Shown here: positions 1 to 64,000 of the stretch, in pieces
Position numbering within the stretch: the first letter of the stretch is position 1
Layout of the letters: the number at the start of each line of letters is the position of its first letter
NCBI RefSeq assembly: GCF_001899075.1
Contig: NZ_MKVA01000011.1
Coordinates: 620,001-684,000 of the forward strand
DNA length: 64,000 nucleotides
Direction: 5' to 3'
DNA from: Devosia sp. 67-54
Lineage (GTDB): Bacteria > Pseudomonadota > Alphaproteobacteria > Rhizobiales > Devosiaceae
Made by a program: the position numbers and the translations under genes
The notes under the pieces: model-generated
What the model saw: only the letters and a program-made list of their open reading frames with translations
The model's database searches: none
What the model was told of the DNA's origin: nothing

Positions 1-935
1 TCGTTCCACTGCGCCGTGAAATCGACCGGCCGCGCGTCACCGGTGCGCGTCAGCCAGTGCATCTGGTTCCTGACGTTCTCGACCACCAGCGCCGCGTCCG
101 GCTTGACGGCGCGGCAGGCGCGCGCCAGCTCGCCCAGGAACAGGTCGCGCGCCTCGGTGCGCATCTCGTGCACCGAATCGAAGCGCAGGCCGTCGAAATC
201 GTATTCGCCCAGCCACCATTGCGCGTTCTCGCAATAGAAGCGCCGCACCGCTGCGTGCCGGAAGTCGATGCCGGGTCCCCACGGGGTCTCGGCGTCCGCG
301 GCGAACCATTCCGGCGCATAGTCTGGAATGGCGTTCCCGACCTTGCCGAAATGGTTGTAGACCACGTCGAGGATCATGCCGAGCCCGAGCTCGTGCGCCC
401 GCTCGACCAGCGCCCGCAGCGCCTCCGGCGTGCCGTAGGCGGCATCGGGGGCGAACGGCAGCACCCCGTCATAGCCCCAGCCGCGCTGCCCGGGAAAATC
501 GCCGATCGGCATCAGCTCGAGCGCGGTGTAGCCGGCGTCGCGAAAATGCTCGAGCCGCTCGGCGAGCCCGGAAAACGTGCCCTCGGGCGAGGCCGTCCCC
601 ACATGCACCTCGCACAGCACCGTCTCGTGCCAGGGGCGCAGCGCCGCCGGCCGCGGCGGCCGGCCGAACCCCGGCCAGACCACGCTCCAGCCCCCGACGT
701 CGCCGTCCTGCAGGCGCGAGGCGGGATCGGGGACGTCCTGGCCGTTCGCCCGGAACCGGTAGCGCGTCCCCGCGCCGACGCCGTCGACATGGATTTCCCG
801 GAAGCCGCTATCGCTCCGCTGCATGGCGATCGGCGGGCGGTCGGGCAGCAGCAGCTCGACGTGCGGTTGCGACGGAGCCCAGAGCCGAAAGCGGATGCCG
901 GCAGCGTCGATGAGCGGACCAAAATCGTAAGGCAT
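1..935 (-). CDS. treZ: Malto-oligosyltrehalose trehalohydrolase (partial, C-terminus outside window)
   Basis: This is a GH13 enzyme that releases trehalose from maltooligosyltrehalose in the cytoplasm. The frame is open to the window edge, so it is absent from the complete-ORF track; about 311 N-terminal codons are present. The start is the ATG at 935 (MPYDFGPLIDAAGIRFRLW), followed by an N-terminal beta-sandwich and then the catalytic barrel. The barrel shows DVVYNHFG, the nucleophile region GLRFDSVH and the acid/base region VVENVRNQ, all typical of TreZ. It lies 69 bp downstream of the DeoR gene on the same strand, so it may belong to that transcription unit. Its usual partners treY/treX would lie to the left and are not visible. 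A glycogen-branching enzyme is a less likely alternative. Confidence 0.88.
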   Translation of the reverse strand, partial: MPYDFGPLIDAAGIRFRLWAPSQPHVELLLPDRPPIAMQRSDSGFREIHVDGVGAGTRYRFRANGQDVPDPASRLQDGDVGGWSVVWPGFGRPPRPAALRPWHETVLCEVHVGTASPEGTFSGLAERLEHFRDAGYTALELMPIGDFPGQRGWGYDGVLPFAPDAAYGTPEALRALVERAHELGLGMILDVVYNHFGKVGNAIPDYAPEWFAADAETPWGPGIDFRHAAVRRFYCENAQWWLGEYDFDGLRFDSVHEMRTEARDLFLGELARACRAVKPDAALVVENVRNQMHWLTRTGDARPVDFTAQWN

Positions 936-1004
936 GGAAGGTTGCGGGCAGGAGGTCTATCACTGCTCAAAACTTGCAGTCCTGCAGCCGGTTCCGCCGC
1001 CGGG

Positions 1005-1817
1005 CTACGCCACCGAGATCACCCGCACGCCCGCCAGCGTCGCCGGGTCGTCGAAGCGCAAGCGCGGGTCGCCGTTGGTGATCAGCACGTCGATGCGCGA
1101 CATCCGCGTCACCACATGCGGCGCGCGCTGGCCGAATTTTCCGTCATGCGCCACGAGGATCACCTGCCGCGACTGCTCCAGCACCGAATGCACGAGGTCG
1201 ACCTCCATCGGGTCGAACTCCAGCACCGCGCCGTCGCGGTCGATGGCGCTGGCGCCGATCACCGCCGCGTCGAATTTGAAGCGCCGGCGGCTGTCGTCGG
1301 CGATGGTCAGCACCGCCGAATCCTTGTTCCGCACATAGCCGGCATAGATGTAGACCGTGGCGTCGGTCTTCAGCGCGCACGAATGCGCCACTTCGAGGTT
1401 CGGCGTCGCGATCAGCACCCCCGGATGCCGCGCCAGCACCTCGTGCAGCGAATCGAACGTCGTTCCAAGCCCGACGAACAGCGTCGCCCGCGGCGTCAGG
1501 AACTCCTCGAGCGCCAGCATCAGCCGGCGCTTCACCCCGGTCAGCGTGCCGTGCCGCTCGTCATAGCCGTGCGCCGCCACCCCCGGCGAGGCGAAGGCGC
1601 CGCCGAACGCCTTCTGCAGCAGCCCGCGCGTTTCGAGCGCCCGCAGATCGCGCCGGATGGTCTGGTGCGTGACGGAAAAGCGCGCCGCCAGCTCCGCCAC
1701 CGAGGCCGCGCCGTTGAGCCGCACCGCCTCGAGGATCGCCGCCTGCCGGTCGGGCACCCGCACCGCGTCGGCCGGCCGCTCGATGGCAGCAGCGCCCGGC
1801 GCGCCGGCGCCGCTCAT
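1005..1817 (-). CDS. DeoR-family transcriptional regulator
   Basis: A 270-aa DNA-binding repressor of the DeoR/GlpR type, normally controlled by a phosphorylated sugar or polyol. The N-terminal winged HTH is clear (ASVAELAARFSVTHQTIRRD). It is followed by a sugar-isomerase-like sensor domain (LFVGLGTTF, GASAID, LVAHDGKFG). The ORF track extends upstream to 2342, but that extension is out-of-frame readthrough of the neighbour. The ATG at 1817 overlaps the TGA of the PP2C gene as ATGA, which shows translational coupling. By position it is the likely regulator of the adjacent importer. The divergent promoter at 3924-4045 carries several TTCGA motifs of the kind DeoR proteins bind, which is an inference. 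Confidence 0.88.
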   Translation of the reverse strand: MSGAGAPGAAAIERPADAVRVPDRQAAILEAVRLNGAASVAELAARFSVTHQTIRRDLRALETRGLLQKAFGGAFASPGVAAHGYDERHGTLTGVKRRLMLALEEFLTPRATLFVGLGTTFDSLHEVLARHPGVLIATPNLEVAHSCALKTDATVYIYAGYVRNKDSAVLTIADDSRRRFKFDAAVIGASAIDRDGAVLEFDPMEVDLVHSVLEQSRQVILVAHDGKFGQRAPHVVTRMSRIDVLITNGDPRLRFDDPATLAGVRVISVA

Positions 1818-2830
1818 TTGAGCCGGATGCCCAGATAGCTGCGGTCGTCGGTGAGGATGGTCGGCGTCGTGCCCTTGGTGCTCATGTAGCGGCCGATCTT
1901 GTGCGGATCCTCGGCCTCCACCTCGGCGAAGGCGGCTTCCCACGCCGCCACGCCGAAGCCGTCCCCGAGCTTGAAATAGCCATCGGAGAATAGCTCGATC
2001 GTCTCGATCTCGGCCAGCGCGTAGCTGCGGCTCTCCACATGCCGCTCGGGGATGGGGAAGCCGTCGATGCCGCCATAGCCGAAATACGGCTCCACCACGT
2101 TCTGGAACTTGCCCTGCCCGTTGGCGATGCCGTCGCGAATCAGCAGCAGCACCTCGTCCTGCGGCGCCTTCGGCAGGTGCGCCCGCGCCGCCTGCAGCGC
2201 CCGGGCCTCGATGTTGGCGATCGCCGCCGGATCGGCGGTGGCGCTGCCGGCCGGCTGGTTGCGCGTCCCCTGCCAGGTCAGCAGCCCGGCCAGGCGGTCG
2301 CAGACCTCCTCGGGCTCGCCGCGCGCCGCGAACACCTGCCACGCCTCGCGCCGCAGGATCGAGGTCACGTCGTCGAGCGGCTTCAGCACCTGCAGCGTGT
2401 CGCGGCCGTTGATGCGGATGCCGCTGTCGCCGACCGCCGCGATCTCGAGCCGGTCGCCCACCATCAGCGCCGCCATGATGGTGCAGCCGCCCCTCAGCTT
2501 CCAGTCGGCAGTCACCGCGTCGAGCCGGCCATGCGCCGCATAGGCGTCGCGCATCGCCTGGGTGAGATAGGAGATGAAGGGCACCGCGCCGCGATAATGC
2601 AGCGCCGGCTGCGCCACGTCGGATTGCGCGAGGATGTAGCGCTCGGTCGCCTTCTGCACCGTGCGCGAGGCGAACTGGCCGGGCAGCATCGCGCCGTAGC
2701 GCGTCTCGTTGCGGGCCGTCACGCCGTCGATCACCGCATAGCCGCGGCCCGGCATGATCACCAGGCTGTCCTCATTGGCCTCGGGCTGGCCGACCTTCTT
2801 GCCCAGCGTGAAGGCCTCGAGCTGCTTCAT
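1814..2830 (-). CDS. PP2C-like protein phosphatase
   Basis: A 338-aa cytoplasmic protein resembling PPM/PP2C serine/threonine phosphatases. It has the N-terminal pattern of an Asp/Glu-rich metal site (QPEANEDS, then YAVIDGVT), a central GGCTIMAAL and [11 protein letters not shown], and a C-terminal [10 protein letters not shown] corresponding to the SDG motif. The start is taken at the ATG at 2830 ([10 protein letters not shown]); the track's upstream start adds 27 residues with no family character. It sits between the binding protein and the DeoR gene and overlaps the latter by 4 bp. A PP2C enzyme inside an importer and regulator cluster is unusual. Its substrate could be a protein or a small phosphate compound and cannot be read from sequence. 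Confidence 0.75.
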
Positions 2831-2933
2831 CGAACTGTCCAATACTGCCGCGCCGCCCGCGACGGCGCCGGCCTCGACTGTGTCGATGCGGCGAGGCGAA
2901 CCCCGCCGCATCCGGTTGCAGGCGCGCGGCCGC

Positions 2934-3923
2934 TTACTGGCCGGTGGCCGTCCGCCACTTGGCCAGGATCGCGTCGGTGCCGCCGAGGTCGGCCAGCGAC
3001 TTGATCTGCACCACGTTGAGGTCGGCGAGGTCGGGCAGGCCGGCCGGGCCGGAAACGTCGGTGCGCACCGAGCGGCGGCCGATTTCCTTGACCAGCGTTT
3101 CCTGCGTCGACTTCGACAGCGCCCAGTCGATGAACTTCTTGCCGCCTTCCGGATTCGGACCGCCCTTGATCAGCGCGATGCCGTCGGGCGTGGCGATGGT
3201 GCCGTCGGTCAGGTGCACGATCGACATCGGCGAGCCGCCCTGCACATATTGCAGCGCGTTATCCTCGAGCGTCAGGCCCATCGGGGTCTCGCCGTCGGCG
3301 ACGTAGCGCGGCACGGCGCCCGAGCTGTCGGTCAGGACGAAGTTCTTGGCGATCTTGCCGTACTCGTCCCAGCCCTTGTCGCCGAAGATGGTCAGCACGC
3401 CCTGCAATTGCTGCATGGCCGAGCCGGAATTGTCGGCGCGGGCCGAGGCGATCTTGCCCTGCCATTTCGGATCGGCCAGCTCGGCCCAGCTCTTGGGCGC
3501 CTGGTCGAGCGGCAACAGGCTGGTGTTGACCGCCAGCACGTAGACGACGCCGGTGTAGGGCGTCCAGGCCGGGCTGCCGATCAGCTTCTGGTTGATCTTG
3601 TCGAAATCCTTGGGCTGGTACGGCTCGAGGATGTCGGCCAGCTCGGTCAGCGCGCTGCCCGAGATCGACCAGATGACGTCGGCCGCCGGCTTGCCGGCTT
3701 CCGCCTTGGCGCGCTTGGCGACGTCGCCCGAGCCCATCTTGACCACTTCGGCCTTGAGCCCGGTTTCCTTCTCGAACATCGGGATCAGCTTGTCGACGAT
3801 GGCCGAGATGTGGGCGGTGTAGACCGTCACCACCTTGTCGTCGGCGAACGCGGTGCCGCCCAGCAGGGTCGAGGCCGCCAGCACGCCGGCCATGGCCAGC
3901 AATGTCCGTTTGCGAACTTTCAT
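2934..3923 (-). CDS. ABC transporter periplasmic binding protein (family 1, FbpA/PhnS-like)
   Basis: A 329-aa exported binding protein. The signal peptide is MKVRKRTLLAMAGVLAASTLLGGTAFA, and mature protein begins near DDKVVTVYTAH. The start at 3923 is preceded by a strong GGGAGGA site; the longer track start is not needed. The fold matches the ferric/2-aminoethylphosphonate-type family (VYTAHISAIVDKLIPMFEKETG, GDVAKRAKAEAGKPAADV). The tyrosine pair usual in ferric-binding members is not evident, so an organic ligand such as a phosphonate, sugar phosphate or polyol is at least as likely as iron. It is divergent from its presumed ATPase and permease partners (4046-6723), an arrangement suited to one shared operator. 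Confidence 0.85.
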   Translation of the reverse strand: MKVRKRTLLAMAGVLAASTLLGGTAFADDKVVTVYTAHISAIVDKLIPMFEKETGLKAEVVKMGSGDVAKRAKAEAGKPAADVIWSISGSALTELADILEPYQPKDFDKINQKLIGSPAWTPYTGVVYVLAVNTSLLPLDQAPKSWAELADPKWQGKIASARADNSGSAMQQLQGVLTIFGDKGWDEYGKIAKNFVLTDSSGAVPRYVADGETPMGLTLEDNALQYVQGGSPMSIVHLTDGTIATPDGIALIKGGPNPEGGKKFIDWALSKSTQETLVKEIGRRSVRTDVSGPAGLPDLADLNVVQIKSLADLGGTDAILAKWRTATGQ

Positions 3924-4045
3924 AGTGTCCTCCCTTTCGAATTCGATCGTTCGATGATCGAATTTGAGTGTGGCAAGCCCGCGATGTTGTTGCAATACGA
4001 AACTTATGCTTACCATGAGTCCGGCAAGCGAGCGGGGGGAGACAC
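3924..4045. promoter_or_regulatory. Divergent promoter region with TTCGA-rich candidate operator
   Basis: The 122-bp gap between divergent transporter genes is AT-richer than its surroundings. It contains a cluster of TTCGA/TCGAA words (about 3936-3963), including the TTCGAT-G-ATCGAA dyad at 3950-3962 and TCGAATTCGA just before it. DeoR-family proteins often recognise repeated TTCG-type sites, and a DeoR gene lies in the same cluster, so this is a plausible operator. The ATPase TTG start at 4046 has a GGGGGGA ribosome site 5 nt upstream. Confidence 0.45.
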
Positions 4046-5079
<1,034 letters not shown>

Positions 5080-5083
<4 letters not shown>

Positions 5084-6723
5084 GGCTGCGGCTCAATTTC
5101 TGGACCATCGTCGCCATCCTCACCTGGGGGCTGCTGGCGGTGCTGCTGTTCGAGCCGGTGGGCTCGGTGCTGATCACCAGCCTGTTCGACAAGGACGGGA
5201 ATTTCACCCTCGCCAATTACGGCACCTTCTTCAGCCAGTGGCGCTTCGCCCAATCGTTCTTCAACACCCTGGTGGTCGGCTTCGGCGCGCTGGCGGGCGC
5301 GCTGGTGCTCGGCTGCACCATGGCCTTCTGCGTGTCGCGCTTTACCATCGCCGGCTCGCGCTTCCTGTCGCTGCTGTCGATCCTGGCGCTGGTGTCGCCG
5401 CCCTTCATCGGCGCCTATTCGTGGATCGTGCTGTTCGGCGCCGGCGGCGTGGTCCGCGGCGCCCTGCGCGATTTCGGCATCAACATGCCGCCGATCTACG
5501 GGCTGGGCGGCATCCTCATGGTCTTTGCCCTGAAGTTCTACCCCTATGTGTACCTGATGGTCTCGGGCGCCCTGGGCAACGTCAACCGCTCGCTCGAGGA
5601 GGCGGCCGAAGGCCTCGGCCTCACCCCGTGGCAGCGCGTGTTCAAGATCTCGCTGCCCATGGTGTTTCCGGCGATCTCGGCCAGCGCGCTTTTAGTGTTC
5701 GTCCTCGCCATCGCCGATTTCGGCACGCCGCGCCTGCTCGGCCGCGGCTATTCGGTGCTCGCCACCGAAGCCTTCGCCGCCTATTCCGCCGAAATCGGCA
5801 GCAATTTCTCCATGGGCACCACCATCAGCGTCGTGCTGATCTTCGTGTCGCTCGTCTTCGTCGCGCTGCAGCGCTACATGTCGCGCCGCAACGTCTATCA
5901 CGGCAATCTCATCAACAAGCCGACGCGCATCCGCCTCAAGGGCTGGCGCAACGTGCTGGCGCATGTGGTCGTCTACGCCATCGGCCTGTGCGGCGCCATG
6001 CCGGTCATCGTTTCGGTCTATTATTCCTTCCGCAAGACCAACGGCCCGGTGTTCCAGGACGGCTTCGCGCTGCAGAGCTACGAGCGCATCCTGTTCAACC
6101 TCGCCGACGTGGTCACCAATTCGCTGACCTTCTCGCTGGTCGCCGTGCTGCTGATCGTCGCCGCCGGCACCATCGTCGGCGTGCTCGTCGCCCGCCGCAC
6201 CAGCCTCAACACCTCGCTGCTCGACGCCGCCTTCATGATCCCCTACGTCATGCCCGGCATCGTCATCGGCATCGCCTATATCGCCGCGTTCAACACCGGC
6301 CCGGTCGTGCTCACCGGCACCGCCGCGATCATCATCCTGTCGATCTTCATTCGCCGGCTGCCCTACACCGTGCGCACCACCGCCACGGCGCTCCGCCAGA
6401 TCGCCCCCAGCCTCGAGGAAGCAGCAGTGTCGCTGGGCTACAGCCCGTTCCGTTCCTTCCTCAAGATCACCGTTCCACTCATCGTGCCCGGCATCATCGC
6501 CGGCGGCATGCTGAGCTTCGTCACCGCCATCAACGAGCTGAGCTCGTCGCTGGTGCTCTATGTCGGCAGCACCATGACCATGCCGGTGCGCATCTATCTC
6601 CTGGTGCTCGACGGCGATTTCGGCACCGCCGCGGCGATGTCGTCCATCCTGCTGCTGCTGAGCGGCCTTGCGGTCTATATCGCCTTCCGCTTCATGGGCC
6701 GCAACGAACAGGCGCTGCTGTAG
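5080..6723 (+). CDS. ABC transporter permease (fused double permease, FbpB/PhnU-PhnV-like)
   Basis: A 547-aa inner-membrane permease consisting of two fused six-helix halves, as in FbpB/ThiP-type proteins. Each half has an EAA-type coupling loop: EEAAEGLGLTPWQRVFKISLP near residue 175 and EEAAVSLGYSPFRSFLKITVP near residue 450. Because both halves are in one chain, no second permease gene is needed. It starts at the ATG overlapping the ATPase stop and is followed after 86 bp by a rho-independent terminator, which ends this transcription unit. With the binding protein at 2934-3923 it completes an importer of undetermined ligand. Confidence 0.9.
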
Positions 6724-6809
6724 GCGGGAAAATTCCGGGAACCGGATGGGCGCTGCGAGGTTGACCCCGCGGCTCGATGCAGAGCCGGCGCGACCTGGCG
6801 CCCGAAAGC

Positions 6810-6842
6810 GGCTCCGCGGCCTTGATCGGCGCGGAGCCTTTT
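6810..6842 (+). terminator. Rho-independent terminator after the permease
   Basis: A stem GGCTCCGCG / CGCGGAGCC (9 bp perfect) with an 11-nt loop is followed directly by TTTT. It lies downstream of the permease stop at 6723. It also lies just beyond the stop of the opposite-strand small ORF at 6850. Confidence 0.75.
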
Positions 6843-6849
6843 CGCTGCC

Positions 6850-7155
6850 TCAGTCGCGGGCCGTGGTGCGGCGGCGGTCGCAGATCATCGCCTGCAGATA
6901 CTGCCCGCCCAGCACATAGGTCGTCTCGTCGACGTCGCGCACCGCATGCTGCCGCGTGTGGCCGAGCAATTGCCGCGCCCAGCGCAGGGCCAGCGACGCC
7001 TCTTCGCACGTGGCTGCCTCCCAGGCGCAATACACCGACACCATCAGCATCTCGACGCGCACGCTCTCCCAGGCGGCGGACGCCGCCACGACATCGGTCG
7101 GGCGCGAGGCATGCGGGACCGTGCACAAGGCGGCACTGTTTTCGGAAGACGACAT
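6850..7155 (-). CDS. Small hypothetical protein
   Basis: A 101-aa ORF of unknown function, read as MSSSENSAALCTVPHASRP. It has no signal peptide or membrane segment, four cysteines, and a predicted helical middle (SLALRWARQLLGHTRQHAVRD) before YVLGGQYLQAMICDRRR. No family is recognised. The ATG at 7155 is chosen because a GGGGGAG lies 11-12 nt upstream. Longer starts at 7257 (ATG, no RBS) and 7317 exist. It is the only plausible coding frame between the terminator at 6842 and rbsK, and the codon pattern is compatible with coding. It is convergent with the transporter operon and divergent from rbsK. Confidence 0.45.
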   Translation of the reverse strand: MSSSENSAALCTVPHASRPTDVVAASAAWESVRVEMLMVSVYCAWEAATCEEASLALRWARQLLGHTRQHAVRDVDETTYVLGGQYLQAMICDRRRTTARD

Positions 7156-7370
7156 GGCCGGACAGCTCTCCCCCAACTCTCCATCCGCGATCGAAACGGC
7201 GGCCCGGGCCCGGGACCGCAGTGGGCGACTGATACGACGGGACGGCGGCGCCGTCATCACCCAAATAGTGGACGAAAGGCAATAGCGATGGCCGCTGCGC
7301 CGCCTTGCCAGCCGCACCGTGCCATTGCTAGCGTTGTCATCGTTCGCGCGCGGAGGAGGCTCGCCTGACC

Positions 7371-8297
7371 ATGCCGAAATCGGGTGTCGCCATCCTCGGC
7401 AGCTTCGTTGCCGACCTCGCCTTCCGCGCCCCCCGCCTGCCGGCGCTGGGCGAGACCATGATCGGCTCCGGTTTCAAGCTCGGGCCCGGCGGCAAGGGCT
7501 CGAACCAGGCGGTCGCCGCCGCCCGCGCCGGCGCGCGGGTGACTTTCATCAGCAAGGTCGGGCGCGACGATTTCGGCCGCGTGGCGCGCGCCACCTGGCG
7601 GCAGGAGGGCATCGTCGACGCGGTGCTCGACAGCGACGGCGCCCCCACCGGCGCCGCCTTCATCTACGTCAACGACCGCACCGGCGAAAACGCCATCATC
7701 GTCGTGCCCGGCGCCGCCATGGCCATCACTCCGGCCGACGTCGATGCCGCCGCGGACGCCATCCGCAACGCCGCCGTCTTCGTCACCCAGCTCGAGCAGC
7801 CGGTCGACGCGGCGCTGCGCGGCCTCGAGATCGCGCGGGCCGCGGGCGTCGTGTCCGTGTTCAACCCGGCGCCGGCCGAGCCGGTGCCCGACGCGCTCTA
7901 TCCGCTCTGCGACTACGTCACCCCGAACGAGACCGAGGCGGCGCTGCTCACCGGCGTCGCCGTGACCACGCTCGACGACGCGCGCCGCGCCGGCGACGTG
8001 TTCCTGCGCAAGGGTGTCGGCACCGCGCTCATCACCCTGGGCGAGAACGGCGTATTATTGCACGGCAAGGCCGCCTCGCTGCACGTGCCCGCCTTCGCCG
8101 CCGGCCCGGTGGTCGAAACCGCCGGCGCCGGCGATGCCTTCAATGGCGGCTTCGCGGCGGCGCTGGCGCGCGGCGATGCGCCCGAGGCGGCGGCCCGCTT
8201 CGGCTGCGCCGTCGCCGGCCTTTCCGTCACCCGGCCGGGCACCGCGCCCTCGATGCCGACCCTCGCCGAAGTCGAGGCGCTGCTCGCCCGCCGCTGA
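7371..8297 (+). CDS. rbsK: Ribokinase (PfkB family)
   Basis: A 308-aa sugar kinase phosphorylating ribose or a related sugar at the 5-position. Family signatures are present in order: the N-terminal LGSFVADLAFRAPRLP, the substrate loop GPGGKGSNQAVAAARAGA, FNPAPAEPVPD, TPNETEAALLTG, and the PfkB signature 2 with catalytic Asp, ETAGAGDAFNGGFAAAL. Usual family length is about 305. A GGAGGAGG tract lies 11 nt upstream of the ATG. It stands alone before the importer operon at 8511, separated by 213 bp, so it may or may not serve that pathway. The exact sugar is unproven; ribokinases of this group also act on deoxyribose or other pentoses. Confidence 0.85.
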   Translation: MPKSGVAILGSFVADLAFRAPRLPALGETMIGSGFKLGPGGKGSNQAVAAARAGARVTFISKVGRDDFGRVARATWRQEGIVDAVLDSDGAPTGAAFIYVNDRTGENAIIVVPGAAMAITPADVDAAADAIRNAAVFVTQLEQPVDAALRGLEIARAAGVVSVFNPAPAEPVPDALYPLCDYVTPNETEAALLTGVAVTTLDDARRAGDVFLRKGVGTALITLGENGVLLHGKAASLHVPAFAAGPVVETAGAGDAFNGGFAAALARGDAPEAAARFGCAVAGLSVTRPGTAPSMPTLAEVEALLARR

Positions 8298-8397
8298 AAT
8301 CCCCGGTTGCGTCGCCGGCCTTCACACCGCTGTCACAGGCTTGCCGTCTAACCGGGGCGCTCGCTGCGCGGAACAAAACGCGCATCGAGGGGTCATA

Positions 8398-8411
8398 ATG
8401 GAATTTTCCAT
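8398..8411. promoter_or_regulatory. Inverted repeat upstream of the importer operon
   Basis: ATGGAATTTTCCAT has 6-bp arms with a TT centre in an AT-rich patch (8385-8425) of an otherwise GC-rich 213-bp gap. It lies about 100 bp before the binding-protein start and is a candidate operator or part of a promoter. No regulator gene is adjacent, so the assignment is tentative. Confidence 0.3.
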
Positions 8412-8510
8412 CCATTTTCCCCTTGCCAGCGGCTGAGCGGGGGTTACTGTCCCGTCAAGGTCGGCAAGGATCGATCGGTCCGGACAATCCGGCAGCCAAG
8501 GGAGTGAAAC

Positions 8511-9659
8511 ATGAAACGTCGCGACTTCATCATCTCGGCAGGCGCCATGGCCGCAGGTGCGACCCTGCTGCCGAAGGCGGCCTTCGCCGAGGCCAACAGG
8601 ATCGACTGGTACACGAGCTCGGACCAGAACATCCTCGATTTCTGGACCAATATCGTGAAGCCCAAATTCGAGGCGGCCAATCCCGGCGCCACGATCAACC
8701 TCGTCGATGGCGGCGACAATGCCGGCGTGCTGGCCATCGCCCAGCGCGCCCAGGCGGCGCTGGCGTCCAAATCCGATCCGCAGGCCGACATGGTCGAGGG
8801 CTTCGACACCCGCCTGCCCGACGGCGGCATCGCGGCCGGGCTGTGGGTCGATTTCAGCAAGGCCGGGCTGTCCAACTACGGCAAGATCAACCCGCTTGCC
8901 TTCGACGTGCCCACCAGCCTGCCGTATCGCGGCAGCTAGGTGCTGCTCGCCTACGACACCACCAAGCTGAAGCCGGAAGACGCCCCCAAGACCTGGGACG
9001 CCCTCGTCGCCTGGATCAAGGCCAATCCCGGCCAGTTCATCTACAACCGCCCGGACAAGGGCGGCGCCGGCGGCAATTTCGTGCGTCGCGCCATCTGGGA
9101 AGTGAACGGGCGCGATCCCAGCAAGTTCACCATCGACAACTACAAGGAGTTCGGCGACAAAGCCCTGCCGCCTGCCTGGGAGCTGCTCAAATCGCTGGCT
9201 CCCTCGATGATGGATCAGGGGGCCTACACCTCGGGCAACACCCAGTCGATCCAGCTCCTGAGCCAGGGGGCCGTCACCATGGTTCCGGCCTGGTCGGATC
9301 AGGCTCTGCAGGCCATCTCCACCGGCGTTCTGCCCGAGACCACCGGGCTCGTGCAGCTCACCGACCTGGCGCTGGCCGGCGGCTTCACCAAGATCGGCGT
9401 GTTCACCAATGGCGTGAACAAGGACCTCGCGCTGAAGCTGTGCGATTTCGTTCTCACCGAGGAGATCCAGTCGGCGGTGATCACCGAGCTCGGCGGCTTC
9501 CCCGGCGTGTCGTGGGACTATGTGAGCAAGGAGCTCCACGACAAGTACAAGGATGTGATTCCCGCCTCGATCCCGGTGTTCCCGTCGGGTGACTGGGAGA
9601 AGAACATCAACGACGGCTGGTATCGCAACGTCGCGCCGAACGTGGACCGCAGCAAGTGA
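8511..9659 (+). pseudogene. ABC transporter binding protein interrupted by an in-frame TAG
   Basis: The reading frame runs 383 codons from ATG 8511 to TGA 9657-9659. A single TAG at 8937-8939 splits it into the track's 142-aa and 239-aa pieces. Both pieces are one binding protein: a Tat-like signal (MKRRDFIISAGAMAAGATLLPKAAFA), a first lobe ending LPYRGS, and the rest resuming VLLAYDTTKLKPEDAPKTW with no frameshift. Homologous importers would have a residue such as Trp here (TGG to TAG is one change). Either the gene is inactivated, or the base is a sequencing error, or the stop is suppressed. The three downstream transporter genes are intact and coupled to its stop by GTGA, which argues that the damage, if real, is recent. 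Confidence 0.82.
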
Positions 9660-10537
9660 GTCTAAGCCCGACGAGCGATATCGTCGGCGCATCGAAAAAG
9701 AGCGGGGGGCTGATCGGCCTCCTGCTCGTTGCTGTGCCGGTGCTGCTGATTGGCTGGATGATCATCTATCCCATCATCGCCGCGGTGATCACCACGCTGT
9801 GGCTGCGCAACGACGCCGGCGCCTATGTCTTCTCCACCCAAACCTACCGCTTCTTCTTCACCGATGGCTACAGCCTCGCCAACCTCGGCCTGACGCTATG
9901 GACCACGGTGGTGTGCGCGATCATCCTGCTTGTCGTCTGCCTGCCGATCGCGCTCTATCTGCGCTTCGCCACCGGCCGGCTCGCCGTCTATGTGCAGGGG
10001 CTGGCCATCTTCCCGCTGTTCGTGCCTTCCATCATTCTGAGCTACGCCTTCATCCGCGTGCTCGGGCCGAACGGCATGCTCGACATCCTGCTCAACGCCG
10101 CGCATCTGCCCAAGATCCGTTCGCCCTATCTCACCCCCTGGGGGCCGGTGATCGGCCTCGTCTGGGACCATATCCCACTCACCGTGCTGATCCTCATGGC
10201 CGGTCTCGGCTCGGTCTCCGACGCCTCCATCGAGGCTGCCAAGGACGTCGGCGCAGGGCCGGTGACGCGGCTGTGGTACATCATCCTGCCGCGCATCTCG
10301 AACTCCATCCTGGTTGCCGCCTCCTTCGCCGTGCTCGGCATCTTCTCGGCCTTCACGCTGCCCTATGTGCTCGGCCCGGCCGCGCCGGAAATGATGGGCC
10401 CGTTCATGCAGCGCACCTTCCGCGACCTCTACGATCCGCCCAACGCCATCACCCAGGCGGTGGTCTCGTTCGGCTTCTGCATCGTGTTCGGCCTGTTCTA
10501 CGTGCGCTCCGTCGTGCGCAACCAGAGGGCCCGCTGA
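9656..10537 (+). CDS. ABC transporter permease 1
   Basis: A 293-aa inner-membrane permease of the PotB/UgpA class with about six membrane helices (first: LIGLLLVAVPVLLIGWMIIYPIIAAVI). The coupling loop is EAAKDVGAGPVTRLWYIILPRI near residue 200. It starts with GTG overlapping the binding-protein stop (GTGA at 9656-9659), and its own TGA shares a base with the next ATG (TGATG). It pairs with the following permease to form the channel of the polyol/sugar-phosphate importer. Confidence 0.9.
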   Translation: MSLSPTSDIVGASKKSGGLIGLLLVAVPVLLIGWMIIYPIIAAVITTLWLRNDAGAYVFSTQTYRFFFTDGYSLANLGLTLWTTVVCAIILLVVCLPIALYLRFATGRLAVYVQGLAIFPLFVPSIILSYAFIRVLGPNGMLDILLNAAHLPKIRSPYLTPWGPVIGLVWDHIPLTVLILMAGLGSVSDASIEAAKDVGAGPVTRLWYIILPRISNSILVAASFAVLGIFSAFTLPYVLGPAAPEMMGPFMQRTFRDLYDPPNAITQAVVSFGFCIVFGLFYVRSVVRNQRAR

Positions 10538-11367
10538 TGGCCGCCGCGACGACCTATCGCGAGCCTCGCCGCGTCGACTGGGCCGGCATCGGCTTTGCCG
10601 TGGTGCTTACCCTGTGCATCATCCTCCCGCTGCTCGTCGTCGGCACCTGGGCCTTCGCCAATGTCTGGCGCTACCCCTCGGTGCTGCCGCAGGAATTCGG
10701 CCTGCGCTACTGGAACGCCACCCTGGCGCGTGCCGATGTGTGGACCGCCATCACCACCTCGATCTCGCTGGCGGTGGTGGTCACCCTGATTTCGGCGATC
10801 ATCTGCCTGCCGGCGGCGTTCGCCTTCGCCCGCCTGCAATTCCCCGGCCGCTCGATCCTGTTCTTTTCCTTCCTCGCCGGCCAGGCCTTTCCGAAATTCG
10901 GCCTGCTCGTCGCCATCGCCGGCATCTTCCTGCAGCTCAACCTCATCGGCAATTTCTGGGGCGTGGTGCTGATCCAGCTCGTCGGCACGCTGCTGTTCAT
11001 GATCTGGATCCCGGTCGCCGCCTTCCAAGGCGTCGACCGCCGCATGGAGGAGGCGGCGCGCGACGTGGGCGCCAGCCCGCTGCGCGTCTTCTGGTCGATC
11101 ACCCTGCCGCAGGCCGGCCCGACCATCGGCGCGGCGGTGCTGCTCACCTTCGTCAACACCTTCTACGAGACCGAGGGCGCCTGGCTGATCGGCGCCCCCG
11201 CCATCCGCACCATGCCGGTGCTGATGATCTCGTTCATCAACAACCAGCCGGTCATCCAGTACGGCGCGGTGCTGTCCGTGCTGCTGTGGATCCCGTCCTT
11301 CTTCGCGCTGCTGTTCGCGCGCCGCGTCATCAGCGGCGGCTCGTTCGCGCGCGGCTTCGGCGCCTAG
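10537..11367 (+). CDS. ABC transporter permease 2
   Basis: A 276-aa inner-membrane permease of the PotC/UgpE class. About six hydrophobic segments begin with IGFAVVLTLCIILPLLVVGTW, and the coupling loop is EEAARDVGASPLRVFWSITLP near residue 175. The ATG at 10537 overlaps the stop of permease 1 by one base. The larger track ORF (from 9589) is readthrough of another frame. It acts with permease 1 and the ATPase at 11398; the 30-bp gap to that ATPase holds its GGAAAGG ribosome site. Confidence 0.9.
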   Translation: MAAATTYREPRRVDWAGIGFAVVLTLCIILPLLVVGTWAFANVWRYPSVLPQEFGLRYWNATLARADVWTAITTSISLAVVVTLISAIICLPAAFAFARLQFPGRSILFFSFLAGQAFPKFGLLVAIAGIFLQLNLIGNFWGVVLIQLVGTLLFMIWIPVAAFQGVDRRMEEAARDVGASPLRVFWSITLPQAGPTIGAAVLLTFVNTFYETEGAWLIGAPAIRTMPVLMISFINNQPVIQYGAVLSVLLWIPSFFALLFARRVISGGSFARGFGA

Positions 11368-11397
11368 GCGCCGCGTTTCAGCTCCGGAAAGGCAGCA

Positions 11398-12447
11398 ATG
11401 GCAGTTCTCGACATCAAGGGCGTCAGCAAGTTCTTCGGCAGCGCGGTGCGGGCGGTCGACGATTTCGATCTGACCGTCGGCAATGGCGAACTGGTGTGCC
11501 TGCTCGGCCCCTCGGGCTCGGGCAAATCGACGCTGCTGCGTATGATCGGCGGCTTCGAGACGCCCAGCGCCGGCTCCATCACCATCGACGGCGACGAGGT
11601 GATCCACCTGCCGCCCGAGCGCCGTCCCACCGGAATGGTGTTCCAGAGCCATGCGCTGTGGACGCACATGAACGTGTTCAAGAACCTCGCCTTCGGCCTG
11701 AAGCTGCGCCGCCTGCCGGCCGACGAGATCAGGCGCAAGGTCGAGGACGTGCTGAAGCTGGTCGGTCTCACCGGCTACGGCACGCGCCAGACGCACCAAT
11801 TGTCCGGCGGCCAGCAGCAGCGCGTGGCGCTCGCCCGCTCGCTGGTGCTCGAGCCCAAGATCCTGCTGCTCGACGAGCCCTTCGCCAGCCTCGACCAGCA
11901 CCTGCGCGAGCGCCTGCGCGAAGAGGTCCGCGACATCCAGCAGCGCATGGGCATCACCACGCTGTTCGTCACCCACGGGCAGGACGAGGCGCTGTCCATG
12001 GCCGACCGCATCGTCGTCATGCGCGACGGCCGCATCGAGCAGGTGGCGGCCCCCGACATGCTCTACCGCGAGCCGGCGACGCCGTTCGTGGCCGGCTTCA
12101 TCGGCACCATGAATCTGATCGAGGGCGAGGTGAAGGGCGGCAAATTCGTGCGTGCGAGCTTCAGCCATCCGCTGCCCATCGCCGACGGCCCGGCGATCTT
12201 CGCCGTGCGCCCCGAGGCGCTCGCCATCGCCCCGGCGACCGGCGAGGGAGCCGCCAGGATCCACCGCGTCACCGACTACGGCACGCACGGCCTCGTCGAT
12301 CTCGAGCTGCCCGACGGCACGCGGCACAAGGCCATGGTGTCCGAAGCCCGCGACTGGAAAGCCGGCCAGCCGGTGACGCTGGCGCCGCGCGCCTTCGCCG
12401 CCTATCGGGACAATGCCGTCGCCTACCGCTCCAGCACCGCATCATGA
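11398..12447 (+). CDS. ABC transporter ATP-binding protein (UgpC/PotA-like)
   Basis: A 349-aa ATPase with Walker A GPSGSGKST, Q-loop MVFQSHALW, signature LSGGQQQRVALARSL, Walker B LLLDEPFASLD and switch His in FVTHGQDEA. A C-terminal TOBE-type regulatory region occupies about residues 240-349. It energises the two-permease importer upstream. The stop overlaps the start of the phosphodiesterase gene as ATGA, tying transport to the hydrolase by translational coupling. This suggests the imported molecule is a glycerophosphodiester. Confidence 0.92.
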   Translation: MAVLDIKGVSKFFGSAVRAVDDFDLTVGNGELVCLLGPSGSGKSTLLRMIGGFETPSAGSITIDGDEVIHLPPERRPTGMVFQSHALWTHMNVFKNLAFGLKLRRLPADEIRRKVEDVLKLVGLTGYGTRQTHQLSGGQQQRVALARSLVLEPKILLLDEPFASLDQHLRERLREEVRDIQQRMGITTLFVTHGQDEALSMADRIVVMRDGRIEQVAAPDMLYREPATPFVAGFIGTMNLIEGEVKGGKFVRASFSHPLPIADGPAIFAVRPEALAIAPATGEGAARIHRVTDYGTHGLVDLELPDGTRHKAMVSEARDWKAGQPVTLAPRAFAAYRDNAVAYRSSTAS

Positions 12448-13292
12448 GCGATCCCGTCTCGGTGACCCGCAACGGCCACCGCACCTTCTTCAAATGGCAC
12501 CGCGCCCGCCGGCGCGGCAGCGACCCGGTGTTCACCGGCCGCCGCATCCTCGAGGGCATGGCGCTGGGGGCCAGCGTCGAGGTCGACCTCGTGCGCCATC
12601 GCGACAACGGCCTGGCGGTGCTGCACGATCATCTGTCGATCGAGCGCGAGACCACCGGCAGCGGCCCGTCCATCGCCCATGGCGCGGCCGAGTTGCGCGC
12701 CCTGCATCTGCGCGGCAATGACGGCGCCCCCATCGCCGACCACGTGATGCTGCTCGAGGACCTCTGCGCCCTGCTGGCCCAAACGCCGCCGCATCCCGAG
12801 GCGCTGCTGCAGCTCGACTACAAGGAGGGGCAGGGCCCCCTGCCGCTCGAGGTGGTCGCCGCCTTTGCGCGCAGCGTCGGGCCGGTGGCGCGCAACATGA
12901 TCGTCTCCTCCGGCGAGGCCGATTCGGTGCGGCTGCTGGCCGACGCCACCCCCGGCCTCCACATCGGCTACGATCCGTGCCATGGCGAGGCGCTCGACCA
13001 TCTGCAGGTCACCGGCGACTTCGTCGGCTTCGTCGAGGCCGCGCTCGAGGACTCGCCGAACGCCGAGATGATCTACCTCGCCTACGAGGTCGTCCTTGCG
13101 GCCGACGACGCCGGCTTCGACATCGTCGGCGCCTTCCACGGCGCCCACCGCCGCATCGACGCCTATACCCTCAGGACCAGCGACGCGGCGACCGGTGCGA
13201 TCGCCGAGCGTCTCATCGGGCTGGGCGTCGACCAGATCACCACCGACGATCCCGAAGGGCTCGCCGTGCTGCTCGGAGCGACCGATGGCTGA
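12444..13292 (+). CDS. Glycerophosphodiester phosphodiesterase
   Basis: A 282-aa cytoplasmic GDPD-family TIM-barrel enzyme. These hydrolyse glycerophosphodiesters to glycerol 3-phosphate and an alcohol. The active-site landmarks are His-Arg in FKWHRARRRG, Glu-x-Asp in SVEVDLVRHRDNGLAVLHD, the following His-Asp, and a Lys in LLQLDYKEGQ. The C-terminal VDQITTDDPEGL fits the end of the barrel. There is no signal peptide, so it acts after import. It overlaps the ATPase by 4 bp and the monophosphatase by 8 bp. Divergence from standard GlpQ in the first motif means the leaving alcohol may be special, possibly inositol given its neighbours. Confidence 0.8.
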   Translation: MSDPVSVTRNGHRTFFKWHRARRRGSDPVFTGRRILEGMALGASVEVDLVRHRDNGLAVLHDHLSIERETTGSGPSIAHGAAELRALHLRGNDGAPIADHVMLLEDLCALLAQTPPHPEALLQLDYKEGQGPLPLEVVAAFARSVGPVARNMIVSSGEADSVRLLADATPGLHIGYDPCHGEALDHLQVTGDFVGFVEAALEDSPNAEMIYLAYEVVLAADDAGFDIVGAFHGAHRRIDAYTLRTSDAATGAIAERLIGLGVDQITTDDPEGLAVLLGATDG

Positions 13293-14112
13293 AAACTACG
13301 ACCCGATCCTCGCCGACATGGTGGCCGTGGCGCGTGAGGCCGGCGCCCTCACTCTCGCGCATTTCCAGCGCTTCCGCGAGCTCGAGATCGGCATCAAGGG
13401 GCCGGCCGATTTCGTCTCCGACGCCGACCGCGAGTCCGAGCAGCTCATCCGCAAATATCTGTTCTCGCGCTATCCCGACTGGAGCTTCACCGGCGAGGAG
13501 TTCCCGCCCGTCGACGGCGCCGACCGCGAGCACCGCTGGCTGGTCGATCCCATCGACGGCACCACCAATTTCATCAACGGCCAGCACTACACCATCTCGA
13601 TCGCGCTGCGCCGCGGCAACGAGACGGTGTGCGGCGCGCTCTACAACCCCGTCGCCGACGAGATGTTCACCGCCATCAAGGGCCGCGGCGCCTTCCTCAA
13701 CGGCCGGCGCCTCGAAGTCAGCGAGAAGACCGATGTCGGCCTGATGGCCATCGGCACCAGCATTCCGACCAGCCAGCGCGCCACCTGGCCCGGCTTCTAC
13801 GACCATCTCGCGGCCATCGCCGAGCAGGTGGGCGGCGTGCGCACCGTCGGCAGCTCCGCCAATTCCTGCGCCTATGTCGCCTGCGGCCGCCTCACCGGCT
13901 ATTACGAGGAATCCGGTCTCGTCGACTGGGCCGTCGGCGTGCTGCTGGTGCAGGAGGCGGGCGGCATCGTCACCGACTGGTGGGGCCGTGGACCGGAGTT
14001 CTACGAAAAGACCGGCATCGTCATCGTCGCCAACCGGGCGACGCACGCCTTCCTGCTCGACCAGCTCCAGGACCTGCCGCCGATCGACGACAAGCCCGGA
14101 AAAGCGACATGA
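13285..14112 (+). CDS. Inositol monophosphatase family protein
   Basis: A 275-aa Mg-dependent phosphatase of the IMPase/SuhB/FBPase superfamily. The metal-site motifs are complete: DADRESEQLI, FTGEEF, the signature WLVDPIDGTTNF, and the second-metal Asp in GLVDWAVGVLLVQEAGG. It starts with the ATG inside the end of the phosphodiesterase gene. It would remove phosphate from inositol phosphate or a similar sugar phosphate. Substrate cannot be decided by sequence, since the family also includes CysQ- and histidinol-phosphatase-like members. The flanking phosphodiesterase and IolE-like genes support an inositol-related substrate. Confidence 0.88.
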   Translation: MAENYDPILADMVAVAREAGALTLAHFQRFRELEIGIKGPADFVSDADRESEQLIRKYLFSRYPDWSFTGEEFPPVDGADREHRWLVDPIDGTTNFINGQHYTISIALRRGNETVCGALYNPVADEMFTAIKGRGAFLNGRRLEVSEKTDVGLMAIGTSIPTSQRATWPGFYDHLAAIAEQVGGVRTVGSSANSCAYVACGRLTGYYEESGLVDWAVGVLLVQEAGGIVTDWWGRGPEFYEKTGIVIVANRATHAFLLDQLQDLPPIDDKPGKAT

Positions 14113-14113
14113 C

Positions 14114-15013
14114 ATGAGCGTGCGCATCGGCATCAACCCGATCGGCTGGGTCAATGATGGCGATCCGAGCCTGGGCGCCGCCACGACGCTCGACACCATC
14201 CTCACCGAGATGCATGAAGCCGGCTTTGCCGGCACCGAGCTCGGCAACAAATATCCGCGCGCCGCCGCAACGCTCGGCCCCATCCTCGCCCAGCACCGGC
14301 TGGCGCTGGTCTCGGGCTGGTACAGCGGCAAATGCCTCGAGCAGGAGGTCGAGGCCGAATACGCGGCGGCGCTGCCGCATCTGACGCTGCTGCGCGACCT
14401 CGGCAGCACCGTCGTGGTCTATGCCGACACCTCCGGCGACCGCGACGGCATCAGCCGCTTTCCCGTGTCGCAGCGGCCGCGCCTCAACGACACCGACTGG
14501 CCCGCCTATGGCCGCAAGCTCACCGCGCTCGCCGACAAATTCGCCGCCTTCGGCGTGCGCATGGCGGTGCACCACCACATGCAGACCATCATCGAGACCG
14601 ATCACGAGATCGACCAGTTGATGGCCCACACCGGCCAGAGCGTCGGGCTGCTGTTCGACACCGGTCATTGCGTCTTCGCCAAGGGCGACCCGGCGGCGCT
14701 GCTCGCCCGTCATATCGGCCGCGTCAACCACGTGCACTGCAAGGACATCCGCCGCCCCGTGCTGGAGCGCGCCTGGGCTGAGGACATGAGCTTCATGGGC
14801 GCGGTGCTGGCGGGCATCTTCACCGTCCCCGGCGACGGCTCGATCGATTATCCGCCGCTGCTGCGGCGGCTTGCCGATGCCGGCTATGCCGGCTGGCTGG
14901 TGGTCGAAGCCGAGCAGGATCCGGCCACGGCGCATCCGCTGACCTACGCCACGATGGGCTACACCAACCTCCGCCGCATGGTCGAAGCGGCGGGCTTCAC
15001 CGTCAGTCCCTGA
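14114..15013 (+). CDS. Inosose dehydratase-like sugar phosphate isomerase/epimerase (IolE-like)
   Basis: A 299-aa AP-endonuclease-family-2 TIM barrel. The N-terminus IGINPIGWVNDGDPSLG and the metal-site segments VHHHMQTIIE, LFDTGHCVFA and HVHCKDIRRPV closely resemble myo-inosose-2 dehydratase IolE, including its usual length of about 300 residues. IolE converts 2-keto-myo-inositol to a diketone in inositol catabolism. The ATG follows the monophosphatase stop by one base. No iolG, iolD or iolB is in the window, so the rest of the pathway would have to be encoded elsewhere. It ends the operon; 49 bp separate it from the convergent P450 gene. Confidence 0.82.
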   Translation: MSVRIGINPIGWVNDGDPSLGAATTLDTILTEMHEAGFAGTELGNKYPRAAATLGPILAQHRLALVSGWYSGKCLEQEVEAEYAAALPHLTLLRDLGSTVVVYADTSGDRDGISRFPVSQRPRLNDTDWPAYGRKLTALADKFAAFGVRMAVHHHMQTIIETDHEIDQLMAHTGQSVGLLFDTGHCVFAKGDPAALLARHIGRVNHVHCKDIRRPVLERAWAEDMSFMGAVLAGIFTVPGDGSIDYPPLLRRLADAGYAGWLVVEAEQDPATAHPLTYATMGYTNLRRMVEAAGFTVSP

Positions 15014-15062
15014 AAGCGCCACGCACAAGCGGAAGGTCGGCATCGCCGGCGCCGGGCTGAGT

Positions 15063-16415
15063 TCAGCCGCGGCGGCTGATCCGCATCGGCATCGCGTGCG
15101 CCGGCTGCACGGTGATCTTCTGCACCGGCTCCGGCGCCCGCTCGCCGGCATAGTCGAAGCGCAGGTGCCGCATCAGCGCCGCGAGCGCGATGACGCCTTC
15201 CTGCATGGCGAAAGACTGTCCGATGCAGACGCGCGGCCCGAGCCCGAACGGTATGTACTGGTAGCGCTGCAGCGCCCCGCGCTTGTCGGGCAGAAAGCGC
15301 GACGGCACGAATTCGGTCGGGCGCGACCAGAGCCGCCTATGCCGGTGCACGATCCACGGCATCACCAGCACCGAGGCACCCCTGGGAACCCGGTGCTCGC
15401 CCACCACATCGTCGGCGAGCGCCGCGCGGTTGAGCGAGGGCGCCGGCGGATAGAGCCGCATCGCCTCCTCGAACGCCGCGCGGGTGTAGGGGAGCCTGTC
15501 CGTCCAGCCATGGGGCTCGGGGTCGGCGAAATCGTGCGCGTCGAGCTCGGCCTCGACCCTCGTCCGCTCCTCCGGCGCCTGGCTGAGCAGGTACAGCGTC
15601 CAGCCCAGCGCCCGCGCCGTGGTCTCGTGCCCGGCGCCGATGAAGGTGATGATGTTGTCCTCGATCTCGGCGCGGCTCAGCCCCTCGGCCCCGAGCAGCA
15701 GCGTCAGCAGGTCGCGCGGCGCCGCCGCCTTGTCGCGCCGCAGCAGCGCCTGCCGCCGCTCGATCGTCGCGGCGATGAGGTCGCGGAAATAGCCGAGCGA
15801 GCGCTGCCCCAGCAGCCGCATCACGCGCGGCACATAGGCCGGCGCGTCGAGCACGTCCATCGGGTCCACCCGGCCCATGGTGCGCAGCAGCCTGGCGGTG
15901 GCGCGCGCGAACGCCTCGGGATCGCCGGCGATGTCGCCGGTGAACAGCGTCGCCTGCAGCACGTTGAAGGTCAAAAGCGTCATCTGCCGCGCGATGTCGA
16001 CGGTCTCGCCGGCGCTGTCGGTAAGGCCCACCGCGAAGCGCTGCGACCGCTGCAGGATGGTGCCGGCGAGGCTGGCCGTGTTGCGCGGCGAAAACACCGG
16101 CGCCAGCGACCGCCGCGTCCGCTTCCACAATTCGCCCTCGGCCGTCAGCAGCCCGTCGCGCAGGATCGGCCGCAGCACCCGCTGCCGCAGCGGCTGCATG
16201 CCGTAGGTCCTGGCATTGTCCACCATCACGTGCCGGATGGCGGCCGGGTCGCTGACGATGAAGGTCGGCACGCCCAGCCATTCGCTCCTGATCACCGGCT
16301 GCTCGAACGCCGCCTCCGACCAGATGGCGAGCGGATTGCGCGCCATCGTCCACACGAATTCGACCGCATTGAGCGGCCGGCGATGCGGCTGCGGCGCAGG
16401 CGGATGAAAATTCAT
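15063..16415 (-). CDS. Cytochrome P450
   Basis: A 450-aa soluble class-I type P450 monooxygenase. It shows the I-helix oxygen-activation motif GAGHETTARALGW, the K-helix ExxR in FEEAMRLYPP, the PERF-like segment FVPSRFLPD and the haem-binding loop FGLGPRVCIGQSFA with the proximal Cys. Length is normal for bacterial P450s. No ferredoxin or reductase gene is adjacent. It is the last gene of a minus-strand run, 24 bp after the LuxR-type HTH gene, so it is probably co-transcribed with it. The substrate is unknown; the sequence resembles the CYP102/CYP4-like fatty-acid group more than the camphor type. Confidence 0.92.
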   Translation of the reverse strand: MNFHPPAPQPHRRPLNAVEFVWTMARNPLAIWSEAAFEQPVIRSEWLGVPTFIVSDPAAIRHVMVDNARTYGMQPLRQRVLRPILRDGLLTAEGELWKRTRRSLAPVFSPRNTASLAGTILQRSQRFAVGLTDSAGETVDIARQMTLLTFNVLQATLFTGDIAGDPEAFARATARLLRTMGRVDPMDVLDAPAYVPRVMRLLGQRSLGYFRDLIAATIERRQALLRRDKAAAPRDLLTLLLGAEGLSRAEIEDNIITFIGAGHETTARALGWTLYLLSQAPEERTRVEAELDAHDFADPEPHGWTDRLPYTRAAFEEAMRLYPPAPSLNRAALADDVVGEHRVPRGASVLVMPWIVHRHRRLWSRPTEFVPSRFLPDKRGALQRYQYIPFGLGPRVCIGQSFAMQEGVIALAALMRHLRFDYAGERAPEPVQKITVQPAHAMPMRISRRG

Positions 16416-16439
16416 GGCCCGAGCATACGCCTCCCGGCG

Positions 16440-16802
16440 TCAGAGGGCGATCAGCCCTTCGCGCAGGATGATCGCCACGGCGTCGGCGCGGTTGCGGGCG
16501 CCGACCTTGTCCAGCACGGCGGTGACGTGGAATTTCGCGGTGTGCACCGAAATGTCGAGCGCCCGGGCGATGAGCTTGTTCGAGGCGCCTTCGAGCAGCA
16601 GCGCCGCGACCTGCTGCTCGCGTGCGCTGAGCCGCGGCCGCTCGCCGTGGTCGGTCGGCGGCAGCACCGTGTAGCCGGCCTCGAGCAGCAGCGCGATGGC
16701 GTCGGCGACGGCCGGATCGGCAGCCGCCAGCAGCGCGCCGGCGGGGCTAGCCGCGCGGCCGTTCGACGAGGATGACGTCGATGTCGCTTGCATTGCCGCC
16801 AC
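16440..16802 (-). CDS. Stand-alone LuxR-type HTH regulator
   Basis: A 120-aa protein whose C-terminal 60 residues are a GerE/LuxR HTH (LSAREQQVAALLLEGASNKLIARALDISVHTAKFH). The N-terminal part is only about 55 residues, with no receiver or ligand domain; LLAAADPAVADAIALLLEAGY may be a remnant of one. The GTG start at 16802 has GGGAG six bases upstream. It overlaps the end of the PDZ gene by 56 bp, an unusually long overlap. It may be a truncated NarL-type regulator or a small GerE-like one. Next to a P450 and an exporter it is a candidate local activator. Confidence 0.72.
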   Translation of the reverse strand: MAAMQATSTSSSSNGRAASPAGALLAAADPAVADAIALLLEAGYTVLPPTDHGERPRLSAREQQVAALLLEGASNKLIARALDISVHTAKFHVTAVLDKVGARNRADAVAIILREGLIAL

Positions 16803-17595
16803 GAAGCACTCCCAGTTTCACATTGGCGTTGACGCTGCCCGACGCCAGCCGGCTGGCGATGCCGCCCACCGAGCTGACCGCCTCGCCGTTCCATGTGGTG
16901 ATCACATCGCCGACCAGCAACCCGGCTTTCGCCGCCGGACTGCCGTCTTCGACGCCCAGCACGATGGCGCCTTGCCCGACCGCATGCAGCATCACGCCCA
17001 GCCAGCCGCGCGGCACATAGCCTTTCTCCGACAATGTGGCGACAGCGCGGGCGATCGTCGAGGTGGGAATCACAAGTGTGCGACGCCGCGGCCCCGACAC
17101 CGCCATGCCGATCAGCGCGCCGTCCGGCGCCACCACCGCGGCGCCTTCGCTGCGCGCGCCGAGCCGCAGCGCCAGATGCAGGCGCGCGTCGATGTCGCCG
17201 CCGCGCAGGCTCCGCCAGGCCGGGCCGACCTCGCTGACCGAGGTGAGGCTCGCGAGCAGCGAGCCCTCGCCGCGCCCCGCGAGCAGCGCCAGCGATGCCG
17301 GCAGCACCGCGCCCGCCGCCGTCCAGTCGGCGACATCGGGGGTGTCGAGCTTGAGCAGCGCCACGTCGGTGGAGGGGTCGCGGCCGGCGATCGCCGCCTT
17401 GGCGCTGGAGCCGCCGTCGAACAGCACCTCGACCTCGTCCTCGCCGTCGAGCCCCTCCTCGGAGGTGACCACGAGCCCCCGCCGCCAGATGAAGCCGCTG
17501 AGGGCGCGGCCGCCGCCGCGGATGGCGACGATGCGGTGCCCGATATCGGCGGCGAGCGACGACGCGGCGGTGGACAGGTCGGCGAGCAGGGACAT
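16747..17595 (-). CDS. HtrA-like PDZ protein with degenerate protease domain
   Basis: A 282-aa protein with the trypsin-like S1C fold (about residues 15-185) and a C-terminal PDZ domain (about 190-280: GWLGVMLHAVGQGAIVLGV). The catalytic sites appear lost. Where active HtrA proteins have TNAHV this one has TSEEG, and where they have GNSGG it has RSEGA. Only the Asp region (PSTDVALLKLD) is kept. No signal peptide or membrane anchor is evident, so it may be cytoplasmic. It lies 79 bp downstream of the MFS gene on the same strand and overlaps the LuxR gene. A binding or scaffold role is inferred. A second protein with the same kind of loss lies at 60492-61397. Confidence 0.75.
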   Translation of the reverse strand: MSLLADLSTAASSLAADIGHRIVAIRGGGRALSGFIWRRGLVVTSEEGLDGEDEVEVLFDGGSSAKAAIAGRDPSTDVALLKLDTPDVADWTAAGAVLPASLALLAGRGEGSLLASLTSVSEVGPAWRSLRGGDIDARLHLALRLGARSEGAAVVAPDGALIGMAVSGPRRRTLVIPTSTIARAVATLSEKGYVPRGWLGVMLHAVGQGAIVLGVEDGSPAAKAGLLVGDVITTWNGEAVSSVGGIASRLASGSVNANVKLGVLRGGNASDIDVILVERPRG

Positions 17596-17674
17596 GGCGC
17601 AAGGCCCTTTTGGTTCAAGGCCCCGTGAAGGTGCGCGCCCGCCGGGCCGCCCGAAAGCCGCCCAGATGGGCAGG

Positions 17675-19189
17675 TCAGCCGGCCGCGCTGTCGGCTTTGC
17701 CGCCCGCCTTGCCGTGCGACTTGCCTTTGTGCGCCTGCGTGGTCCAGGCGACCGCCGCCGACAGCGCCGCGAGGCCTGCCGTCACATAGGCGATGGTGGC
17801 GAAGGCCCGGTCGGTCGCGGCCACCCGCGCCGTCTCGGCGTCGGCGGGCAGCGGCTGCGGCGGCGCCAGCCCGAAGCTGCTGCCGGCCGGCAAATTGCCG
17901 GCCCCGGCGAACACCCAGGCGGCGAGCGCCCCCATCATCGCCACCGCGAACAGCCCGGCGACGCGCGCCACGGCGTTGTTGATGGCCGAGGCGGTGCCGG
18001 TGTCGCGGTCGGCGACCGAGGTCATCACCGCGGTCGACACCGGCCCGGCGACGAAGCTCAGCCCGAAGCCGAACACCACCATCAGCGGCAGCACCGCGAA
18101 CCAGGCGCTGTGCAGCCCCGCCGTGAGCCCGAGGCCGGCAAAGGCGATGCCGATCACCACCGCGCCGAAGGTCAGCACCGGCGCGGGGCCGAAGCGATCG
18201 GTCATCCGTCCGGCGAAGGGCGACAGCAGCGACAGGCAGATGCCGACCGGCAGCATCACCAGCGACACCACCGCCGGCGACACCGCCCAGCCGGCGATCA
18301 TCGTCATCGGCAGGTAGAACGAGATTGCAGCAAGGCCGAAATACAGCCCGAGCGTCAGCCCCTGCGCGCCGGAAAAGCCCTTGTCGGCAAACAGCGACAG
18401 CGGCAGCATCGGCGCCTTGCTGCGCCTCTCCCAGTAAAGGAACAGCGCGAGCACCGCGAGGCCGCCCACGAGGTAGGGCCAGAACCGCCCGCCCTCGCTG
18501 TCGATGAAGGCCAGCGAGATCAGCAGCAGCGCCACCGTCACCGTCACCGCGCCCAGCACGTCGAGGCGGCGTCCGCTTTCGGGCTGGTCGGCCGGGACCT
18601 GCGCCAGCAGCAGGGCGATCGCCGCGCCGCCCAGCGGCAGGTTGAGCGCAAAGATCAGCCGCCAGCTCCAGTCGCCCAGCCAGGTGAGCAGGAACCCGCC
18701 GATCACCGGGCCGAGCAGCGTCGTCAGCGACGAGGCGGCGGCCCAGATGCCGATGGCGCCGCCGCGCGCGTCCTTGGGGTAGGCCTTGGCGATGATGGCG
18801 AGGCTGCCCGGCACCATGAACGCCGCGCCGGCGCCCTGGATGGCGCGCGCCGCGATCAGCAGCGGCGGATTGGGCGCCAGCGCCGAGCCGATCGAGGCGA
18901 CGACGAACACCGAGATGCCGGCGACGAACACGTTGCGCAAGCCGTAGCGGTCGCCCGCCGCGCCGCCGAGCAGCAGCAGCGACGACAGCGTCAGGAGGTA
19001 GGCGTTCGACACCCATTGCGCGTCGGCCAGCGAGGCATCGATGCTGGCGCGGATGGCAGGCGTTGCGATCGAGGTCACCGAGCCGTCGATGAACCCCATC
19101 GCCGAGGCGAGGATCGCCGCCACCAGCACGAAGATGCGCTTGCCGTCCGGTACGAACGGGGCGTCGGCCGTCGCGTTGCTGTCGCTCAT
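17675..19189 (-). CDS. MFS exporter, DHA2 (EmrB/QacA) family
   Basis: A 504-aa proton-driven drug or metabolite exporter of the 14-helix DHA2 family. It begins with IFVLVAAILASAMGFIDGSVTSIATPAI, carries the motif-A loop GGAAGDRYGLRNVF and the motif-C-like segment SLTTLLGPVIGGFLL. The C-terminus is a lysine/glycine-rich tail (HKGKSHGKAGGKADSAAG). It follows yehW by 12 bp on the same strand and may be part of the osF-type operon, although substrates would differ. No EmrA-like adaptor is nearby. The substrate is not predictable. Confidence 0.9.
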   Translation of the reverse strand: MSDSNATADAPFVPDGKRIFVLVAAILASAMGFIDGSVTSIATPAIRASIDASLADAQWVSNAYLLTLSSLLLLGGAAGDRYGLRNVFVAGISVFVVASIGSALAPNPPLLIAARAIQGAGAAFMVPGSLAIIAKAYPKDARGGAIGIWAAASSLTTLLGPVIGGFLLTWLGDWSWRLIFALNLPLGGAAIALLLAQVPADQPESGRRLDVLGAVTVTVALLLISLAFIDSEGGRFWPYLVGGLAVLALFLYWERRSKAPMLPLSLFADKGFSGAQGLTLGLYFGLAAISFYLPMTMIAGWAVSPAVVSLVMLPVGICLSLLSPFAGRMTDRFGPAPVLTFGAVVIGIAFAGLGLTAGLHSAWFAVLPLMVVFGFGLSFVAGPVSTAVMTSVADRDTGTASAINNAVARVAGLFAVAMMGALAAWVFAGAGNLPAGSSFGLAPPQPLPADAETARVAATDRAFATIAYVTAGLAALSAAVAWTTQAHKGKSHGKAGGKADSAAG

Positions 19190-19201
19190 CGCTGCTCTCC
19201 T

Positions 19202-19945
19202 TCAGCGCACCCGCAGGCCGCTGCGCGCCGCGAGCTGCCGCTCCAGCGCCCGCAGCCCATCGTAGATCAGGATCGCCAGGATGCCGACCACCAGCCCGCC
19301 CTGCGCCACGAAGGCGAGGTTGCTGTTGATCAGCCCGGCGATGATCGCCTCGCCCAGCGTGCTCGCCGCCACCGTCGAGCCGATGGTGGCGGTGCCGATC
19401 GAGATGGTCACCGACAGCCGGAGGCCGGCCAGGATCAGCGGCAGCGCCAGCGGCAATTCGATCTGCACCAGCCGCTGCCACTCGGTCATGCCGGTGCCGC
19501 GCGCCGCCTCCTCGATGTCGGGCGGAATGGTGGTGAGGCCGGTGAGCGCATTCTCGAAGATCGGCAGGAGCCCGTAGAGGAACAGCGCCACCAGCGTCGG
19601 CGCGGTGCCGAAGCCGAGCACCGGCACGGCGAGCGCCAGCACCGCCACCGGCGGAAACGTCTGCCCGGTATTGCTCAGCATGCGCGACAGCGGCAGGAAT
19701 TCGGCGCCGGCCGGTCGCGTCACCACGATGGCGAGCCCCACCGCCACGATGCTCGCCGCCAGCGTCGCGATCAGAACGATCAGCAGATGGTTGAGCGTCA
19801 AATTCAGCAGCGAGTTCTGCGTGTAGATGGGCGGCTGCCCGTTCTGCGTCAGCGGCGCGAAGACGAAGGCGAAGCTCTGCGGCGTCACGAGGAACGCCAC
19901 CAGCAGCACCAGCACCACGATGCGGACGGCGATCCCGGGCTTCAT
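19202..19945 (-). CDS. yehW: Osmoprotectant ABC permease (YehW-like)
   Basis: A 247-aa inner-membrane permease of the OpuCB/YehW type. The start at 19945 (MKPGIAVRIVVLVLLVAFLV) overlaps the ATPase stop by 4 bp; the track's extra 33 residues are in the neighbour's coding region. The coupling loop is IEEAARGTGMTEWQRLVQIELP. It forms the channel with YehY. Gene order osmF-yehY-yehX-yehW is the same as in Escherichia coli, where this system imports glycine betaine with low affinity. That match of order and family supports the assignment. Confidence 0.88.
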   Translation of the reverse strand: MKPGIAVRIVVLVLLVAFLVTPQSFAFVFAPLTQNGQPPIYTQNSLLNLTLNHLLIVLIATLAASIVAVGLAIVVTRPAGAEFLPLSRMLSNTGQTFPPVAVLALAVPVLGFGTAPTLVALFLYGLLPIFENALTGLTTIPPDIEEAARGTGMTEWQRLVQIELPLALPLILAGLRLSVTISIGTATIGSTVAASTLGEAIIAGLINSNLAFVAQGGLVVGILAILIYDGLRALERQLAARSGLRVR

Positions 19946-20880
19946 CTGTGCCGGGCCGCCTGTGCGATCACGGTCTGCAGCGTGACCCGCCCGATCACCT
20001 CGCCCTTGTCGTTGGCGACCGGCAGCGCGTCGCGTCCGGTCCACAGCGTTTCCTCCAGCACGTCGCGCAGCGAGGTGCTGTCGGCGATGGGCGCGCCGCT
20101 GGCCGGGCCGGGCTCGACGAAATCGCGCACCGGCCGGAACGACAGCAGCCGGAACGGCCGCTCGCCGCTGCCCAGCAATTCGCCGACGAACGCCGTCGCC
20201 GGATGCACCACCAGTTCGTCGGGCCGCGCATATTGCAGCAGCCGCCCGCCCTCCATCACCGCGATGCGGTCGCCGAGCTGCATCGCTTCGTTCATGTCGT
20301 GCGTCACCAGCACGATGGTGGTCCCGAGCCGCCGCTGGATGGCGCGCAGATCGCTCTGCGCCTTGGCGCGGATGATCGGATCGAGCGCCCCGAACGGCTC
20401 GTCCATCAGCAGCACCTTCGGCGCCGCCGCCAGCGCCCGCGCCACGCCCACGCGCTGCTGCTGCCCGCCCGACAGCGCCCCCGGCAGGCGGTCACGATAG
20501 GTCGCCGGATCGAGCTGGAACAGCGTCAGCAATTCGTCGACGCGCGCGCCGATCTTCGCCCGGTTCCAGCCCAGCAGCCCGGGCACCGTGGCGATGTTCT
20601 GCCCCACCGTGCGGTGCGGGAACAGCCCGTGCCCCTGGATGGCGTAGCCGATCTGCCGGCGCAGCACATAGGCTGGCCCCGCATGCGTGTCGCGCCCGTC
20701 GATCAGCACGCGGCCGCTGTCGGGCTCGATCAGCCGGTTGATCATCCGGAGCAGCGTGGTCTTGCCCGAGCCGGAGGTGCCGACCACCGCCACGATCTCG
20801 CCGTCGCCGACGCTCAGCGACACGTCGTCGACCACGCGGCCGCCCTCGAAGCTCTTGCTCAGATGCTCGATCTCGATCAT
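19942..20880 (-). CDS. yehX: Osmoprotectant ABC ATPase (YehX-like)
   Basis: A 312-aa ATPase with Walker A GTSGSGKTT, signature LSGGQQQRVGVARAL, Walker B LLMDEPFGALD and switch His in VTHDMNEA. The region after about residue 245 contains a CBS-like element (ETLWTGRDALPVANDKGEVIG), as in OpuA/ProV-type ATPases where CBS domains sense ionic strength. Only one CBS copy seems present, so regulation may differ. The start at 20880 overlaps the yehY stop (ATGA) and its stop overlaps yehW. The longer track ORF is another frame of yehY. Confidence 0.9.
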   Translation of the reverse strand: MIEIEHLSKSFEGGRVVDDVSLSVGDGEIVAVVGTSGSGKTTLLRMINRLIEPDSGRVLIDGRDTHAGPAYVLRRQIGYAIQGHGLFPHRTVGQNIATVPGLLGWNRAKIGARVDELLTLFQLDPATYRDRLPGALSGGQQQRVGVARALAAAPKVLLMDEPFGALDPIIRAKAQSDLRAIQRRLGTTIVLVTHDMNEAMQLGDRIAVMEGGRLLQYARPDELVVHPATAFVGELLGSGERPFRLLSFRPVRDFVEPGPASGAPIADSTSLRDVLEETLWTGRDALPVANDKGEVIGRVTLQTVIAQAARHR

Positions 20881-22082
20881 GCGGCTTGTTCCCTGCGCGA
20901 CACCATCTCCACCACCGCATCGAGGATGGCGCCGGCGGCGAAGGCCAGCGCCACCGTCGGCACCGCGCCCAGGAGCACCAGATCCATCGCCGTCTGCCCG
21001 ACGCCCTGGAACACGAACACGCCGAAGCCGCCGCCGCCGATCAGCGCCGCCACCGTCGCGAGCCCGATGTTCTGCACCAGAACGATGCGGATGCCGGTGA
21101 GGATCACCGGAAAGGCGAGCGGCAGCTCGATCTGCAGCAGCCGCTGCCTGCCGGTCATGCCCATGCCACGCGCCGCCTCCTCGGTTTCGGGCGGCACGCC
21201 GTCGAGCCCGGCCACGGTGTTGGCCACCACCGGCAGCAGCGAATAGAGGAACAGTGCCAGCATCGCCGGGGCGATGCCGATGCCGGCGATGCCCAGCGCC
21301 GCCGCCCCCGGCACGCTCGCCGCGATCCAGGCGAGCGGCGCGATCAGCAGGCCGAACAGCGCGATGGAGGGAATGGTCTGCACCGCGTTGAGCACGTTGA
21401 GGATGACCGCTCGCAGCGGCAGCACGCGGTCGCAGACGATGCCGAGCGGGATGCCCACCACGATCGCCGCCAGCAGCGAGCCCAGCGCCAGCACCAGATG
21501 CGTTCCCGCCTCGCGCCAGAAGCTGTCGGCGCGGTTGGCGTATTCGCGCAGGACTGAAAGATCGTTCCACAGGCCCGACCACAGGATCGCCGCGATCACG
21601 GCGGCGATGGCCGCGAGCAGGCCGATGCGCGTCCACGGCTTGAGCTTCAGCCGTGCCACCGCGTCCGACGCCATCAGCGCATAGGCCAGCGTCAGCAGCC
21701 AGAAGCCGGTGGCCGGCGAGGTGCGCGAAATCTTGTCGCCGGCGGGCGTAAGAAAACGCGCCGCATCGCCGATGGCGATGGCCAGCGCCAGCAGCGCCGC
21801 GAGGCTGATCAGCAGCCGGAAGCGCGGCGCCAGCCGCATCAGCGCCATCGCCGCCGCGGCCGCCAGCACGCTGCCGACCAGCGCCAGCTCCCAGCCGGGC
21901 AGGGCATCGGGCAGCCCCACGCCGGTGCCCGGCACGATGCGGTTGGCGCGAAAGCCGGCGAACGGCGTCAGCGCGCCGGCGACCGCCAGCACCGCGACCA
22001 CGAGGCCGAGCCGGTCGAACGGGAGGCGGGATCGCGCGGGTGACGCTGCTGCGGCGAGGGCCATGGGGAGGGAGACGGGCAT
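20877..22082 (-). CDS. yehY: Osmoprotectant ABC permease with extra N-terminal helices (YehY-like)
   Basis: A 401-aa inner-membrane protein. The last roughly 230 residues are the transport domain, with coupling loop EEAARGMGMTGRQRLLQIELP. The first roughly 170 residues add several membrane helices (LGLVVAVLAVAGALTPF and onward), the layout known for YehY. It is paired with YehW and YehX. The 28-bp gap after osmF and the 4-bp overlap with yehX indicate one operon. Confidence 0.88.
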   Translation of the reverse strand: MPVSLPMALAAAASPARSRLPFDRLGLVVAVLAVAGALTPFAGFRANRIVPGTGVGLPDALPGWELALVGSVLAAAAAMALMRLAPRFRLLISLAALLALAIAIGDAARFLTPAGDKISRTSPATGFWLLTLAYALMASDAVARLKLKPWTRIGLLAAIAAVIAAILWSGLWNDLSVLREYANRADSFWREAGTHLVLALGSLLAAIVVGIPLGIVCDRVLPLRAVILNVLNAVQTIPSIALFGLLIAPLAWIAASVPGAAALGIAGIGIAPAMLALFLYSLLPVVANTVAGLDGVPPETEEAARGMGMTGRQRLLQIELPLAFPVILTGIRIVLVQNIGLATVAALIGGGGFGVFVFQGVGQTAMDLVLLGAVPTVALAFAAGAILDAVVEMVSRREQAA

Positions 22083-22110
22083 GAAACCGCCCGTCTCGTC
22101 CAGTGCGATG

Positions 22111-23022
22111 TTACTTGAGGAAGCCGTTCTGCTTCAGCCAGTCGAAGGCCACGGCCTTGGCGCCTTCGCCGCCCACCTGGATGCGGCCGTTGAGCGTCTG
22201 CAGCGTGGTCAGGTCGAGCTTGGCGAACACCGGCGCCAGCAAATCCTTGATCTGCGGGTATTGCTGCAGCACCGCCTCGCGGATGATCGGCGCCGGCTGG
22301 TACACCGGCTGCACGCCCTTGTCGTCTTCGAGCACCACGAGGCCGGACGGCGCGATGCCGCCATCGGTGCCATAGACCATCGCGGCGTTGACCCCGTCGG
22401 TCTGGTTGGCCGCCGCCGCGATCGTCGCCGCGGTGTCGCCGCCCGACAGCGTCACCAATTGCTCGGGCTTCAGCGTGAAGCCGTACACCTGCTCGAACTT
22501 CGGCAGCGCCGCCGGCGAGCTCACGAACTCCGCCGAGGCGGCGAGCTTCACCTGGCCGCCGCCGGCGACCCATTTGCCGAAATCGGAGAAGGTCACCAGC
22601 TTGTTCTGCTCGGCGACGTCCTTGCGCAGCGCGATCGCCCAGGTGTTGTTGGCCGGCGCCGGAGCGAGCCAGACGATCTTGTTGGCGTCGTAGTCGAGCT
22701 TTTTGACCGCGTCATACGCCTTCTGCGCGTCGTTCCATTCCGGATCGTCCGCCTTGTTGAAGAAGAAGGCGCCGTTGCCGGTATATTCGGGATAGATGTC
22801 GATCTGCCCGGCAATGATCGCCGAACGCACCACCGAAGTGGCGCCGAGCTGGATCTTTTCGGTCACCGGAACGTTGTTCGCCTGCAGCACCTGCGAGATG
22901 ATGTTGCCCAACAGGCCACCTTCGGTGTCGATCTTGGACGATACCACCACCTGGGCATTGGCCATGCCGGCCGTAAGGACGACGGCGAGGCCGGCAGCAG
23001 CGAGCTTTGTCAGAAAACGCAT
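22111..23022 (-). CDS. osmF: Osmoprotectant-binding protein (OsmF/YehZ-like)
   Basis: A 303-aa periplasmic binding protein of the OpuAC/QAT family. The signal peptide is MRFLTKLAAAGLAVVLTAGMANA. The mature protein begins QVVVSSKIDTEGGLLGNIISQ and contains the family hallmarks IIAGQIDIYPEYTGNGAFFF and QTDGVNAAMVYGTDGGI. It delivers glycine betaine or a similar osmolyte to YehY/YehW. RBS AGGGAGA lies 6 nt before the ATG. It is the first gene of the osmF-yehYXW operon; its promoter must be in the 320-bp gap upstream. Confidence 0.88.
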   Translation of the reverse strand: MRFLTKLAAAGLAVVLTAGMANAQVVVSSKIDTEGGLLGNIISQVLQANNVPVTEKIQLGATSVVRSAIIAGQIDIYPEYTGNGAFFFNKADDPEWNDAQKAYDAVKKLDYDANKIVWLAPAPANNTWAIALRKDVAEQNKLVTFSDFGKWVAGGGQVKLAASAEFVSSPAALPKFEQVYGFTLKPEQLVTLSGGDTAATIAAAANQTDGVNAAMVYGTDGGIAPSGLVVLEDDKGVQPVYQPAPIIREAVLQQYPQIKDLLAPVFAKLDLTTLQTLNGRIQVGGEGAKAVAFDWLKQNGFLK

Positions 23023-23342
23023 GGTTGGTCTCCCTTGATGTCCCGGCTCAAGGGCCGGACGCTTGGACGTTGGCGGAGCGGAACGGCCCCATGCTCAAAA
23101 CCGGCGCGGGCGCAGAATGTTCCGGAAAAGATGCTCTCTTAGCCCCGCCGGAGATGCAAGGCGCATCCCGTCGATGTGAAATAGGCGCCCGAGACCGTGT
23201 TGAAAGGCCCCCAATGCCGCCGGGGAGCCTTTCGCAAACAAGGGGTTGACTCGAGTCGCGTGGGCGCACGGCCGCATGTAGTTGTCAGCCTTCCTGTCAG
23301 CCATTGCGAGGCGGACCGGAATGCCGGTCCAGCGCAGCCCGC
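23023..23342. other. Intergenic region upstream of osmF with two hairpins
   Basis: This 320-bp stretch holds no convincing gene. It must contain the osmF promoter and the 3' end of the AraC gene's transcript, both on the minus strand. Two stem-loops are visible. One is GAAAGGCCCCC / GGGGAGCCTTTC (23202-23233, one bulge). The other is GGACCGG-AATG-CCGGTCC (23313-23330), a terminator-like hairpin without a T run just after the AraC stop. No -35/-10 pair could be fixed with confidence. Confidence 0.5.
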
Positions 23343-24266
23343 TCAGCCCTGGTGCAGATAGGTGGCGCGCATTTCGCGCGGCGTCACGCCATAGGCGGTG
23401 CGGAACTGGTCGTAGAACTGGCTCAGCGAGTTGAAGCCGCTGGCATAGGCCACGTTCTCGATCGACAGCTCGCCCTCGAACAGCAGCGCCCGCGCCCGGA
23501 TCAGCCGCATGCGCACCACGAATTTGTGCAGCGACACGTTCATCACCGAGCTGAACAGGCTGAGCGCATAATTGGGATGCAGCCCCACCACGTCGGCCAA
23601 ATCCTCCGAGCGCAGCGGTTCGCCCAGATGCTCGAGCACGTGCTTGACCATCGCCACCACATAGCGCAGCGGCGTCGCCGCCTTGGTGCTGGGCGTCACC
23701 GCCTCGATCCAGGGCGGCAGGATCTCGTCCCAGCCGGTCACCGCGGCGCGGCGCAGCATCAGCGCGATCTCGGCGCGCAGGATGTCGCCGCGCTCGGCGT
23801 CGCCGCGCCGGTAGTCGTCGTACCAGCGGTGCAGCGTGTCGCTGCCGATGGCGTCCGCCGCAAGCGCGATCACCCCGCCGCCCATCATCGTGTCGGTGAG
23901 CTTGCCGAGATTGGGCATGTGCAGGAACGCATCGAGCGGCAGGTAGACGTTGCACTGCCGGCTGTCGCCCGCCGGCCCGCGATCCACCGCCACCGTGCGG
24001 TGCGGGATGCCGGCCCAGAACATCACCAGCCGCCGCGACGGCGCCAGCACGTCGCGTCCGTCGATGACGTAGCGCATGGCCCCGTCGGTCAGCCAGTTGA
24101 GCTCGATATGGCCGTGGAAATGCTCGCGTGCCATCACCACCGGATCGAACCAGCGGATGCCGAAGCGGCCGAAGGCCGGGTTCTGCGCGTAGAATTTGCG
24201 GTCGGGACGCGGCACGGGGGCCGGCGCGACGGGGCGTTTCGGGCTGGCGGCGGACGGGGCGGGCAT
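23343..24266 (-). CDS. AraC-family regulator, MelR-like
   Basis: A 307-aa activator with an N-terminal cupin-like sensor (HFHGHIELNWLTDGAMRYVIDG, about residues 45-110) and a C-terminal double HTH of AraC type (LADVVGLHPNYALSLFSSVM and ENVAYASGFNSLSQFYDQFRTAYG, about 215-305). It is divergent from melA across a 104-bp gap, the same arrangement as melR/melA in enteric bacteria. An effector such as melibiose or another alpha-galactoside is therefore likely. The proline-rich first 20 residues may be unstructured. The intergenic region should hold its binding sites, but none was identified by eye. Confidence 0.87.
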   Translation of the reverse strand: MPAPSAASPKRPVAPAPVPRPDRKFYAQNPAFGRFGIRWFDPVVMAREHFHGHIELNWLTDGAMRYVIDGRDVLAPSRRLVMFWAGIPHRTVAVDRGPAGDSRQCNVYLPLDAFLHMPNLGKLTDTMMGGGVIALAADAIGSDTLHRWYDDYRRGDAERGDILRAEIALMLRRAAVTGWDEILPPWIEAVTPSTKAATPLRYVVAMVKHVLEHLGEPLRSEDLADVVGLHPNYALSLFSSVMNVSLHKFVVRMRLIRARALLFEGELSIENVAYASGFNSLSQFYDQFRTAYGVTPREMRATYLHQG

Positions 24267-24370
24267 TTCGAGAAAAACCGGAAAACTCGCTTAGGATGCC
24301 GGATTGCGGGGCAGGCGGCAAGAGCTAGGGTCGCGCCACGTCCGGCGCAGCGCCGGCAGAGGAAACACCC

Positions 24371-25744
24371 ATGCCCAGCCCCAAGATCACCTTCATCGGC
24401 GCCGGCTCGACCGTGTTCATGAAGAACATCGTCGGCGACGTGCTGCAGCGCGACGCCCTGCGCGACGCCCGCATCGCGCTGATGGACATCAATCCCGAGC
24501 GGCTCGAGGAGAGCGCGGTGATCGCCGGCAAGCTGGTGCAGACGCTCGGCACCAAAGCCACGGTCGAGACCTTCGCCGACCAGCGCCGCGCCCTCGAGGG
24601 CGCCGATTTCGTCGTCGTCTGCTTCCAGATCGGCGGCTACGATCCCTGCACCATCACCGATTTCGAGGTGCCCAAACGCCTCGGCCTGCGCCAGACCATC
24701 GCCGACACGCTGGGCCTCGGCGGCATCATGCGCGGCATCCGCACCGTGCCGCATCTGTGGAAGATCTGCGAGGACATGCTCGCGGTCTGCCCCGAGGCGA
24801 TCATGCTGCAATACGTCAACCCGATGGCCATCAACACCTGGGCCATCGCCGCGAAATACCCGGCCATCAGGCAGGTGGGCCTCTGCCATTCGGTGCAGGG
24901 CACCGCGCACGAGCTGGCGCGCGATCTCGACATCGATCCGGCGACGCTGCGCTATCGTGCCGCCGGCATCAACCACATGGCATTCTACCTCGAATTCGAG
25001 CAGCGCCAGCCCGACGGCAGCTACCGCAACCTCTATCCCGACCTGCTGCGCGCCTATCGCGAGGGCCGGGCGCCCAAGCCCAACAGCTGGAACGCCCGCT
25101 GCCCCAACAAGGTGCGCTACGAGATGCTGACCCGGCTCGGCTATTTCGTCACCGAGAGCTCCGAGCATTTCGCGGAATACGTGCCGTGGTTCATCAAGGA
25201 GGGCCGCGACGATTTGATCGAGAAATACGGCATTCCGCTCGACGAATATCCCAAACGCTGCGTTGAGCAGATCGCCCGCTGGAAGCGCGAGGCCGAACGC
25301 TACAAGACCGCCAACACCGTGGAGGTGAAGACCAGCCACGAATACGCCTCCGAGATCATGAACTCGCGCTGGACCGGCCAGCCCTCGGTGATCTACGGCA
25401 ACGTGCGCAACACCGGCCTTGTCACCTCGCTGCCCGAGGGCTGCGCCGTCGAGGTGCCGTGCCTTGTCGACCAGAGCGGCATCCAGCCCACCCATATCGG
25501 GGCGCTGCCGCCGCAGCTCACCGCGCTGATCCGCACCAATGTCAACGTGCAGGAGCTGACCGTCGCCGCGCTCATGACCGAGAACCGCGAGCACATCTAC
25601 CACGCCGCCATGCTCGACCCGCACACGGCGGCCGAGCTCGACCTCGACCAGATCTGGCAGCTCGTCGACGATCTGCTGGTCGCCCACGACCGGTGGCTGC
25701 CCGAATGGGCCCGCATCGCCCCGGGCCGCGTCGCCGCCGAGTAG
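24371..25744 (+). CDS. melA: Alpha-galactosidase, glycoside hydrolase family 4
   Basis: A 457-aa cytoplasmic GH4 enzyme that cleaves alpha-galactosides using NAD+ and a divalent metal by an oxidation/elimination route. The N-terminal Rossmann motif is ITFIGAGSTVFMKN. The metal ligands are visible as the Cys in GLCHSVQGTAHEL (about residue 173) and the His in AGINHMAFYLEF (about 203). NPMAINTWA is also typical. Length matches E. coli MelA (451 aa). It is divergently transcribed from the MelR-like gene and followed after 81 bp by a galactose dehydrogenase, giving a two-step route from alpha-galactoside to galactonolactone. Confidence 0.9.
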   Translation: MPSPKITFIGAGSTVFMKNIVGDVLQRDALRDARIALMDINPERLEESAVIAGKLVQTLGTKATVETFADQRRALEGADFVVVCFQIGGYDPCTITDFEVPKRLGLRQTIADTLGLGGIMRGIRTVPHLWKICEDMLAVCPEAIMLQYVNPMAINTWAIAAKYPAIRQVGLCHSVQGTAHELARDLDIDPATLRYRAAGINHMAFYLEFEQRQPDGSYRNLYPDLLRAYREGRAPKPNSWNARCPNKVRYEMLTRLGYFVTESSEHFAEYVPWFIKEGRDDLIEKYGIPLDEYPKRCVEQIARWKREAERYKTANTVEVKTSHEYASEIMNSRWTGQPSVIYGNVRNTGLVTSLPEGCAVEVPCLVDQSGIQPTHIGALPPQLTALIRTNVNVQELTVAALMTENREHIYHAAMLDPHTAAELDLDQIWQLVDDLLVAHDRWLPEWARIAPGRVAAE

Positions 25745-25825
25745 CTGTCTGACACGCCGGCGGGTGCTTGATCATGAACGCAAAGCCGTGACACAACCCG
25801 CCGACCCGTGAATGTGGAGAGTGTT

Positions 25826-26764
25826 ATGGGCAAGCGCAGGATCGCCGTCATCGGCGTGGGCAAGATCGCCGTCGACCAGCATCTGCCGGTGATCGACCGC
25901 TCGGACGACTTCAAGCTCGCCGCCACCGTGTCGGGCCGCCTCGTCGCCCACAACGGCCTGCCGGTGTTCAAGACCGCGGCCGAGCTCTACAGGGCGCTGC
26001 CCGAAATCGACCTGGTCGCCATCTGCACCCCGCCGGGCGTGCGGCATGCCTATGTCCGCGAGGCGCTCGACGCCGGCAAGGACGTGCTGATGGAAAAGCC
26101 ACCGACCCCGACCATCTCCGAGCTCGACGACCTCGTCGCCTACGCCAAGAAGAAAAAGCGCGTGCTCTTCCAGACCTGGCACAGCCGCTACAACGAAGCG
26201 GTCGACGCCACCAGGAAGATCGTCAAGCGCGACGGCGTGAAATCGGTGCGCATCGACTGGCGCGAGAGCGTGCGCAAATGGCACCCGGGCCAGGACTGGG
26301 TGTGGCAGCCCGGCGGCTTCGGCGTCTGCGATCCGGGCATCAACGCGCTGTCGATCTTCACCAAGGTGCTGCCGTTCCCGGTGTTCGTCGACAGCGCCAG
26401 CCTGCGCTTTCCGTCCAACCGGCAGACCCCGGTCGACGTCGAGATCAAGTTCAAGTCGTCGGAGCCGAACCAGCCCGAGATGTCGGCCGGCTTCAACTGG
26501 CTCGAGGAATCGGGCGAGATCTGGACCATCCGCATCGTCACCGGCCGCGGCGACGAGCTGAAGCTCGAAAACGGCGGCCGCAAGCTCGTGGTCAACGGCG
26601 CCACCACCATCGAGAACCCCGACAACGAATACGAGCAGATCTACGCCCACTTCGCCAAGCTGCTGAAGAAGCGCAAATCGGACGTCTCCGACGCCCCCCT
26701 GCGGCTGGTCGCCGACGCCTTCCTGCTGGGGGCGAGGGAGAATGTCGACGAGTTCCACTGGTAG
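25826..26764 (+). CDS. D-galactose 1-dehydrogenase-like oxidoreductase (Gfo/Idh/MocA family)
   Basis: A 312-aa NAD(P)-dependent dehydrogenase. The Rossmann start is IAVIGVGKIAVDQHLPVI and the catalytic Lys lies in VLMEKPPTPTISEL. The block VRKWHPGQDWVWQPGGFGVCDPGINALSI and the end PLRLVADAFLLGARENV are strongly reminiscent of bacterial galactose/arabinose 1-dehydrogenases of the De Ley-Doudoroff pathway. The ATG at 25826 is preferred to the track's GTG at 25808 because GGAGAG lies 4-5 nt before it. Together with melA it would oxidise the released galactose. It could also act on L-arabinose or D-fucose. Confidence 0.8.
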   Translation: MGKRRIAVIGVGKIAVDQHLPVIDRSDDFKLAATVSGRLVAHNGLPVFKTAAELYRALPEIDLVAICTPPGVRHAYVREALDAGKDVLMEKPPTPTISELDDLVAYAKKKKRVLFQTWHSRYNEAVDATRKIVKRDGVKSVRIDWRESVRKWHPGQDWVWQPGGFGVCDPGINALSIFTKVLPFPVFVDSASLRFPSNRQTPVDVEIKFKSSEPNQPEMSAGFNWLEESGEIWTIRIVTGRGDELKLENGGRKLVVNGATTIENPDNEYEQIYAHFAKLLKKRKSDVSDAPLRLVADAFLLGARENVDEFHW

Positions 26765-26793
26765 GGTAGGGCACGTCCCCTCCGCACCGACCG

Positions 26794-26875
26794 GGTGTCA
26801 TCCCCGCGAAAGCGGGGACCCAGCCTTCACCTTGCGCAAGCGGCCAGGTGGGTCCCCGCTTTCGCGGGGATGACA
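26794..26875. repeat. Class C palindromic element with perfect 28-bp arms
   Basis: Two 28-nt arms (26794-26821 and 26848-26875) beginning GTGTCATCCCCGCGAAAGCG are perfect reverse complements around a 26-nt spacer. Each arm itself holds a smaller CCCCGC/GCGGGG hairpin. It lies between the convergent galactose dehydrogenase and livF genes and could terminate both. A related but decayed copy lies at 60232-60370. It resembles the REP/BIME-type palindromes common in many bacteria. Confidence 0.85.
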
Positions 26876-26888
26876 CGCAACGGAGTGT

Positions 26889-27583
<695 letters not shown>

Positions 27584-27587
<4 letters not shown>

Positions 27588-29449
27588 GCGTGTGCCAGCG
27601 TGCCGTGCACGCCCCCCAGATAGGCGTCCTGAACCAGCGTATTGCTCTTGATCTGTTCGGGCGTGCCCTCGACCAGCACCTTGCCCTCCTGCAGCACCGT
27701 CACCTGCCCCGCCAGCTCGAACAGCGAATCCATGTCGTGGTCGATGACCACCAGGGTGCGCCCCTGGCCGATCGATTTCAGCAATTGCACCGTCTCCGCC
27801 CGCTCGGTGGGGCTCATGCCGGCCAGCGGCTCGTCGAGCAGCAGCAGGCTCGGCCGTGTCGCCAGCGCCAGCCCCACTTCCAGCCGCCGCTTTTCGCCAT
27901 AGGCGAGCTCGGCCACCGGCGTGTCCGGCCGCTGCGTCAGGTTCACCAGCTCGAGCGTGTGGTCGACCTGCTCGGTGAGCCCGGGAATGCGCTTGAGGCT
28001 GCGGAACAAATCGAGTCGGAAGCGGCCGCGCAGCGCCGCCAGCGCCGCGATGGTCAGGTTCTCGCGCACCGTCAGCCGGTTGAACAGCTGATTGATCTGG
28101 TAGCTCTTGGTGAGCCCGAGCTGGCACACATCGGCCACCGCCATGCCGGTGATGTCGCGGCCGTCGAACACGATCTTGCCCGAGCTCGGCTTCACCTCGC
28201 AGGTCAGCATCTTGAAGAACGTGCTCTTGCCCGCCCCGTTCGGCCCGATGATGCCGCGCAGCTCGCCCTGGCGCACCGAGAAGTCGATGTCGCTGTTGGC
28301 GACGATGCCGCCATAGCGCTTGGAGAGCCCCGACGCCTCGAGGATGATGCCGGCCGGCTCCTGCGGCGCCGGCGCCCGCGGCGTTGCCGCGACCGCCGCC
28401 GGTGTTGTTGCGACGGGAACCGCCGCCGCCGGCGGCGCCGCTGCGGCCTGCGCCGCCGCCGCTGCGCGCTTCGCCTTGCAGCCGGTGAGCAGCCCCCAAA
28501 GGTCGTCGAGGCCACCGATGAGGCCGCGCCTCAGGCCGCACACCAGCACCACGAAGATGATGCCGAGCACCAGCTTCCAGGCGGCGCCGAGGCCGGTGGA
28601 CGATTGCAGGAAGTCCTGCAGGAACAGCCACACCGCCGCGCCCAGCAGCGGCCCGAACAGCGTGCCGGTGCCGCCGATCGCCGCCTGCATCACCAATTGC
28701 CCGGAGGTGCCGAAGGTGAAGGCGTCGGGCGGCATGAACGCCTGCAGCACGCCCAGCATGCCGCCGGCGAACCCGGCATAGGCGGCCGCCACCACGAAGG
28801 CGGTGAGCTTGTAGCCGTGGATGTTGTGGCCGACGGCCGAGGCGCGCAGCGGGTTCTCGCGGATCGCCCGGAAGATGGCGCCCACCGGCGAGCGCACGAT
28901 CCTCAGCGCCACCACGATGCCGATGAAATAGCAGACGGCGAAGAACTGGTAGAGCGACCAGCCGGTGCTGAAATCGAGGTCGAGCGAGCCGAGGTGGAAA
29001 TGCGGCGTCGGCACGCCCGGCAGGCCGTTTTCGCCGCCGGTCCACTCGGCCAGCGGGTTGAACTCGACGAAGTAGAACACTTCGGCGATCGCCACCGTGA
29101 TCATGGCGAAATAGATGCCGGTGCGCCTCAGCGCGATGAGGCCGATGAGGTAGCCGACGACGGCCGCCACCACCATGCCCAGCACCAGCGCCAGCACCAC
29201 GCTGGGGAAGCCCAGCCGGGTCAGGATGTAGGCGGCGAAGAAGCCGCCGGTGCCGAAGAACGCCGACTGGCCGAACGACAGCAGGCCGGTGAAGCCGAAC
29301 AGGATGTCGAAGCCGATGCCGAACAGCCCCCACACCAGCACGCGGTTGACGGTGTCGGGCGAGGCGCCGATCCAGCCCAGCACGAACGGCGCGAGCACCA
29401 GTCCGACGAGGGTCAGCAGTTCGACGAGGAACGGATGGTGTCTGAGCAT
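27584..29449 (-). CDS. Fused LivM permease and LivG ATPase
   Basis: A 621-aa fusion of two importer subunits. Residues 1 to about 320 are a LivM-type permease (DILFGFTGLLSFGQSAFFGTGG, RAIRENPLRASAVGHN coupling loop). An Ala/Pro-rich linker of about 40 residues follows (AAAAAQAAAAPPAAAVPVA). Residues from about 370 to 621 are a LivG-type ATPase with Walker A GPNGAGKST, signature LAYGEKRRLEVGLAL, Walker B LLLDEPLAGM and switch His in VVIDHDMD. Fusion places the ATPase in the cytoplasm after the last membrane helix. It works with LivH, LivF and the Tat-exported binding protein. Confidence 0.92.
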
Positions 29450-29462
29450 CGGTGCTGGTCGC

Positions 29463-30338
29463 CTATTCGCGGCTCGCCGAGCCGAGCAGCCCGTACGGTC
29501 TGAGGACCAGCACCAGCGTCATGGCGACGAACAGCATGACGTAGGCGTAGCCCGGATTGAACATGGAGGTGATGCTGATGATCTCGCCGGCGATCAGCCC
29601 GCCCAGCACCGCGCCGGGGAACGAGCCGACGCCGCCGATCACCACCACCACGAAGGTCTGCACCAGGATCGGCTCGCCCACATCGGGCGCGAGCGACACC
29701 ACCGGCGCGTTGACGATGCCGGCAAACCCCGCCGCCGCCGCGCCGATGCCGAACACCAGCATGAACACGCGATAGACGTTGATGCCGAGCGAGCCCACCA
29801 TCACCGGATCTTCGATCCCGGCCCTGACGATCATGCCGAGCTTGGTGCGGTAGAGCACGAGATACAGCACCAGCAGCGCCACCGCGACGATGCCGAACAG
29901 CGCCAGCCGGTAGGTGGGATAGACCATGAAGCCGAGATTGGTGATGCCGACGAGGCCGGGCGGCGGCGGCACCGATTTGGACAGGCTGCCGAAGAAGAAG
30001 CGCACCGCCTCGACGAACACGATCCCCAGCCCGAACGTCACCAGGATCTGGTCCTCCGCCGGGCGGTTGTAGAAATAGCGGATGATGCCGCGTTCCATCA
30101 GCACGCCGACCAGCATCACGAACAGCGTTCCGACCACCACGGCCAGCGGGAACGAGCCGGTGTAGCTGAAGGCGACGTAGCCGGCGTAGCCGCCGAGCAT
30201 GAACATGGCGCCATGCGCCAGGTTGAGCACGCCGAGCGTGCCGTAGATGATGGTGAGGCCGGACGAGATCAGCGCCAGCAGCGCTCCCAGCACCAGCCCG
30301 TTGAACATCTGCGACAGGAAGTTTGCCCAGTTGACCAC
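29463..30338 (-). CDS. livH: Branched-chain/amide-type ABC permease LivH
   Basis: A 291-aa inner-membrane permease with about eight helices. It shows the LivH landmarks NGLVLGALLALISSGLTIIYGTLGVLNLAHGAMFMLGGY and the coupling loop MIVRAGIEDPVMVGSLGINV. It lies 13 bp before the LivM-LivG gene and 59 bp after the binding protein in the same operon. The substrate class (branched-chain amino acids, amides or urea) is set by the binding protein, not by this subunit. Confidence 0.92.
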   Translation of the reverse strand: MVNWANFLSQMFNGLVLGALLALISSGLTIIYGTLGVLNLAHGAMFMLGGYAGYVAFSYTGSFPLAVVVGTLFVMLVGVLMERGIIRYFYNRPAEDQILVTFGLGIVFVEAVRFFFGSLSKSVPPPPGLVGITNLGFMVYPTYRLALFGIVAVALLVLYLVLYRTKLGMIVRAGIEDPVMVGSLGINVYRVFMLVFGIGAAAAGFAGIVNAPVVSLAPDVGEPILVQTFVVVVIGGVGSFPGAVLGGLIAGEIISITSMFNPGYAYVMLFVAMTLVLVLRPYGLLGSASRE

Positions 30339-30397
30339 GCTCGACCTCGCGCATGATGGGTCGCCGCCGCGGCGGCGGCGACCGGGGTTTCAGACGA

Positions 30398-31738
30398 TCA
30401 GGTGTACGAGCCCAGCTGGCAGCCGAAGGCGTCGGGCGCCTGCATCAGGCCTTCGCCCGGCACCACTTCCAGCACTTCCCAGAAGTCCTCGTCGTTCTTC
30501 ATGTCGCTGGGCTTCTTGCCGCGCACGATGACCACCGGGCGCACGCACTGGTGATCCTCGGGACGATAATGCACGTCGCCGAGCAGCGAGGGCATGGTCT
30601 CGCCCTTTTCCCACGTCTTGATCACGTCCGGCGGGTAGAAGGTGCCGGCCTCGGTGACCACCCGCGCCCAGTGGGCGAAGCTGACATAGGAGTTCTCGGC
30701 GCCCCATTCCGGCCGGTAGCCGTACTTCTTGAAGAACGCCTCGACGAACATCTTGGCCAGCGGATACTGGTCCTCCTGCGTCCACCAGAAATCGGTGGCC
30801 GCATAGACGCCTTCCATCACGTCGGCGCCCACTTCCTTGGACAGGAACGGGATCTGGTACGGGATCACCAGGTTCATCGTCGGCAGCAGCCCGAACTGCT
30901 TGGCCTGCTGCGTGCTGAGCACCGCGTCGCGGCCCCAGTTCACGTTGATCAGGAACTCGGCGCCGGAATTGGCGATGTTGGTGAGGTACTGGCTGAAGTC
31001 CTGCGTGCCGAGCGGCGAGACCTGGTCGGTCACCTGCGTCCAGCCCGCATTCTGCGTCAGGTAGTCGTTGACCGATTTGGTCACCGTGTGCCCGTAGGTG
31101 TAGTCGGGCGTCATGAACGCCGCCTTGCGGTTCTTGCCGAAGGCCTTGACCAGCACCGGCCCGATCGCCGCCGCGGCCGTCTGGCCGAAGAAGTTCTGGC
31201 GGAAGCCGTAGCGCACGCAGTCCTTGCCGGTGGTGTCGTTGGAGCCGGAAATGCCCGCGAGGTACAGCACCTTCTCGCGGTCGGCGAGGTGGTTGAGCGC
31301 CACCGCGACGGCGCTCGAGGTCGAGCCCGTCATCAGCACGATCTTGTTGTCGGCGATGAAGCGCTGCTCCGCCTGCACGGCGTCGTTCGGCTTGGCGGCG
31401 GAATCGGCCACCAGCAGCTTCACTTCCTTGCCCAGCAGGCCCTTGGTGAGGCTCGGCACGAACTGCTTCATCAGATCGTGGCCGGTGTTCATGTGCTCGA
31501 CCGCGAGCTCCCAGCCCTTCAGCTCGTCCTCGCCCTGCACCGCATAGGTGCCGGTGCGCGGCACGGCGACGCCGATCGATACCGAATCGCCCGACGATCC
31601 GGCCGGCCAGGTGCCGAGCGGCGGCTGGTCTTCGGCGAAGGCGAAGCTGGGCAGCAGGCTTGCACCCGCGGCGGCGCCCGTAGCCAGAAGCATTGTACGG
31701 CGGCTGATGCCGCCGCTGAAAAGATCATGGTCCTTCAT
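30398..31738 (-). CDS. ABC transporter binding protein, HAAT family (Tat-exported)
   Basis: A 446-aa periplasmic binding protein of the LivJ/AmiC/UrtA superfamily. The N-terminus (MKDHDLFSGGISRRTMLLATGAAAGASLLPSFAFA) has a twin-arginine motif, so export is probably folded through Tat. The ligand-binding fold follows (SIGVAVPRTGTYAVQGEDELKG, VLMTGSTSSAVAVALNHLADREKVLYLAGISGSNDT). It is longer than LivJ and closer in length to amide- or aromatic-binding members, so the ligand is uncertain. The start at 31738 avoids 16 extra residues in the track. It is the first gene of the operon. Confidence 0.88.
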   Translation of the reverse strand: MKDHDLFSGGISRRTMLLATGAAAGASLLPSFAFAEDQPPLGTWPAGSSGDSVSIGVAVPRTGTYAVQGEDELKGWELAVEHMNTGHDLMKQFVPSLTKGLLGKEVKLLVADSAAKPNDAVQAEQRFIADNKIVLMTGSTSSAVAVALNHLADREKVLYLAGISGSNDTTGKDCVRYGFRQNFFGQTAAAAIGPVLVKAFGKNRKAAFMTPDYTYGHTVTKSVNDYLTQNAGWTQVTDQVSPLGTQDFSQYLTNIANSGAEFLINVNWGRDAVLSTQQAKQFGLLPTMNLVIPYQIPFLSKEVGADVMEGVYAATDFWWTQEDQYPLAKMFVEAFFKKYGYRPEWGAENSYVSFAHWARVVTEAGTFYPPDVIKTWEKGETMPSLLGDVHYRPEDHQCVRPVVIVRGKKPSDMKNDEDFWEVLEVVPGEGLMQAPDAFGCQLGSYT

Positions 31739-31930
31739 TTGGTCCTCCCAAGCTGCACACCGGCCGGTGCCGGCGCGGGCAGTCATGCTTGGCAGGAGAC
31801 CGGCTCCTGGCGTGCGGGGCCGGCGCCTTCTGTCGAGGCGTATCGGGCCCGGGCCATTGGCCTCCTCCTGCCAACTCCCGGGACGGAGTAGAATCGAGCA
31901 AGCTGATGAAAGCCTGACCCGGAACTGACC

Positions 31931-32239
31931 TCAAGCTGACTTTCCCGGCAGCCCGAGCGCCTGCTCCAGCGCCGCCAGCAGCCGGGCGACGTCGGCGGCC
32001 CGCACCGGCTCGCCGGCGACGAAGCGGTCGTCGAGCTCGATCGCGATATTGCCCACTTCGGCATAGCCGAAGGTGCCGGCGGCGCCCGCGAGCCCGTGCA
32101 CGATGCGCGCCAGGTCCTCGAGCCTGCCGCTGTCGCTGAGCTGCGCGATGGCCTGCCGGTCGGCGTCGAGCCGGGCCCGGAACGAGCCGTCCGGATCGAG
32201 CAGCTTCAGGTCCTGCCCGGTCGGCCGCGGCGTCCGCAT
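31931..32239 (-). CDS. HPt domain phosphotransfer protein
   Basis: A 102-aa single-domain histidine phosphotransfer protein. The phospho-accepting His is in RIVHGLAGAAGTFGYAEVG, the standard HPt pattern on a four-helix bundle. The ATG at 32239 shares one base with the stop of the response-regulator gene (TGATG), so synthesis of the two is coupled. It would shuttle phosphate between the receiver proteins encoded here. Free HPt proteins beside an OmpR-type regulator point to a multistep phosphorelay. Confidence 0.85.
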   Translation of the reverse strand: MRTPRPTGQDLKLLDPDGSFRARLDADRQAIAQLSDSGRLEDLARIVHGLAGAAGTFGYAEVGNIAIELDDRFVAGEPVRAADVARLLAALEQALGLPGKSA

Positions 32240-33000
32240 CAATTGGGCGCGCCGCCCGCTCCCACCAGCCGGTAGCCGATGCCGCGCCGGGTCTCGAGCG
32301 CCACCCCGGCGCCCGCCGCCTTCAGCGCCCGCCTCAGCTTGGAGATCTGCGCCTCGATCGAATTGGCGGTCACGTCGTCGTCGAAGCCGTAGAGCGCTTC
32401 CTCGACCATGCGCTTGGGCGTCATGTGGTTCTTGCGCCGCGCCAGCAGCTCGAGCAGCTGGAACTGCTTGCGCGGCAGCGCCAGGCTCACCCCGTCGACG
32501 ATCGCCTCCAGCGCGTCGGCGTCGACCACCATGTTGGCGATGGCGATGCGGTGGCCCCGCAGCCGCGACGGCCGGCGCAGCAGGGCGGTGACCCGCGCCC
32601 GCATCTCCGGCACCGCGAACGGCTTCACCAGATAGTCGTCGGCGCCGCTGGTGAGCCCCATCACCCGGTCCTCCACCCGCCGCCGCGCCGTCAGCATCAG
32701 GATCGGCGCCTCGACCGTGCGCCGCCGCATTTCGCGCACCAGGTCGAGCCCGTCGCCGTCCGGCAGCCCGAGATCGACGATCATCAGCGTGTAGTCGTTG
32801 GCCCGCGCCGCGAACAGCGCATCCTCGGCATAGCGCACCGTGTCGACGGTGTGGCCCAGCCCCCTGAGCTCGCGTCCGAGCAGCGCCGCGATATTGTCGT
32901 CGTCCTCGACCACCAGGATGCGCGCCTGCGCCGCGATCGGCTCGAGATGCTCCCTGCTGGCCGCCGCGAACCCCTCCGCGTGGCCGTAATCCAGCGTCAT
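32239..33000 (-). CDS. OmpR-family response regulator
   Basis: A 253-aa regulator with a receiver domain (ILVVEDDDNIAALLG, phospho-acceptor Asp in LMIVDLGLPDGDGLDL, Lys in DYLVKPFAVPE) and a C-terminal winged-helix DNA-binding domain (LPRKQFQLLELLARRKNHMTPKRMVEEALYGFDDDVTANSIEAQISKLR). The ATG at 33000 follows AGGAGGAGTGTGACG. The track's 99-residue extension runs through the divergent promoter and is rejected. It is divergent from the receiver/kinase genes at 33119-36489 and coupled to the HPt gene. Target genes are not known. Confidence 0.9.
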   Translation of the reverse strand: MTLDYGHAEGFAAASREHLEPIAAQARILVVEDDDNIAALLGRELRGLGHTVDTVRYAEDALFAARANDYTLMIVDLGLPDGDGLDLVREMRRRTVEAPILMLTARRRVEDRVMGLTSGADDYLVKPFAVPEMRARVTALLRRPSRLRGHRIAIANMVVDADALEAIVDGVSLALPRKQFQLLELLARRKNHMTPKRMVEEALYGFDDDVTANSIEAQISKLRRALKAAGAGVALETRRGIGYRLVGAGGAPN

Positions 33001-33034
33001 CGTCACACTCCTCCTCGTATGCCGACGCGGCCGA

Positions 33035-33062
33035 TTGTGTGAGGCTTGTCGCTCAAACACAA
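33035..33062. promoter_or_regulatory. Dyad in the divergent phosphorelay promoter
   Basis: TTGTGTGAG and CTCAAACACAA form an imperfect inverted repeat (TTGTGT/ACACAA and GAG/CTC arms). It sits in the 118-bp gap between the divergent response-regulator and receiver genes, and is a candidate autoregulatory site for the OmpR-type regulator. Confidence 0.35.
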
Positions 33063-33118
33063 GGGGTCTAGGGTCTTTTGGCGGGCAAAGGCAGAGCCGT
33101 GCCGCGAGGGAGAAAGCC

Positions 33119-33508
33119 ATTCCGGCCTCGATTCTGATCGCCGACGACGACCCCAACATCCTGCGTGCCTTGACCTTCCTGATGCAGCGCGAGGGACACG
33201 AGGTGCGCACCGCCACCGACGGCCAGCAGGCGCTGGCTGCCGTCGCCGACGCCGTTCCCGACGTGCTGCTGCTCGACCTGATGATGCCGCGCGGCAATGG
33301 CTACGAGGTGTGCCGCGCGCTGCGCGCCTCGCCCGACTACGACGCCGTTCGCATCATCATGCTCACCGCCCGCGGCGGCGATGCCGACCAGCACACCGGC
33401 CTCGCGCTTGGCGCCGACGCCTATGTCACCAAGCCCTTCGCCATCGCCGAAGTGATCGATTGCGTCGCCGCCGTGCTGGCGCGGCCGCGCCCCGCCGGAG
33501 GAGCCTGA
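33119..33508 (+). CDS. Single-domain response regulator (receiver only), probable ATT start
   Basis: A 129-aa CheY-like receiver with no output domain: ILIADDDPNILRALTFLMQREGH, phospho-acceptor in LLLDLMMPRGNGYEV, and TKPFAIAEVI. The domain begins immediately after Ile-Pro-Ala-Ser. The track start (TTG 33035) would add 28 residues through the promoter dyad. Instead, an AGGGAG ribosome site (33107-33112) stands exactly 6 nt before an in-frame ATT at 33119, and no ATG/GTG/TTG is suitably placed. The rare ATT start is therefore the best reading. It would act as a phosphate carrier between kinase and HPt. Confidence 0.78.
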   Translation: MPASILIADDDPNILRALTFLMQREGHEVRTATDGQQALAAVADAVPDVLLLDLMMPRGNGYEVCRALRASPDYDAVRIIMLTARGGDADQHTGLALGADAYVTKPFAIAEVIDCVAAVLARPRPAGGA

Positions 33509-33511
33509 GCC

Positions 33512-33736
33512 ATGCTTCGCCGCACCGCCCGCCGCGACCGCCTGATCGGCCTGTTCATCCTGGCGCTGCTGCTGTTCAACCCGCCGCTGCTCAACCTGTT
33601 CGGCGGCAATTTCTTCGGCTGGCCCGGCCTTTACATCTACCTGTTCAGCGCCTGGGCGCTGATCATCGCCGGCGTCGCTCTGGTGGCCGAGCGCCACCGC
33701 GCCGCGGGCGACGATCGCGACGACCGCCTGCCATGA
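33512..33736 (+). CDS. Small two-helix membrane protein coupled to the sensor kinase
   Basis: A 74-aa protein with two hydrophobic segments (LIGLFILALLLFNPPLLNLF and YIYLFSAWALIIAGVALVA) and charged ends. It lies 3 bp after the receiver gene, and its TGA overlaps the kinase ATG (ATGA at 33733-33736). A small membrane ORF translationally coupled to the kinase is also known upstream of cbrA in Pseudomonas (cbrX), so an accessory role for the transporter-like sensor is likely. No enzymatic motif is present. Confidence 0.75.
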   Translation: MLRRTARRDRLIGLFILALLLFNPPLLNLFGGNFFGWPGLYIYLFSAWALIIAGVALVAERHRAAGDDRDDRLP

Positions 33737-36489
33737 GCCGCGAGCTCGTCCTCGGCATCGCCATCGCCTATCTGCTGGCGCTGTTCGCCATCGCCTTCAT
33801 GGTCGAACGCGGCACCGGCCGCCTCGGCCGGCTGACCGGCTCGAGCCTGGTCTATACCCTGTCGCTCGCCGTCTATTGCAGCTCCTGGACCTTCAATGGC
33901 GGCGTCGGCCGCGCCGCCATCAACGGCTTCGACTTCCTGCCCATCTATCTGGGGCCCACGCTCGCCTTCATCCTCGGCCCCATCCTCATCCGCCGCATGC
34001 TGCGCGTCAGCAAGGCCAACAACATCACCTCCATCGCCGACCTGATCGGCGCCCGCTTCGGCCGCTCCGCCGGGCTCGCGGCGCTGGTCACCGTCATCGC
34101 CGTGATCGGCCTCATCCCCTATATCGCGCTGCAGCTCAAATCGATCGCCCAGGGCTTTGCCGTCCTGACGCTGACCTCGCCCGATCCGGCCGACCAGCCG
34201 CCGCTGCTCGACGGCGCGCTGTGGGCCGCCGCCATCCTCACCGTCTTCGCCATGCTGTTCGGCAGCCGCTCCATCCATCCGGGCGAGCACCACCCGGGCA
34301 TGGTGGTCGCCATCGCCGCCGAATCGATCCTCAAGCTGGTCAGCCTCACCATCATCGGCCTGTTCGTGGTCTATGGCCTGTTCAACGGCTTCGGCGATCT
34401 GTTCGGCCAGGCCGCGGCGCTGCCCGATTTCGCCGCGCTGTTCAAGCGCACGCCCGACCGCTACGGCTTCTCCTGGGTGGCGATGACGCTGCTCGCCATG
34501 CTCGCGACCTTCTGCCTGCCGCGCCAGTTCCAGGTGACCGTGGTCGAGAACGTCGACGAGCGCCATCTCGACCGCGCCATCTGGCAGTTCCCGCTCTATC
34601 TGCTGCTCATCAACCTGTTCGTGCTGCCCATCGCGGTGGCCGGCCGCCTGCTGCTGCCGGGCGTCGGCAACCCCGACAACCTCGTCCTCGCGCTGCCGCT
34701 GGTCGGCGGCCAGCCGGTCATCGCCCTCATCGCCTTTCTCGGCGGCGTCTCCGCCGCCGCCAGCATGGTGGTGGTCGAGACCACGGCGCTCTCCATCATG
34801 GTGTGCAACGACGTGGTGATGCCGGCGCTGCTGCGCGTTCCCCCGCTCGGCCTCGCCCGCCGCTCCGACCTCACCCGGCTGCTGCTCTGGGTGCGGCGCG
34901 GCGTCATGGTGGTGGTGATGGCGCTGGGCTATCTCTACATGCGCCACGACAGCGCCCAGGTGGCGCTGGTGTCGATCGGCCTCATGTCGTTCGTCGCCGT
35001 GGCGCAGTTCGCCCCGGCGCTGATCCTCGGCCTGTTCTGGCGCGGCGCTACCAAGGCCGGCGCCTTCGCCGGCATCTCCGCCGGCTTCGTCGTCTGGTGC
35101 TACACGCTGCTGCTGCCCAGCTTCATCGCCCCGCCGATCGCCAATTTCGTCGCCTATGGCCCGTTCAATCTCGGCCCGCTGCGGCCCTATGCGCTGTTCG
35201 GCCTCGCCGGCCTCGATCCGGTGACGCATTCGACCTTCTGGTCGCTGCTCGCCAATGTCGGCGCCCTGCTCGGCGTCTCCATGCTCGGCCGCCAGCGCCC
35301 GATCGACCGCGCCCATGCGGCGCTGTTCGTCGATGCCGACAATCCGCGCGACGCGGCGCAGATCTGGCGCCGCACCGCGCTGATCCCCGACCTGCACTCG
35401 CTCGCCTCGCGCTTTCTCGGCCGCGACCGCGCCGACGACGCCTTCGCCACCTGGGCCGCCGGCCGCGGCCTCGATCCGGCGACCACCGTCACCGCCGACG
35501 CCGAGACCGTGCTGTTCTACGAGCGGCTGCTCGCCAGCGTCATCGGCGCCGCCTCGGCCCGGGTGCTGGTCGGCGCCATCGTCGAGGAGGAGCAGCTCGG
35601 CGTCGACGACGTCATGCGCATCCTCGACGAGACGCAGCGCGTGCTCGAGGCCAATCGCCGGCTCGAGGAAAAATCGCTGGCGCTCGAAACCGCCACCGCC
35701 GAGCTGCAGGCCGCCAACACCCGCCTCAAGGAGCTCGACCGGCTGAAGGACGATTTCGTCGCCACCGTCAACCACGAGCTCAGAACGCCGCTCGCCTCGA
35801 TCCGCGCCTTCTCCGAAATCCTGCGCGACCACCCGCAGCTCGGCGATGCCGAGCGCCTCGAATTCCTCGCCATCGTCATCGCCGAATCCGAGCGGCTGAC
35901 CCGCCTCATCGGCCAGCTGCTGCATCTGAGCAAGATCGAGGCGACCGGCACCATGCCGGCCCGCGCCGAGCTCGTCGACCTCGCCGCGGTGGTGCGCGAA
36001 TCCGCCGCCGCCATGCGCCAGGTCTTCGCCGGCGCCGGCGTCGCGCTCGACATCGACATCGCCTGCGACGACGCCCGCATCGTCGGCGACCACGACCGGC
36101 TGGTGCAGGTGCTGATCAATCTGCTCGGCAACGCCGCCAAATTCTCGCCGCGCCGGACCGGCCGCGCCACGCTGTCGCTGCGCGCCGCCGGAAGCGAGAT
36201 CGAGCTCGCCGTCGCCGACAACGGCCCGGGCATCCCGCCCGCCGCCCGCGACGTGGTGTTCGACCGTTTCCGCCAGCTCGGCGACGCCCTCGGCGACAAG
36301 CCCGAAGGCGTCGGCCTCGGCCTCGCCATCAGCCAGCGCATCGTCGCCCAGCACGGCGGCCGCATCTGGATCGAGGACGCCCCCGCCGGCGGCGCCGTGT
36401 TCCGCATCCGCCTCGCCGCCGCACCGGCAGAGCGTCGCAGTCAGTCCCCTCGCCCCTCCGGGGAGCGGGTGGCGGAGCTTGGAGCGTAG
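33733..36489 (+). CDS. CbrA-like sensor histidine kinase with sodium/solute-symporter domain
   Basis: A 918-aa membrane kinase. Residues 1 to about 540 are an SLC5/SSS-type transporter region with about 13 helices (KANNITSIADLIGARFGRSAGLAALVTVIAVIGLIPYIALQLK). A STAC-like linker (ETVLFYERLLASVIGAASARVL) and a coiled coil follow, then HisKA with the phospho-accepting His in FVATVNHELRTPLASIRAFSEIL (about 680) and HATPase_c (NLLGNAAKFSPR, VADNGPGIPPAARD, GVGLGLAISQR). It has no receiver of its own; the neighbouring receiver and HPt supply these. The last roughly 17 residues (after RIRLAAAPAE) are encoded by a palindromic repeat. Confidence 0.9.
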   Translation: MSRELVLGIAIAYLLALFAIAFMVERGTGRLGRLTGSSLVYTLSLAVYCSSWTFNGGVGRAAINGFDFLPIYLGPTLAFILGPILIRRMLRVSKANNITSIADLIGARFGRSAGLAALVTVIAVIGLIPYIALQLKSIAQGFAVLTLTSPDPADQPPLLDGALWAAAILTVFAMLFGSRSIHPGEHHPGMVVAIAAESILKLVSLTIIGLFVVYGLFNGFGDLFGQAAALPDFAALFKRTPDRYGFSWVAMTLLAMLATFCLPRQFQVTVVENVDERHLDRAIWQFPLYLLLINLFVLPIAVAGRLLLPGVGNPDNLVLALPLVGGQPVIALIAFLGGVSAAASMVVVETTALSIMVCNDVVMPALLRVPPLGLARRSDLTRLLLWVRRGVMVVVMALGYLYMRHDSAQVALVSIGLMSFVAVAQFAPALILGLFWRGATKAGAFAGISAGFVVWCYTLLLPSFIAPPIANFVAYGPFNLGPLRPYALFGLAGLDPVTHSTFWSLLANVGALLGVSMLGRQRPIDRAHAALFVDADNPRDAAQIWRRTALIPDLHSLASRFLGRDRADDAFATWAAGRGLDPATTVTADAETVLFYERLLASVIGAASARVLVGAIVEEEQLGVDDVMRILDETQRVLEANRRLEEKSLALETATAELQAANTRLKELDRLKDDFVATVNHELRTPLASIRAFSEILRDHPQLGDAERLEFLAIVIAESERLTRLIGQLLHLSKIEATGTMPARAELVDLAAVVRESAAAMRQVFAGAGVALDIDIACDDARIVGDHDRLVQVLINLLGNAAKFSPRRTGRATLSLRAAGSEIELAVADNGPGIPPAARDVVFDRFRQLGDALGDKPEGVGLGLAISQRIVAQHGGRIWIEDAPAGGAVFRIRLAAAPAERRSQSPRPSGERVAELGA

Positions 36490-36511
36490 CGACGCTGCGA
36501 AGCTGGGGGAG
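36439..36511. repeat. Class B palindromic repeat overlapping the kinase 3' end
   Basis: This copy begins CAGTCCCCTCGCCCCTCCGG and continues through GCGAAGCTGGGGGAGG. The same family occurs at 50388, 60094, 61497, 61643 and 61774. The kinase stop codon (36487-36489) lies within it, so insertion probably replaced or extended the original C-terminus. Confidence 0.7.
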
Positions 36512-36717
36512 GCGGCCTTTCCTGACGCCAGCCGGCCCAACCGCATGAGCGACAGCCCCCCGCCGCCCGCTGCCAATGCCAAAACAGCCGCCGCCTCTCA
36601 CTTTCTGGGGATCGGCGGGCCCGCTTTCGCACATCGAGGCGAGACAGGCCGGCTGGGATCGCTATGCTGCGCACGAAACGGCCGCGGGCCAGCCCGGCGG
36701 CGAAACTGGAGGAACGA

Positions 36718-37458
36718 GTGGACATTCCAACAATCAAGCGGCCACCCAGGCACATCATCGATGCCCTCAGGGACATCGGCACGGCGACCGTCGCCGGCAC
36801 GCTCGGCCATGCCGGCTTCCGCAACCCGCATATGCTGGGCCCGGTCAGCCAGCGCCCCGGCAAGTCGATCGTCGGCCCGGCGCTGACCCTGCAATTCCTG
36901 CCGCAGCGGCCGGATTTGTTCAGCGAGGGCGAATACGCCGATCCCGAGACGCAACTGCACCGCCACGTCCTCTACCAGGTCGAGGAAGGCGATGTGGTCG
37001 TGGTCGATGCCCGCGGCGACATGAGCTCGGGCGTCTTCGGCGACATGATGTCGACCTATTTCAAGGGCCGCGGCGGCGCCGGCATCGTCATCGACGGCGT
37101 CATGCGCGACCGGCCCAATGTCGAAAAGCTCGATCTGGCGCTGTGGCTGCGCGGCTGGACGCCGAACTATCACGTGCAGGTTTCCATCTTTCCCTCGGCG
37201 GTCAACGTGCCGATCGCCTGCGGCGGCGTCACCGTCATCCCCGGCGACATCATCATGGCCGACGACGACGGCGTCATCGTGCTGCCGCCCTCGATGGCCG
37301 AGCAGGTCATCGAGGAGTCGCGCAAGCACGCCGACTGGGAAGTATTCAGTCGCGAGAAGCTGCAGCAGGGCGCCGACCTGCGCCGCTACTATCCGCTGCA
37401 TCCCGACGCGCAGGGCGAATACGAGGCCTGGCGCAAGCTGAATCCGGTGAAGCCGTAG
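36718..37458 (+). CDS. RraA-like / HMG aldolase-type protein
   Basis: A 246-aa protein of the RraA fold, which includes 4-hydroxy-4-methyl-2-oxoglutarate/oxaloacetate aldolases and RNase E regulators. Motifs: TATVAGTLGHAGFRN near the N-terminus, VVVVDARGDMSSGVFGDMM, and the metal/substrate loop GIVIDGVMRDRPNV. The GTG at 36718 is preferred because GGAGGAACGA stands directly upstream; the track start 36664 overlaps that site. It is longer than E. coli RraA (161 aa) and more like catabolic aldolase or decarboxylase members. It is convergent with a LacI gene, which may or may not regulate it. Confidence 0.8.
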   Translation: MDIPTIKRPPRHIIDALRDIGTATVAGTLGHAGFRNPHMLGPVSQRPGKSIVGPALTLQFLPQRPDLFSEGEYADPETQLHRHVLYQVEEGDVVVVDARGDMSSGVFGDMMSTYFKGRGGAGIVIDGVMRDRPNVEKLDLALWLRGWTPNYHVQVSIFPSAVNVPIACGGVTVIPGDIIMADDDGVIVLPPSMAEQVIEESRKHADWEVFSREKLQQGADLRRYYPLHPDAQGEYEAWRKLNPVKP

Positions 37459-37478
37459 CCGCCGTCGCGCCGGCGAAG

Positions 37479-37500
37479 CCCTCCCCCGCGCCGGGGAGGG
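37479..37500. terminator. GC-rich hairpin between convergent genes
   Basis: CCCTCCCC / GGGGAGGG forms an 8-bp perfect stem around CGCGCC, located between the stop of the RraA-like gene (37458) and that of the LacI gene (37514). It lacks a T run, so if it terminates, it may do so weakly or with Rho. Confidence 0.45.
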
Positions 37501-37513
37501 CAGGGCGCGCCGT

Positions 37514-38548
37514 CTAGCCCCGCCAGTGCACCCTGGGCTCGCCCAGCGTCCGCAGCGTCTCGGCCGGCTCGCCCTCGATGCGCCGGATCAGCAGCCGCGC
37601 CAGCTCCATGCCGGCCGCCAGCACGTCCTCCTCGATCGTGTCGAGCTCGGGATAGAGCGTCGGCAGCAGCTCCGAGGTCTGCTTGCAGATGAAGTGCACG
37701 TCGCGCCCCAGCGCCACGCTCTCGTCCTGCAGTCCGGCGATGATGAACAGCGAGCGCAGCTCGCTGTCGCAGATGATGCCGTCCGGCCGCGGCGCCATGC
37801 GGGCGATCTCGCGCCCGAAGGCGCGCGTCTCCGCCGAGGCCGGCTCGGCGATCGCCGGGCTCAGCACCTGCGCCTGCAGGCCGTGCCGCGCCGCCGCCTC
37901 GCGGTAAGTGGTGACGATCGTGTGGTGGTTGTAGGTCTGCTCGCGGGCCACCACCAGCAGCAGCCGGCGCCGCCCCATCTGCGCCAGCCGCGCGACCGCC
38001 AGCCGGATGAACTCCTCCGAATGGTAGTCGTTGTAGGGATGCGGCGCGTGGAACTCGGTTCGCCCGTGCGTGACGAACGGAAAGCCCGCATCCATCAGCA
38101 ATTGCACCCGCGCGTCGCGGGCCATGGTGTGGGTGATGATCACGCCGTCGGCGGTGCGGTTGGCGACGATGGTGCGGATGGCCTCGAGCGTCGCCTCGGG
38201 CCCGAATTCGGGCGTCACGTTGAGGTGGTAGCGCGTGCCCTGGATGGCATGGCCGATTCCCTGGATCAGGTAGCGCGCGAAATCGATGGTCTCGTCGGTG
38301 CGCTCCAGCACCAGGGCGATGACGTTGGTCTTGCCGGTCCTCAGCCGCACCCCGGCGCGGTCCGGCACGTAGCCGAGCTGTGCCGCCGCTTCCGTCACCC
38401 GCCGGTAGGTCTCGGGCTTCAGCCGCTCGCCGCCGCGCAGCGCCAGCGACACCGTCGACGGGCTGAGCCCGGTCAATTCGGAAATCGTCCGCAGCGTGGC
38501 GCGCGCGGGACCCGCTTTGCCGGATTTCTCGCTCGGTGGCTCGCTCAT
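37514..38548 (-). CDS. LacI-family transcriptional regulator
   Basis: A 344-aa repressor. The N-terminal HTH and hinge helix are LRTISELTGLSPSTVSLALRGGERLKPETYRRVTEAAAQLGY. The periplasmic-binding-like effector domain follows (NVIALVLERTDETIDFARYLIQGIGHAIQG, ADGVIITHTM, PDGIICDSEL). The ATG at 38548 is chosen because GAAAGAG lies 9 nt upstream; ATG 38557 and GTG 38566 are alternatives. Effector binding residues are those of sugar-responsive members. No transport operon is immediately adjacent, so its target is unclear. Confidence 0.87.
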   Translation of the reverse strand: MSEPPSEKSGKAGPARATLRTISELTGLSPSTVSLALRGGERLKPETYRRVTEAAAQLGYVPDRAGVRLRTGKTNVIALVLERTDETIDFARYLIQGIGHAIQGTRYHLNVTPEFGPEATLEAIRTIVANRTADGVIITHTMARDARVQLLMDAGFPFVTHGRTEFHAPHPYNDYHSEEFIRLAVARLAQMGRRRLLLVVAREQTYNHHTIVTTYREAAARHGLQAQVLSPAIAEPASAETRAFGREIARMAPRPDGIICDSELRSLFIIAGLQDESVALGRDVHFICKQTSELLPTLYPELDTIEEDVLAAGMELARLLIRRIEGEPAETLRTLGEPRVHWRG

Positions 38549-38733
38549 CGGCGGCATCTCTTTCACAGGACGCCGGCCAATTCAACGTCGCCGCCCGGCG
38601 CCGGCCGGTGCAGCCGACGCCTTGCCGCCGCCACGTCGCCGCCGGCGCGGCGCACCGACTCCGTCACCCCTAAGCCCTTTTTGCGCCGCGCTTTTCAGCT
38701 TATGGTCCGCGGCGGTTTGGGGCTACGCGGTCG

Positions 38734-41700
38734 TTGGGCAAGATCTTCATTTCGCATTCGTCGGCCAACAATGCCGAGGCGCTGGCCATCCACGACTGGC
38801 TGGCCGAGAACGGCTGGGGCGACGTCTTCCTCGATCTCGATCCGCGCCGCGGCCTCGTCGCCGGCGACCGCTGGCAGGCCGCCCTCAAGGCCGCCGCCGA
38901 ACAATGCGAGCTGATCCTCATCGTCGTCAGCCCGGAATGGGCCCGCTCGAAATGGTGCCTCGCCGAATTCCTGCTCGCCAAGCAGATGAACAAGCAGATC
39001 CTCGGCGTGGTGGCGAAGCCGACCCCCATCGCCGAACTGCCGGTCGAGCTCACCGCCGAATGGCAGCTCGTCGATCTGAGCGCCCCCGATCCGGGCTGGT
39101 CCACCACCATCTCGCCGCCGCGCTACGAGCCCGAAACCACGGTCAAATTCTCCGGCACCGGCCTTGCGCGCCTCGCCGCCGGGCTCGAAAAGGCCGGCCT
39201 CGACGCCACCAATTTCAACTGGCCGCCCGACAGCGACCCGCAGCGCGCCCCGTATCGCGGCCTCAAGCCGCTCGATGCCGACGATGCCGGCATCTTCTTC
39301 GGCCGCGACGGCGCTATCGTCCTCACCCTCGATGCGCTGCGCGGGCTCGAGGCCGCGGCGCCGCCGCGCATGCTGACCATTCTGGGCGCCTCGGGCGCCG
39401 GTAAATCGTCGTTCCTGCGCGCCGGCCTGCTGCCGCGCCTCCAGCGCGACAGCCGGCATTTCGCCGTGCTGCCGATCATCCGCCCCGAGCGCGCCGCGCT
39501 CAGCGGCGAGCATGGCTTTGCCGCCATGTTCGAGGCCGCGCTCAAGGCGCGCGGCATCACCCGCAACCGCGCCGACATCCGCGCCGCCGTCACCGCCGGC
39601 GCCGCTGCGGTGCGCCCGCTGCTGGCCACGCTCGCCGTCCCGCTCGACAGCGGCGACGGCGCCGCGCCCGCCACCCCGCCCACCCTCGTCATCGCCGTCG
39701 ACCAGGCCGAGGAGCTGCTTGGCGCCGACACCGCCGAGGCCGGCCCGTTCCTCACGCTGCTCGCCGATCTCGCGCGCTCCGACGATCCGGCCGTGCTCGT
39801 CATCTTCACCGTGCGCTCCGACAGTTTCGAGTCCTTGCAGTCGCGGCCCGAGCTCGCCGGCACGCAGCCGCATCACCTCGTCGACCTGCCGCCGGTGCCC
39901 GCCGGCTCCTATGGCGACATCATCCGCGGTCCCGCCCGCCGCATGAGCGCCGCCGGCCGCAAGCTGCTGGTCGAGGAAACGCTGGTCGATGCGCTGCTCG
40001 CCGACATCGAGCAGGGCGGCACCAAGGACGCGCTGCCGCTCCTCGCCTTCACGCTGGAACGGCTTTACACCGACTACGGTGCCGATGGCGATCTCCAGCT
40101 CGGCGAATACGAAAAACTCGGCCGCATCCGCGGCGCCATCGAGGCGGCGGTCGAGCAGGCGCTGGCTGCCGCCGACGGCAATCCCGCCATCCCGCGCGAC
40201 CGCGCCGCGCGCCTCGCGCTGCTGCGCCGCGGGCTCATCCCCTGGCTCGCCGGCATCGATCCCGAAACCGGCACGCCGCGCCGCCGCGTCGCCCGCCTCA
40301 GCGAGGTGCCCGCCGAGGCGCGCCCGCTGATCGAGCTGATGGTCAGCCAGCGCCTGCTCGCAACCGACATCGACAAGCCCACCGGCGAGCGCACCATCGA
40401 GCCGGCGCACGAGGCGCTGCTGCGCCAATGGGGCGCGCTCGACGGCTGGCTGGTCGAGGATTCCGCCGCTCTCGCCACCATCGAGGCGCTGCGCCGCGCC
40501 GCCACCGACTGGGACGCCAACGCCCGCGGTCCCGAATATCTGGTCCACACCGGCGCCCGCCTCGCTGCTGCCGGCGAGGCGGCGTCCGGCGACACATTCG
40601 CCGCCTATCTCACCTCCGTCGACCGCGCCTATCTCGACGCCGCCCGCGCCGCCGAGGATGCCGCGAAGCGCCGGGCCCGCGCGCTCCGCACCCGGCTGAC
40701 CGTCGCCGCCGCCATCGCCGGCGTGGTGCTCGTCGCCGGCCTCACCGCCGGATATTTCATCTACACCGCCGGCGAGGCGGCCAGGCGCGACGCCGCCGCG
40801 AGCTTCGCCACCGCGCAGGCCGAAGCCGCCCTCCGCGCCGGCCGCCCCGAGGATGCGGCCAAGGCGGCGCTCACCGCGCTCGACATCGCGCCCTCGACCG
40901 CCACCCGCACCGCCGCGCTCACCGCCGCCATGGCGGTGTCGCCCAACACCATCGCCACCGTGCCGGTCGCCGGCCGCGTCGCCGACACGCTCTGGCTCGA
41001 TCCCGATCATCTGCTGCTGCTCAATGCCGCCGGCACCGTCACCGCCGTCGATCTCGGCATGCGCAAGCTCGCTGCGCCGGCCAGCCTGCCCACGGGGCCG
41101 ATGCCCATCGCGCTGGCGCCGCGCGGCGCCGGCGAGGCCGAAATCATCTACGCCGACGGCAGCATCGGCGCGCTCGACGGCACGGTGATCGCCGCCGCGC
41201 CGCGCTTCGGCACCGACCGCGACGGCGAAATCCGTAACGTCGCGCCGGCCGCCGACGATGCCTTCGCGGCGCGCGCCGGCACCGCCCGGACCAGCGCCGA
41301 CGGCAAGCTCGTCGCCATGATCGGGCTTGCCGGCGACGTGCTCGTCCGCGACTGCCGCTCATTGCCCTGCGTCGATGCCCGGCTGGCCGCGCCCGACGCG
41401 GCCGGCGGCGCCGCGGCGCTGGCCGGCGCCCTGGCCGTGCGCCCCGACGGTGCCGGCTTCGCCGTCAATTGGTGGCCGGGCTTTATCGCCCTCTATGCCG
41501 ACGCCCAGGCGCCGCCCGATTTGCTGCCGCTGCCCCAGGGCGTGTCGACCAACGGCGTCGCCACCGGCATGGATTGGGGCGGCGACCGCATCGCCCTCAA
41601 CACCGATGCCGGCAAGGTGGTGCTGCTCGATCCGGCCGGCGCCGCCGCGCCCGTCGTCATCGAAGGCGGCACGCTGACCCCGGCGCTCGCCTGGTCGCCT

Positions 41701-42897
41701 GCCGCGCCGCTGCTGGCGCTGGTCTGCGACAACATCTCCGTCTGCCTCTACCGCCCCAGCGGCGCGCGCGTCGCGACCTTCGCCGGCCACACCGGCAAGA
41801 TCGGCGCCTTGCGCTGGAGCGCCGACGGCAGCGAGCTGGTCTCGGTCGCCCCCGGCGATCCGGTGCGCCTGTGGTCGCTCGATGCCGATCCGCAAATCAC
41901 CGCCCCCCGCACCACCGAAGCCTGGACGGCGCTCACCGCGCTCGCCGTCGAGCGGGCCGGCGGCCGCGTCGCTGCCGGCGACGAAACCGGCGCGCTCTGG
42001 CTGTGGACCGGCGACGGGCCGACACCGGGCAAGCTCGTTGTCCCCGACCTGCAGCGCAAGGTCACGTCCGTGGCCTGGCTCGGCGACGGCCGCCTCGCCG
42101 CCGTCTACGAGAACCGCGCCGTCGCCGTCTGGACTCCCGGCAAGCCGGCGCCCGACAAGCTGCTGACGCTCGACAATCTCAGCTTCTCGCGTGTCGCCGC
42201 GCTCAGCGGCGACATCCGCGCCGCCGTGCCGCTCAGCGACAAGACCATCCTCGTCCTCTCCGGCCCCGATCTGCGCGACGCCCGCATCCCCGCCGACGAT
42301 ATCGGCCTCGACCAATGGGGGCTTACTGCGGCGCCCGCCGCCAATGCCGCCTTCGTCTCCTATTCCGACGGCAGCATCCGCCGCCGCGACCTCGGCGCCG
42401 GCGGCGCCGGCACCACCATCTTCGATGCCAAGACCTCGCTCTGCGGCGCGCCCCCGACCACCGACAACAACGGCGCCAAGAGCCTCGACGTCAGCGCCGA
42501 CGGCAAATGGCTGGTGGCGACCCGCAGCGACGACCGCGTCATCGTCCACAATCTCGCCGATCCGGCGCAGCCGCTCTGCCTGGCGCTCGCCGCCCCCGAC
42601 AGTAAGACCGTGGCCTTATCGCCCGCCGGCACGCAGCTTGCCATCCTCAGCGCCACCGACCGGCTCTACGTCTTCGACCTGGCGCACCCCGACACCGCCA
42701 CCATCCTCGGCGCTCCGGCGGTGCCCGACAACTCGCCCGAGGCGATCGCCGCCGGCACCGCCCGCACCACCTCGTGGCTCGCCTGGCAGGACGAGCACAC
42801 GCTGCTGGTCGCCACCACCGCCGGCACGGTGAACGCCGTCAACCTCGACCCCGCGGCGTGGCGTGCCCGTGTGGACACCCTGAGCGTCACTCAATAG
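38734..42897 (+). CDS. TIR-nSTAND NTPase-transmembrane-WD40 protein
   Basis: A 1387-aa multidomain protein. Residues 1-110 are a TIR domain (KIFISHSSANNAEALAI) with the candidate NADase Glu78 in SKWCLAEF. From about residue 172 comes an nSTAND1-type NTPase (APYRGLKPLDADDAGIFFGR), with Walker A GASGAGKSS (218-226) and Walker B LVIAVDQAEEL (Asp323). One membrane helix follows near 654-678 (LTVAAAIAGVVLVAGLTAGYF) after the positive stretch AKRRARALRTRL, then WD40-like propeller repeats to the end (FAGHTGKIGALRWSADGSELVS). By the positive-inside rule the TIR/NTPase face the cytoplasm and the propeller the periplasm. The start is TTG at 38734 with a weak RBS. It is the likely sensor-effector of the locus. 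Confidence 0.88.
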   Translation: MGKIFISHSSANNAEALAIHDWLAENGWGDVFLDLDPRRGLVAGDRWQAALKAAAEQCELILIVVSPEWARSKWCLAEFLLAKQMNKQILGVVAKPTPIAELPVELTAEWQLVDLSAPDPGWSTTISPPRYEPETTVKFSGTGLARLAAGLEKAGLDATNFNWPPDSDPQRAPYRGLKPLDADDAGIFFGRDGAIVLTLDALRGLEAAAPPRMLTILGASGAGKSSFLRAGLLPRLQRDSRHFAVLPIIRPERAALSGEHGFAAMFEAALKARGITRNRADIRAAVTAGAAAVRPLLATLAVPLDSGDGAAPATPPTLVIAVDQAEELLGADTAEAGPFLTLLADLARSDDPAVLVIFTVRSDSFESLQSRPELAGTQPHHLVDLPPVPAGSYGDIIRGPARRMSAAGRKLLVEETLVDALLADIEQGGTKDALPLLAFTLERLYTDYGADGDLQLGEYEKLGRIRGAIEAAVEQALAAADGNPAIPRDRAARLALLRRGLIPWLAGIDPETGTPRRRVARLSEVPAEARPLIELMVSQRLLATDIDKPTGERTIEPAHEALLRQWGALDGWLVEDSAALATIEALRRAATDWDANARGPEYLVHTGARLAAAGEAASGDTFAAYLTSVDRAYLDAARAAEDAAKRRARALRTRLTVAAAIAGVVLVAGLTAGYFIYTAGEAARRDAAASFATAQAEAALRAGRPEDAAKAALTALDIAPSTATRTAALTAAMAVSPNTIATVPVAGRVADTLWLDPDHLLLLNAAGTVTAVDLGMRKLAAPASLPTGPMPIALAPRGAGEAEIIYADGSIGALDGTVIAAAPRFGTDRDGEIRNVAPAADDAFAARAGTARTSADGKLVAMIGLAGDVLVRDCRSLPCVDARLAAPDAAGGAAALAGALAVRPDGAGFAVNWWPGFIALYADAQAPPDLLPLPQGVSTNGVATGMDWGGDRIALNTDAGKVVLLDPAGAAAPVVIEGGTLTPALAWSPAAPLLALVCDNISVCLYRPSGARVATFAGHTGKIGALRWSADGSELVSVAPGDPVRLWSLDADPQITAPRTTEAWTALTALAVERAGGRVAAGDETGALWLWTGDGPTPGKLVVPDLQRKVTSVAWLGDGRLAAVYENRAVAVWTPGKPAPDKLLTLDNLSFSRVAALSGDIRAAVPLSDKTILVLSGPDLRDARIPADDIGLDQWGLTAAPAANAAFVSYSDGSIRRRDLGAGGAGTTIFDAKTSLCGAPPTTDNNGAKSLDVSADGKWLVATRSDDRVIVHNLADPAQPLCLALAAPDSKTVALSPAGTQLAILSATDRLYVFDLAHPDTATILGAPAVPDNSPEAIAAGTARTTSWLAWQDEHTLLVATTAGTVNAVNLDPAAWRARVDTLSVTQ

Positions 42898-42926
42898 TGT
42901 CGTTACAAACCCTGGGGGAGGGGACG

Positions 42927-44678
42927 GTGCATCGACGACGACCATATTCGGCATGGCTGCTGGCCCTGGCGCTGTCGACCAGCCTTTGTGCGCCTCTCGC
43001 GCCGGCTTTCGCCGCCACCGTCGAGGCGCTGCCGACGGCGCCTGCCGCCCCCCTCGCCGTGCCCGGCGCCGAAGCGGGCGCCTTCCGCACCTGGGTGCAG
43101 CTCGTCTGGAATCCCGCCACCCGCCGCCTCGAGCGGTTGAGCTTCACCGCCTGGGACCCCATCCCCTCGCTCGGCCTCGAGCTGCAATGGCTCCCCGACG
43201 ATCCCGCCGGCAACCGCGCCGGCCCACTCGACGGCCGCGGCACGCTCAGCTTCCGGAAGCCCGGCGCCGCCTCCTACGATGCCGCCGCCACCCTGGCGCA
43301 ATATCGCGGCACCCTGCGCGACGGCCGCGCCGAAGGCTTCGGCGAATTCCTCGACCGCTCCGGCTTCTCCTATGCCGGCGGCTGGCATCTGGGCCTGATG
43401 GAGGGCGAGGGCCGCCTCGTCGCCGCCAATGGCGACGAATATGTCGGCGCCTTCAAGGCCGGCCGCCGCGACGGCAAGGGCGTGTTCACCGACGCCACCG
43501 GCCAGATCTTCACCGGCCGCTTCGTCAACGGCGCCGAGGCCGACGGCGTCACCCTGCAGCGCACCGCCGGCACCTATCCCGTCTATGCCGACCTGCGCAT
43601 CGGCGTCGTCACCGAGCGCCGCCCGCACAATTACGACCTCGGCTTCGATCCGATGAGCTACACCAGCAAGGCAGATGGCGACGCGCTCGACATCCTGCCC
43701 GACGACCAGCGCCTGCTCGACGTCTGGCACGGCGCCGTGCCCATCACCATGACCGACGCCGAGATCGCCGCCTTCGACGATCCCTCCACCACCCCGAGCT
43801 TCCTCGGCGCCTATGAGCGCTTCGATCCGCTGTCGCTGGTGTTCGAGCTCGAAAACAGCTCCACCGAGACCGTCTCGGTGGTCGGCGGCTTCCTCGATGT
43901 CGGCAACAGCCGTCGCGACGGCGAGCCGGCGGTGCAGGTGCGGCCGTTCCCGCGCGATCCGTGCTCGGGCGCCGTCGATTTCCTGCCCAAATTCTTCATC
44001 GACAATTTCGGCTGGTCGGCGATGGAGAACGCCTCGCTCGAGATCACCGCCGGCTCCATCGACGGCCGCAGTGAGGGCACGCCGCTCAGCGTGCCGCTGC
44101 CCGCCATCACCACCACCGCCGAGGCCAACGTCGCCGCGCAGATGACGGCGCTGGGCCTCGACACCGGCTTCCTGTCGGCCAACAAGCTGCGCTGCACCGA
44201 CCCCAACGACGAGCGTCTCTGCCTCGCCGAGCTCAGGCAGTCGGGCCGCTTCGGCAAGCTCGCCGACTACATCTCGCTCGACTACAGCACCGTGGTCACC
44301 GCCGTCCTCGGCAGCATCGACTATGACTGGACCACCTCCGACGGCGCCGTCAGCCACAAGAGCTCGCCATTCTCGGTCACCATCCCCATCGCCTCGGTGG
44401 CCAACGATGCCGAATGCGGCGAGGGCGGCGAGATCATCCCGGTGCGCCACGATCCGTTCCAGTTCCACCTCGACCAGCAGAACTACCGCATGTCGCTGCC
44501 CTTCGCCGGCGACGTCGCGCCCGGCTTCACCTCGCGCTGGCGCATCGAGCTCAGCGCTGCTGAAACGTCGCTCCACGATTTCCAGATCGTGCTGCTCCTG
44601 AGCGACGGCCGCCAGCTCGCCTCCCGCCCCATCCACCTCACCTACTTCATGCCGCCAAAGCACGACGTTCCGAAGTAG
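42927..44678 (+). CDS. Exported MORN-repeat protein
   Basis: A 583-aa protein with a signal peptide (VHRRRPYSAWLLALALSTSLCAPLAPAFA) and about four MORN repeats near residues 124-215 (YRGTLRDGRAEGFGEF, YAGGWHLGLMEGEGRL, YVGAFKAGRRDGKGVF, FTGRFVNGAEADGV). The C-terminal two-thirds match no family I recognise and contain scattered Cys residues, compatible with periplasmic disulfides. The GTG start at 42927 has GGGGGAGGGGAC upstream. It follows the TIR-STAND gene by 29 bp on the same strand and is probably co-expressed. MORN repeats often bind lipids or act as spacers; here an envelope-facing partner role is inferred. Confidence 0.8.
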   Translation: MHRRRPYSAWLLALALSTSLCAPLAPAFAATVEALPTAPAAPLAVPGAEAGAFRTWVQLVWNPATRRLERLSFTAWDPIPSLGLELQWLPDDPAGNRAGPLDGRGTLSFRKPGAASYDAAATLAQYRGTLRDGRAEGFGEFLDRSGFSYAGGWHLGLMEGEGRLVAANGDEYVGAFKAGRRDGKGVFTDATGQIFTGRFVNGAEADGVTLQRTAGTYPVYADLRIGVVTERRPHNYDLGFDPMSYTSKADGDALDILPDDQRLLDVWHGAVPITMTDAEIAAFDDPSTTPSFLGAYERFDPLSLVFELENSSTETVSVVGGFLDVGNSRRDGEPAVQVRPFPRDPCSGAVDFLPKFFIDNFGWSAMENASLEITAGSIDGRSEGTPLSVPLPAITTTAEANVAAQMTALGLDTGFLSANKLRCTDPNDERLCLAELRQSGRFGKLADYISLDYSTVVTAVLGSIDYDWTTSDGAVSHKSSPFSVTIPIASVANDAECGEGGEIIPVRHDPFQFHLDQQNYRMSLPFAGDVAPGFTSRWRIELSAAETSLHDFQIVLLLSDGRQLASRPIHLTYFMPPKHDVPK

Positions 44679-44702
44679 GTATCAGCCAAGGCCGTATCGC
44701 CG

Positions 44703-44833
44703 GTGGTTGTGGCCCCCACCCTCGGTCCCTCCCCGCAAGGGGGAGGGAGGCGCTGGAACCGCATTCTCAAAGGTTTCAGTCAGGCTCCCCTCCCCCTTGC
44801 GGGGAGGGGACGGGGGTGGGGGCCATAACCACT
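44703..44833. repeat. Inverted pair of class A repeats
   Basis: Two copies of the class A palindrome (core CCCTCCCCCTTGCGGGGAGG, tail GGGGGTGGGGGC) face each other, at about 44703-44748 (minus) and 44786-44833 (plus). They sit between the convergent MORN and MEMO-CapA genes. The arrangement resembles a BIME and can form a large cruciform; it may terminate both transcripts. Confidence 0.75.
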
Positions 44834-44884
44834 AGCTTTGCGTTCCCCGACTGCCGATTGCCGACGGCCGGCATACCGCACGCC

Positions 44885-46555
44885 CTACTCCCGTCCCAGC
44901 TCGAACAGATTGGGCATCGGCAGCAGCCGCGCCGCCACCGTGCCCTGCTTGAACACCCGCACCTCCAGCAGCGCGCTCGAGCCGCGCGGCGAGCTCTGGT
45001 CGAACAGGAAATTGCCGAGCGAGAACACCATCTGCCCGGCGCCGCCCGCCACCGGCTGCACCGCTTGCGCGGCCTGGTGCGAATGCCCGCCCACCACCAG
45101 CGACACGCCGCAGCGCATGAGCTTTTGCGCGATGTCCCGCTCGCGGGCCGTCGCGGCGGCGGTGTATTCCTCGCCCCAATGCACCATCGCGACCAGCGGC
45201 GGCGCCGCGCTGAGCCGGCACACCCAGTCGAGGTCGCGAGCATCGGCGATGGCGTCGCCCACCAGCCTGCCGCCGACGAAATTCAGCGCCAGCAGGCGGA
45301 ACGCGCCCATGTCGGTCACCGTGCCGTGCTCGAGCGGCCGGATTCCCAGCCGGCCGAGCTGCGCCACCGTTTCGGCCCGCCCCTCCGGCCCCAGGTCGTT
45401 GGCGTGGTTGTTGGCGAGATCGGCGGCGACGACGTTGAGCGCTGCCAGCATCGGCGCTGCGTCCTCGGTGGTCATCAGATGTGCGTCGCGCCCGACGCCG
45501 GTCACCGGCCCGTCCAGCAGTACGCCCTCGAGATTGATCGCCAGCGGCGCCCCGCGCGTCACCGCCAGCACCGCATCGCGGATCGCCGTCCACGACTTCG
45601 GCTGCTGCAGCAGCGGCAGGAAATACCGCCCCAGCAGCACGTCGCCGGCAAAGAACAGCCGCGTCGTGTCGGCGTAGGAAAACACCGTTCCAGCCGCCGC
45701 GTCCTTGAGCCACGCCGCCACCACATAGCTCGTGGTCGAGTCCGGCCCGGTGCCGTAAGTCGCCGAATTGCCGTTGGCCAGCACCACCGGCGCGGCGCCG
45801 AACACGTCGCGCTGCAGCGCCATCTGCAGATAGGTCGCGGCCTTGCTGTCCATGTGCGCCGGCTGCAGCAGCGGCACGACCGCCTCGGGGTCGCCGGCAT
45901 CGAGCACCGCGATCGATTCCTGGTCGCGTGCGATCGCTTCCGGCAGCGGCCGGTAGTGCGAAAAATCCGTCGATTGCACGATCAGCGTATCGGCCGTCGC
46001 CAGCGGCTTGAGCAGGGCCGCCATCGCCCGCCAGTCGGCCGGCGTGGCGTTGATCGAGGCCAGCACCGGAATCACCTCGGCGCCGGGGAAGAAAAGCGCG
46101 ATGAACGGCGCCTCCGCCATCAGCCCGTGCTCGTAGTCCACCGCCGGCAGCACCTGCACCAGCCTGGTGTCGGCCGCCAGCGCCGCCACCCCCGCCGCGT
46201 CCGAGGGCACGACGCCCAGCACCGAGCGCAGCGCCTCGCGCGTTGTGCCGAACGGCGCCTGCACCTTCCGGAAATGGTCGGGCGAGATCAGGATGATGCG
46301 GCGATAGTGCCCCGCCGAGGCCGCCCAGAAGCCGCGCGCGATCAGCTCCGCCGCCAGCAGATGGTGCGGCACGGTGATGCCGCTCACCCCCGCCGGCGGC
46401 ACGAAGTCCGGCCGCTCTCTGGCGATCGCCCTGAGGATCGGCGCCGGGTCCTGCGCCGGCAGGAACGGATTGTCCGCGCCCGCCGCCACCGCGCTGCCGC
46501 AAAGCCCCACGAGCAGCCACAGCATCGCCCTCACGCCGCCCGTAAACCGTGCCAC
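44885..46555 (-). CDS. Exported MEMO-like and CapA-like fusion protein
   Basis: A 556-aa protein with a short signal peptide (ARFTGGVRAMLWLLVGLCGSAVAAGA). Residues from about 50 to 280 resemble the MEMO1/AmmeMemoRadiSam-B family: VPHHLLAAELIARGFW, ILISPDHFRK, DYEHGLMAEAPFIALFFPGAEVIPVL, VQSTDFSHY. Residues from about 295 to the end are a CapA/PgsA-type metallophosphoesterase: FFAGDVLLGRYF, LAINLEGVL, ADLANNHANDLGPEG, AMVHWGEEY, VGGHSHQAAQ, VFSLGNFLFD. The GTG start has GGGAG 6 nt upstream. It is divergent from the RyR gene with a 62-bp shared promoter region. The fusion suggests a periplasmic hydrolase acting on a polymer or nucleotide-like substrate. Confidence 0.78.
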   Translation of the reverse strand: MARFTGGVRAMLWLLVGLCGSAVAAGADNPFLPAQDPAPILRAIARERPDFVPPAGVSGITVPHHLLAAELIARGFWAASAGHYRRIILISPDHFRKVQAPFGTTREALRSVLGVVPSDAAGVAALAADTRLVQVLPAVDYEHGLMAEAPFIALFFPGAEVIPVLASINATPADWRAMAALLKPLATADTLIVQSTDFSHYRPLPEAIARDQESIAVLDAGDPEAVVPLLQPAHMDSKAATYLQMALQRDVFGAAPVVLANGNSATYGTGPDSTTSYVVAAWLKDAAAGTVFSYADTTRLFFAGDVLLGRYFLPLLQQPKSWTAIRDAVLAVTRGAPLAINLEGVLLDGPVTGVGRDAHLMTTEDAAPMLAALNVVAADLANNHANDLGPEGRAETVAQLGRLGIRPLEHGTVTDMGAFRLLALNFVGGRLVGDAIADARDLDWVCRLSAAPPLVAMVHWGEEYTAAATARERDIAQKLMRCGVSLVVGGHSHQAAQAVQPVAGGAGQMVFSLGNFLFDQSSPRGSSALLEVRVFKQGTVAARLLPMPNLFELGRE

Positions 46556-46617
46556 CCGTCGCTCCCTTACAACCGCGCGCGCACCATGGCATGCTGTTGC
46601 GGGATTGGGGAAATTCA

Positions 46618-48630
46618 GTGAACGCTCGCCGCCTCGCGCTCTACATCGCCGTGCTGGTGCTGCTGGCGCTGCTCGGCCTCGGCCTTGCGCTCTGGGGCCT
46701 CGTCGCCTGCGCGCCGCCGCCGCTGCCGGGCGACGAGCTGTGGACCTGGCGGCAGCAACTGGGCGCCGCGTTCGGCCTCGTGACCCGCTTCGGCACCGCC
46801 GCTTGCTTCACCGCCGATCCGGCGGGCAGCGCCGCTTTGTGGATCGGCGCCCGCATCGCCGGCATCCTGCTCGTCGCTCTGGCGCTGATGGTGCTGTGGG
46901 AACTGGTCGGCCGCGAGCTGCGCCGCGCCTGGTTCCGCGCCCGCGGCGGCCATCTGCTGCTCGCCGGCGCCGCCGACGACGTGGCCGGCCTTGCCCACGC
47001 CCACCGCGCCGCCTCCGTCTATCTCGCGCCCGACCGTACCGCGCTGGCCGACTTCGCCCGCCGCCATCCCTTCGCCGAAGCGGCGCCGCTCGCCGCCCGC
47101 GCCGTGCCGCGCCAGCTCGCCCGCTTCGGCGCGCCGGCGGCGCGGCTGGTCGCCGCCGTCACCCACAACGATCTCGCCAATGTCGCTTTGGCCGAATCCG
47201 CGCTCGACCGGCCGGGCCGCGCCGAAATCCTGCTGCGCCTGGAGCAGGCCTCGGTGCGGGCGCTGTCGTCGCACCGCCTGCGCCAGCGCGCCGAGCGGCA
47301 GGGGCGCGATCTCGCCATCGTCTCGCGCACCGCGCTGCAGACCCGCCGCGGCATGGCCGCCGCCATGTCCGGCCGCTACACGCTCGACGGCGCGCCGCGT
47401 CCCCACATCGCGCTCTGCGGCACCGGCGAGGGCTTGCAGGCGGCGACGCTCGAAGTGGTGCGCCAGGGGTTCGGGCTCGATACCGACCGGCCGCTGGTCT
47501 CGATCCTGCGCACCGGCATGGCCGATTTCGCCGCCGGCGCCCTCGACCGCCTGCAGTCGAGCGAAGCTGCCGAGGTGCAGGTCACCACCGCCATCGCCGC
47601 CTCGGCCGGCAGCCTCGACCGCGCCATCACCGGCCTCGTGCTCGACGCGCCGCCGCTGCTCGCCATCCACTGCCTCGGCGCCACGCCGGAGGAAGCCGAG
47701 GCCATCGCCCTCGAATGGGAGAGCGTGCTGCTGGCGCTGCACCAGCCGGTGCCGCCGATCATCGCCTACGGCGCTTCCGACCGGCCGCTCGGCGCAACCG
47801 GCATGATCCGCGTCGCCGTGGCCCCCGATCTCGCCGAGGCCCGCGCCCTGGCCCGGCTGATGGATGCGCGTGCCGTCGCCGTGCATGCCGAATTCCTGCG
47901 CGCCCAGCGCGAGGCCCGCGGCGACAAATTCGGCAGCGCCCCGGCCGAGGCCGACTGGGCGCACCTGCCCGAGCCGTTCCGCGACGACAACCGCAACGTC
48001 GCCGACCAGATGGATTTCAAGCTCGCCAGCATCTTCATGCTCGCCGCGCCCGGCGCCGGCGGCGTGGCGCCGACGCCGGACGAAACCGAGCGGCTCGCCC
48101 GCATCGCCCACGCCCGCTGGTGGGCATCGAAGGCGCTGGGCGGCTGGCGCTATGGTCCGAAGCGCGACGATCGCGCCCAGCTCCATCCCGACATGCAGCC
48201 CTACGACCGGCTCGGCGAGCCGGTGAAGCAGAAGGACCGCGACGAGGTGGCGAGCCTGCCGCGCCTCGCCCAGCTCGCCGGCGAGGCGCTGCGCCGCGAA
48301 CGCCGCGTGGCCGTTCCGCGGCCGCTCGCGCCCGCCGCCCTCGCAACCCTCGCCGCCCATCTGCGCGCCACGCCCAAGGATCAGGTGCCGGTCGCCGTCC
48401 TACCGCTCGACACGGCCGCCATGGTGGAGATGGCGGCCGCGCTGCTGGCCGACGGCATCGCCATCGAGGCGGTGCTGGGCGCCGGCGCCGACTATGCCGT
48501 GCCGGGTCTCGCCGCGGTGCTGCGGCGCGCCTGGCGCATCCATGTGGCCTCCGGCCCCGCTGCCGCTGCGCTCGCCGCGCGCGCGTCCGAGGCCGCCAAC
48601 GACAAGGGAGCGATCGGTGCGTCTGCGTGA
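46618..48630 (+). CDS. Membrane protein with TrkA-N-like region and C-terminal RyR domain
   Basis: A 670-aa protein. Two hydrophobic helices near the N-terminus (LALYIAVLVLLALLGLGLALWGLVA and IAGILLVALALMVLWELVG) anchor it. The cytoplasmic part starts with a Rossmann-like segment (GGHLLLAGAADDVAGLAHAH) similar to TrkA-N regions, with a second nucleotide-binding-like block around HIALCGTGEGLQAATLEVV. Near residues 488-545 is a RyR domain (IAHARWWASKALGGWRYGP, HPDMQPYDRL). A C-terminal SLOG/Rossmann-like region may follow. The GTG at 46618 has GGGGAA 5 nt upstream. RyR domains in bacteria occur with NTPase and TIR conflict proteins. It overlaps the caspase gene by 14 bp. Confidence 0.75.
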   Translation: MNARRLALYIAVLVLLALLGLGLALWGLVACAPPPLPGDELWTWRQQLGAAFGLVTRFGTAACFTADPAGSAALWIGARIAGILLVALALMVLWELVGRELRRAWFRARGGHLLLAGAADDVAGLAHAHRAASVYLAPDRTALADFARRHPFAEAAPLAARAVPRQLARFGAPAARLVAAVTHNDLANVALAESALDRPGRAEILLRLEQASVRALSSHRLRQRAERQGRDLAIVSRTALQTRRGMAAAMSGRYTLDGAPRPHIALCGTGEGLQAATLEVVRQGFGLDTDRPLVSILRTGMADFAAGALDRLQSSEAAEVQVTTAIAASAGSLDRAITGLVLDAPPLLAIHCLGATPEEAEAIALEWESVLLALHQPVPPIIAYGASDRPLGATGMIRVAVAPDLAEARALARLMDARAVAVHAEFLRAQREARGDKFGSAPAEADWAHLPEPFRDDNRNVADQMDFKLASIFMLAAPGAGGVAPTPDETERLARIAHARWWASKALGGWRYGPKRDDRAQLHPDMQPYDRLGEPVKQKDRDEVASLPRLAQLAGEALRRERRVAVPRPLAPAALATLAAHLRATPKDQVPVAVLPLDTAAMVEMAAALLADGIAIEAVLGAGADYAVPGLAAVLRRAWRIHVASGPAAAALAARASEAANDKGAIGASA

Positions 48631-50362
48631 TCTTCTGGCTGCCCTGGTGCTCGCCGCGGCGCTGCTCGCCGCCGGCTCCGCCGCCGCCATCACCCCGGTC
48701 GCCGCCGACGCCGCGCGCGCCGCCGTGCGCCAGCAGATCGTGCAGCAGCTCGGCCCCAGCCATTCCTACGCGCTGCTCATCGGCATCTCCGAGTTCGACA
48801 ATGCCGGCTGGCACGATCTGAGCGGCGTCGGCCCCGAGATCGAGAAGGTGGGCGCCGCGCTCACCGCGCAGGGCTTCACCATCGTCCCCGAAAGCCACAG
48901 CGGCCGCATGGACCACGCCACGCTCAAGGCGGCGATCGAGCGCTTCTTTTCGACCTACGGCCGGCGCGCCGAGGACCGGCTCGTGGTCTATGTCGCAACG
49001 CACGGCTATTCCGATCCGTCGCGCCCCGACGCCGACGGCTTCCTCGTCGCCTCCGACGCCGGCGTGCCCAGCAACGGCACGCTGCCCAACGGCTATTCGG
49101 TGCACGAGCTCAGCGCCGCGCTCACCTCCATCGCCGCCCAGCACGTGTTCCTGTTCTTCGATTCGTGCTTTTCGGGCGCCATGCTGCCCGAGCCGACCCG
49201 CGCCAACGACACCATGCTGGCGTCCAAGCCGGTGCTGGCGCTGAGCCCGGAGACCGCGGCCTGGACGCGCGACCTCCTCGCCCACAATGCCCGCCTGGTG
49301 CTCACCGCCGGCAACGCCAGCCAGACCGTGCCCGATGTCGACAACCCGTTCGCCGCCGCCGTCGTCGATGCGCTCGGCGGCGCCGCCGACACCGATGGCG
49401 ACGGGCTGATCCTGGGCACCGAGATCGCGCAATTCGTGCGCGGCCGCGTCGCCCGCGCCACCCGCCTCGCCGGCCACGCCAACGATCCGGTGTTCGCCGT
49501 GCTGCCCAAGCTCGTGCCGCCGGTCGAGCCGCGCCCCGATCTGCCGGCCGGCGACAAGATCGACTACGCGCTGCAGGGCGATTTCATCTTCCTCAGCCCC
49601 GCCGGTCCGAAGCCCGCCGCCGAGGCCGGCCTCAGCGCGCAGCAGGCGCTGCTCAGGCAGAAGACGGCGCGGCTGGGCGCCGGCCAGTTCCTCGCCTGCG
49701 TCGATTGCCCGACCATGGTCACCCAGCCCGCCGCGCCGAAGCTGGCGCTGGCCTCGACCGAGATCACCTACGCGCAGTGGGATGCCTGCTATCGCGAAAT
49801 GGGCTGCCACCGTTATCTCAGCGACGACGGCTTCGGCCGCGGCGACCGCCCCGCCGGCAACGTCACCTGGCTCGACGCGCTCGAATACGTCACCTGGCTC
49901 GGCAGCAAGGCCGCCGCCGATGCGCCCTGCGACGACTACCGCCTGCCCACCGCCGCCGAATGGACCGCCGCCGCCCTCTATTCCACCGCCGGCCCCGTCG
50001 CCTGGGCCAGCGCCGTCGCCGACGGCCAGCCCGTCTGCTGGGGCTGCGGCGCCGGCGACGACGGCACCGCTGCGCTGCGCGTCGCTTCCGCGCCGGCCAA
50101 CGCCTCCGGCCTCTACGACATGCTGGGCAATCTCTGGGAATGGGTCGCCGATGGCGCCGATCCGTCCGCCCCGGCCTGCGATCTCACGGCGCTGCGGCAG
50201 TCCGGCCGGTGCACGCCCGGCCGCGTCATGGGCGGCTCCTACGCCACCCGCGCCGAGGCGCTCCCCGCCATCGCCGCCGGCGGCACCGCGCCGCGCACCG
50301 ACAACGCCCGCCCCTGGTCCTCCCCCACCCTCGGCCTCCGTGTCGCCTGCGATCTGAAATAG
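48617..50362 (+). CDS. Exported caspase-like peptidase fused to FGE-sulfatase domain
   Basis: A 581-aa protein with a signal peptide (RLRDLLAALVLAAALLAAGSAAA). A C14 caspase-like domain follows (SYALLIGISEFDNAGWHDLSG, catalytic His near 126 in VYVATHGYSD, catalytic Cys near 183 in LFFDSCFSGAML). After about residue 370 comes an FGE-sulfatase/SUMF1-type domain (TEITYAQWDACYREMG, YRLPTAAEWTAAAL, GLYDMLGNLWEWVADG, RVMGGSYATR). The Cys pair needed for formylglycine formation is not seen in the GGSYATRAEA region, so this domain is more likely a binding module. The GTG start has GGGAG 6 nt upstream and overlaps the RyR gene. It is a possible protease executioner of the locus. Confidence 0.84.
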   Translation: MRLRDLLAALVLAAALLAAGSAAAITPVAADAARAAVRQQIVQQLGPSHSYALLIGISEFDNAGWHDLSGVGPEIEKVGAALTAQGFTIVPESHSGRMDHATLKAAIERFFSTYGRRAEDRLVVYVATHGYSDPSRPDADGFLVASDAGVPSNGTLPNGYSVHELSAALTSIAAQHVFLFFDSCFSGAMLPEPTRANDTMLASKPVLALSPETAAWTRDLLAHNARLVLTAGNASQTVPDVDNPFAAAVVDALGGAADTDGDGLILGTEIAQFVRGRVARATRLAGHANDPVFAVLPKLVPPVEPRPDLPAGDKIDYALQGDFIFLSPAGPKPAAEAGLSAQQALLRQKTARLGAGQFLACVDCPTMVTQPAAPKLALASTEITYAQWDACYREMGCHRYLSDDGFGRGDRPAGNVTWLDALEYVTWLGSKAAADAPCDDYRLPTAAEWTAAALYSTAGPVAWASAVADGQPVCWGCGAGDDGTAALRVASAPANASGLYDMLGNLWEWVADGADPSAPACDLTALRQSGRCTPGRVMGGSYATRAEALPAIAAGGTAPRTDNARPWSSPTLGLRVACDLK

Positions 50363-50387
50363 CGCTCCAAAACCTGCAGTCGGCACC

Positions 50388-50448
50388 ACCTCCCCTCTCC
50401 CCTCCGGGGAGAGGGTGCCTTGCGCAGCAAGGCGGGTGAGGGGCCGTC
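50388..50448. repeat. Class B palindromic repeat
   Basis: CCTCCCCTCTCCCCTCCGGG, then CTTGCGCAGCAAG and GCGGGTGAGGGGC. It lies in the 215-bp gap between the convergent caspase and uxuB genes, with a class A copy 74 bp away. Confidence 0.65.
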
Positions 50449-50513
50449 GCAGGATCTCCAGCCGGCGATCCTCTGCGAGGGGGAGGGAAGCCTGACTGCA
50501 CCACCGTGATCGC

Positions 50514-50563
50514 GGCTCCATCGCCCCCCTCCCCCTTGCGGGGAGGGGCCGGGGGTGGGGGCC
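50514..50563. repeat. Class A repeat copy
   Basis: A copy of the class A element, virtually identical over about 50 bp to the one at 53592-53641, including the leading GCGGCTCCATCGCCCCCCTC. It lies 14 bp beyond the uxuB stop and can form the CCCTCCCC/GGGGAGGG hairpin. Confidence 0.75.
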
Positions 50564-50577
50564 GAGTGCACCGCGTG

Positions 50578-52026
50578 TTACGTCGTCCGCCGCACCGCCT
50601 CGGCCGCGCCAACCTCGCGCAACAGCGCCACCTTCTCCTCCAGCGCCTGCCGCAGCCCGGCATGCGCCGCGAGCTCGCGCGGAAACACCCGCTCGATCGC
50701 GAGATACCCCGCGACCAGCCGCGCGGGGTCGATCGCCGCGAACTCTTTCGCCATCGGGTCCTGCACCGCGATCGGCTTGCCCGACAAATCCACGCCGCGC
50801 GCGTAGATCATCCACGCCGCCACCGCCAGCGCCAGCCGCTCGAACGGCGCGCCGGCCCTGAGCCGGTCGGCGATGGTTCCCAGCAGCCGCTGCGGCAGCT
50901 TCTGGCTGCCGTCCATGGCGATCTGGTAGGTGCGGTGCTTCATCGCCGTGTTGGAATAGCGCTCCAGCAGCTTGCCGGCATAGGCGTCGGTCTGCGCCGC
51001 GGGCATGCCCAGCGTCGGCGCGATCTCCTCCGTCAGCTCGTTGCCCACGAAGCGCCGGAAGTCGGGATTGGCGATCACCTCGGCGATGAAGTCGTAGCCG
51101 CACAAATAGCCCAGATACGCCATCGATGAATGCGTGCCGTTGAGCATCCTCAGCTTCATGCGCTCATACGGCGCCACGTCGCCCGTCCACTCGGCCCCGC
51201 CCAGCTCGAGCGGCGGCCGCGTGCCGGCCACGAATCTGTCCTCCACCACCCATTGCAGGAACGGCTCGCCCATCACCGGCCAGGCATCATCGAGCCCGAT
51301 CAGCGCCTTGACCTCGGCGCGGTCGGCATCGGTCGTCGCCGGCACGATGCGGTCGATCATGGTTCCGGGGAACGCCACATTCTCGCGCACCCAGCGCCCG
51401 AGCCCCGCGTCCACCGCTTCGGCGAATTCGGTGAACACCCGCCCGGCCACCTGGCCGTTGTGCGGAAGGTTGTCGCAGCTCAGCACCGTGAACGGCGCCA
51501 GCCCCGCCACCATCCGTCGCCGCAGCGCCTCGGTCACGATCCCCGCCGCCGTCGCCGGCTGCTGCGGATTGGCGAGATCGGCGACGATGTCGGGATGCGC
51601 CGCGTCCAGCCCGCCGGTCGCGGCATTGTAGCAATAGCCCTTCTCGGTCACCGTCAGCGACACCAATCGCGTCGCCGGGTCGGCCATGCGGCTCAGCAGC
51701 GCCTCCTTCTCGTGCGGCGCGTCGAGCACGCCCAGCACCGAGCCGATCAGCCGCGGCGACCGCTGTTCCCCGTCCTTGATCAAGAGCGTATAGAGCCCGT
51801 CCTGCGGCGCCAGCGCCTCCTTCGTGTCCGGTCGCCTGAGGCTCGCCCCGACGATGCCCCAGTCCGGCGCCTGCCGCAGCACGTCGTCGATCACCACCGC
51901 CTGGTGCGCCCGGTGGAAGGCGCCGATGCCGAGATGCACGATCCCCGGCGTCACCGCCCGGCGGTCATAGGCCGGAACCGCGACCCCCGCCGCGACCTGC
52001 CGCAGCGTTGCGTTGCAAAGTCTCAC
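50578..52026 (-). CDS. uxuB: D-mannonate oxidoreductase (fructuronate reductase)
   Basis: A 482-aa polyol dehydrogenase of the long-chain mannitol-dehydrogenase family. The Rossmann motif is IVHLGIGAFHRAHQAVVIDD. The catalytic block is YERMKLRMLNGTHSSMAYLGYLCG with the invariant Lys, Asn and His. It reduces fructuronate to mannonate in hexuronate catabolism. The assignment to UxuB rather than mannitol dehydrogenase rests on coupling to uxaC: its GTG start (52026) overlaps the uxaC stop as GTGA. uxuA and a transporter are not in the window. The 727-aa track ORF is readthrough. Confidence 0.85.
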   Translation of the reverse strand: MRLCNATLRQVAAGVAVPAYDRRAVTPGIVHLGIGAFHRAHQAVVIDDVLRQAPDWGIVGASLRRPDTKEALAPQDGLYTLLIKDGEQRSPRLIGSVLGVLDAPHEKEALLSRMADPATRLVSLTVTEKGYCYNAATGGLDAAHPDIVADLANPQQPATAAGIVTEALRRRMVAGLAPFTVLSCDNLPHNGQVAGRVFTEFAEAVDAGLGRWVRENVAFPGTMIDRIVPATTDADRAEVKALIGLDDAWPVMGEPFLQWVVEDRFVAGTRPPLELGGAEWTGDVAPYERMKLRMLNGTHSSMAYLGYLCGYDFIAEVIANPDFRRFVGNELTEEIAPTLGMPAAQTDAYAGKLLERYSNTAMKHRTYQIAMDGSQKLPQRLLGTIADRLRAGAPFERLALAVAAWMIYARGVDLSGKPIAVQDPMAKEFAAIDPARLVAGYLAIERVFPRELAAHAGLRQALEEKVALLREVGAAEAVRRTT

Positions 52027-53423
52027 AGCCGATACGCCTCCTTGGGCAGCCGGTAGGCGAGGTCGCGCGCCACCTCGTGCGCCTCGTCCTCGCGCAGCCT
52101 GTGCTCGGCCACCAGCCGCGCCAGGTAGGCGCAGTCGATGCGCCGCGCTACGTCGTGCCGCGCCGGGATCGAGGGGAAGGCCCGCGTGTCGTCGTTGAAG
52201 CCGACGGTGTTGTAGAACCCCGCCGTTTCCGTCGCCAGCTCGCGGAAGCGCAGCATGCCCTCGGGGCTGTCGAAGAACCACCAGGGCGGCCCGAGCCTGA
52301 GCGCCGGATAGACGCCGGCCAGCGGCGCCAGCTCGCGCGCATAGCTCGATTCGTCCAGCGTGAAGAGGATGATGCGGAGCTGCTTTTCCATGCCGAAGCG
52401 GTCGAGCAGCGGCTTCAGCGCCGCCACGTAGTCGGTGCGCCTGGGGATGTCGAAGCCCTTGTCGGCGCCGAACGCCGCGAACGTTGCCGGCGAATGGTTG
52501 CGCCAGGCGCCCGGATGGATCTGCAGCACCAGCCCGTCGTCGACGCTCATTCGCGCCATCTCGGTCAGCATCTGCGCCCGGAACAGCTCCTTCTGCCCGG
52601 CATCGGCCTTGCCGGTGCGCACCGCATCGAACAGCGCCGCCGCCTCGCTTTGCGGCAGGTCGGCGGTCAGCGCGCTCGGGTGGCCGTGATCGCTCGCCGT
52701 CGCCCCCATGCTCTTGAAGAAGGCGCGGCGCTTCACATGCGCCTCGAGATAGCCGCGCCACGTGCCGGTGTCGCAGCCGGTGAGCGCGCCGAGCCGGTCG
52801 AGATCGGTGTGGAACGTCGCTTTATCGGGGTCCACCACCGTGTCGGGCCGATAGGTCGGCACCACGCGGCCGGCCCAGCCCGACTCGCGGATCGTCCTGT
52901 GCCAGCCGAGCTCGTCCACGGCGCTGTCGGTGGTCGCGATCACCTCGAGGTTGAAGCGCTCGAACAGCGCCCGCGGGCGATACTCCGGCGTCGTCAGCGC
53001 CGCCGCGATCGTGTCGTAGAGGCGGTCGGCGCTTTGCGGCGTCAGCGGCTCGTCGATGCCGAACAGCGCCTCGAACGTGGTGTCGAGCCAGCTCCGCGTC
53101 GGCGTACCGCGGAACAGGTAATAGTGCTCGGCGAAAATCCGCCAGATCGTCCGCCCGTCGGCCTCCACCGCACCGCCGTCGCGCCGCGGCACCCCCAGCG
53201 ACTCCAGCGTCGCCCCCTGGCTCACCAGCATGCGCGTCACGTAATGGTCGGGCACCACCAGCAATTGCGCCGGATCGGGAAACGGCAGGTTCTCGGCATA
53301 CCAGCGCGGCTCGGTGTGCCCGTGCGGGCTGATCAGCGGCAGCGTGCGGATGCCGGCGAACAGCCGCCTGGCGATCTCCCGCGTGCTGGGGTCGGCTGGG
53401 AACAATCGGTCGTCGTCGAGCAT
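52023..53423 (-). CDS. uxaC: Glucuronate/galacturonate isomerase
   Basis: A 466-aa hexuronate isomerase (E. coli UxaC has 470). It belongs to the amidohydrolase superfamily and converts glucuronate to fructuronate and galacturonate to tagaturonate. Landmarks: the N-terminal metal site LISPHGHTEPRWYAEN, EVIATTDSAVDELGWH, VVPTYRPD, and VLQIHPGAWRNHSP with GPPWWFFDSPEG near the end. The start is ATG 53423 (MLDDDRLFPADPSTREIA), normal for the family; no strong RBS is visible. A 16-bp near-perfect palindrome lies 26 bp upstream. It forms an operon with uxuB. Confidence 0.92.
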   Translation of the reverse strand: MLDDDRLFPADPSTREIARRLFAGIRTLPLISPHGHTEPRWYAENLPFPDPAQLLVVPDHYVTRMLVSQGATLESLGVPRRDGGAVEADGRTIWRIFAEHYYLFRGTPTRSWLDTTFEALFGIDEPLTPQSADRLYDTIAAALTTPEYRPRALFERFNLEVIATTDSAVDELGWHRTIRESGWAGRVVPTYRPDTVVDPDKATFHTDLDRLGALTGCDTGTWRGYLEAHVKRRAFFKSMGATASDHGHPSALTADLPQSEAAALFDAVRTGKADAGQKELFRAQMLTEMARMSVDDGLVLQIHPGAWRNHSPATFAAFGADKGFDIPRRTDYVAALKPLLDRFGMEKQLRIILFTLDESSYARELAPLAGVYPALRLGPPWWFFDSPEGMLRFRELATETAGFYNTVGFNDDTRAFPSIPARHDVARRIDCAYLARLVAEHRLREDEAHEVARDLAYRLPKEAYRL

Positions 53424-53448
53424 CGCAAAACCACTGTCTGGGAGGTAA

Positions 53449-53464
53449 TGCACACTAGTATGCA
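53449..53464. promoter_or_regulatory. Candidate operator upstream of uxaC
   Basis: TGCACACTAGTATGCA is a 16-bp palindrome with one mismatched pair, centred on CTAG, 26 bp before the uxaC start. Hexuronate operons are commonly controlled by GntR or LacI-type repressors binding such dyads; the regulator is not adjacent. Confidence 0.5.
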
Positions 53465-53518
53465 AGCCGCCCCGCCGGTCAAGCCGCCGAACGGCTCCGG
53501 GAGACCGCCCGCCAAAAT

Positions 53519-53593
53519 CCCGCGGGCCGGCCGTCGAACCAGAACCCCAAATCCCGCGGGCCGGCCGTCGAACCAGAACCCCAAATCCCGCGG
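53519..53593. repeat. Tandem direct repeat, 34-bp unit x 2 plus 7 bp
   Basis: Units 53519-53552 and 53553-53586 are identical (begin CCCGCGGGCCGGCCGTCGAA), followed by CCCGCGG of a third. No ORF with a convincing start runs through. It leads directly into a class A palindrome, so the 230-bp uxaC-atzE gap is made mainly of repeats. Confidence 0.85.
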
Positions 53594-53641
53594 CTCCATC
53601 GCCCCCCTCCCCCTTGCGGGGAGGGGCCGGGGGTGGGGGCC
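53592..53641. repeat. Class A repeat copy
   Basis: A near-identical partner of the element at 50514-50563, in the same orientation. It lies downstream of the AtzE-like gene's stop (53681, minus strand) and upstream of the tandem repeat. Confidence 0.75.
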
Positions 53642-53680
53642 GCACCCACCGGGCCCAAGGAGGCATCCACGCCCGGCCGC

Positions 53681-55078
53681 CTACCCCTCCTCGGCGAAGC
53701 CGCGCGCCACCGGCGCCTTGGCCAGCCCCAGCGTTTCGAGCTGCCGCGCGATCCGCAGCGCGGTGTCCTCGCGCCAGGGGGCGGCGACGATCTGCAGCCC
53801 CAGCGGCAGAGCGTGGCCGTCGATCGCGATCGGCGCCGCCACCACCGGCAGGCCGACGAACGAGAACGGCTGCGTGAACAGCCCCAGATTGGGCCGGATC
53901 GGCATCTCCACCCCGCCGAACAGCGCCGTCTTCTGCCCCAGCTTCGGCGCCCGCATCGGCGTCGACGGCACCAGGATCGCATCGACGCCGTTGAACAGTT
54001 CCAGCATCTGGTCGCGGAACCAGCGGCGGAATTTCTGCGCCCGCTCCACCCAGCCGGCCGGCAGCAGCGCCCCCGCCAGCAGCCGGTCGCGCACCTCGGG
54101 GTCGAAATCGGCCACCCGCGTCCGCAGCCGGGTGGCGTGCAGCGCCGCGCCCTGGCTCATGCTGATCAGATATGCCGCCGCCCGCGCCGCCTGCACCTCG
54201 GGCAGGCCGATCCGCCGGCCGATCTCGAGCCGCCTCGCGACGGTCTCCATCATCTCGCGCACCTCGCCCTCGCCGCCGAGCGAGCCGTCGGCGATGGCCA
54301 GCCGCAATCCCGCCGCGCCGCGCGCCAGCCGTCCCGCCACCGCCTCCAGCGGCCGCCGCACCAGCGCCGGATCGTCGCCGTCGAAGCCCTGCAGCACGTC
54401 GTAGCTCAGCGCCAGATCCTCGACCGAGCGCGCCAGCGGTCCCACATGGTCGAAATCGGCGACGAACGGAAACGTGCCGCTGCGGCTCAGCCGCCCGAAG
54501 GTCGGCTTCAGCCCGAACACCCCGCACAGCGACGCCGGCACCCGGATCGAGCCATTGGTGTCCGAGCCGAGGCTCAGCGGCACCATGCCGGCCGCCACCG
54601 CCGCCGCCGGACCGGCCGACGAGCCGCCCGTCATATGGTCGAGCCCGTGCGGGTTGTGCACCGCCCCGTCATGCGCGTTCTCGCCGGTAAAGCCCGAGGC
54701 GTACTCGTCCATGTTGAGCGCCCCGACGCACACCGCGCCCGCCGCTTCCAGCCGGCCGACCAGCACGGCGTCGGCGAAGGCGGGGGCATTGTCGCGGTTG
54801 ATCCTGCTGCCGGCGCGCGTCGTCACGCCCTTGAGGTCGAACAAATTCTTCACCGCGAACGGCACGCCGGCGAGCGGCAGCGCCTTGCCCGCCCGCACCT
54901 CGGCATCCACCGCTTCGGCCCGCGCCATCGCCCGCGCCGAGGTCACGTCGGTGAAGGCGTTGACCCGGCCGTTATTGGCCTCGATCCGCGCCAGCGCCGC
55001 GATCACCACCGCCCGCGCGGTGGTGTCCCCGTTGCCGACGGCCCTGGCGATTTCGGCGGCGCCCGTGGTCGAGTTCAT
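53681..55078 (-). CDS. atzE: AtzE-like amidase (amidase signature family)
   Basis: A 465-aa amidase-signature hydrolase. The Ser-cisSer-Lys triad is visible: Lys in PFAVKNLFDLKGV, the GGSSAG loop in DHMTGGSSAGPAAA, and the nucleophile region GSDTNGSIRVPASLCG. It resembles AtzE, the carboxybiuret hydrolase, especially as it is coupled (ATGA) to an AtzG-like small protein that AtzE needs for stability. GatA is excluded by context, since no gatB/gatC is present. No cyanuric acid hydrolase (atzD) is in the window, so the native substrate may be another ureide or amide. Confidence 0.82.
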   Translation of the reverse strand: MNSTTGAAEIARAVGNGDTTARAVVIAALARIEANNGRVNAFTDVTSARAMARAEAVDAEVRAGKALPLAGVPFAVKNLFDLKGVTTRAGSRINRDNAPAFADAVLVGRLEAAGAVCVGALNMDEYASGFTGENAHDGAVHNPHGLDHMTGGSSAGPAAAVAAGMVPLSLGSDTNGSIRVPASLCGVFGLKPTFGRLSRSGTFPFVADFDHVGPLARSVEDLALSYDVLQGFDGDDPALVRRPLEAVAGRLARGAAGLRLAIADGSLGGEGEVREMMETVARRLEIGRRIGLPEVQAARAAAYLISMSQGAALHATRLRTRVADFDPEVRDRLLAGALLPAGWVERAQKFRRWFRDQMLELFNGVDAILVPSTPMRAPKLGQKTALFGGVEMPIRPNLGLFTQPFSFVGLPVVAAPIAIDGHALPLGLQIVAAPWREDTALRIARQLETLGLAKAPVARGFAEEG

Positions 55079-55263
55079 GCGCGATAGACCGGCGCGCTGT
55101 CCGTCTCGTCCTTGAGCGGCGCCTTTTCCAGCAGCGCGGCCAGCTTGCTTGCCGTCTTGAGGTGGGCTTTCACCCCGGCGCGCTGCTCGGCGGCGATCTC
55201 GAGCTTCACCACCGGGGCCATGGCGTCGATCCACTGGTCGAAATCGGGGAGTTTGCTCGGCAT
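55075..55263 (-). CDS. atzG: AtzG-like small subunit (DUF4089)
   Basis: A 62-aa helical protein (MPSKLPDFDQWIDAMAPVV and onward) of the AtzG/GatC-like type, which wraps AtzE. The ATG at 55263 is chosen; the 123-aa track ORF adds a non-homologous N-terminus through the promoter region. Its TGA overlaps the atzE ATG. The pair probably forms a heterocomplex. Confidence 0.78.
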   Translation of the reverse strand: MPSKLPDFDQWIDAMAPVVKLEIAAEQRAGVKAHLKTASKLAALLEKAPLKDETDSAPVYRA

Positions 55264-55373
55264 TTCGGCTCGTTTTGACGCAAAGACGAGGGGTCTTGCC
55301 GATGCTACCCGCCCCACCGCGCCGAAAACAACCCAATCCGCGCCGCCAATGCACAAACGCCGGCACAAAAGTC

Positions 55374-55410
55374 GCGCCGCTCGGTCTCGGGGGAGGAGAC
55401 GGAGCGGCGC
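55374..55410. terminator. Strong intergenic hairpin
   Basis: GCGCCGCTCGGTCTC and GAGACGGAGCGGCGC form a 15-bp stem with one mismatch around the loop GGGGGAG. It lies in the 368-bp gap between the divergent atzG and GGDEF-EAL genes. No T run follows, and since both genes point away from it a terminator role is odd; a structured 5' leader or small RNA is also possible. Confidence 0.45.
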
Positions 55411-55478
55411 TTCAGGGTCAACAATCGTTCGGGGACAGCACATCAACGCGCCCGGCCGCCGGTGGTTTCATCGCTCGG

Positions 55479-55508
55479 GCGAAATATTTCGCTTAACCCC
55501 GGGTCAAC
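55479..55508. promoter_or_regulatory. 14-bp palindrome and CtrA-like site upstream of the c-di-GMP gene
   Basis: GCGAAATATTTCGC (55479-55492) is a perfect palindrome. It is followed at once by TTAACCCCGGGTCAAC (55493-55508), one mismatch from the alphaproteobacterial CtrA box TTAA-N7-TTAAC. Both are about 125-150 bp before the GGDEF-EAL start, in the only AT-rich patch of the gap. Confidence 0.4.
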
Positions 55509-55631
55509 CATGGGAACCGGCAATCGGGCGCCCTCCGGCCCCGCCGCCGTCCCGCTAAGCCAAACTTAAGGCGCCGCCATGAACACTGCCGCGATGGTCA
55601 GCCGGGGAACCCCCGCGGGGGCTGGGGCAGC

Positions 55632-58304
55632 ATGGTTTTGGGCAGTGTCCGCAAGGCACTCGCGGCCGTTTTTCGGCCCACCAATCTGATTGGCAGCGTC
55701 GCGCTGGTCGTGGTGATCGGCTCGGCGGTGTTTGCCGACATGCAGAACCGCGCCCTGCAGGAGCAGCAGGTGCGGGCCCTGGTCAGCCGCCAGGTCAGCG
55801 TGCTGCGCGCCCGCCTCGAAGGCAACATCACCGGCAACATGCAGCTGGTGCGCGGCCTCGTCGGCACCATCGCCACCGAGCCCGACATGACGCAGCAGCG
55901 CTTCACCGCGCTCGCCGCCGAGCTGTTCGACGACAATTCGCAGTTGCGCGACATCGCCGGCGCGCCCGACCTCAAAATCTCGCTGCTCTATCCCGTCAAG
56001 GGCAACGAGGCGCTGCTCGGCGTCGACTACAACAGGCTCGACGACCAGCGCACCGCCATCCTTCGCGCCCGCGACCGGCGCGAGCTCATCCTCGCCGGTC
56101 CGGTCAAGCTGGTGCAGGGCGGCACCGGCTTCGTCGGCCGCTTCCCGGTCTTCACCGACGGCGCCGATGGCGTCGAGCGGTTCTGGGGCATCGTCTCGGC
56201 CGTGGTCGATGCCGACCTGCTCTACGCCTATAGCGGGCTGTTCGATGCCGAGCCCGGGCTCGACATCGCCCTGCGCGGCCCCGACGGCACCGGCGCCGCC
56301 GGCAGCGTGTTCTACGGCGACGCGGCGGTTCTCGACGACAACCCGGTCGTCGCCGACATCGCGCTGCCCACCGGCTCGTGGCAGATCCTCGGCCGTCCCG
56401 CCGCCGGCTGGGCGGCGGCCCTGCCGAGCCCGCTGGTCTTCCGGTTCGGCCTGGCGCTCGCTGTGGCGCTGGTCCTCATCCCGCTGTTTGTCGGCCGCCA
56501 TCTGATCAACGAGCGGGCCCGCAACATCGGCATCCTGCGCCAGCGCGAGCACCAGCTCGACGTGCTGTCGCGCCGCCTCGGGCTGGCGCTCGACACCTCG
56601 CAGGTCGGCGTCTGGGACTACAACATCGATACCGACCATCTGGTCTGGGACGACCGCATGAACGACCTCTACGGTCAGCCCCGCGACGGCCAGCCGCGCA
56701 ATTACGGCCATTGGCGCGACGCCCTGCATCCCGACGACCGGCCGCGCGCCGCCCGCGAATTCGACGAGGCGGTGCGTCTGCGCGGCCGCTACGTCTCCGA
56801 GTTCCGCCTGCGCCTTTCCGACGGCGCCGAGCGCGTCATCCGCGCCATCGGCGCCTGCTACCGCGAGCAGGACGGCTCCACCCGCGTCGTCGGCTGCAAC
56901 TGGGACGTGACCGACGACGTCGCCAACAAGCAGGCGCTCGAGCGCGCCAAGGCCGAGGCCGAAGCCCGCAACGCCGAGCTGGTCGAGGCCACCGCGCGCA
57001 TCGAGCACACCTCGCTGCACGACGCGCTCACCGGCCTGCCCAACCGCCGCTATCTCGACCGCTTCCTCAGCGAGCGCGCCGCCGCCACCGGCGACGAGTC
57101 CGGCATCGCGCTGCTGCACATCGACCTCGACCGCTTCAAGCAGATCAACGACACGCTGGGGCATGCGGCGGGCGACGCCATGCTGGTGCACGCCGCCAAT
57201 GTGTTGCGCGAGAACGTGCATGACGGGGACTTCGTGGCGCGCATCGGTGGCGACGAGTTTGTCGTGGTGAGCGCGCTGCGCAACGGCCGCCGCGATCTGA
57301 CCCGGCTCGCCTCGCGCATCATCGACCGGATGCGCCACCCGATGCCCTATATGGGCCACGAATGCCGCTGCGGCGTCTCGGTCGGCATCGCCTATCAGCG
57401 CGCCGGCAAGGTCGACGACAAGCGCCTGCTGATCGACGCCGACATCGCGCTCTATCGCGCCAAGGGCCGCGGCCGCAACCGCTACGAATTCTTCACCGCA
57501 GCGCTGCAGGCCGAGATCGTCTCGACCAAGCAGATGGCCGACGACATCCTCAGCGGCATCGAGCAGGGCCAGTTCATCGCCTGGTACCAGCCGCAATTCG
57601 ACGCCCGCACGCACGAGGTGAGCGGCGTCGAGGCGCTGGCCCGCTGGGAGCACCCGACGCGCGGCGTCGTGCCACCCGATCTGTTCATGCCCATCGCCGA
57701 GGACCTCAACGTCGTCGCCACCATCGACCGCATGATCCTCGAGCAGACCCTCGCCTGGATGGACGTGTGGCGCGCCCAGGGCATCGTCGTGCCGCGCGCC
57801 TCGGTCAACGTCTCGGCCCGCCGCCTGCGCGACGAGAATCTGATCAAAAGCCTCAGGAAGCTCGACATCGCGCCCGGCAGCATCAGCTTCGAGCTGGTCG
57901 AATCCATCTATCTCGACGAGAGCGACGACATCGTCGCCTTCAACATCGACCAGATCCGCGAGCTCGGCATCGACATCGAGATCGACGATTTCGGCACCGG
58001 CTACGCCTCCATCGTCAGCCTGCTCAAGCTCCGGCCGCGGCGCCTCAAGATCGACCGGCAATTGGTGATGCCGGTGGTCGAGTCCGAAAGCCAGCGCCAG
58101 CTCATCGCCTCGATCGTCGACATCGGCCATTCGCTCGGCATCGGCGTTGTCGCCGAAGGGGTGGAAACCGACGAGCACGCCCGCATCGTCACCGACCTGC
58201 AGGCCGACGTGCTGCAGGGCTACGCCTTCGCGAGGCCACTTAGCCCCAACAGCCTCGAGCGCTTCCTCGCCAACTGGCAGGACCGCAAGATCCGCGCCGC
58301 CTGA
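55632..58304 (+). CDS. CHASE-PAS-GGDEF-EAL c-di-GMP enzyme
   Basis: An 890-aa inner-membrane protein. A helix near residue 20 (LIGSVALVVVIGSAVFA) precedes an extracytoplasmic CHASE-like sensor (about 40-270). A second helix (GLALAVALVLIPLFV) is followed by a PAS domain (LGLALDTSQVGVWDYNIDTDHL), GGDEF (ARIGGDEFVVV, about 536) and EAL (GVEALARWEHP, NVSARRL, DDFGTGYASI, AEGVETDEH). The cyclase active site and the EAL metal ligands look intact, so it could make or degrade c-di-GMP. The RxxD inhibitory site is not obvious (HDGD). A possible CtrA box lies upstream. Confidence 0.9.
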   Translation: MVLGSVRKALAAVFRPTNLIGSVALVVVIGSAVFADMQNRALQEQQVRALVSRQVSVLRARLEGNITGNMQLVRGLVGTIATEPDMTQQRFTALAAELFDDNSQLRDIAGAPDLKISLLYPVKGNEALLGVDYNRLDDQRTAILRARDRRELILAGPVKLVQGGTGFVGRFPVFTDGADGVERFWGIVSAVVDADLLYAYSGLFDAEPGLDIALRGPDGTGAAGSVFYGDAAVLDDNPVVADIALPTGSWQILGRPAAGWAAALPSPLVFRFGLALAVALVLIPLFVGRHLINERARNIGILRQREHQLDVLSRRLGLALDTSQVGVWDYNIDTDHLVWDDRMNDLYGQPRDGQPRNYGHWRDALHPDDRPRAAREFDEAVRLRGRYVSEFRLRLSDGAERVIRAIGACYREQDGSTRVVGCNWDVTDDVANKQALERAKAEAEARNAELVEATARIEHTSLHDALTGLPNRRYLDRFLSERAAATGDESGIALLHIDLDRFKQINDTLGHAAGDAMLVHAANVLRENVHDGDFVARIGGDEFVVVSALRNGRRDLTRLASRIIDRMRHPMPYMGHECRCGVSVGIAYQRAGKVDDKRLLIDADIALYRAKGRGRNRYEFFTAALQAEIVSTKQMADDILSGIEQGQFIAWYQPQFDARTHEVSGVEALARWEHPTRGVVPPDLFMPIAEDLNVVATIDRMILEQTLAWMDVWRAQGIVVPRASVNVSARRLRDENLIKSLRKLDIAPGSISFELVESIYLDESDDIVAFNIDQIRELGIDIEIDDFGTGYASIVSLLKLRPRRLKIDRQLVMPVVESESQRQLIASIVDIGHSLGIGVVAEGVETDEHARIVTDLQADVLQGYAFARPLSPNSLERFLANWQDRKIRAA

Positions 58305-58308
58305 CTCA

Positions 58309-58352
58309 GCGGTTGGCCGAGCGAGCGCGTTTGCGATCGCTCGGTCCAGAGC
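58309..58352. repeat. Class D palindromic repeat (intergenic copy)
   Basis: GCGGTTGGCCGAGCGAGCGC, then TCGCTCGGTCCAGAGC, with stem CCGAGCGA/TCGCTCGG. It lies 4 bp after the GGDEF-EAL stop and before the convergent epmA stop. Two further copies lie in frame inside hrpB (62700-62802). Confidence 0.8.
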
Positions 58353-58363
58353 GTAAAAAGCCT

Positions 58364-59404
58364 CTACCCCACCGGCACCCACACCACGTCGTCGATGCGC
58401 GGCGCGCCCGTCGCCAGCATCACCAGCCGGTCGAAGCCCAGCGCCACCCCGCTCGCCTCCGGCATCAGCGCCAGCGCCGCGAGAAACTCCTCGTCGAGCG
58501 GATAGCGCTCGCCATAGAGCCGCTGCTTTTCGTCCATCTCGGCCGTCAGGTTGCGCCGCTGCATTTCGGGGTCGATCAATTCGCCGAAGCCGTTGCTGAG
58601 CTCGACGCCGCAGGCATAGATCTCGAACCGCTCCGCCACCCGCGGATCGTCGGCGCAGCGCCGCGCCAGCGCCGCCTCGCACGCCGGATAGCGGTCGAGG
58701 ATGGTGACCCGCCCCATGCCGAGCTCGGGCTCCACCCGCTCGACCAGCACGCGCGTGAACAGGTACGACCAGGTGTGCTCCGCCGGCACCGCCAGCCCGG
58801 CGCGCCGCAGCTCGCTCGCCAGCGCCGCGGCGTCGGGCCGTCCGTCCGCCCCGATCGTCGCCAGCAGGTCGATGCCGGCGTGGCGCGCGAAGGCGTCCGC
58901 CACGCTCAGCCGCTCCGCCGCCGCGAACGGATCGGCCGTCCTGCCCTTGCCGCGCAGCTCCGCCGCCCCCGTCACCCGCGCCGCGAGGCGGATCATCTCG
59001 AGGCAGTCGTCCATCACCGCGGCATAGGGCTCGCCCGCCCGGTACCATTCGAGCATGGTGAACTCCGGATGGTGCGTGCCGGTGCGCTCGCGGTTGCGCC
59101 AGACGTGGCCGATGCTGGCGATGCGCCGCTCGCCCGCCGCCAGCAGCTTCTTCATCGAAAATTCCGGCGAAGTGTGCAGGTACCGCGTCTCGGCCCGCCC
59201 CGCCTCGTCGATCAGTTCGGTCGAAAAGGCGTGCAGATGCGCCTCGTTGCCCGGCGAGCGCTGCAGTCCCGGCGGGTCGACCAGCACGAAATCGTGCCGC
59301 GCGAAATAGGCGCGGATCGCCGCTTCGATGCGGTTGCGGGCCAGAAGGACCGGCCGCCGGTCGGCGTGGCGCGCGGGGCTCCACCAGGGCGTGGTCTCGG
59401 CCAA
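58364..59404 (-). CDS. epmA: EF-P lysine lysyltransferase EpmA
   Basis: A 346-aa class-II aminoacyl-tRNA-synthetase-like enzyme (PoxA/GenX) that attaches beta-lysine to Lys34 of elongation factor P. Class II motif 2 is HVWRNRERTGTHHPEFTMLEWY and motif 3 is GVALGFDRLVML; no tRNA-anticodon domain is present. The TTG start at 59404 has AGGA 7 nt upstream, whereas the track start at 59485 reaches almost to efp. It is divergent from efp (98-bp gap), the classical modifier-substrate linkage. The beta-lysine mutase epmB is not in the window. Confidence 0.92.
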   Translation of the reverse strand: MAETTPWWSPARHADRRPVLLARNRIEAAIRAYFARHDFVLVDPPGLQRSPGNEAHLHAFSTELIDEAGRAETRYLHTSPEFSMKKLLAAGERRIASIGHVWRNRERTGTHHPEFTMLEWYRAGEPYAAVMDDCLEMIRLAARVTGAAELRGKGRTADPFAAAERLSVADAFARHAGIDLLATIGADGRPDAAALASELRRAGLAVPAEHTWSYLFTRVLVERVEPELGMGRVTILDRYPACEAALARRCADDPRVAERFEIYACGVELSNGFGELIDPEMQRRNLTAEMDEKQRLYGERYPLDEEFLAALALMPEASGVALGFDRLVMLATGAPRIDDVVWVPVG

Positions 59405-59502
59405 GTTTGATTCCTGCCGGAAATTAGGATAGTTGGCGCCCGAAATTGCGTTTCGCGCCGCCGCTCTGTAGGCCGCCGCCCCCATCCGAACAAGGAAGAA
59501 AA

Positions 59503-60072
59503 ATGGTCAAAGTCATTGCCTCGTCGCTGCGCAAGGGCCAGGTCGTCGATCAGGACGGCAAGCTCTATGTCGTGCTGACGGCCGAAAACATCCATCCGGG
59601 CAAGGGCGCCTCGGTGACCCAGGTCGACATGCGCCGCATCACCGACGGCGTGAAGGTCTCCGAGCGCTGGCGCACCACCGAAATGGTGGAGAAGGCCGAC
59701 GTCGACGAGCGCGAATACCAGTATCTCTACAACGACGCCGAGGGCTACCATTTCATGGAGCCCACCACCTACGAGCAGATCGCCGTGCGCGAAGACGTGA
59801 TCGGCGACCAGAAGGCGTTCCTGCAGGACGGCATGAAGGTGTTCATGAAGACCTTCGAGGGCAATGCCCTCTCGATCGAGCTGCCGCAGCGCGTCACCCT
59901 CGAGATCGCCGAGACCGAACCGGTGGTGAAGGGCCAGACCGCCTCCTCCTCGTTCAAGACCGCCATCCTGTCGAACGGCGTCAAGACCATGGTGCCGCCC
60001 CACATCGGCGTCGGCACCCGCGTCGTGGTCATGACCGAAGACGCCTCCTACGTCGAACGCGCCAAGGACTGA
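59503..60072 (+). CDS. efp: Elongation factor P
   Basis: A 189-aa translation factor that relieves ribosome stalling at polyproline. The modifiable residue is Lys34 in [16 protein letters not shown], the lysine-type loop expected when EpmA is present. The three beta-barrel domains follow at normal length. The ATG at 59503 follows AAGGAAGAAAA. The track's longer start adds residues from the divergent promoter and is not used. Confidence 0.95.
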
Positions 60073-60093
60073 ACCCAAACAACTCCCTCGGTC

Positions 60094-60172
60094 GGTCCCC
60101 TCGCCCCTCAGGGGAGAGGGTAGCGCAGCTCGGAGCGAAGCGACGTAGCGAAGCTGGGTGAGGGGTGCGATG
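60094..60172. repeat. Class B palindromic repeat
   Basis: GGTCCCCTCGCCCCTCAGGG, then GCTCGGAGCGAAGCGACG and AAGCTGGGTGAGGGGTGCGA. It lies 21 bp after the efp stop and may serve as its terminator. Confidence 0.7.
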
Positions 60173-60231
60173 GCGCACCTTGCACGTTGCGGGTAGCAGC
60201 GCGCGAACCGATAGATCGTCCCCACCCACCG

Positions 60232-60370
60232 GGTCATTCCCGCGAAAGCGGGAACCTCCGTTTGCCGGACACGCAGTCGGCAGCGCGGCGACGAGCCGGG
60301 CGACGCCCGGCCAGATCCCGAGTGCCCCGCTCCCGCTGCCAACGGAGGTTCCCGCTCTTGCGGCAATGAC
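60232..60370. repeat. Decayed class C inverted repeat
   Basis: The left arm GTCATTCCCGCGAAAGCGGG (from 60232) and the right arm ending CTCTTGCGGCAATGAC (60341-60370) are imperfect reverse complements around about 75 bp. It is related to the perfect element at 26794-26875. With the class B copy it fills most of the 419-bp gap between efp and the PDZ gene; no other gene is seen there. Confidence 0.7.
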
Positions 60371-60491
60371 CCCGGGAGAATGTGCAGCAGCGCCAGCCTT
60401 GTTGCCTCCCCTCCCGCCTCATATGTTGTGAGGTGACATCGCCTGCGGCCGCTGCCGGCCGCGGCGTCCCTTTCACCGAAAGGCAACGCCC

Positions 60492-61397
60492 ATGGACATC
60501 GACACCGCCATCAAGTCCATCGTCGCCGTGCGCACCCATATTCCCGAGGATGCCTTCACCGCGTCCGGCCTCGGCACGCGCCGCGAGGGCAGCGGCGTCG
60601 TCATCTCCGAAAAGGGGCTGGTGCTCACCATCGGCTATCTCATCACCGAGGCCGAGGAGGTGTGGCTGACCCTGCAGGATGGCCGCGTCGTCGCCGGCCA
60701 CGCGCTCGCCTACGACCAGGAGACCGGCTTCGGCCTCATCCAGGCGCTGGGGCCGCTCGGCCTGCCGGCGCTGCCGCTCGGCAAGGCCGGCGCCACGCGC
60801 CTCGGCGACGCCGTGACCTTTGCCGACGGCACCGGCAATGCGGTGCGCGCCTCGATCGTCGCCAAGCAGGAATTCGCCGGCTATTGGGAATATCTGCTCG
60901 ACGAGGCGATCTTCATCGCCCCGGCGCATCCCTCCTGGGGCGGCGCCGGCATGCTGGGCGCCGACGGCAAGCTGCTCGGCATCGGCTCGCTGCGCCTGCA
61001 GATGATCCAGAACGGCGCCGTCGCCGACATCAACATGGTGGTGCCCATCGACCTGTTGCCGCCCATCCTCGACGATCTGGTGACCCGCGGTGCCGTCGAC
61101 CGCCCGCCGCGCCCGTGGCTCGGCGTGTTCACCGCCGAGAGCGACGGCGACGTGGTGGTGATGAACGTCTCCGACAATTCCCCCGCCGACAAGGCCGGGC
61201 TCAAGCGCGGCGACATCATCTCCGACATCCGCGACCAGCAGATCTCCGGCCTCGCCGATTTCTACCGCAAGGTCTGGGGCAGCGGCCCGGCCGGCGCCGA
61301 AGTCGCCATGCGCATCGTGCGCGACGGCCGCGACACCTGGGTGCGCGTCAAATCCGCCGACCGCACCAGCTATCTGCGCCGCCCGCATTTGCAATAA
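60492..61397 (+). CDS. HtrA-like PDZ protein with degenerate protease domain (second)
   Basis: A 301-aa protein with an S1C-type fold (about residues 30-195) and a PDZ domain (about 205-295: RPWLGVFTAESDGDVVVMNVSDNSPADKAGLKRGD). All three catalytic positions look replaced: TNAHV is TIGYL, TDLAL is TGFGL, and GNSGG is PSWGG. No signal peptide is present. It starts MDIDTAIKSIVAVRTHIPED with RBS GAAAGG 9-10 nt upstream. It is only distantly similar to the protein at 16747-17595 but has lost the same residues. A regulatory or chaperone-like binding role is inferred. Confidence 0.75.
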   Translation: MDIDTAIKSIVAVRTHIPEDAFTASGLGTRREGSGVVISEKGLVLTIGYLITEAEEVWLTLQDGRVVAGHALAYDQETGFGLIQALGPLGLPALPLGKAGATRLGDAVTFADGTGNAVRASIVAKQEFAGYWEYLLDEAIFIAPAHPSWGGAGMLGADGKLLGIGSLRLQMIQNGAVADINMVVPIDLLPPILDDLVTRGAVDRPPRPWLGVFTAESDGDVVVMNVSDNSPADKAGLKRGDIISDIRDQQISGLADFYRKVWGSGPAGAEVAMRIVRDGRDTWVRVKSADRTSYLRRPHLQ

Positions 61398-61496
61398 GCG
61401 CCAGCAGTCGGGACTCCTCTCCCGCTCGCGGGGGAAGGAGCCCCACTGCGACGCCCTGGAACGCCAGTTCGGCTTGCACCACTGGCGTTTCCCCCA

Positions 61497-61600
61497 GCCT
61501 CACCTCGCCCCTTCAGGGGAGAGAGCCTGCCCCGGACTTGATCCGGGGTCGGCGCCTTGGCGAGCAGAGCGAGCCTAGAAGCCGGGTGAGGGGTGCGATC
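61497..61600. repeat. Class B palindromic repeat
   Basis: A longer copy in which the middle contains CCCCGGACTTGATCCGGGG. It lies in the 519-bp gap between the PDZ gene and the cupin gene, which holds at least three copies and no recognisable gene. Confidence 0.65.
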
Positions 61601-61642
61601 TCTCGTTTCGAGCGGTGCTGCCGCAACGCGCAAGGTTCACCG

Positions 61643-61732
61643 CCGCACCCCTCACCCAGCTCCGCTACGTCGCTGTCGCTCCGAAGCTGCGCTAACGCGT
61701 GCTAGCTCCCCCCGGCTGCGCCGTAGGGGAGG
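61643..61732. repeat. Class B palindromic repeat, inverted copy
   Basis: It begins GCACCCCTCACCCAGCTCCG, the reverse complement of the right end of the other copies, so it is in opposite orientation to its neighbours at 61497 and 61774. Confidence 0.65.
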
Positions 61733-61773
61733 ATCCGACTGCAGCCCTTCGGTCTTCCTCCATCTCGCAGTCA

Positions 61774-61852
61774 GCCTCACCTCGCCCCTTCAGGGGAGAG
61801 GTCGCGCGCTTGGCGAGCGCAGCGAGCCTAGCAAGCGGGTGAGGGGTGCGAT
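61774..61852. repeat. Class B palindromic repeat
   Basis: CCTCACCTCGCCCCTTCAGG, then CTTGGCGAGCGCAGCGAG and GCGGGTGAGGGGTGCGAT. It is near-identical in its ends to the 61497 copy. Confidence 0.65.
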
Positions 61853-61916
61853 ACTTCCTCCGAGCGGTGCTGCCGCAACGCGCCACCTTCTCCCCCGACA
61901 TGGAACGCCGATCCAG

Positions 61917-62426
61917 TTACCGCCACAGCTCCAGCAGTGGCCCGTCCACGCCGTGCACCGGGTCGGCCGGGGGCAGGGGGACCTTGCTGATCCGCAGCTC
62001 GGCCTCGGGGCTGCGCTCGCGGCAGATGTCGTACTGCACCTGCCCGGGCGGATAGGCGCCGACCACCTCGAAATCGTCGCTGCTTCCAAGGTTGCGATGG
62101 CCGGTGCCGGCCGGCAGCACCAGCACGTCGCCGGCGCGCACCTCGATCGCCCGGCCGTCTTCGCCGCCGAGGCGCAGCGTGGCGCTGCCGCGGGCGATCC
62201 CCAGCACCTCGTGCGCATTCGAATGGTAGTGGTCGAAATCGTAGATGCCGTCGTGCCACAGGCCGGTCCAGCCATTGCGCTCGAACAGCGCGTCGAACCC
62301 GTCGCCGGCGTGCGCCCCGCGGTAGATCAGCACCGGCAGCCGGCTGTTGGGCATGCTGGCGCCGGGCGGCAGCATCAGCGTTTCGGGGCGGCTGGTCATG
62401 GCGTGGTCGAGCGGGCCGCGACGCAC
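61917..62426 (-). CDS. Cupin-domain protein
   Basis: A 169-aa single-cupin protein with a beta-barrel core: DFDHYHSNAHEVLGIARG as metal-binding motif 1 (His, His, Glu) and AGDVLVLPAGTGHRNLG as motif 2. The start is uncertain. GTG 62426 has GAGG 4 nt upstream; ATG 62399 (MTSRPETLMLPPG) lacks an RBS. Function is not predictable; such proteins include small isomerases and dioxygenase-like enzymes. It is divergent from hrpB by 139 bp. Confidence 0.78.
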   Translation of the reverse strand: MRRGPLDHAMTSRPETLMLPPGASMPNSRLPVLIYRGAHAGDGFDALFERNGWTGLWHDGIYDFDHYHSNAHEVLGIARGSATLRLGGEDGRAIEVRAGDVLVLPAGTGHRNLGSSDDFEVVGAYPPGQVQYDICRERSPEAELRISKVPLPPADPVHGVDGPLLELWR

Positions 62427-62565
62427 GGCGCCTCGCTCCGCCGCGCCCGATCCCGGGCGGGCCGGAACAACATGGACATCTCCTGGTCTTGCCGCCTAAC
62501 GCCCCAGCCGGCCCGGAAGTTGCCGCCGCTTGCGCCGGCCGGCGATTGCGGCCAAGACAGCGTCA

Positions 62566-64000
62566 ATGCCGCTGCCCATCGACGCCATCCTGCCCGCTCT
62601 GCTCGCCGCCCTTGCCGCCCACCCGCGGGCGGTGCTGGTCGCCCCGCCGGGCGCCGGCAAGACCACGCGCGTGCCGCTGGCCCTGCTGGCGGCGCTCCCG
62701 CGGTTGGCCGAGCGACCCGTCTCCGGGTCGCTCGGTCCAGAGCAGGAAGCAGAGCGGTTGGCCGAACGATCGCGTTTGCGATCGCTCGGTCCAGAGCAGG
62801 AAAAAGAGCCCTCGCCCGAACGACCCCATGGCAGGATCGTCATGCTGGAGCCGCGCCGGCTGGCGGCCCGCGCCGCAGCGCGTTTCATGGCGCAATCGCT
62901 GGGCGAGGCGGTGGGCGACACCGTCGGCTATCGCGTCCGCCTCGACACGCGGGTGGGCCCGCGCACGCGCATCGAGGTGGTGACCGAGGGCGTGTTCACC
63001 CGCATGCTGCTCGACGACCCCGAGCTCTCCGGCGTCGCCGCGGTGATCTTCGACGAATTCCACGAGCGCAGCCTCGATGCCGATCTCGGTCTGGCGCTGG
63101 CGCTCGACGCCATCGCGCTCCGCCCCGACCTGAGGCTGCTGGTGATGTCGGCCACGCTCGACGGCGCCCGCGTCGCCAAGCTCCTGGGGGATGCTCCGGT
63201 GCTCGAGAGCGAGGGCCGCGTCTTCCCGGTCGAGACCCGCTACGCGCCGCCTGATCCGCTGCAGCGGCTGGAGGACCAGGTGGCGGCGGCGGTGCTCGCG
63301 GCGCTGCGCAGCGATGCAGGGTCCATCCTCGTCTTCCTGCCGGGGCAGGGGGAGATCGCGCGCGTCGCCGAACGCCTCGCCGGCCGCGTCGGCGGCGACA
63401 CCGACATCGCCCCGCTCTACGGCCAGCTCGACGCCGCCGCGCAGGATCGCGCCATCGCCCCGGCGCCGGCCGGCCGCCGCAAGGTGGTGCTCGCCACCTC
63501 CATCGCCGAGACGTCGCTCACCATCGAGGGTATCCGCATCGTCGTCGATTCCGGCTATCGCCGCGTGCCGGTCTACGATCCGGCCACCGGCCTCAGCGCG
63601 CTGGAGACGCGCCGCGTGTCGCGCGCCGCCGCCGACCAGCGCCGCGGCCGTGCCGGCCGCACCGCGCCGGGCATCTGCTACCGGCTGTGGAGCGAGGGCC
63701 AGACCGGCGCGCTGGTGCCTTTCGATACGCCCGAAATCCTCAGCGCCGACCTCAGCGGGCTGGCGCTCGACCTCGCCAGCTGGGGCGTTTCCGACCCAGG
63801 GGCGCTGGCCTTCCTCGATCCGCCGCCGGCGCCCGCCTGGGCCGAGGCGGTGGCGCTGCTGCAAAAGCTAGAGGCGCTGGACGCGGCCGGTCGCATCACC
63901 GCCGAGGGCCGGGCGCTGGCGCGCCTGCCGCTGCATCCGCGCCTCGCCCACATGGTCCACGCCGCCGAGGATCGGGGCACCGCCGCCGAGCTCGCGGTGC
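62566..64000 (+). CDS. hrpB: ATP-dependent helicase HrpB (partial, C-terminus outside window)
   Basis: The first roughly 478 residues of a DEAH-box-type RNA helicase. The start is ATG 62566 (MPLPIDAILPALLAALAAHP). Motif I is APPGAGKTT, Ia is VMLEPRRLAARAAA, II is FDEFHERS, III is MSATLDG and VI is QRRGRAGRT. Between motifs I and Ia there is an insertion of about 44 residues, where HrpB normally has about a dozen. It consists of two 18-residue units (RLAERPVSGSLGPEQEAE and RLAERSRLRSLGPEQEKE) encoded by class D palindromes, plus a short tail. The frame is preserved. The cupin gene is divergent. Confidence 0.9.
   Translation, partial: MPLPIDAILPALLAALAAHPRAVLVAPPGAGKTTRVPLALLAALPRLAERPVSGSLGPEQEAERLAERSRLRSLGPEQEKEPSPERPHGRIVMLEPRRLAARAAARFMAQSLGEAVGDTVGYRVRLDTRVGPRTRIEVVTEGVFTRMLLDDPELSGVAAVIFDEFHERSLDADLGLALALDAIALRPDLRLLVMSATLDGARVAKLLGDAPVLESEGRVFPVETRYAPPDPLQRLEDQVAAAVLAALRSDAGSILVFLPGQGEIARVAERLAGRVGGDTDIAPLYGQLDAAAQDRAIAPAPAGRRKVVLATSIAETSLTIEGIRIVVDSGYRRVPVYDPATGLSALETRRVSRAAADQRRGRAGRTAPGICYRLWSEGQTGALVPFDTPEILSADLSGLALDLASWGVSDPGALAFLDPPPAPAWAEAVALLQKLEALDAAGRITAEGRALARLPLHPRLAHMVHAAEDRGTAAELAV
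62700..62802. repeat. Two in-frame class D palindromes inside hrpB
   Basis: Copies at 62700-62748 and 62754-62802 each run GCGGTTGGCCGA...TCGCTCGGTCCAGAGCAGGA. They are spaced 54 bp (18 codons), so the reading frame is kept. Each copy can form the stem GAGCGA/TCGCTC-type hairpin. They match the intergenic copy at 58309-58352. Confidence 0.88.

What the first reader, a model, noticed from the sequence alone, without database searches (positions are those of the whole stretch)
38734..50362. Candidate envelope-associated conflict/signalling locus: TIR-STAND-WD40, MORN, MEMO-CapA, RyR and caspase-FGE
Five adjacent genes combine domains that recur in bacterial immune and programmed-death systems: TIR with an intact candidate NADase Glu, a STAND NTPase, RyR, caspase and FGE-sulfatase. 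All five proteins appear membrane-anchored or exported. This suggests a periplasmic WD40/MORN sensor side and a cytoplasmic TIR effector side. The combination with MORN and MEMO-CapA is not one I can match to a named system. That the genes act together is inference from proximity, strand and short gaps or overlaps.
Basis: partly seen in the sequence, partly recalled or inferred. Interest (0 to 1): 0.85.

Follow-up and report, generated by a model that had tools for sequence, protein, structure and literature searches.

The report
TIR–RyR envelope-spanning bacterial immune-type locus
A soil bacterium (Devosia) carries five neighbouring genes that look like an alarm system built across its cell envelope, in which an enzyme that probably makes a small messenger molecule sits beside a membrane protein carrying the very domain (RyR) recently shown to bind that kind of messenger, plus a caspase-type protease and other proteins outside the inner membrane.

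Summary
The five genes are real, in Devosia (Alphaproteobacteria), and every domain call holds: TIR-nSTAND1-TM-WD40, MORN, MEMO-CapA, 2TM-RCK-like-RyR, caspase-FGE. One correction: MEMO-CapA is on the minus strand, so there are three transcription units. The whole cassette is present in 5 of 19 Devosia genomes and essentially absent from the rest. Across 398 order genomes MORN and MEMO-CapA go together (6 of 7), mostly beside a WD40 partner carrying TIR-STAND or caspase. The strongest new point is a TIR-RyR link. Gene 4's RyR domain keeps all four residues with which phage RyDEP binds 2'/3'cADPR, and RyR membrane proteins lie next to TIR-(STAND)-WD40 genes in four families; chance p about 3e-5, excluding this genome. 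Best reading: periplasmic WD40/MORN/MEMO-CapA side, STAND switch, TIR making an ADPR-type messenger, RyR membrane receptor, periplasmic caspase-FGE output. Relatives place the module on a conjugative plasmid beside a candidate defence system. Messenger, direction of signalling and anti-phage function are inferred; nothing was assayed. The FGE domain lacks the catalytic cysteines. New variant of the TIR/STAND immune kind, with an unusual receptor and envelope-facing half.

The parts
38734..42897 (+). Gene 1: TIR - nSTAND1 NTPase - TM - WD40 (1387 aa, TTG start)
   Evidence: 64-75% identical in four other Devosia genomes
38743..39084 (+). TIR domain (aa 4-116); candidate catalytic Glu78 at 38965-38967, motif SxWCxAE
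   Evidence: E78 invariant in 7 aligned proteins
39250..40530 (+). nSTAND1 NTPase (aa 173-599); Walker A GASGAGKSS (218-226) and Walker B DQxEE (323-327) intact
40696..40752 (+). Transmembrane helix (aa 655-673), positive residues on the N-side, so WD40 predicted periplasmic
40801..42894 (+). WD40 / beta-propeller region
42927..44678 (+). Gene 2: exported MORN-repeat protein with C-terminal beta-rich (Ig-like) domains
   Evidence: AlphaFold model pLDDT 77 and Foldseek
43269..43571 (+). MORN repeats (approximate extent)
44885..46555 (-). Gene 3: exported MEMO-CapA fusion (AmmeMemoSam_B/LigB-like + PGA_cap metallophosphatase-like); start GTG 46555 or ATG 46525
   Evidence: candidate metal ligands H64,H65,D93,H94,D197,H200,D305,N383,H384,H459,H491,H493 invariant over 6 relatives
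46556..46617 (.). Short divergent intergenic/promoter region between gene 3 and gene 4
   Evidence: shared control is inference
46618..48630 (+). Gene 4: 2-TM, RCK/TrkA-N-like, RyR-domain membrane protein (GTG start)
   Evidence: hhalign to RyR-TrkA_N relatives 99.9% over residues 45-568; TrkA_N scored by Pfam in relatives
48085..48276 (+). RyR domain (PF02026); H498, W501, H523, D540 match RyDEP H75, W78, H100, D117
48617..50362 (+). Gene 5: exported caspase-FGE protein, overlaps gene 4 by 14 bp
48761..49489 (+). Caspase (Peptidase_C14) domain; His129 / Cys184 dyad invariant
49718..50347 (+). FGE-sulfatase-like domain without the two catalytic Cys (GGSYATRAEAL)

Best explanation
An envelope-spanning TIR/STAND conflict (immune-type) system with an RyR receptor. 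SHOWN by sequence: domain order, membrane topology by hydropathy, intact catalytic motifs of TIR, STAND, caspase, MEMO and CapA, conserved RyR ligand residues, and recurrent co-location. INFERRED steps: (1) the periplasmic WD40 propeller of gene 1, with MORN-Ig protein 2 and MEMO-CapA enzyme 3, reports on an envelope event such as phage adsorption, damage or an altered surface polymer; (2) this releases the cytoplasmic nSTAND1 switch to oligomerise; (3) the clustered TIR domains turn NAD+ into an ADP-ribose-type messenger (cADPR isomer or similar); (4) the RyR domain of gene 4, on a 2-TM RCK-like membrane protein, binds that messenger; (5) binding opens or reshapes the membrane protein, by ion leak or by coupling across the membrane to the co-transcribed periplasmic caspase-FGE, which cleaves envelope proteins and stops or kills the cell. 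FGE acts as a non-catalytic binding domain.
For: Cassette all-or-none in Devosia: 5 of 19 genomes, 59-77% protein identity, different flanks. MORN + MEMO-CapA adjacent in 6 of 7 of 398 order genomes. TIR-nSTAND1-TM-WD40 + MORN-type + MEMO-CapA also in Hyphomicrobiales MAGs L067, L098, Bauldia L105, G257 and a R. leguminosarum conjugative plasmid. RyR next to TIR: G257 (same locus), G328 (operon, 31-bp gap, TIR E=7.5e-17), G556 (TIR-TM-WD40 plus an FGE with a lipobox-like leader); 3 of 10 non-own RyR genomes, chance p about 2.8e-5. RyR next to DUF4062-type NADase genes in G287 and G624. RyR ligand residues H/W/H/D identical to RyDEP, which binds and cleaves TIR-made 2'/3'cADPR (PMC13232231). 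TM tracks MORN/MEMO-CapA. Defence-gene neighbours in relatives.
Against: No assay. No phage or NAD+ data. Flanks in Devosia are metabolic genes, not a defence island. In Mesorhizobium the MORN/MEMO-CapA module sits at a stable chromosomal place with WD40-caspase and trypsins and without TIR or RyR in the stretch seen, so a house function of that half is possible. Several RyR-RCK proteins lie with patatin or SLATT partners rather than TIR. The caspase is exported while the TIR is cytoplasmic, so a signal must cross the membrane by an unshown route. The AlphaFold model of gene 4 was too poor (pLDDT 49) to show a pore. RyR relatives of RyDEP may bind, cleave or do neither (PMC13232231).
Confidence: 0.45

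Rival explanations
1. The TIR is itself the executioner (NAD+ depletion), and the RyR protein is a brake or clean-up factor that hydrolyses or sequesters cADPR-type products, as phage RyDEP does; caspase-FGE is a separate periplasmic arm.
For: Gene 4 keeps the RyDEP catalytic dyad His/Asp (H498/D540) as well as binding residues W501/H523; RyDEP cleaves 2'/3'cADPR (PMC13232231).
Against: The paper reports the ligand residues conserved in animal RyRs too, and most phage homologues tested bind without cleaving, so the residues do not prove catalysis; the RyR is built into a 2-TM RCK-like protein, an odd place for a soluble-signal hydrolase; RyR-RCK also lies with patatin and SLATT, which look like outputs.
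Confidence: 0.2
2. Two independent systems lie side by side: module A (genes 1-3: WD40/MORN/MEMO-CapA with TIR-STAND) and module B (RyR + caspase-FGE).
For: Outside Devosia module A is usually without RyR and RyR occurs without module A. Gene 3 separates them on the other strand. RyR/MEMO-CapA co-occurrence excluding own genome is not significant by presence alone (p=0.16).
Against: Both modules are together in one locus in G257, another family, with different module B partners. TIR-RyR linkage recurs without module A in G328 and G556, the latter with an exported-looking FGE. All-or-none retention in five Devosia genomes with changed flanks.
Confidence: 0.2
3. Not immunity: an envelope homeostasis or developmental programme (surface polymer control, regulated lysis), with MEMO-CapA as a house enzyme and caspase/WD40 as protease regulation.
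For: MEMO-CapA exists beyond this context, next to DUF3160 in Deltaproteobacteria and a Verrucomicrobium; Mesorhizobium keeps the module at one stable chromosomal site over many species; Devosia flanks are metabolic.
Against: Patchy in the genus (5 of 19) and order (7 of 398); conjugative plasmid copy beside PADLOC candidate system PDC-M01; TIR, STAND, RyR, patatin, CHAT, TPR-S partners are those of known conflict systems.
Confidence: 0.15

Closest known systems
Thoeris (TIR ThsB + ThsA), especially the TM-macro type (PMC11204291)
TIR-activated caspase-like immunity (Rousset et al. 2025, known here only as a citation in PMC13174449)
   Same: TIR and caspase-type protease encoded together.
   Different: Caspase here is predicted exported and fused to FGE, so it cannot be activated directly by a cytosolic messenger; a membrane relay is needed.
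Phage RyDEP / PF02026 RyR-domain proteins (PMC13232231)
   Same: Same domain family; H, W, H, D ligand residues all conserved.
   Different: RyDEP is a small soluble phage anti-defence enzyme (relatives are sponges); gene 4 is a host membrane protein encoded beside a TIR gene.
STAND/caspase/trypsin conflict systems of multicellular bacteria, incl. EACC1/EACC2 and nSTAND1 (PMC7159879, PMC8195603) and Swarozyc DUF4062 (PMC13174449)
   Same: STAND NTPases with WD40 or other sensor repeats, TIR-like effectors, caspases, APAF-1-like logic.
   Different: A text search for RyR in PMC7159879 and PMC13174449 gave no hit, and for MORN in PMC7159879 and PMC8195603 none; EACC1 caspase model not passed (62 vs 140 bits).
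Prokaryotic metacaspase-FGE and metacaspase-WD40 proteins (PMC3501461)
   Same: Same fusions are on record (FGE-sulfatase in 33 and WD40 in 73 of 671 prokaryotic caspase homologues).
   Different: No genomic association with TIR/RyR/MORN/MEMO-CapA in the passages read.

Membership tests
Thoeris | TIR protein with catalytic Glu | tested here: met
   TIR_2 E=9.5e-15, Glu78 invariant; ThsB models only weak, best 4e-5
Thoeris | ThsA effector: SIR2-SLOG or TM-macro | tested here: not met
   no SIR2, SLOG or macro domain in any of the five proteins
Thoeris | TIR makes cADPR-type/base-exchange messenger and gives phage defence | not testable with these tools
   needs biochemistry and plating
TIR-caspase (caspase-type Thoeris) | caspase activated by TIR product in the cytosol | tested here: not met
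   gene 5 has an N-terminal signal-like segment in window and three orthologues, so predicted exported
nSTAND1 NTPases | Pfam nSTAND1 with Walker A/B | tested here: met
   228 bits vs 27 cut-off; GASGAGKSS and DQAEE conserved
RyR-domain (PF02026) | profile above cut-off and ligand residues H, W, H, D | tested here: met
   39.6 vs 27.4 bits; H498, W501, H523, D540
RCK/TrkA-N channel-like proteins | 2 TM + TrkA_N with pore selectivity motif | tested here: inconclusive
   2 TM and profile homology to TrkA_N-RyR relatives; no TVGYG-like motif seen; structure model unusable
Prokaryotic caspase homologues (Peptidase_C14) | profile plus His/Cys dyad | tested here: met
   28 vs 21.4 bits; H129, C184 invariant in four orthologues
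EACC1-associated caspase (NF047832) | score above curated cut-off | tested here: not met
   62 vs 140 bits
Formylglycine-generating enzyme | two copper-binding Cys near the C-terminus (established FGE chemistry, own knowledge) | tested here: not met
   fold profile met (81 bits) but sequence is GGSYATRAEAL, no Cys at the site, in four orthologues
AmmeMemoSam_B / CapA | TIGR04336 and PGA_cap profiles, conserved metal ligands | tested here: met
   71.9 vs 26 bits; 102 vs 27 bits; His/Asp invariant

The most novel reading that the evidence does not exclude
The first bacterial immune-type receptor in which an RyR domain on an RCK-like membrane protein reads the cyclic-ADP-ribose-type messenger of a partner TIR, relaying a cytoplasmic STAND/TIR alarm to a periplasmic caspase: a bacterial parallel of the long-disputed cADPR-to-ryanodine-receptor axis of animals, in a system class that senses and acts at the envelope.
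Probability: 0.3. Interest if true: 0.92.

Novelty: new variant of a known kind. Interest (0 to 1): 0.76.

Why it matters
If true it gives TIR signalling a new receptor family (RyR) on the host side, would fit with phages carrying RyR-domain sponges, and offers a small bacterial system in which to test directly whether RyR domains are gated by cADPR-type messengers, an open question in animal calcium signalling. It would also extend TIR/STAND immunity to sensing and acting at the bacterial envelope, with a conserved exported core (MORN-Ig + MEMO-CapA + WD40) whose enzymes have no known role there.

Tried and rejected
Single operon of five genes: rejected, gene 3 is on the minus strand. FGE as active sulfatase-modifying enzyme: rejected, no catalytic Cys. 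EACC1 caspase system: below cut-off. Gene 5 caspase as close orthologue of the Mesorhizobium WD40-caspase: no significant blastp match (best E=2.4), so the functional parallel is only by domain. RyR gene on plasmids: no match; RyR-RCK in viral contigs: none. RNA families or tRNA-linked integration: none in the window. Structure of gene 4: AlphaFold pLDDT 49 with three sequences, not used. RyR with MEMO-CapA by presence alone: significant only with own genome (p=0.016; 0.16 without), so not relied on. Literature for MORN/CapA/metacaspase or MEMO/CapA systems: nothing relevant found. Burroughs et al. 2015 on nucleotide-centric conflict systems, which I recall as covering RyR domains, was not found as a readable paper in the library, so priority of an RyR-TIR link could not be checked.
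Full report
WHAT IS THERE. The window lies in a Devosia genome; the closest relatives fetched are Devosia nanyangense and Devosia sp. 66-22 MAGs. Five long ORFs occupy 38734-50362, all with coding-type codon usage. Pfam gives TIR_2 + nSTAND1 + WD40; MORN; Memo + PGA_cap; RyR; Peptidase_C14 + FGE-sulfatase. NCBIfam calls gene 3 AmmeMemoSam_B-like. PADLOC has only weak ThsB and caspase matches. Its picture of one run of genes is not: gene 3 is on the minus strand. The layout is g1>g2>, <g3, g4>g5>, with a 29-bp g1-g2 gap, a 14-bp g4/g5 overlap and a divergent g3/g4 gap of 62-92 bp depending on the gene 3 start. Flanking genes look metabolic (names from reading the translations, not from a profile search): RraA-like and LacI-like on the left, mannitol dehydrogenase-like and uronate isomerase-like on the right.

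IS IT A UNIT? Each protein was searched in 101 related genomes. All five genes occur in 5 of 19 Devosia genomes (G000, G004, G005 on broken contigs, G006, G018) and no full-length homologue of genes 2-5 occurs in the other 14; G008 has a partial TIR/STAND match only. Order and strands are the same in G004, G006 and G018. The flanks are not: G018 shares only the right side, G006 keeps part of the right side, and G004 and G006 share a different left side. The block thus keeps together while its surroundings change. Protein identities are 59-77% and pN/pS is 0.45-0.74, rough figures because the third codon position is very GC-rich; all frames are open.

BEYOND THE GENUS: MODULE A. A scan of bacterial and archaeal genomes with a MEMO-CapA alignment and neighbourhood clustering show that MEMO-CapA and the MORN protein travel together (24 of about 37 of the closest loci), usually convergent. 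In 398 genomes of the order, 7 have MEMO-CapA and 6 of these have the full-length MORN protein beside it, none elsewhere (Fisher p=1e-12; some of these genomes contributed rows to the profiles). The third partner is a propeller protein in most loci where the contig allows a view (L094 is an exception): TIR-nSTAND1-TM-WD40 in Devosia, L067, L098, L105, G257 and a Rhizobium leguminosarum conjugative plasmid; nSTAND1-TM-WD40 without TIR in L075 and G394; or an exported WD40-caspase fusion of about 1000 aa in 19 Mesorhizobium, Rhodobacteraceae and related loci, in Mesorhizobium with a second caspase and trypsins. On the R. leguminosarum plasmid the MORN repeats are missing and only the C-terminal domain is kept (A2 positions 236-595), so that beta-rich, Ig-like part (AlphaFold pLDDT 77) is the constant element. 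In Deltaproteobacteria and a Verrucomicrobium MEMO-CapA stands beside DUF3160 instead.

TOPOLOGY. In every propeller protein checked that sits with MORN/MEMO-CapA (four Devosia, G097, G257, L098, L075, L158) and in the plasmid copy, a TM helix with basic residues on its N-side separates STAND from WD40. The TIR-nSTAND1-WD40 of G328, which has no MORN or MEMO-CapA, has none. One other version without MORN, in G096, does have a TM, so the rule is not strict. This supports a periplasmic WD40 that meets the exported MORN and MEMO-CapA proteins.

BEYOND THE GENUS: MODULE B AND THE TIR-RyR LINK. RyR domains are rare: 12 of 398 order genomes and 7 of 270 class genomes. Gene 4 belongs to a family of 2-TM, TrkA_N-like, RyR proteins (hhalign 99.9% over residues 45-568; TrkA_N scored in relatives). 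In G257 (another family) the RyR gene is in the same locus as TIR-nSTAND1-TM-WD40, MORN and MEMO-CapA, with a CBASS-type patatin and a TPR-S/cyclase protein. In G328 the RyR gene lies 31 bp before a TIR-nSTAND1-WD40 gene on the same strand. In G556 a TIR-TM-WD40 gene and an FGE gene with a lipobox-like leader lie beside the RyR gene. In G287 and G624 the neighbour is a STAND-type protein with DUF4062, reported as a TIR-like NADase (PMC13174449); the DUF4062 score in G287 is weak. Counting TIR_2 genes in the RyR genomes, 3 of 10 genomes other than our own have one within 11 kb; the chance value is about 2.8e-5 (the 11-kb span was chosen after seeing the loci). Other RyR-RCK genes have patatin or SLATT partners.

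WHY RyR MATTERS. A 2026 preprint (PMC13232231; [quoted passage not shown] six of eight homologues tested bind, none of them cleaves. The window's RyR domain matches that very protein (48% over 44 aa) and all four residues are identical in gene 4 (H498, W501, H523, D540) and in its three Devosia orthologues; three are identical in all relatives aligned, and the Asp in all but two. A TIR gene beside a gene for a membrane protein with an ADPR-messenger-binding domain is the pattern expected of a sender and its receiver.

MECHANISM. Shown by sequence: domain order, intact catalytic motifs (TIR Glu78; Walker A and B; caspase His129/Cys184; MEMO and CapA metal ligands), predicted topology, RyR residues and recurrent co-location. 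Inferred: an envelope event is sensed at the periplasmic WD40/MORN/MEMO-CapA side; the STAND switch oligomerises; TIR makes an ADPR-type messenger; the RyR-RCK protein receives it; the output is an ion leak or activation of the co-transcribed periplasmic caspase-FGE. The FGE domain lacks the two catalytic cysteines and is best read as a binding domain. The direction of signalling (outside-in or inside-out) is not settled.

IMMUNITY OR NOT. For: patchy distribution; the plasmid copy lies beside both genes of PADLOC candidate system PDC-M01 (E=7e-240 and 5e-113); the G394 copy lies near a ThsB-like TIR, a caspase, a GajB-like helicase and a Type III methyltransferase. Against: metabolic flanks in Devosia and a fixed chromosomal site in Mesorhizobium. 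I put about two thirds on a conflict function for the Devosia locus as a whole and 0.45 on the specific pathway given.

NOVELTY. TIR-STAND-WD40, caspase-FGE and caspase-WD40 proteins are known kinds (PMC3501461, PMC7159879, PMC8195603). It is not Thoeris as defined: no ThsA of either type. It works like TM-macro Thoeris (PMC11204291), with RyR in place of macro. I found no paper in the library that joins TIR with host RyR, MORN or MEMO-CapA, but older work on nucleotide-centred systems could not be read here. Hence: new variant of a known kind, with a plausible case for more.

Noticed in passing
window 44726-44748, 44787-44809, 50526-50548, 53604-53626: Four copies of a palindromic repeat CCCCTCCCCCTTGCGGGGAGGGG in intergenic DNA (none expected by chance); two lie in the gap between genes 2 and 3 and one just after gene 5, like REP-type elements or terminators.
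   Followed up: partly
L185 (Rhizobium leguminosarum plasmid pRL31b3), 2609-5148 and 8836-19539: MEMO-CapA, a MORN-less form of the MORN partner, TIR-nSTAND1-TM-WD40 and CHAT-TPR-S on a conjugative plasmid, close to a PADLOC candidate defence pair PDC-M01A/B.
   Followed up: partly
L158 344-1721: A small ThsB-like TIR gene next to a 332-aa caspase gene, close to a nSTAND1-WD40/MORN/MEMO-CapA locus: looks like a TIR-caspase pair.
   Followed up: no
L182 6556-11875: RyR membrane protein, TIR-TM-WD40 with further C-terminal TM segments, and a lipobox-bearing FGE protein together: a compact relative of the Devosia arrangement.
   Followed up: partly
L180 5967-12536: RyR-TPR-S-cyclase-like protein, a small stand-alone RyR protein and a DUF4062-NTPase together; a possible nucleotide-signalling system of its own.
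   Followed up: no
L068, L074, L087, L099: MEMO-CapA genes of Deltaproteobacteria and a Verrucomicrobium lie beside a DUF3160-type gene instead of MORN, a second and unexplained partnership.
   Followed up: no
L094 8144-9490: A TROVE-VWA (Ro60-like) gene lies near MEMO-CapA and MORN in Enterovirga.
   Followed up: no
L167 7532-9868 and L168 7370-9760 (Devosia G004, G006): Second, distant RyR-RCK paralogues in the same two Devosia genomes, next to a LacI-like regulator (read from sequence) and not near a TIR match.
   Followed up: partly
G000:C5:339632, G000:C9:295714, G000:C3:67543: Three further TIR_2 genes in the window's own genome; the frame around one (C9) has a stop inside.
   Followed up: no
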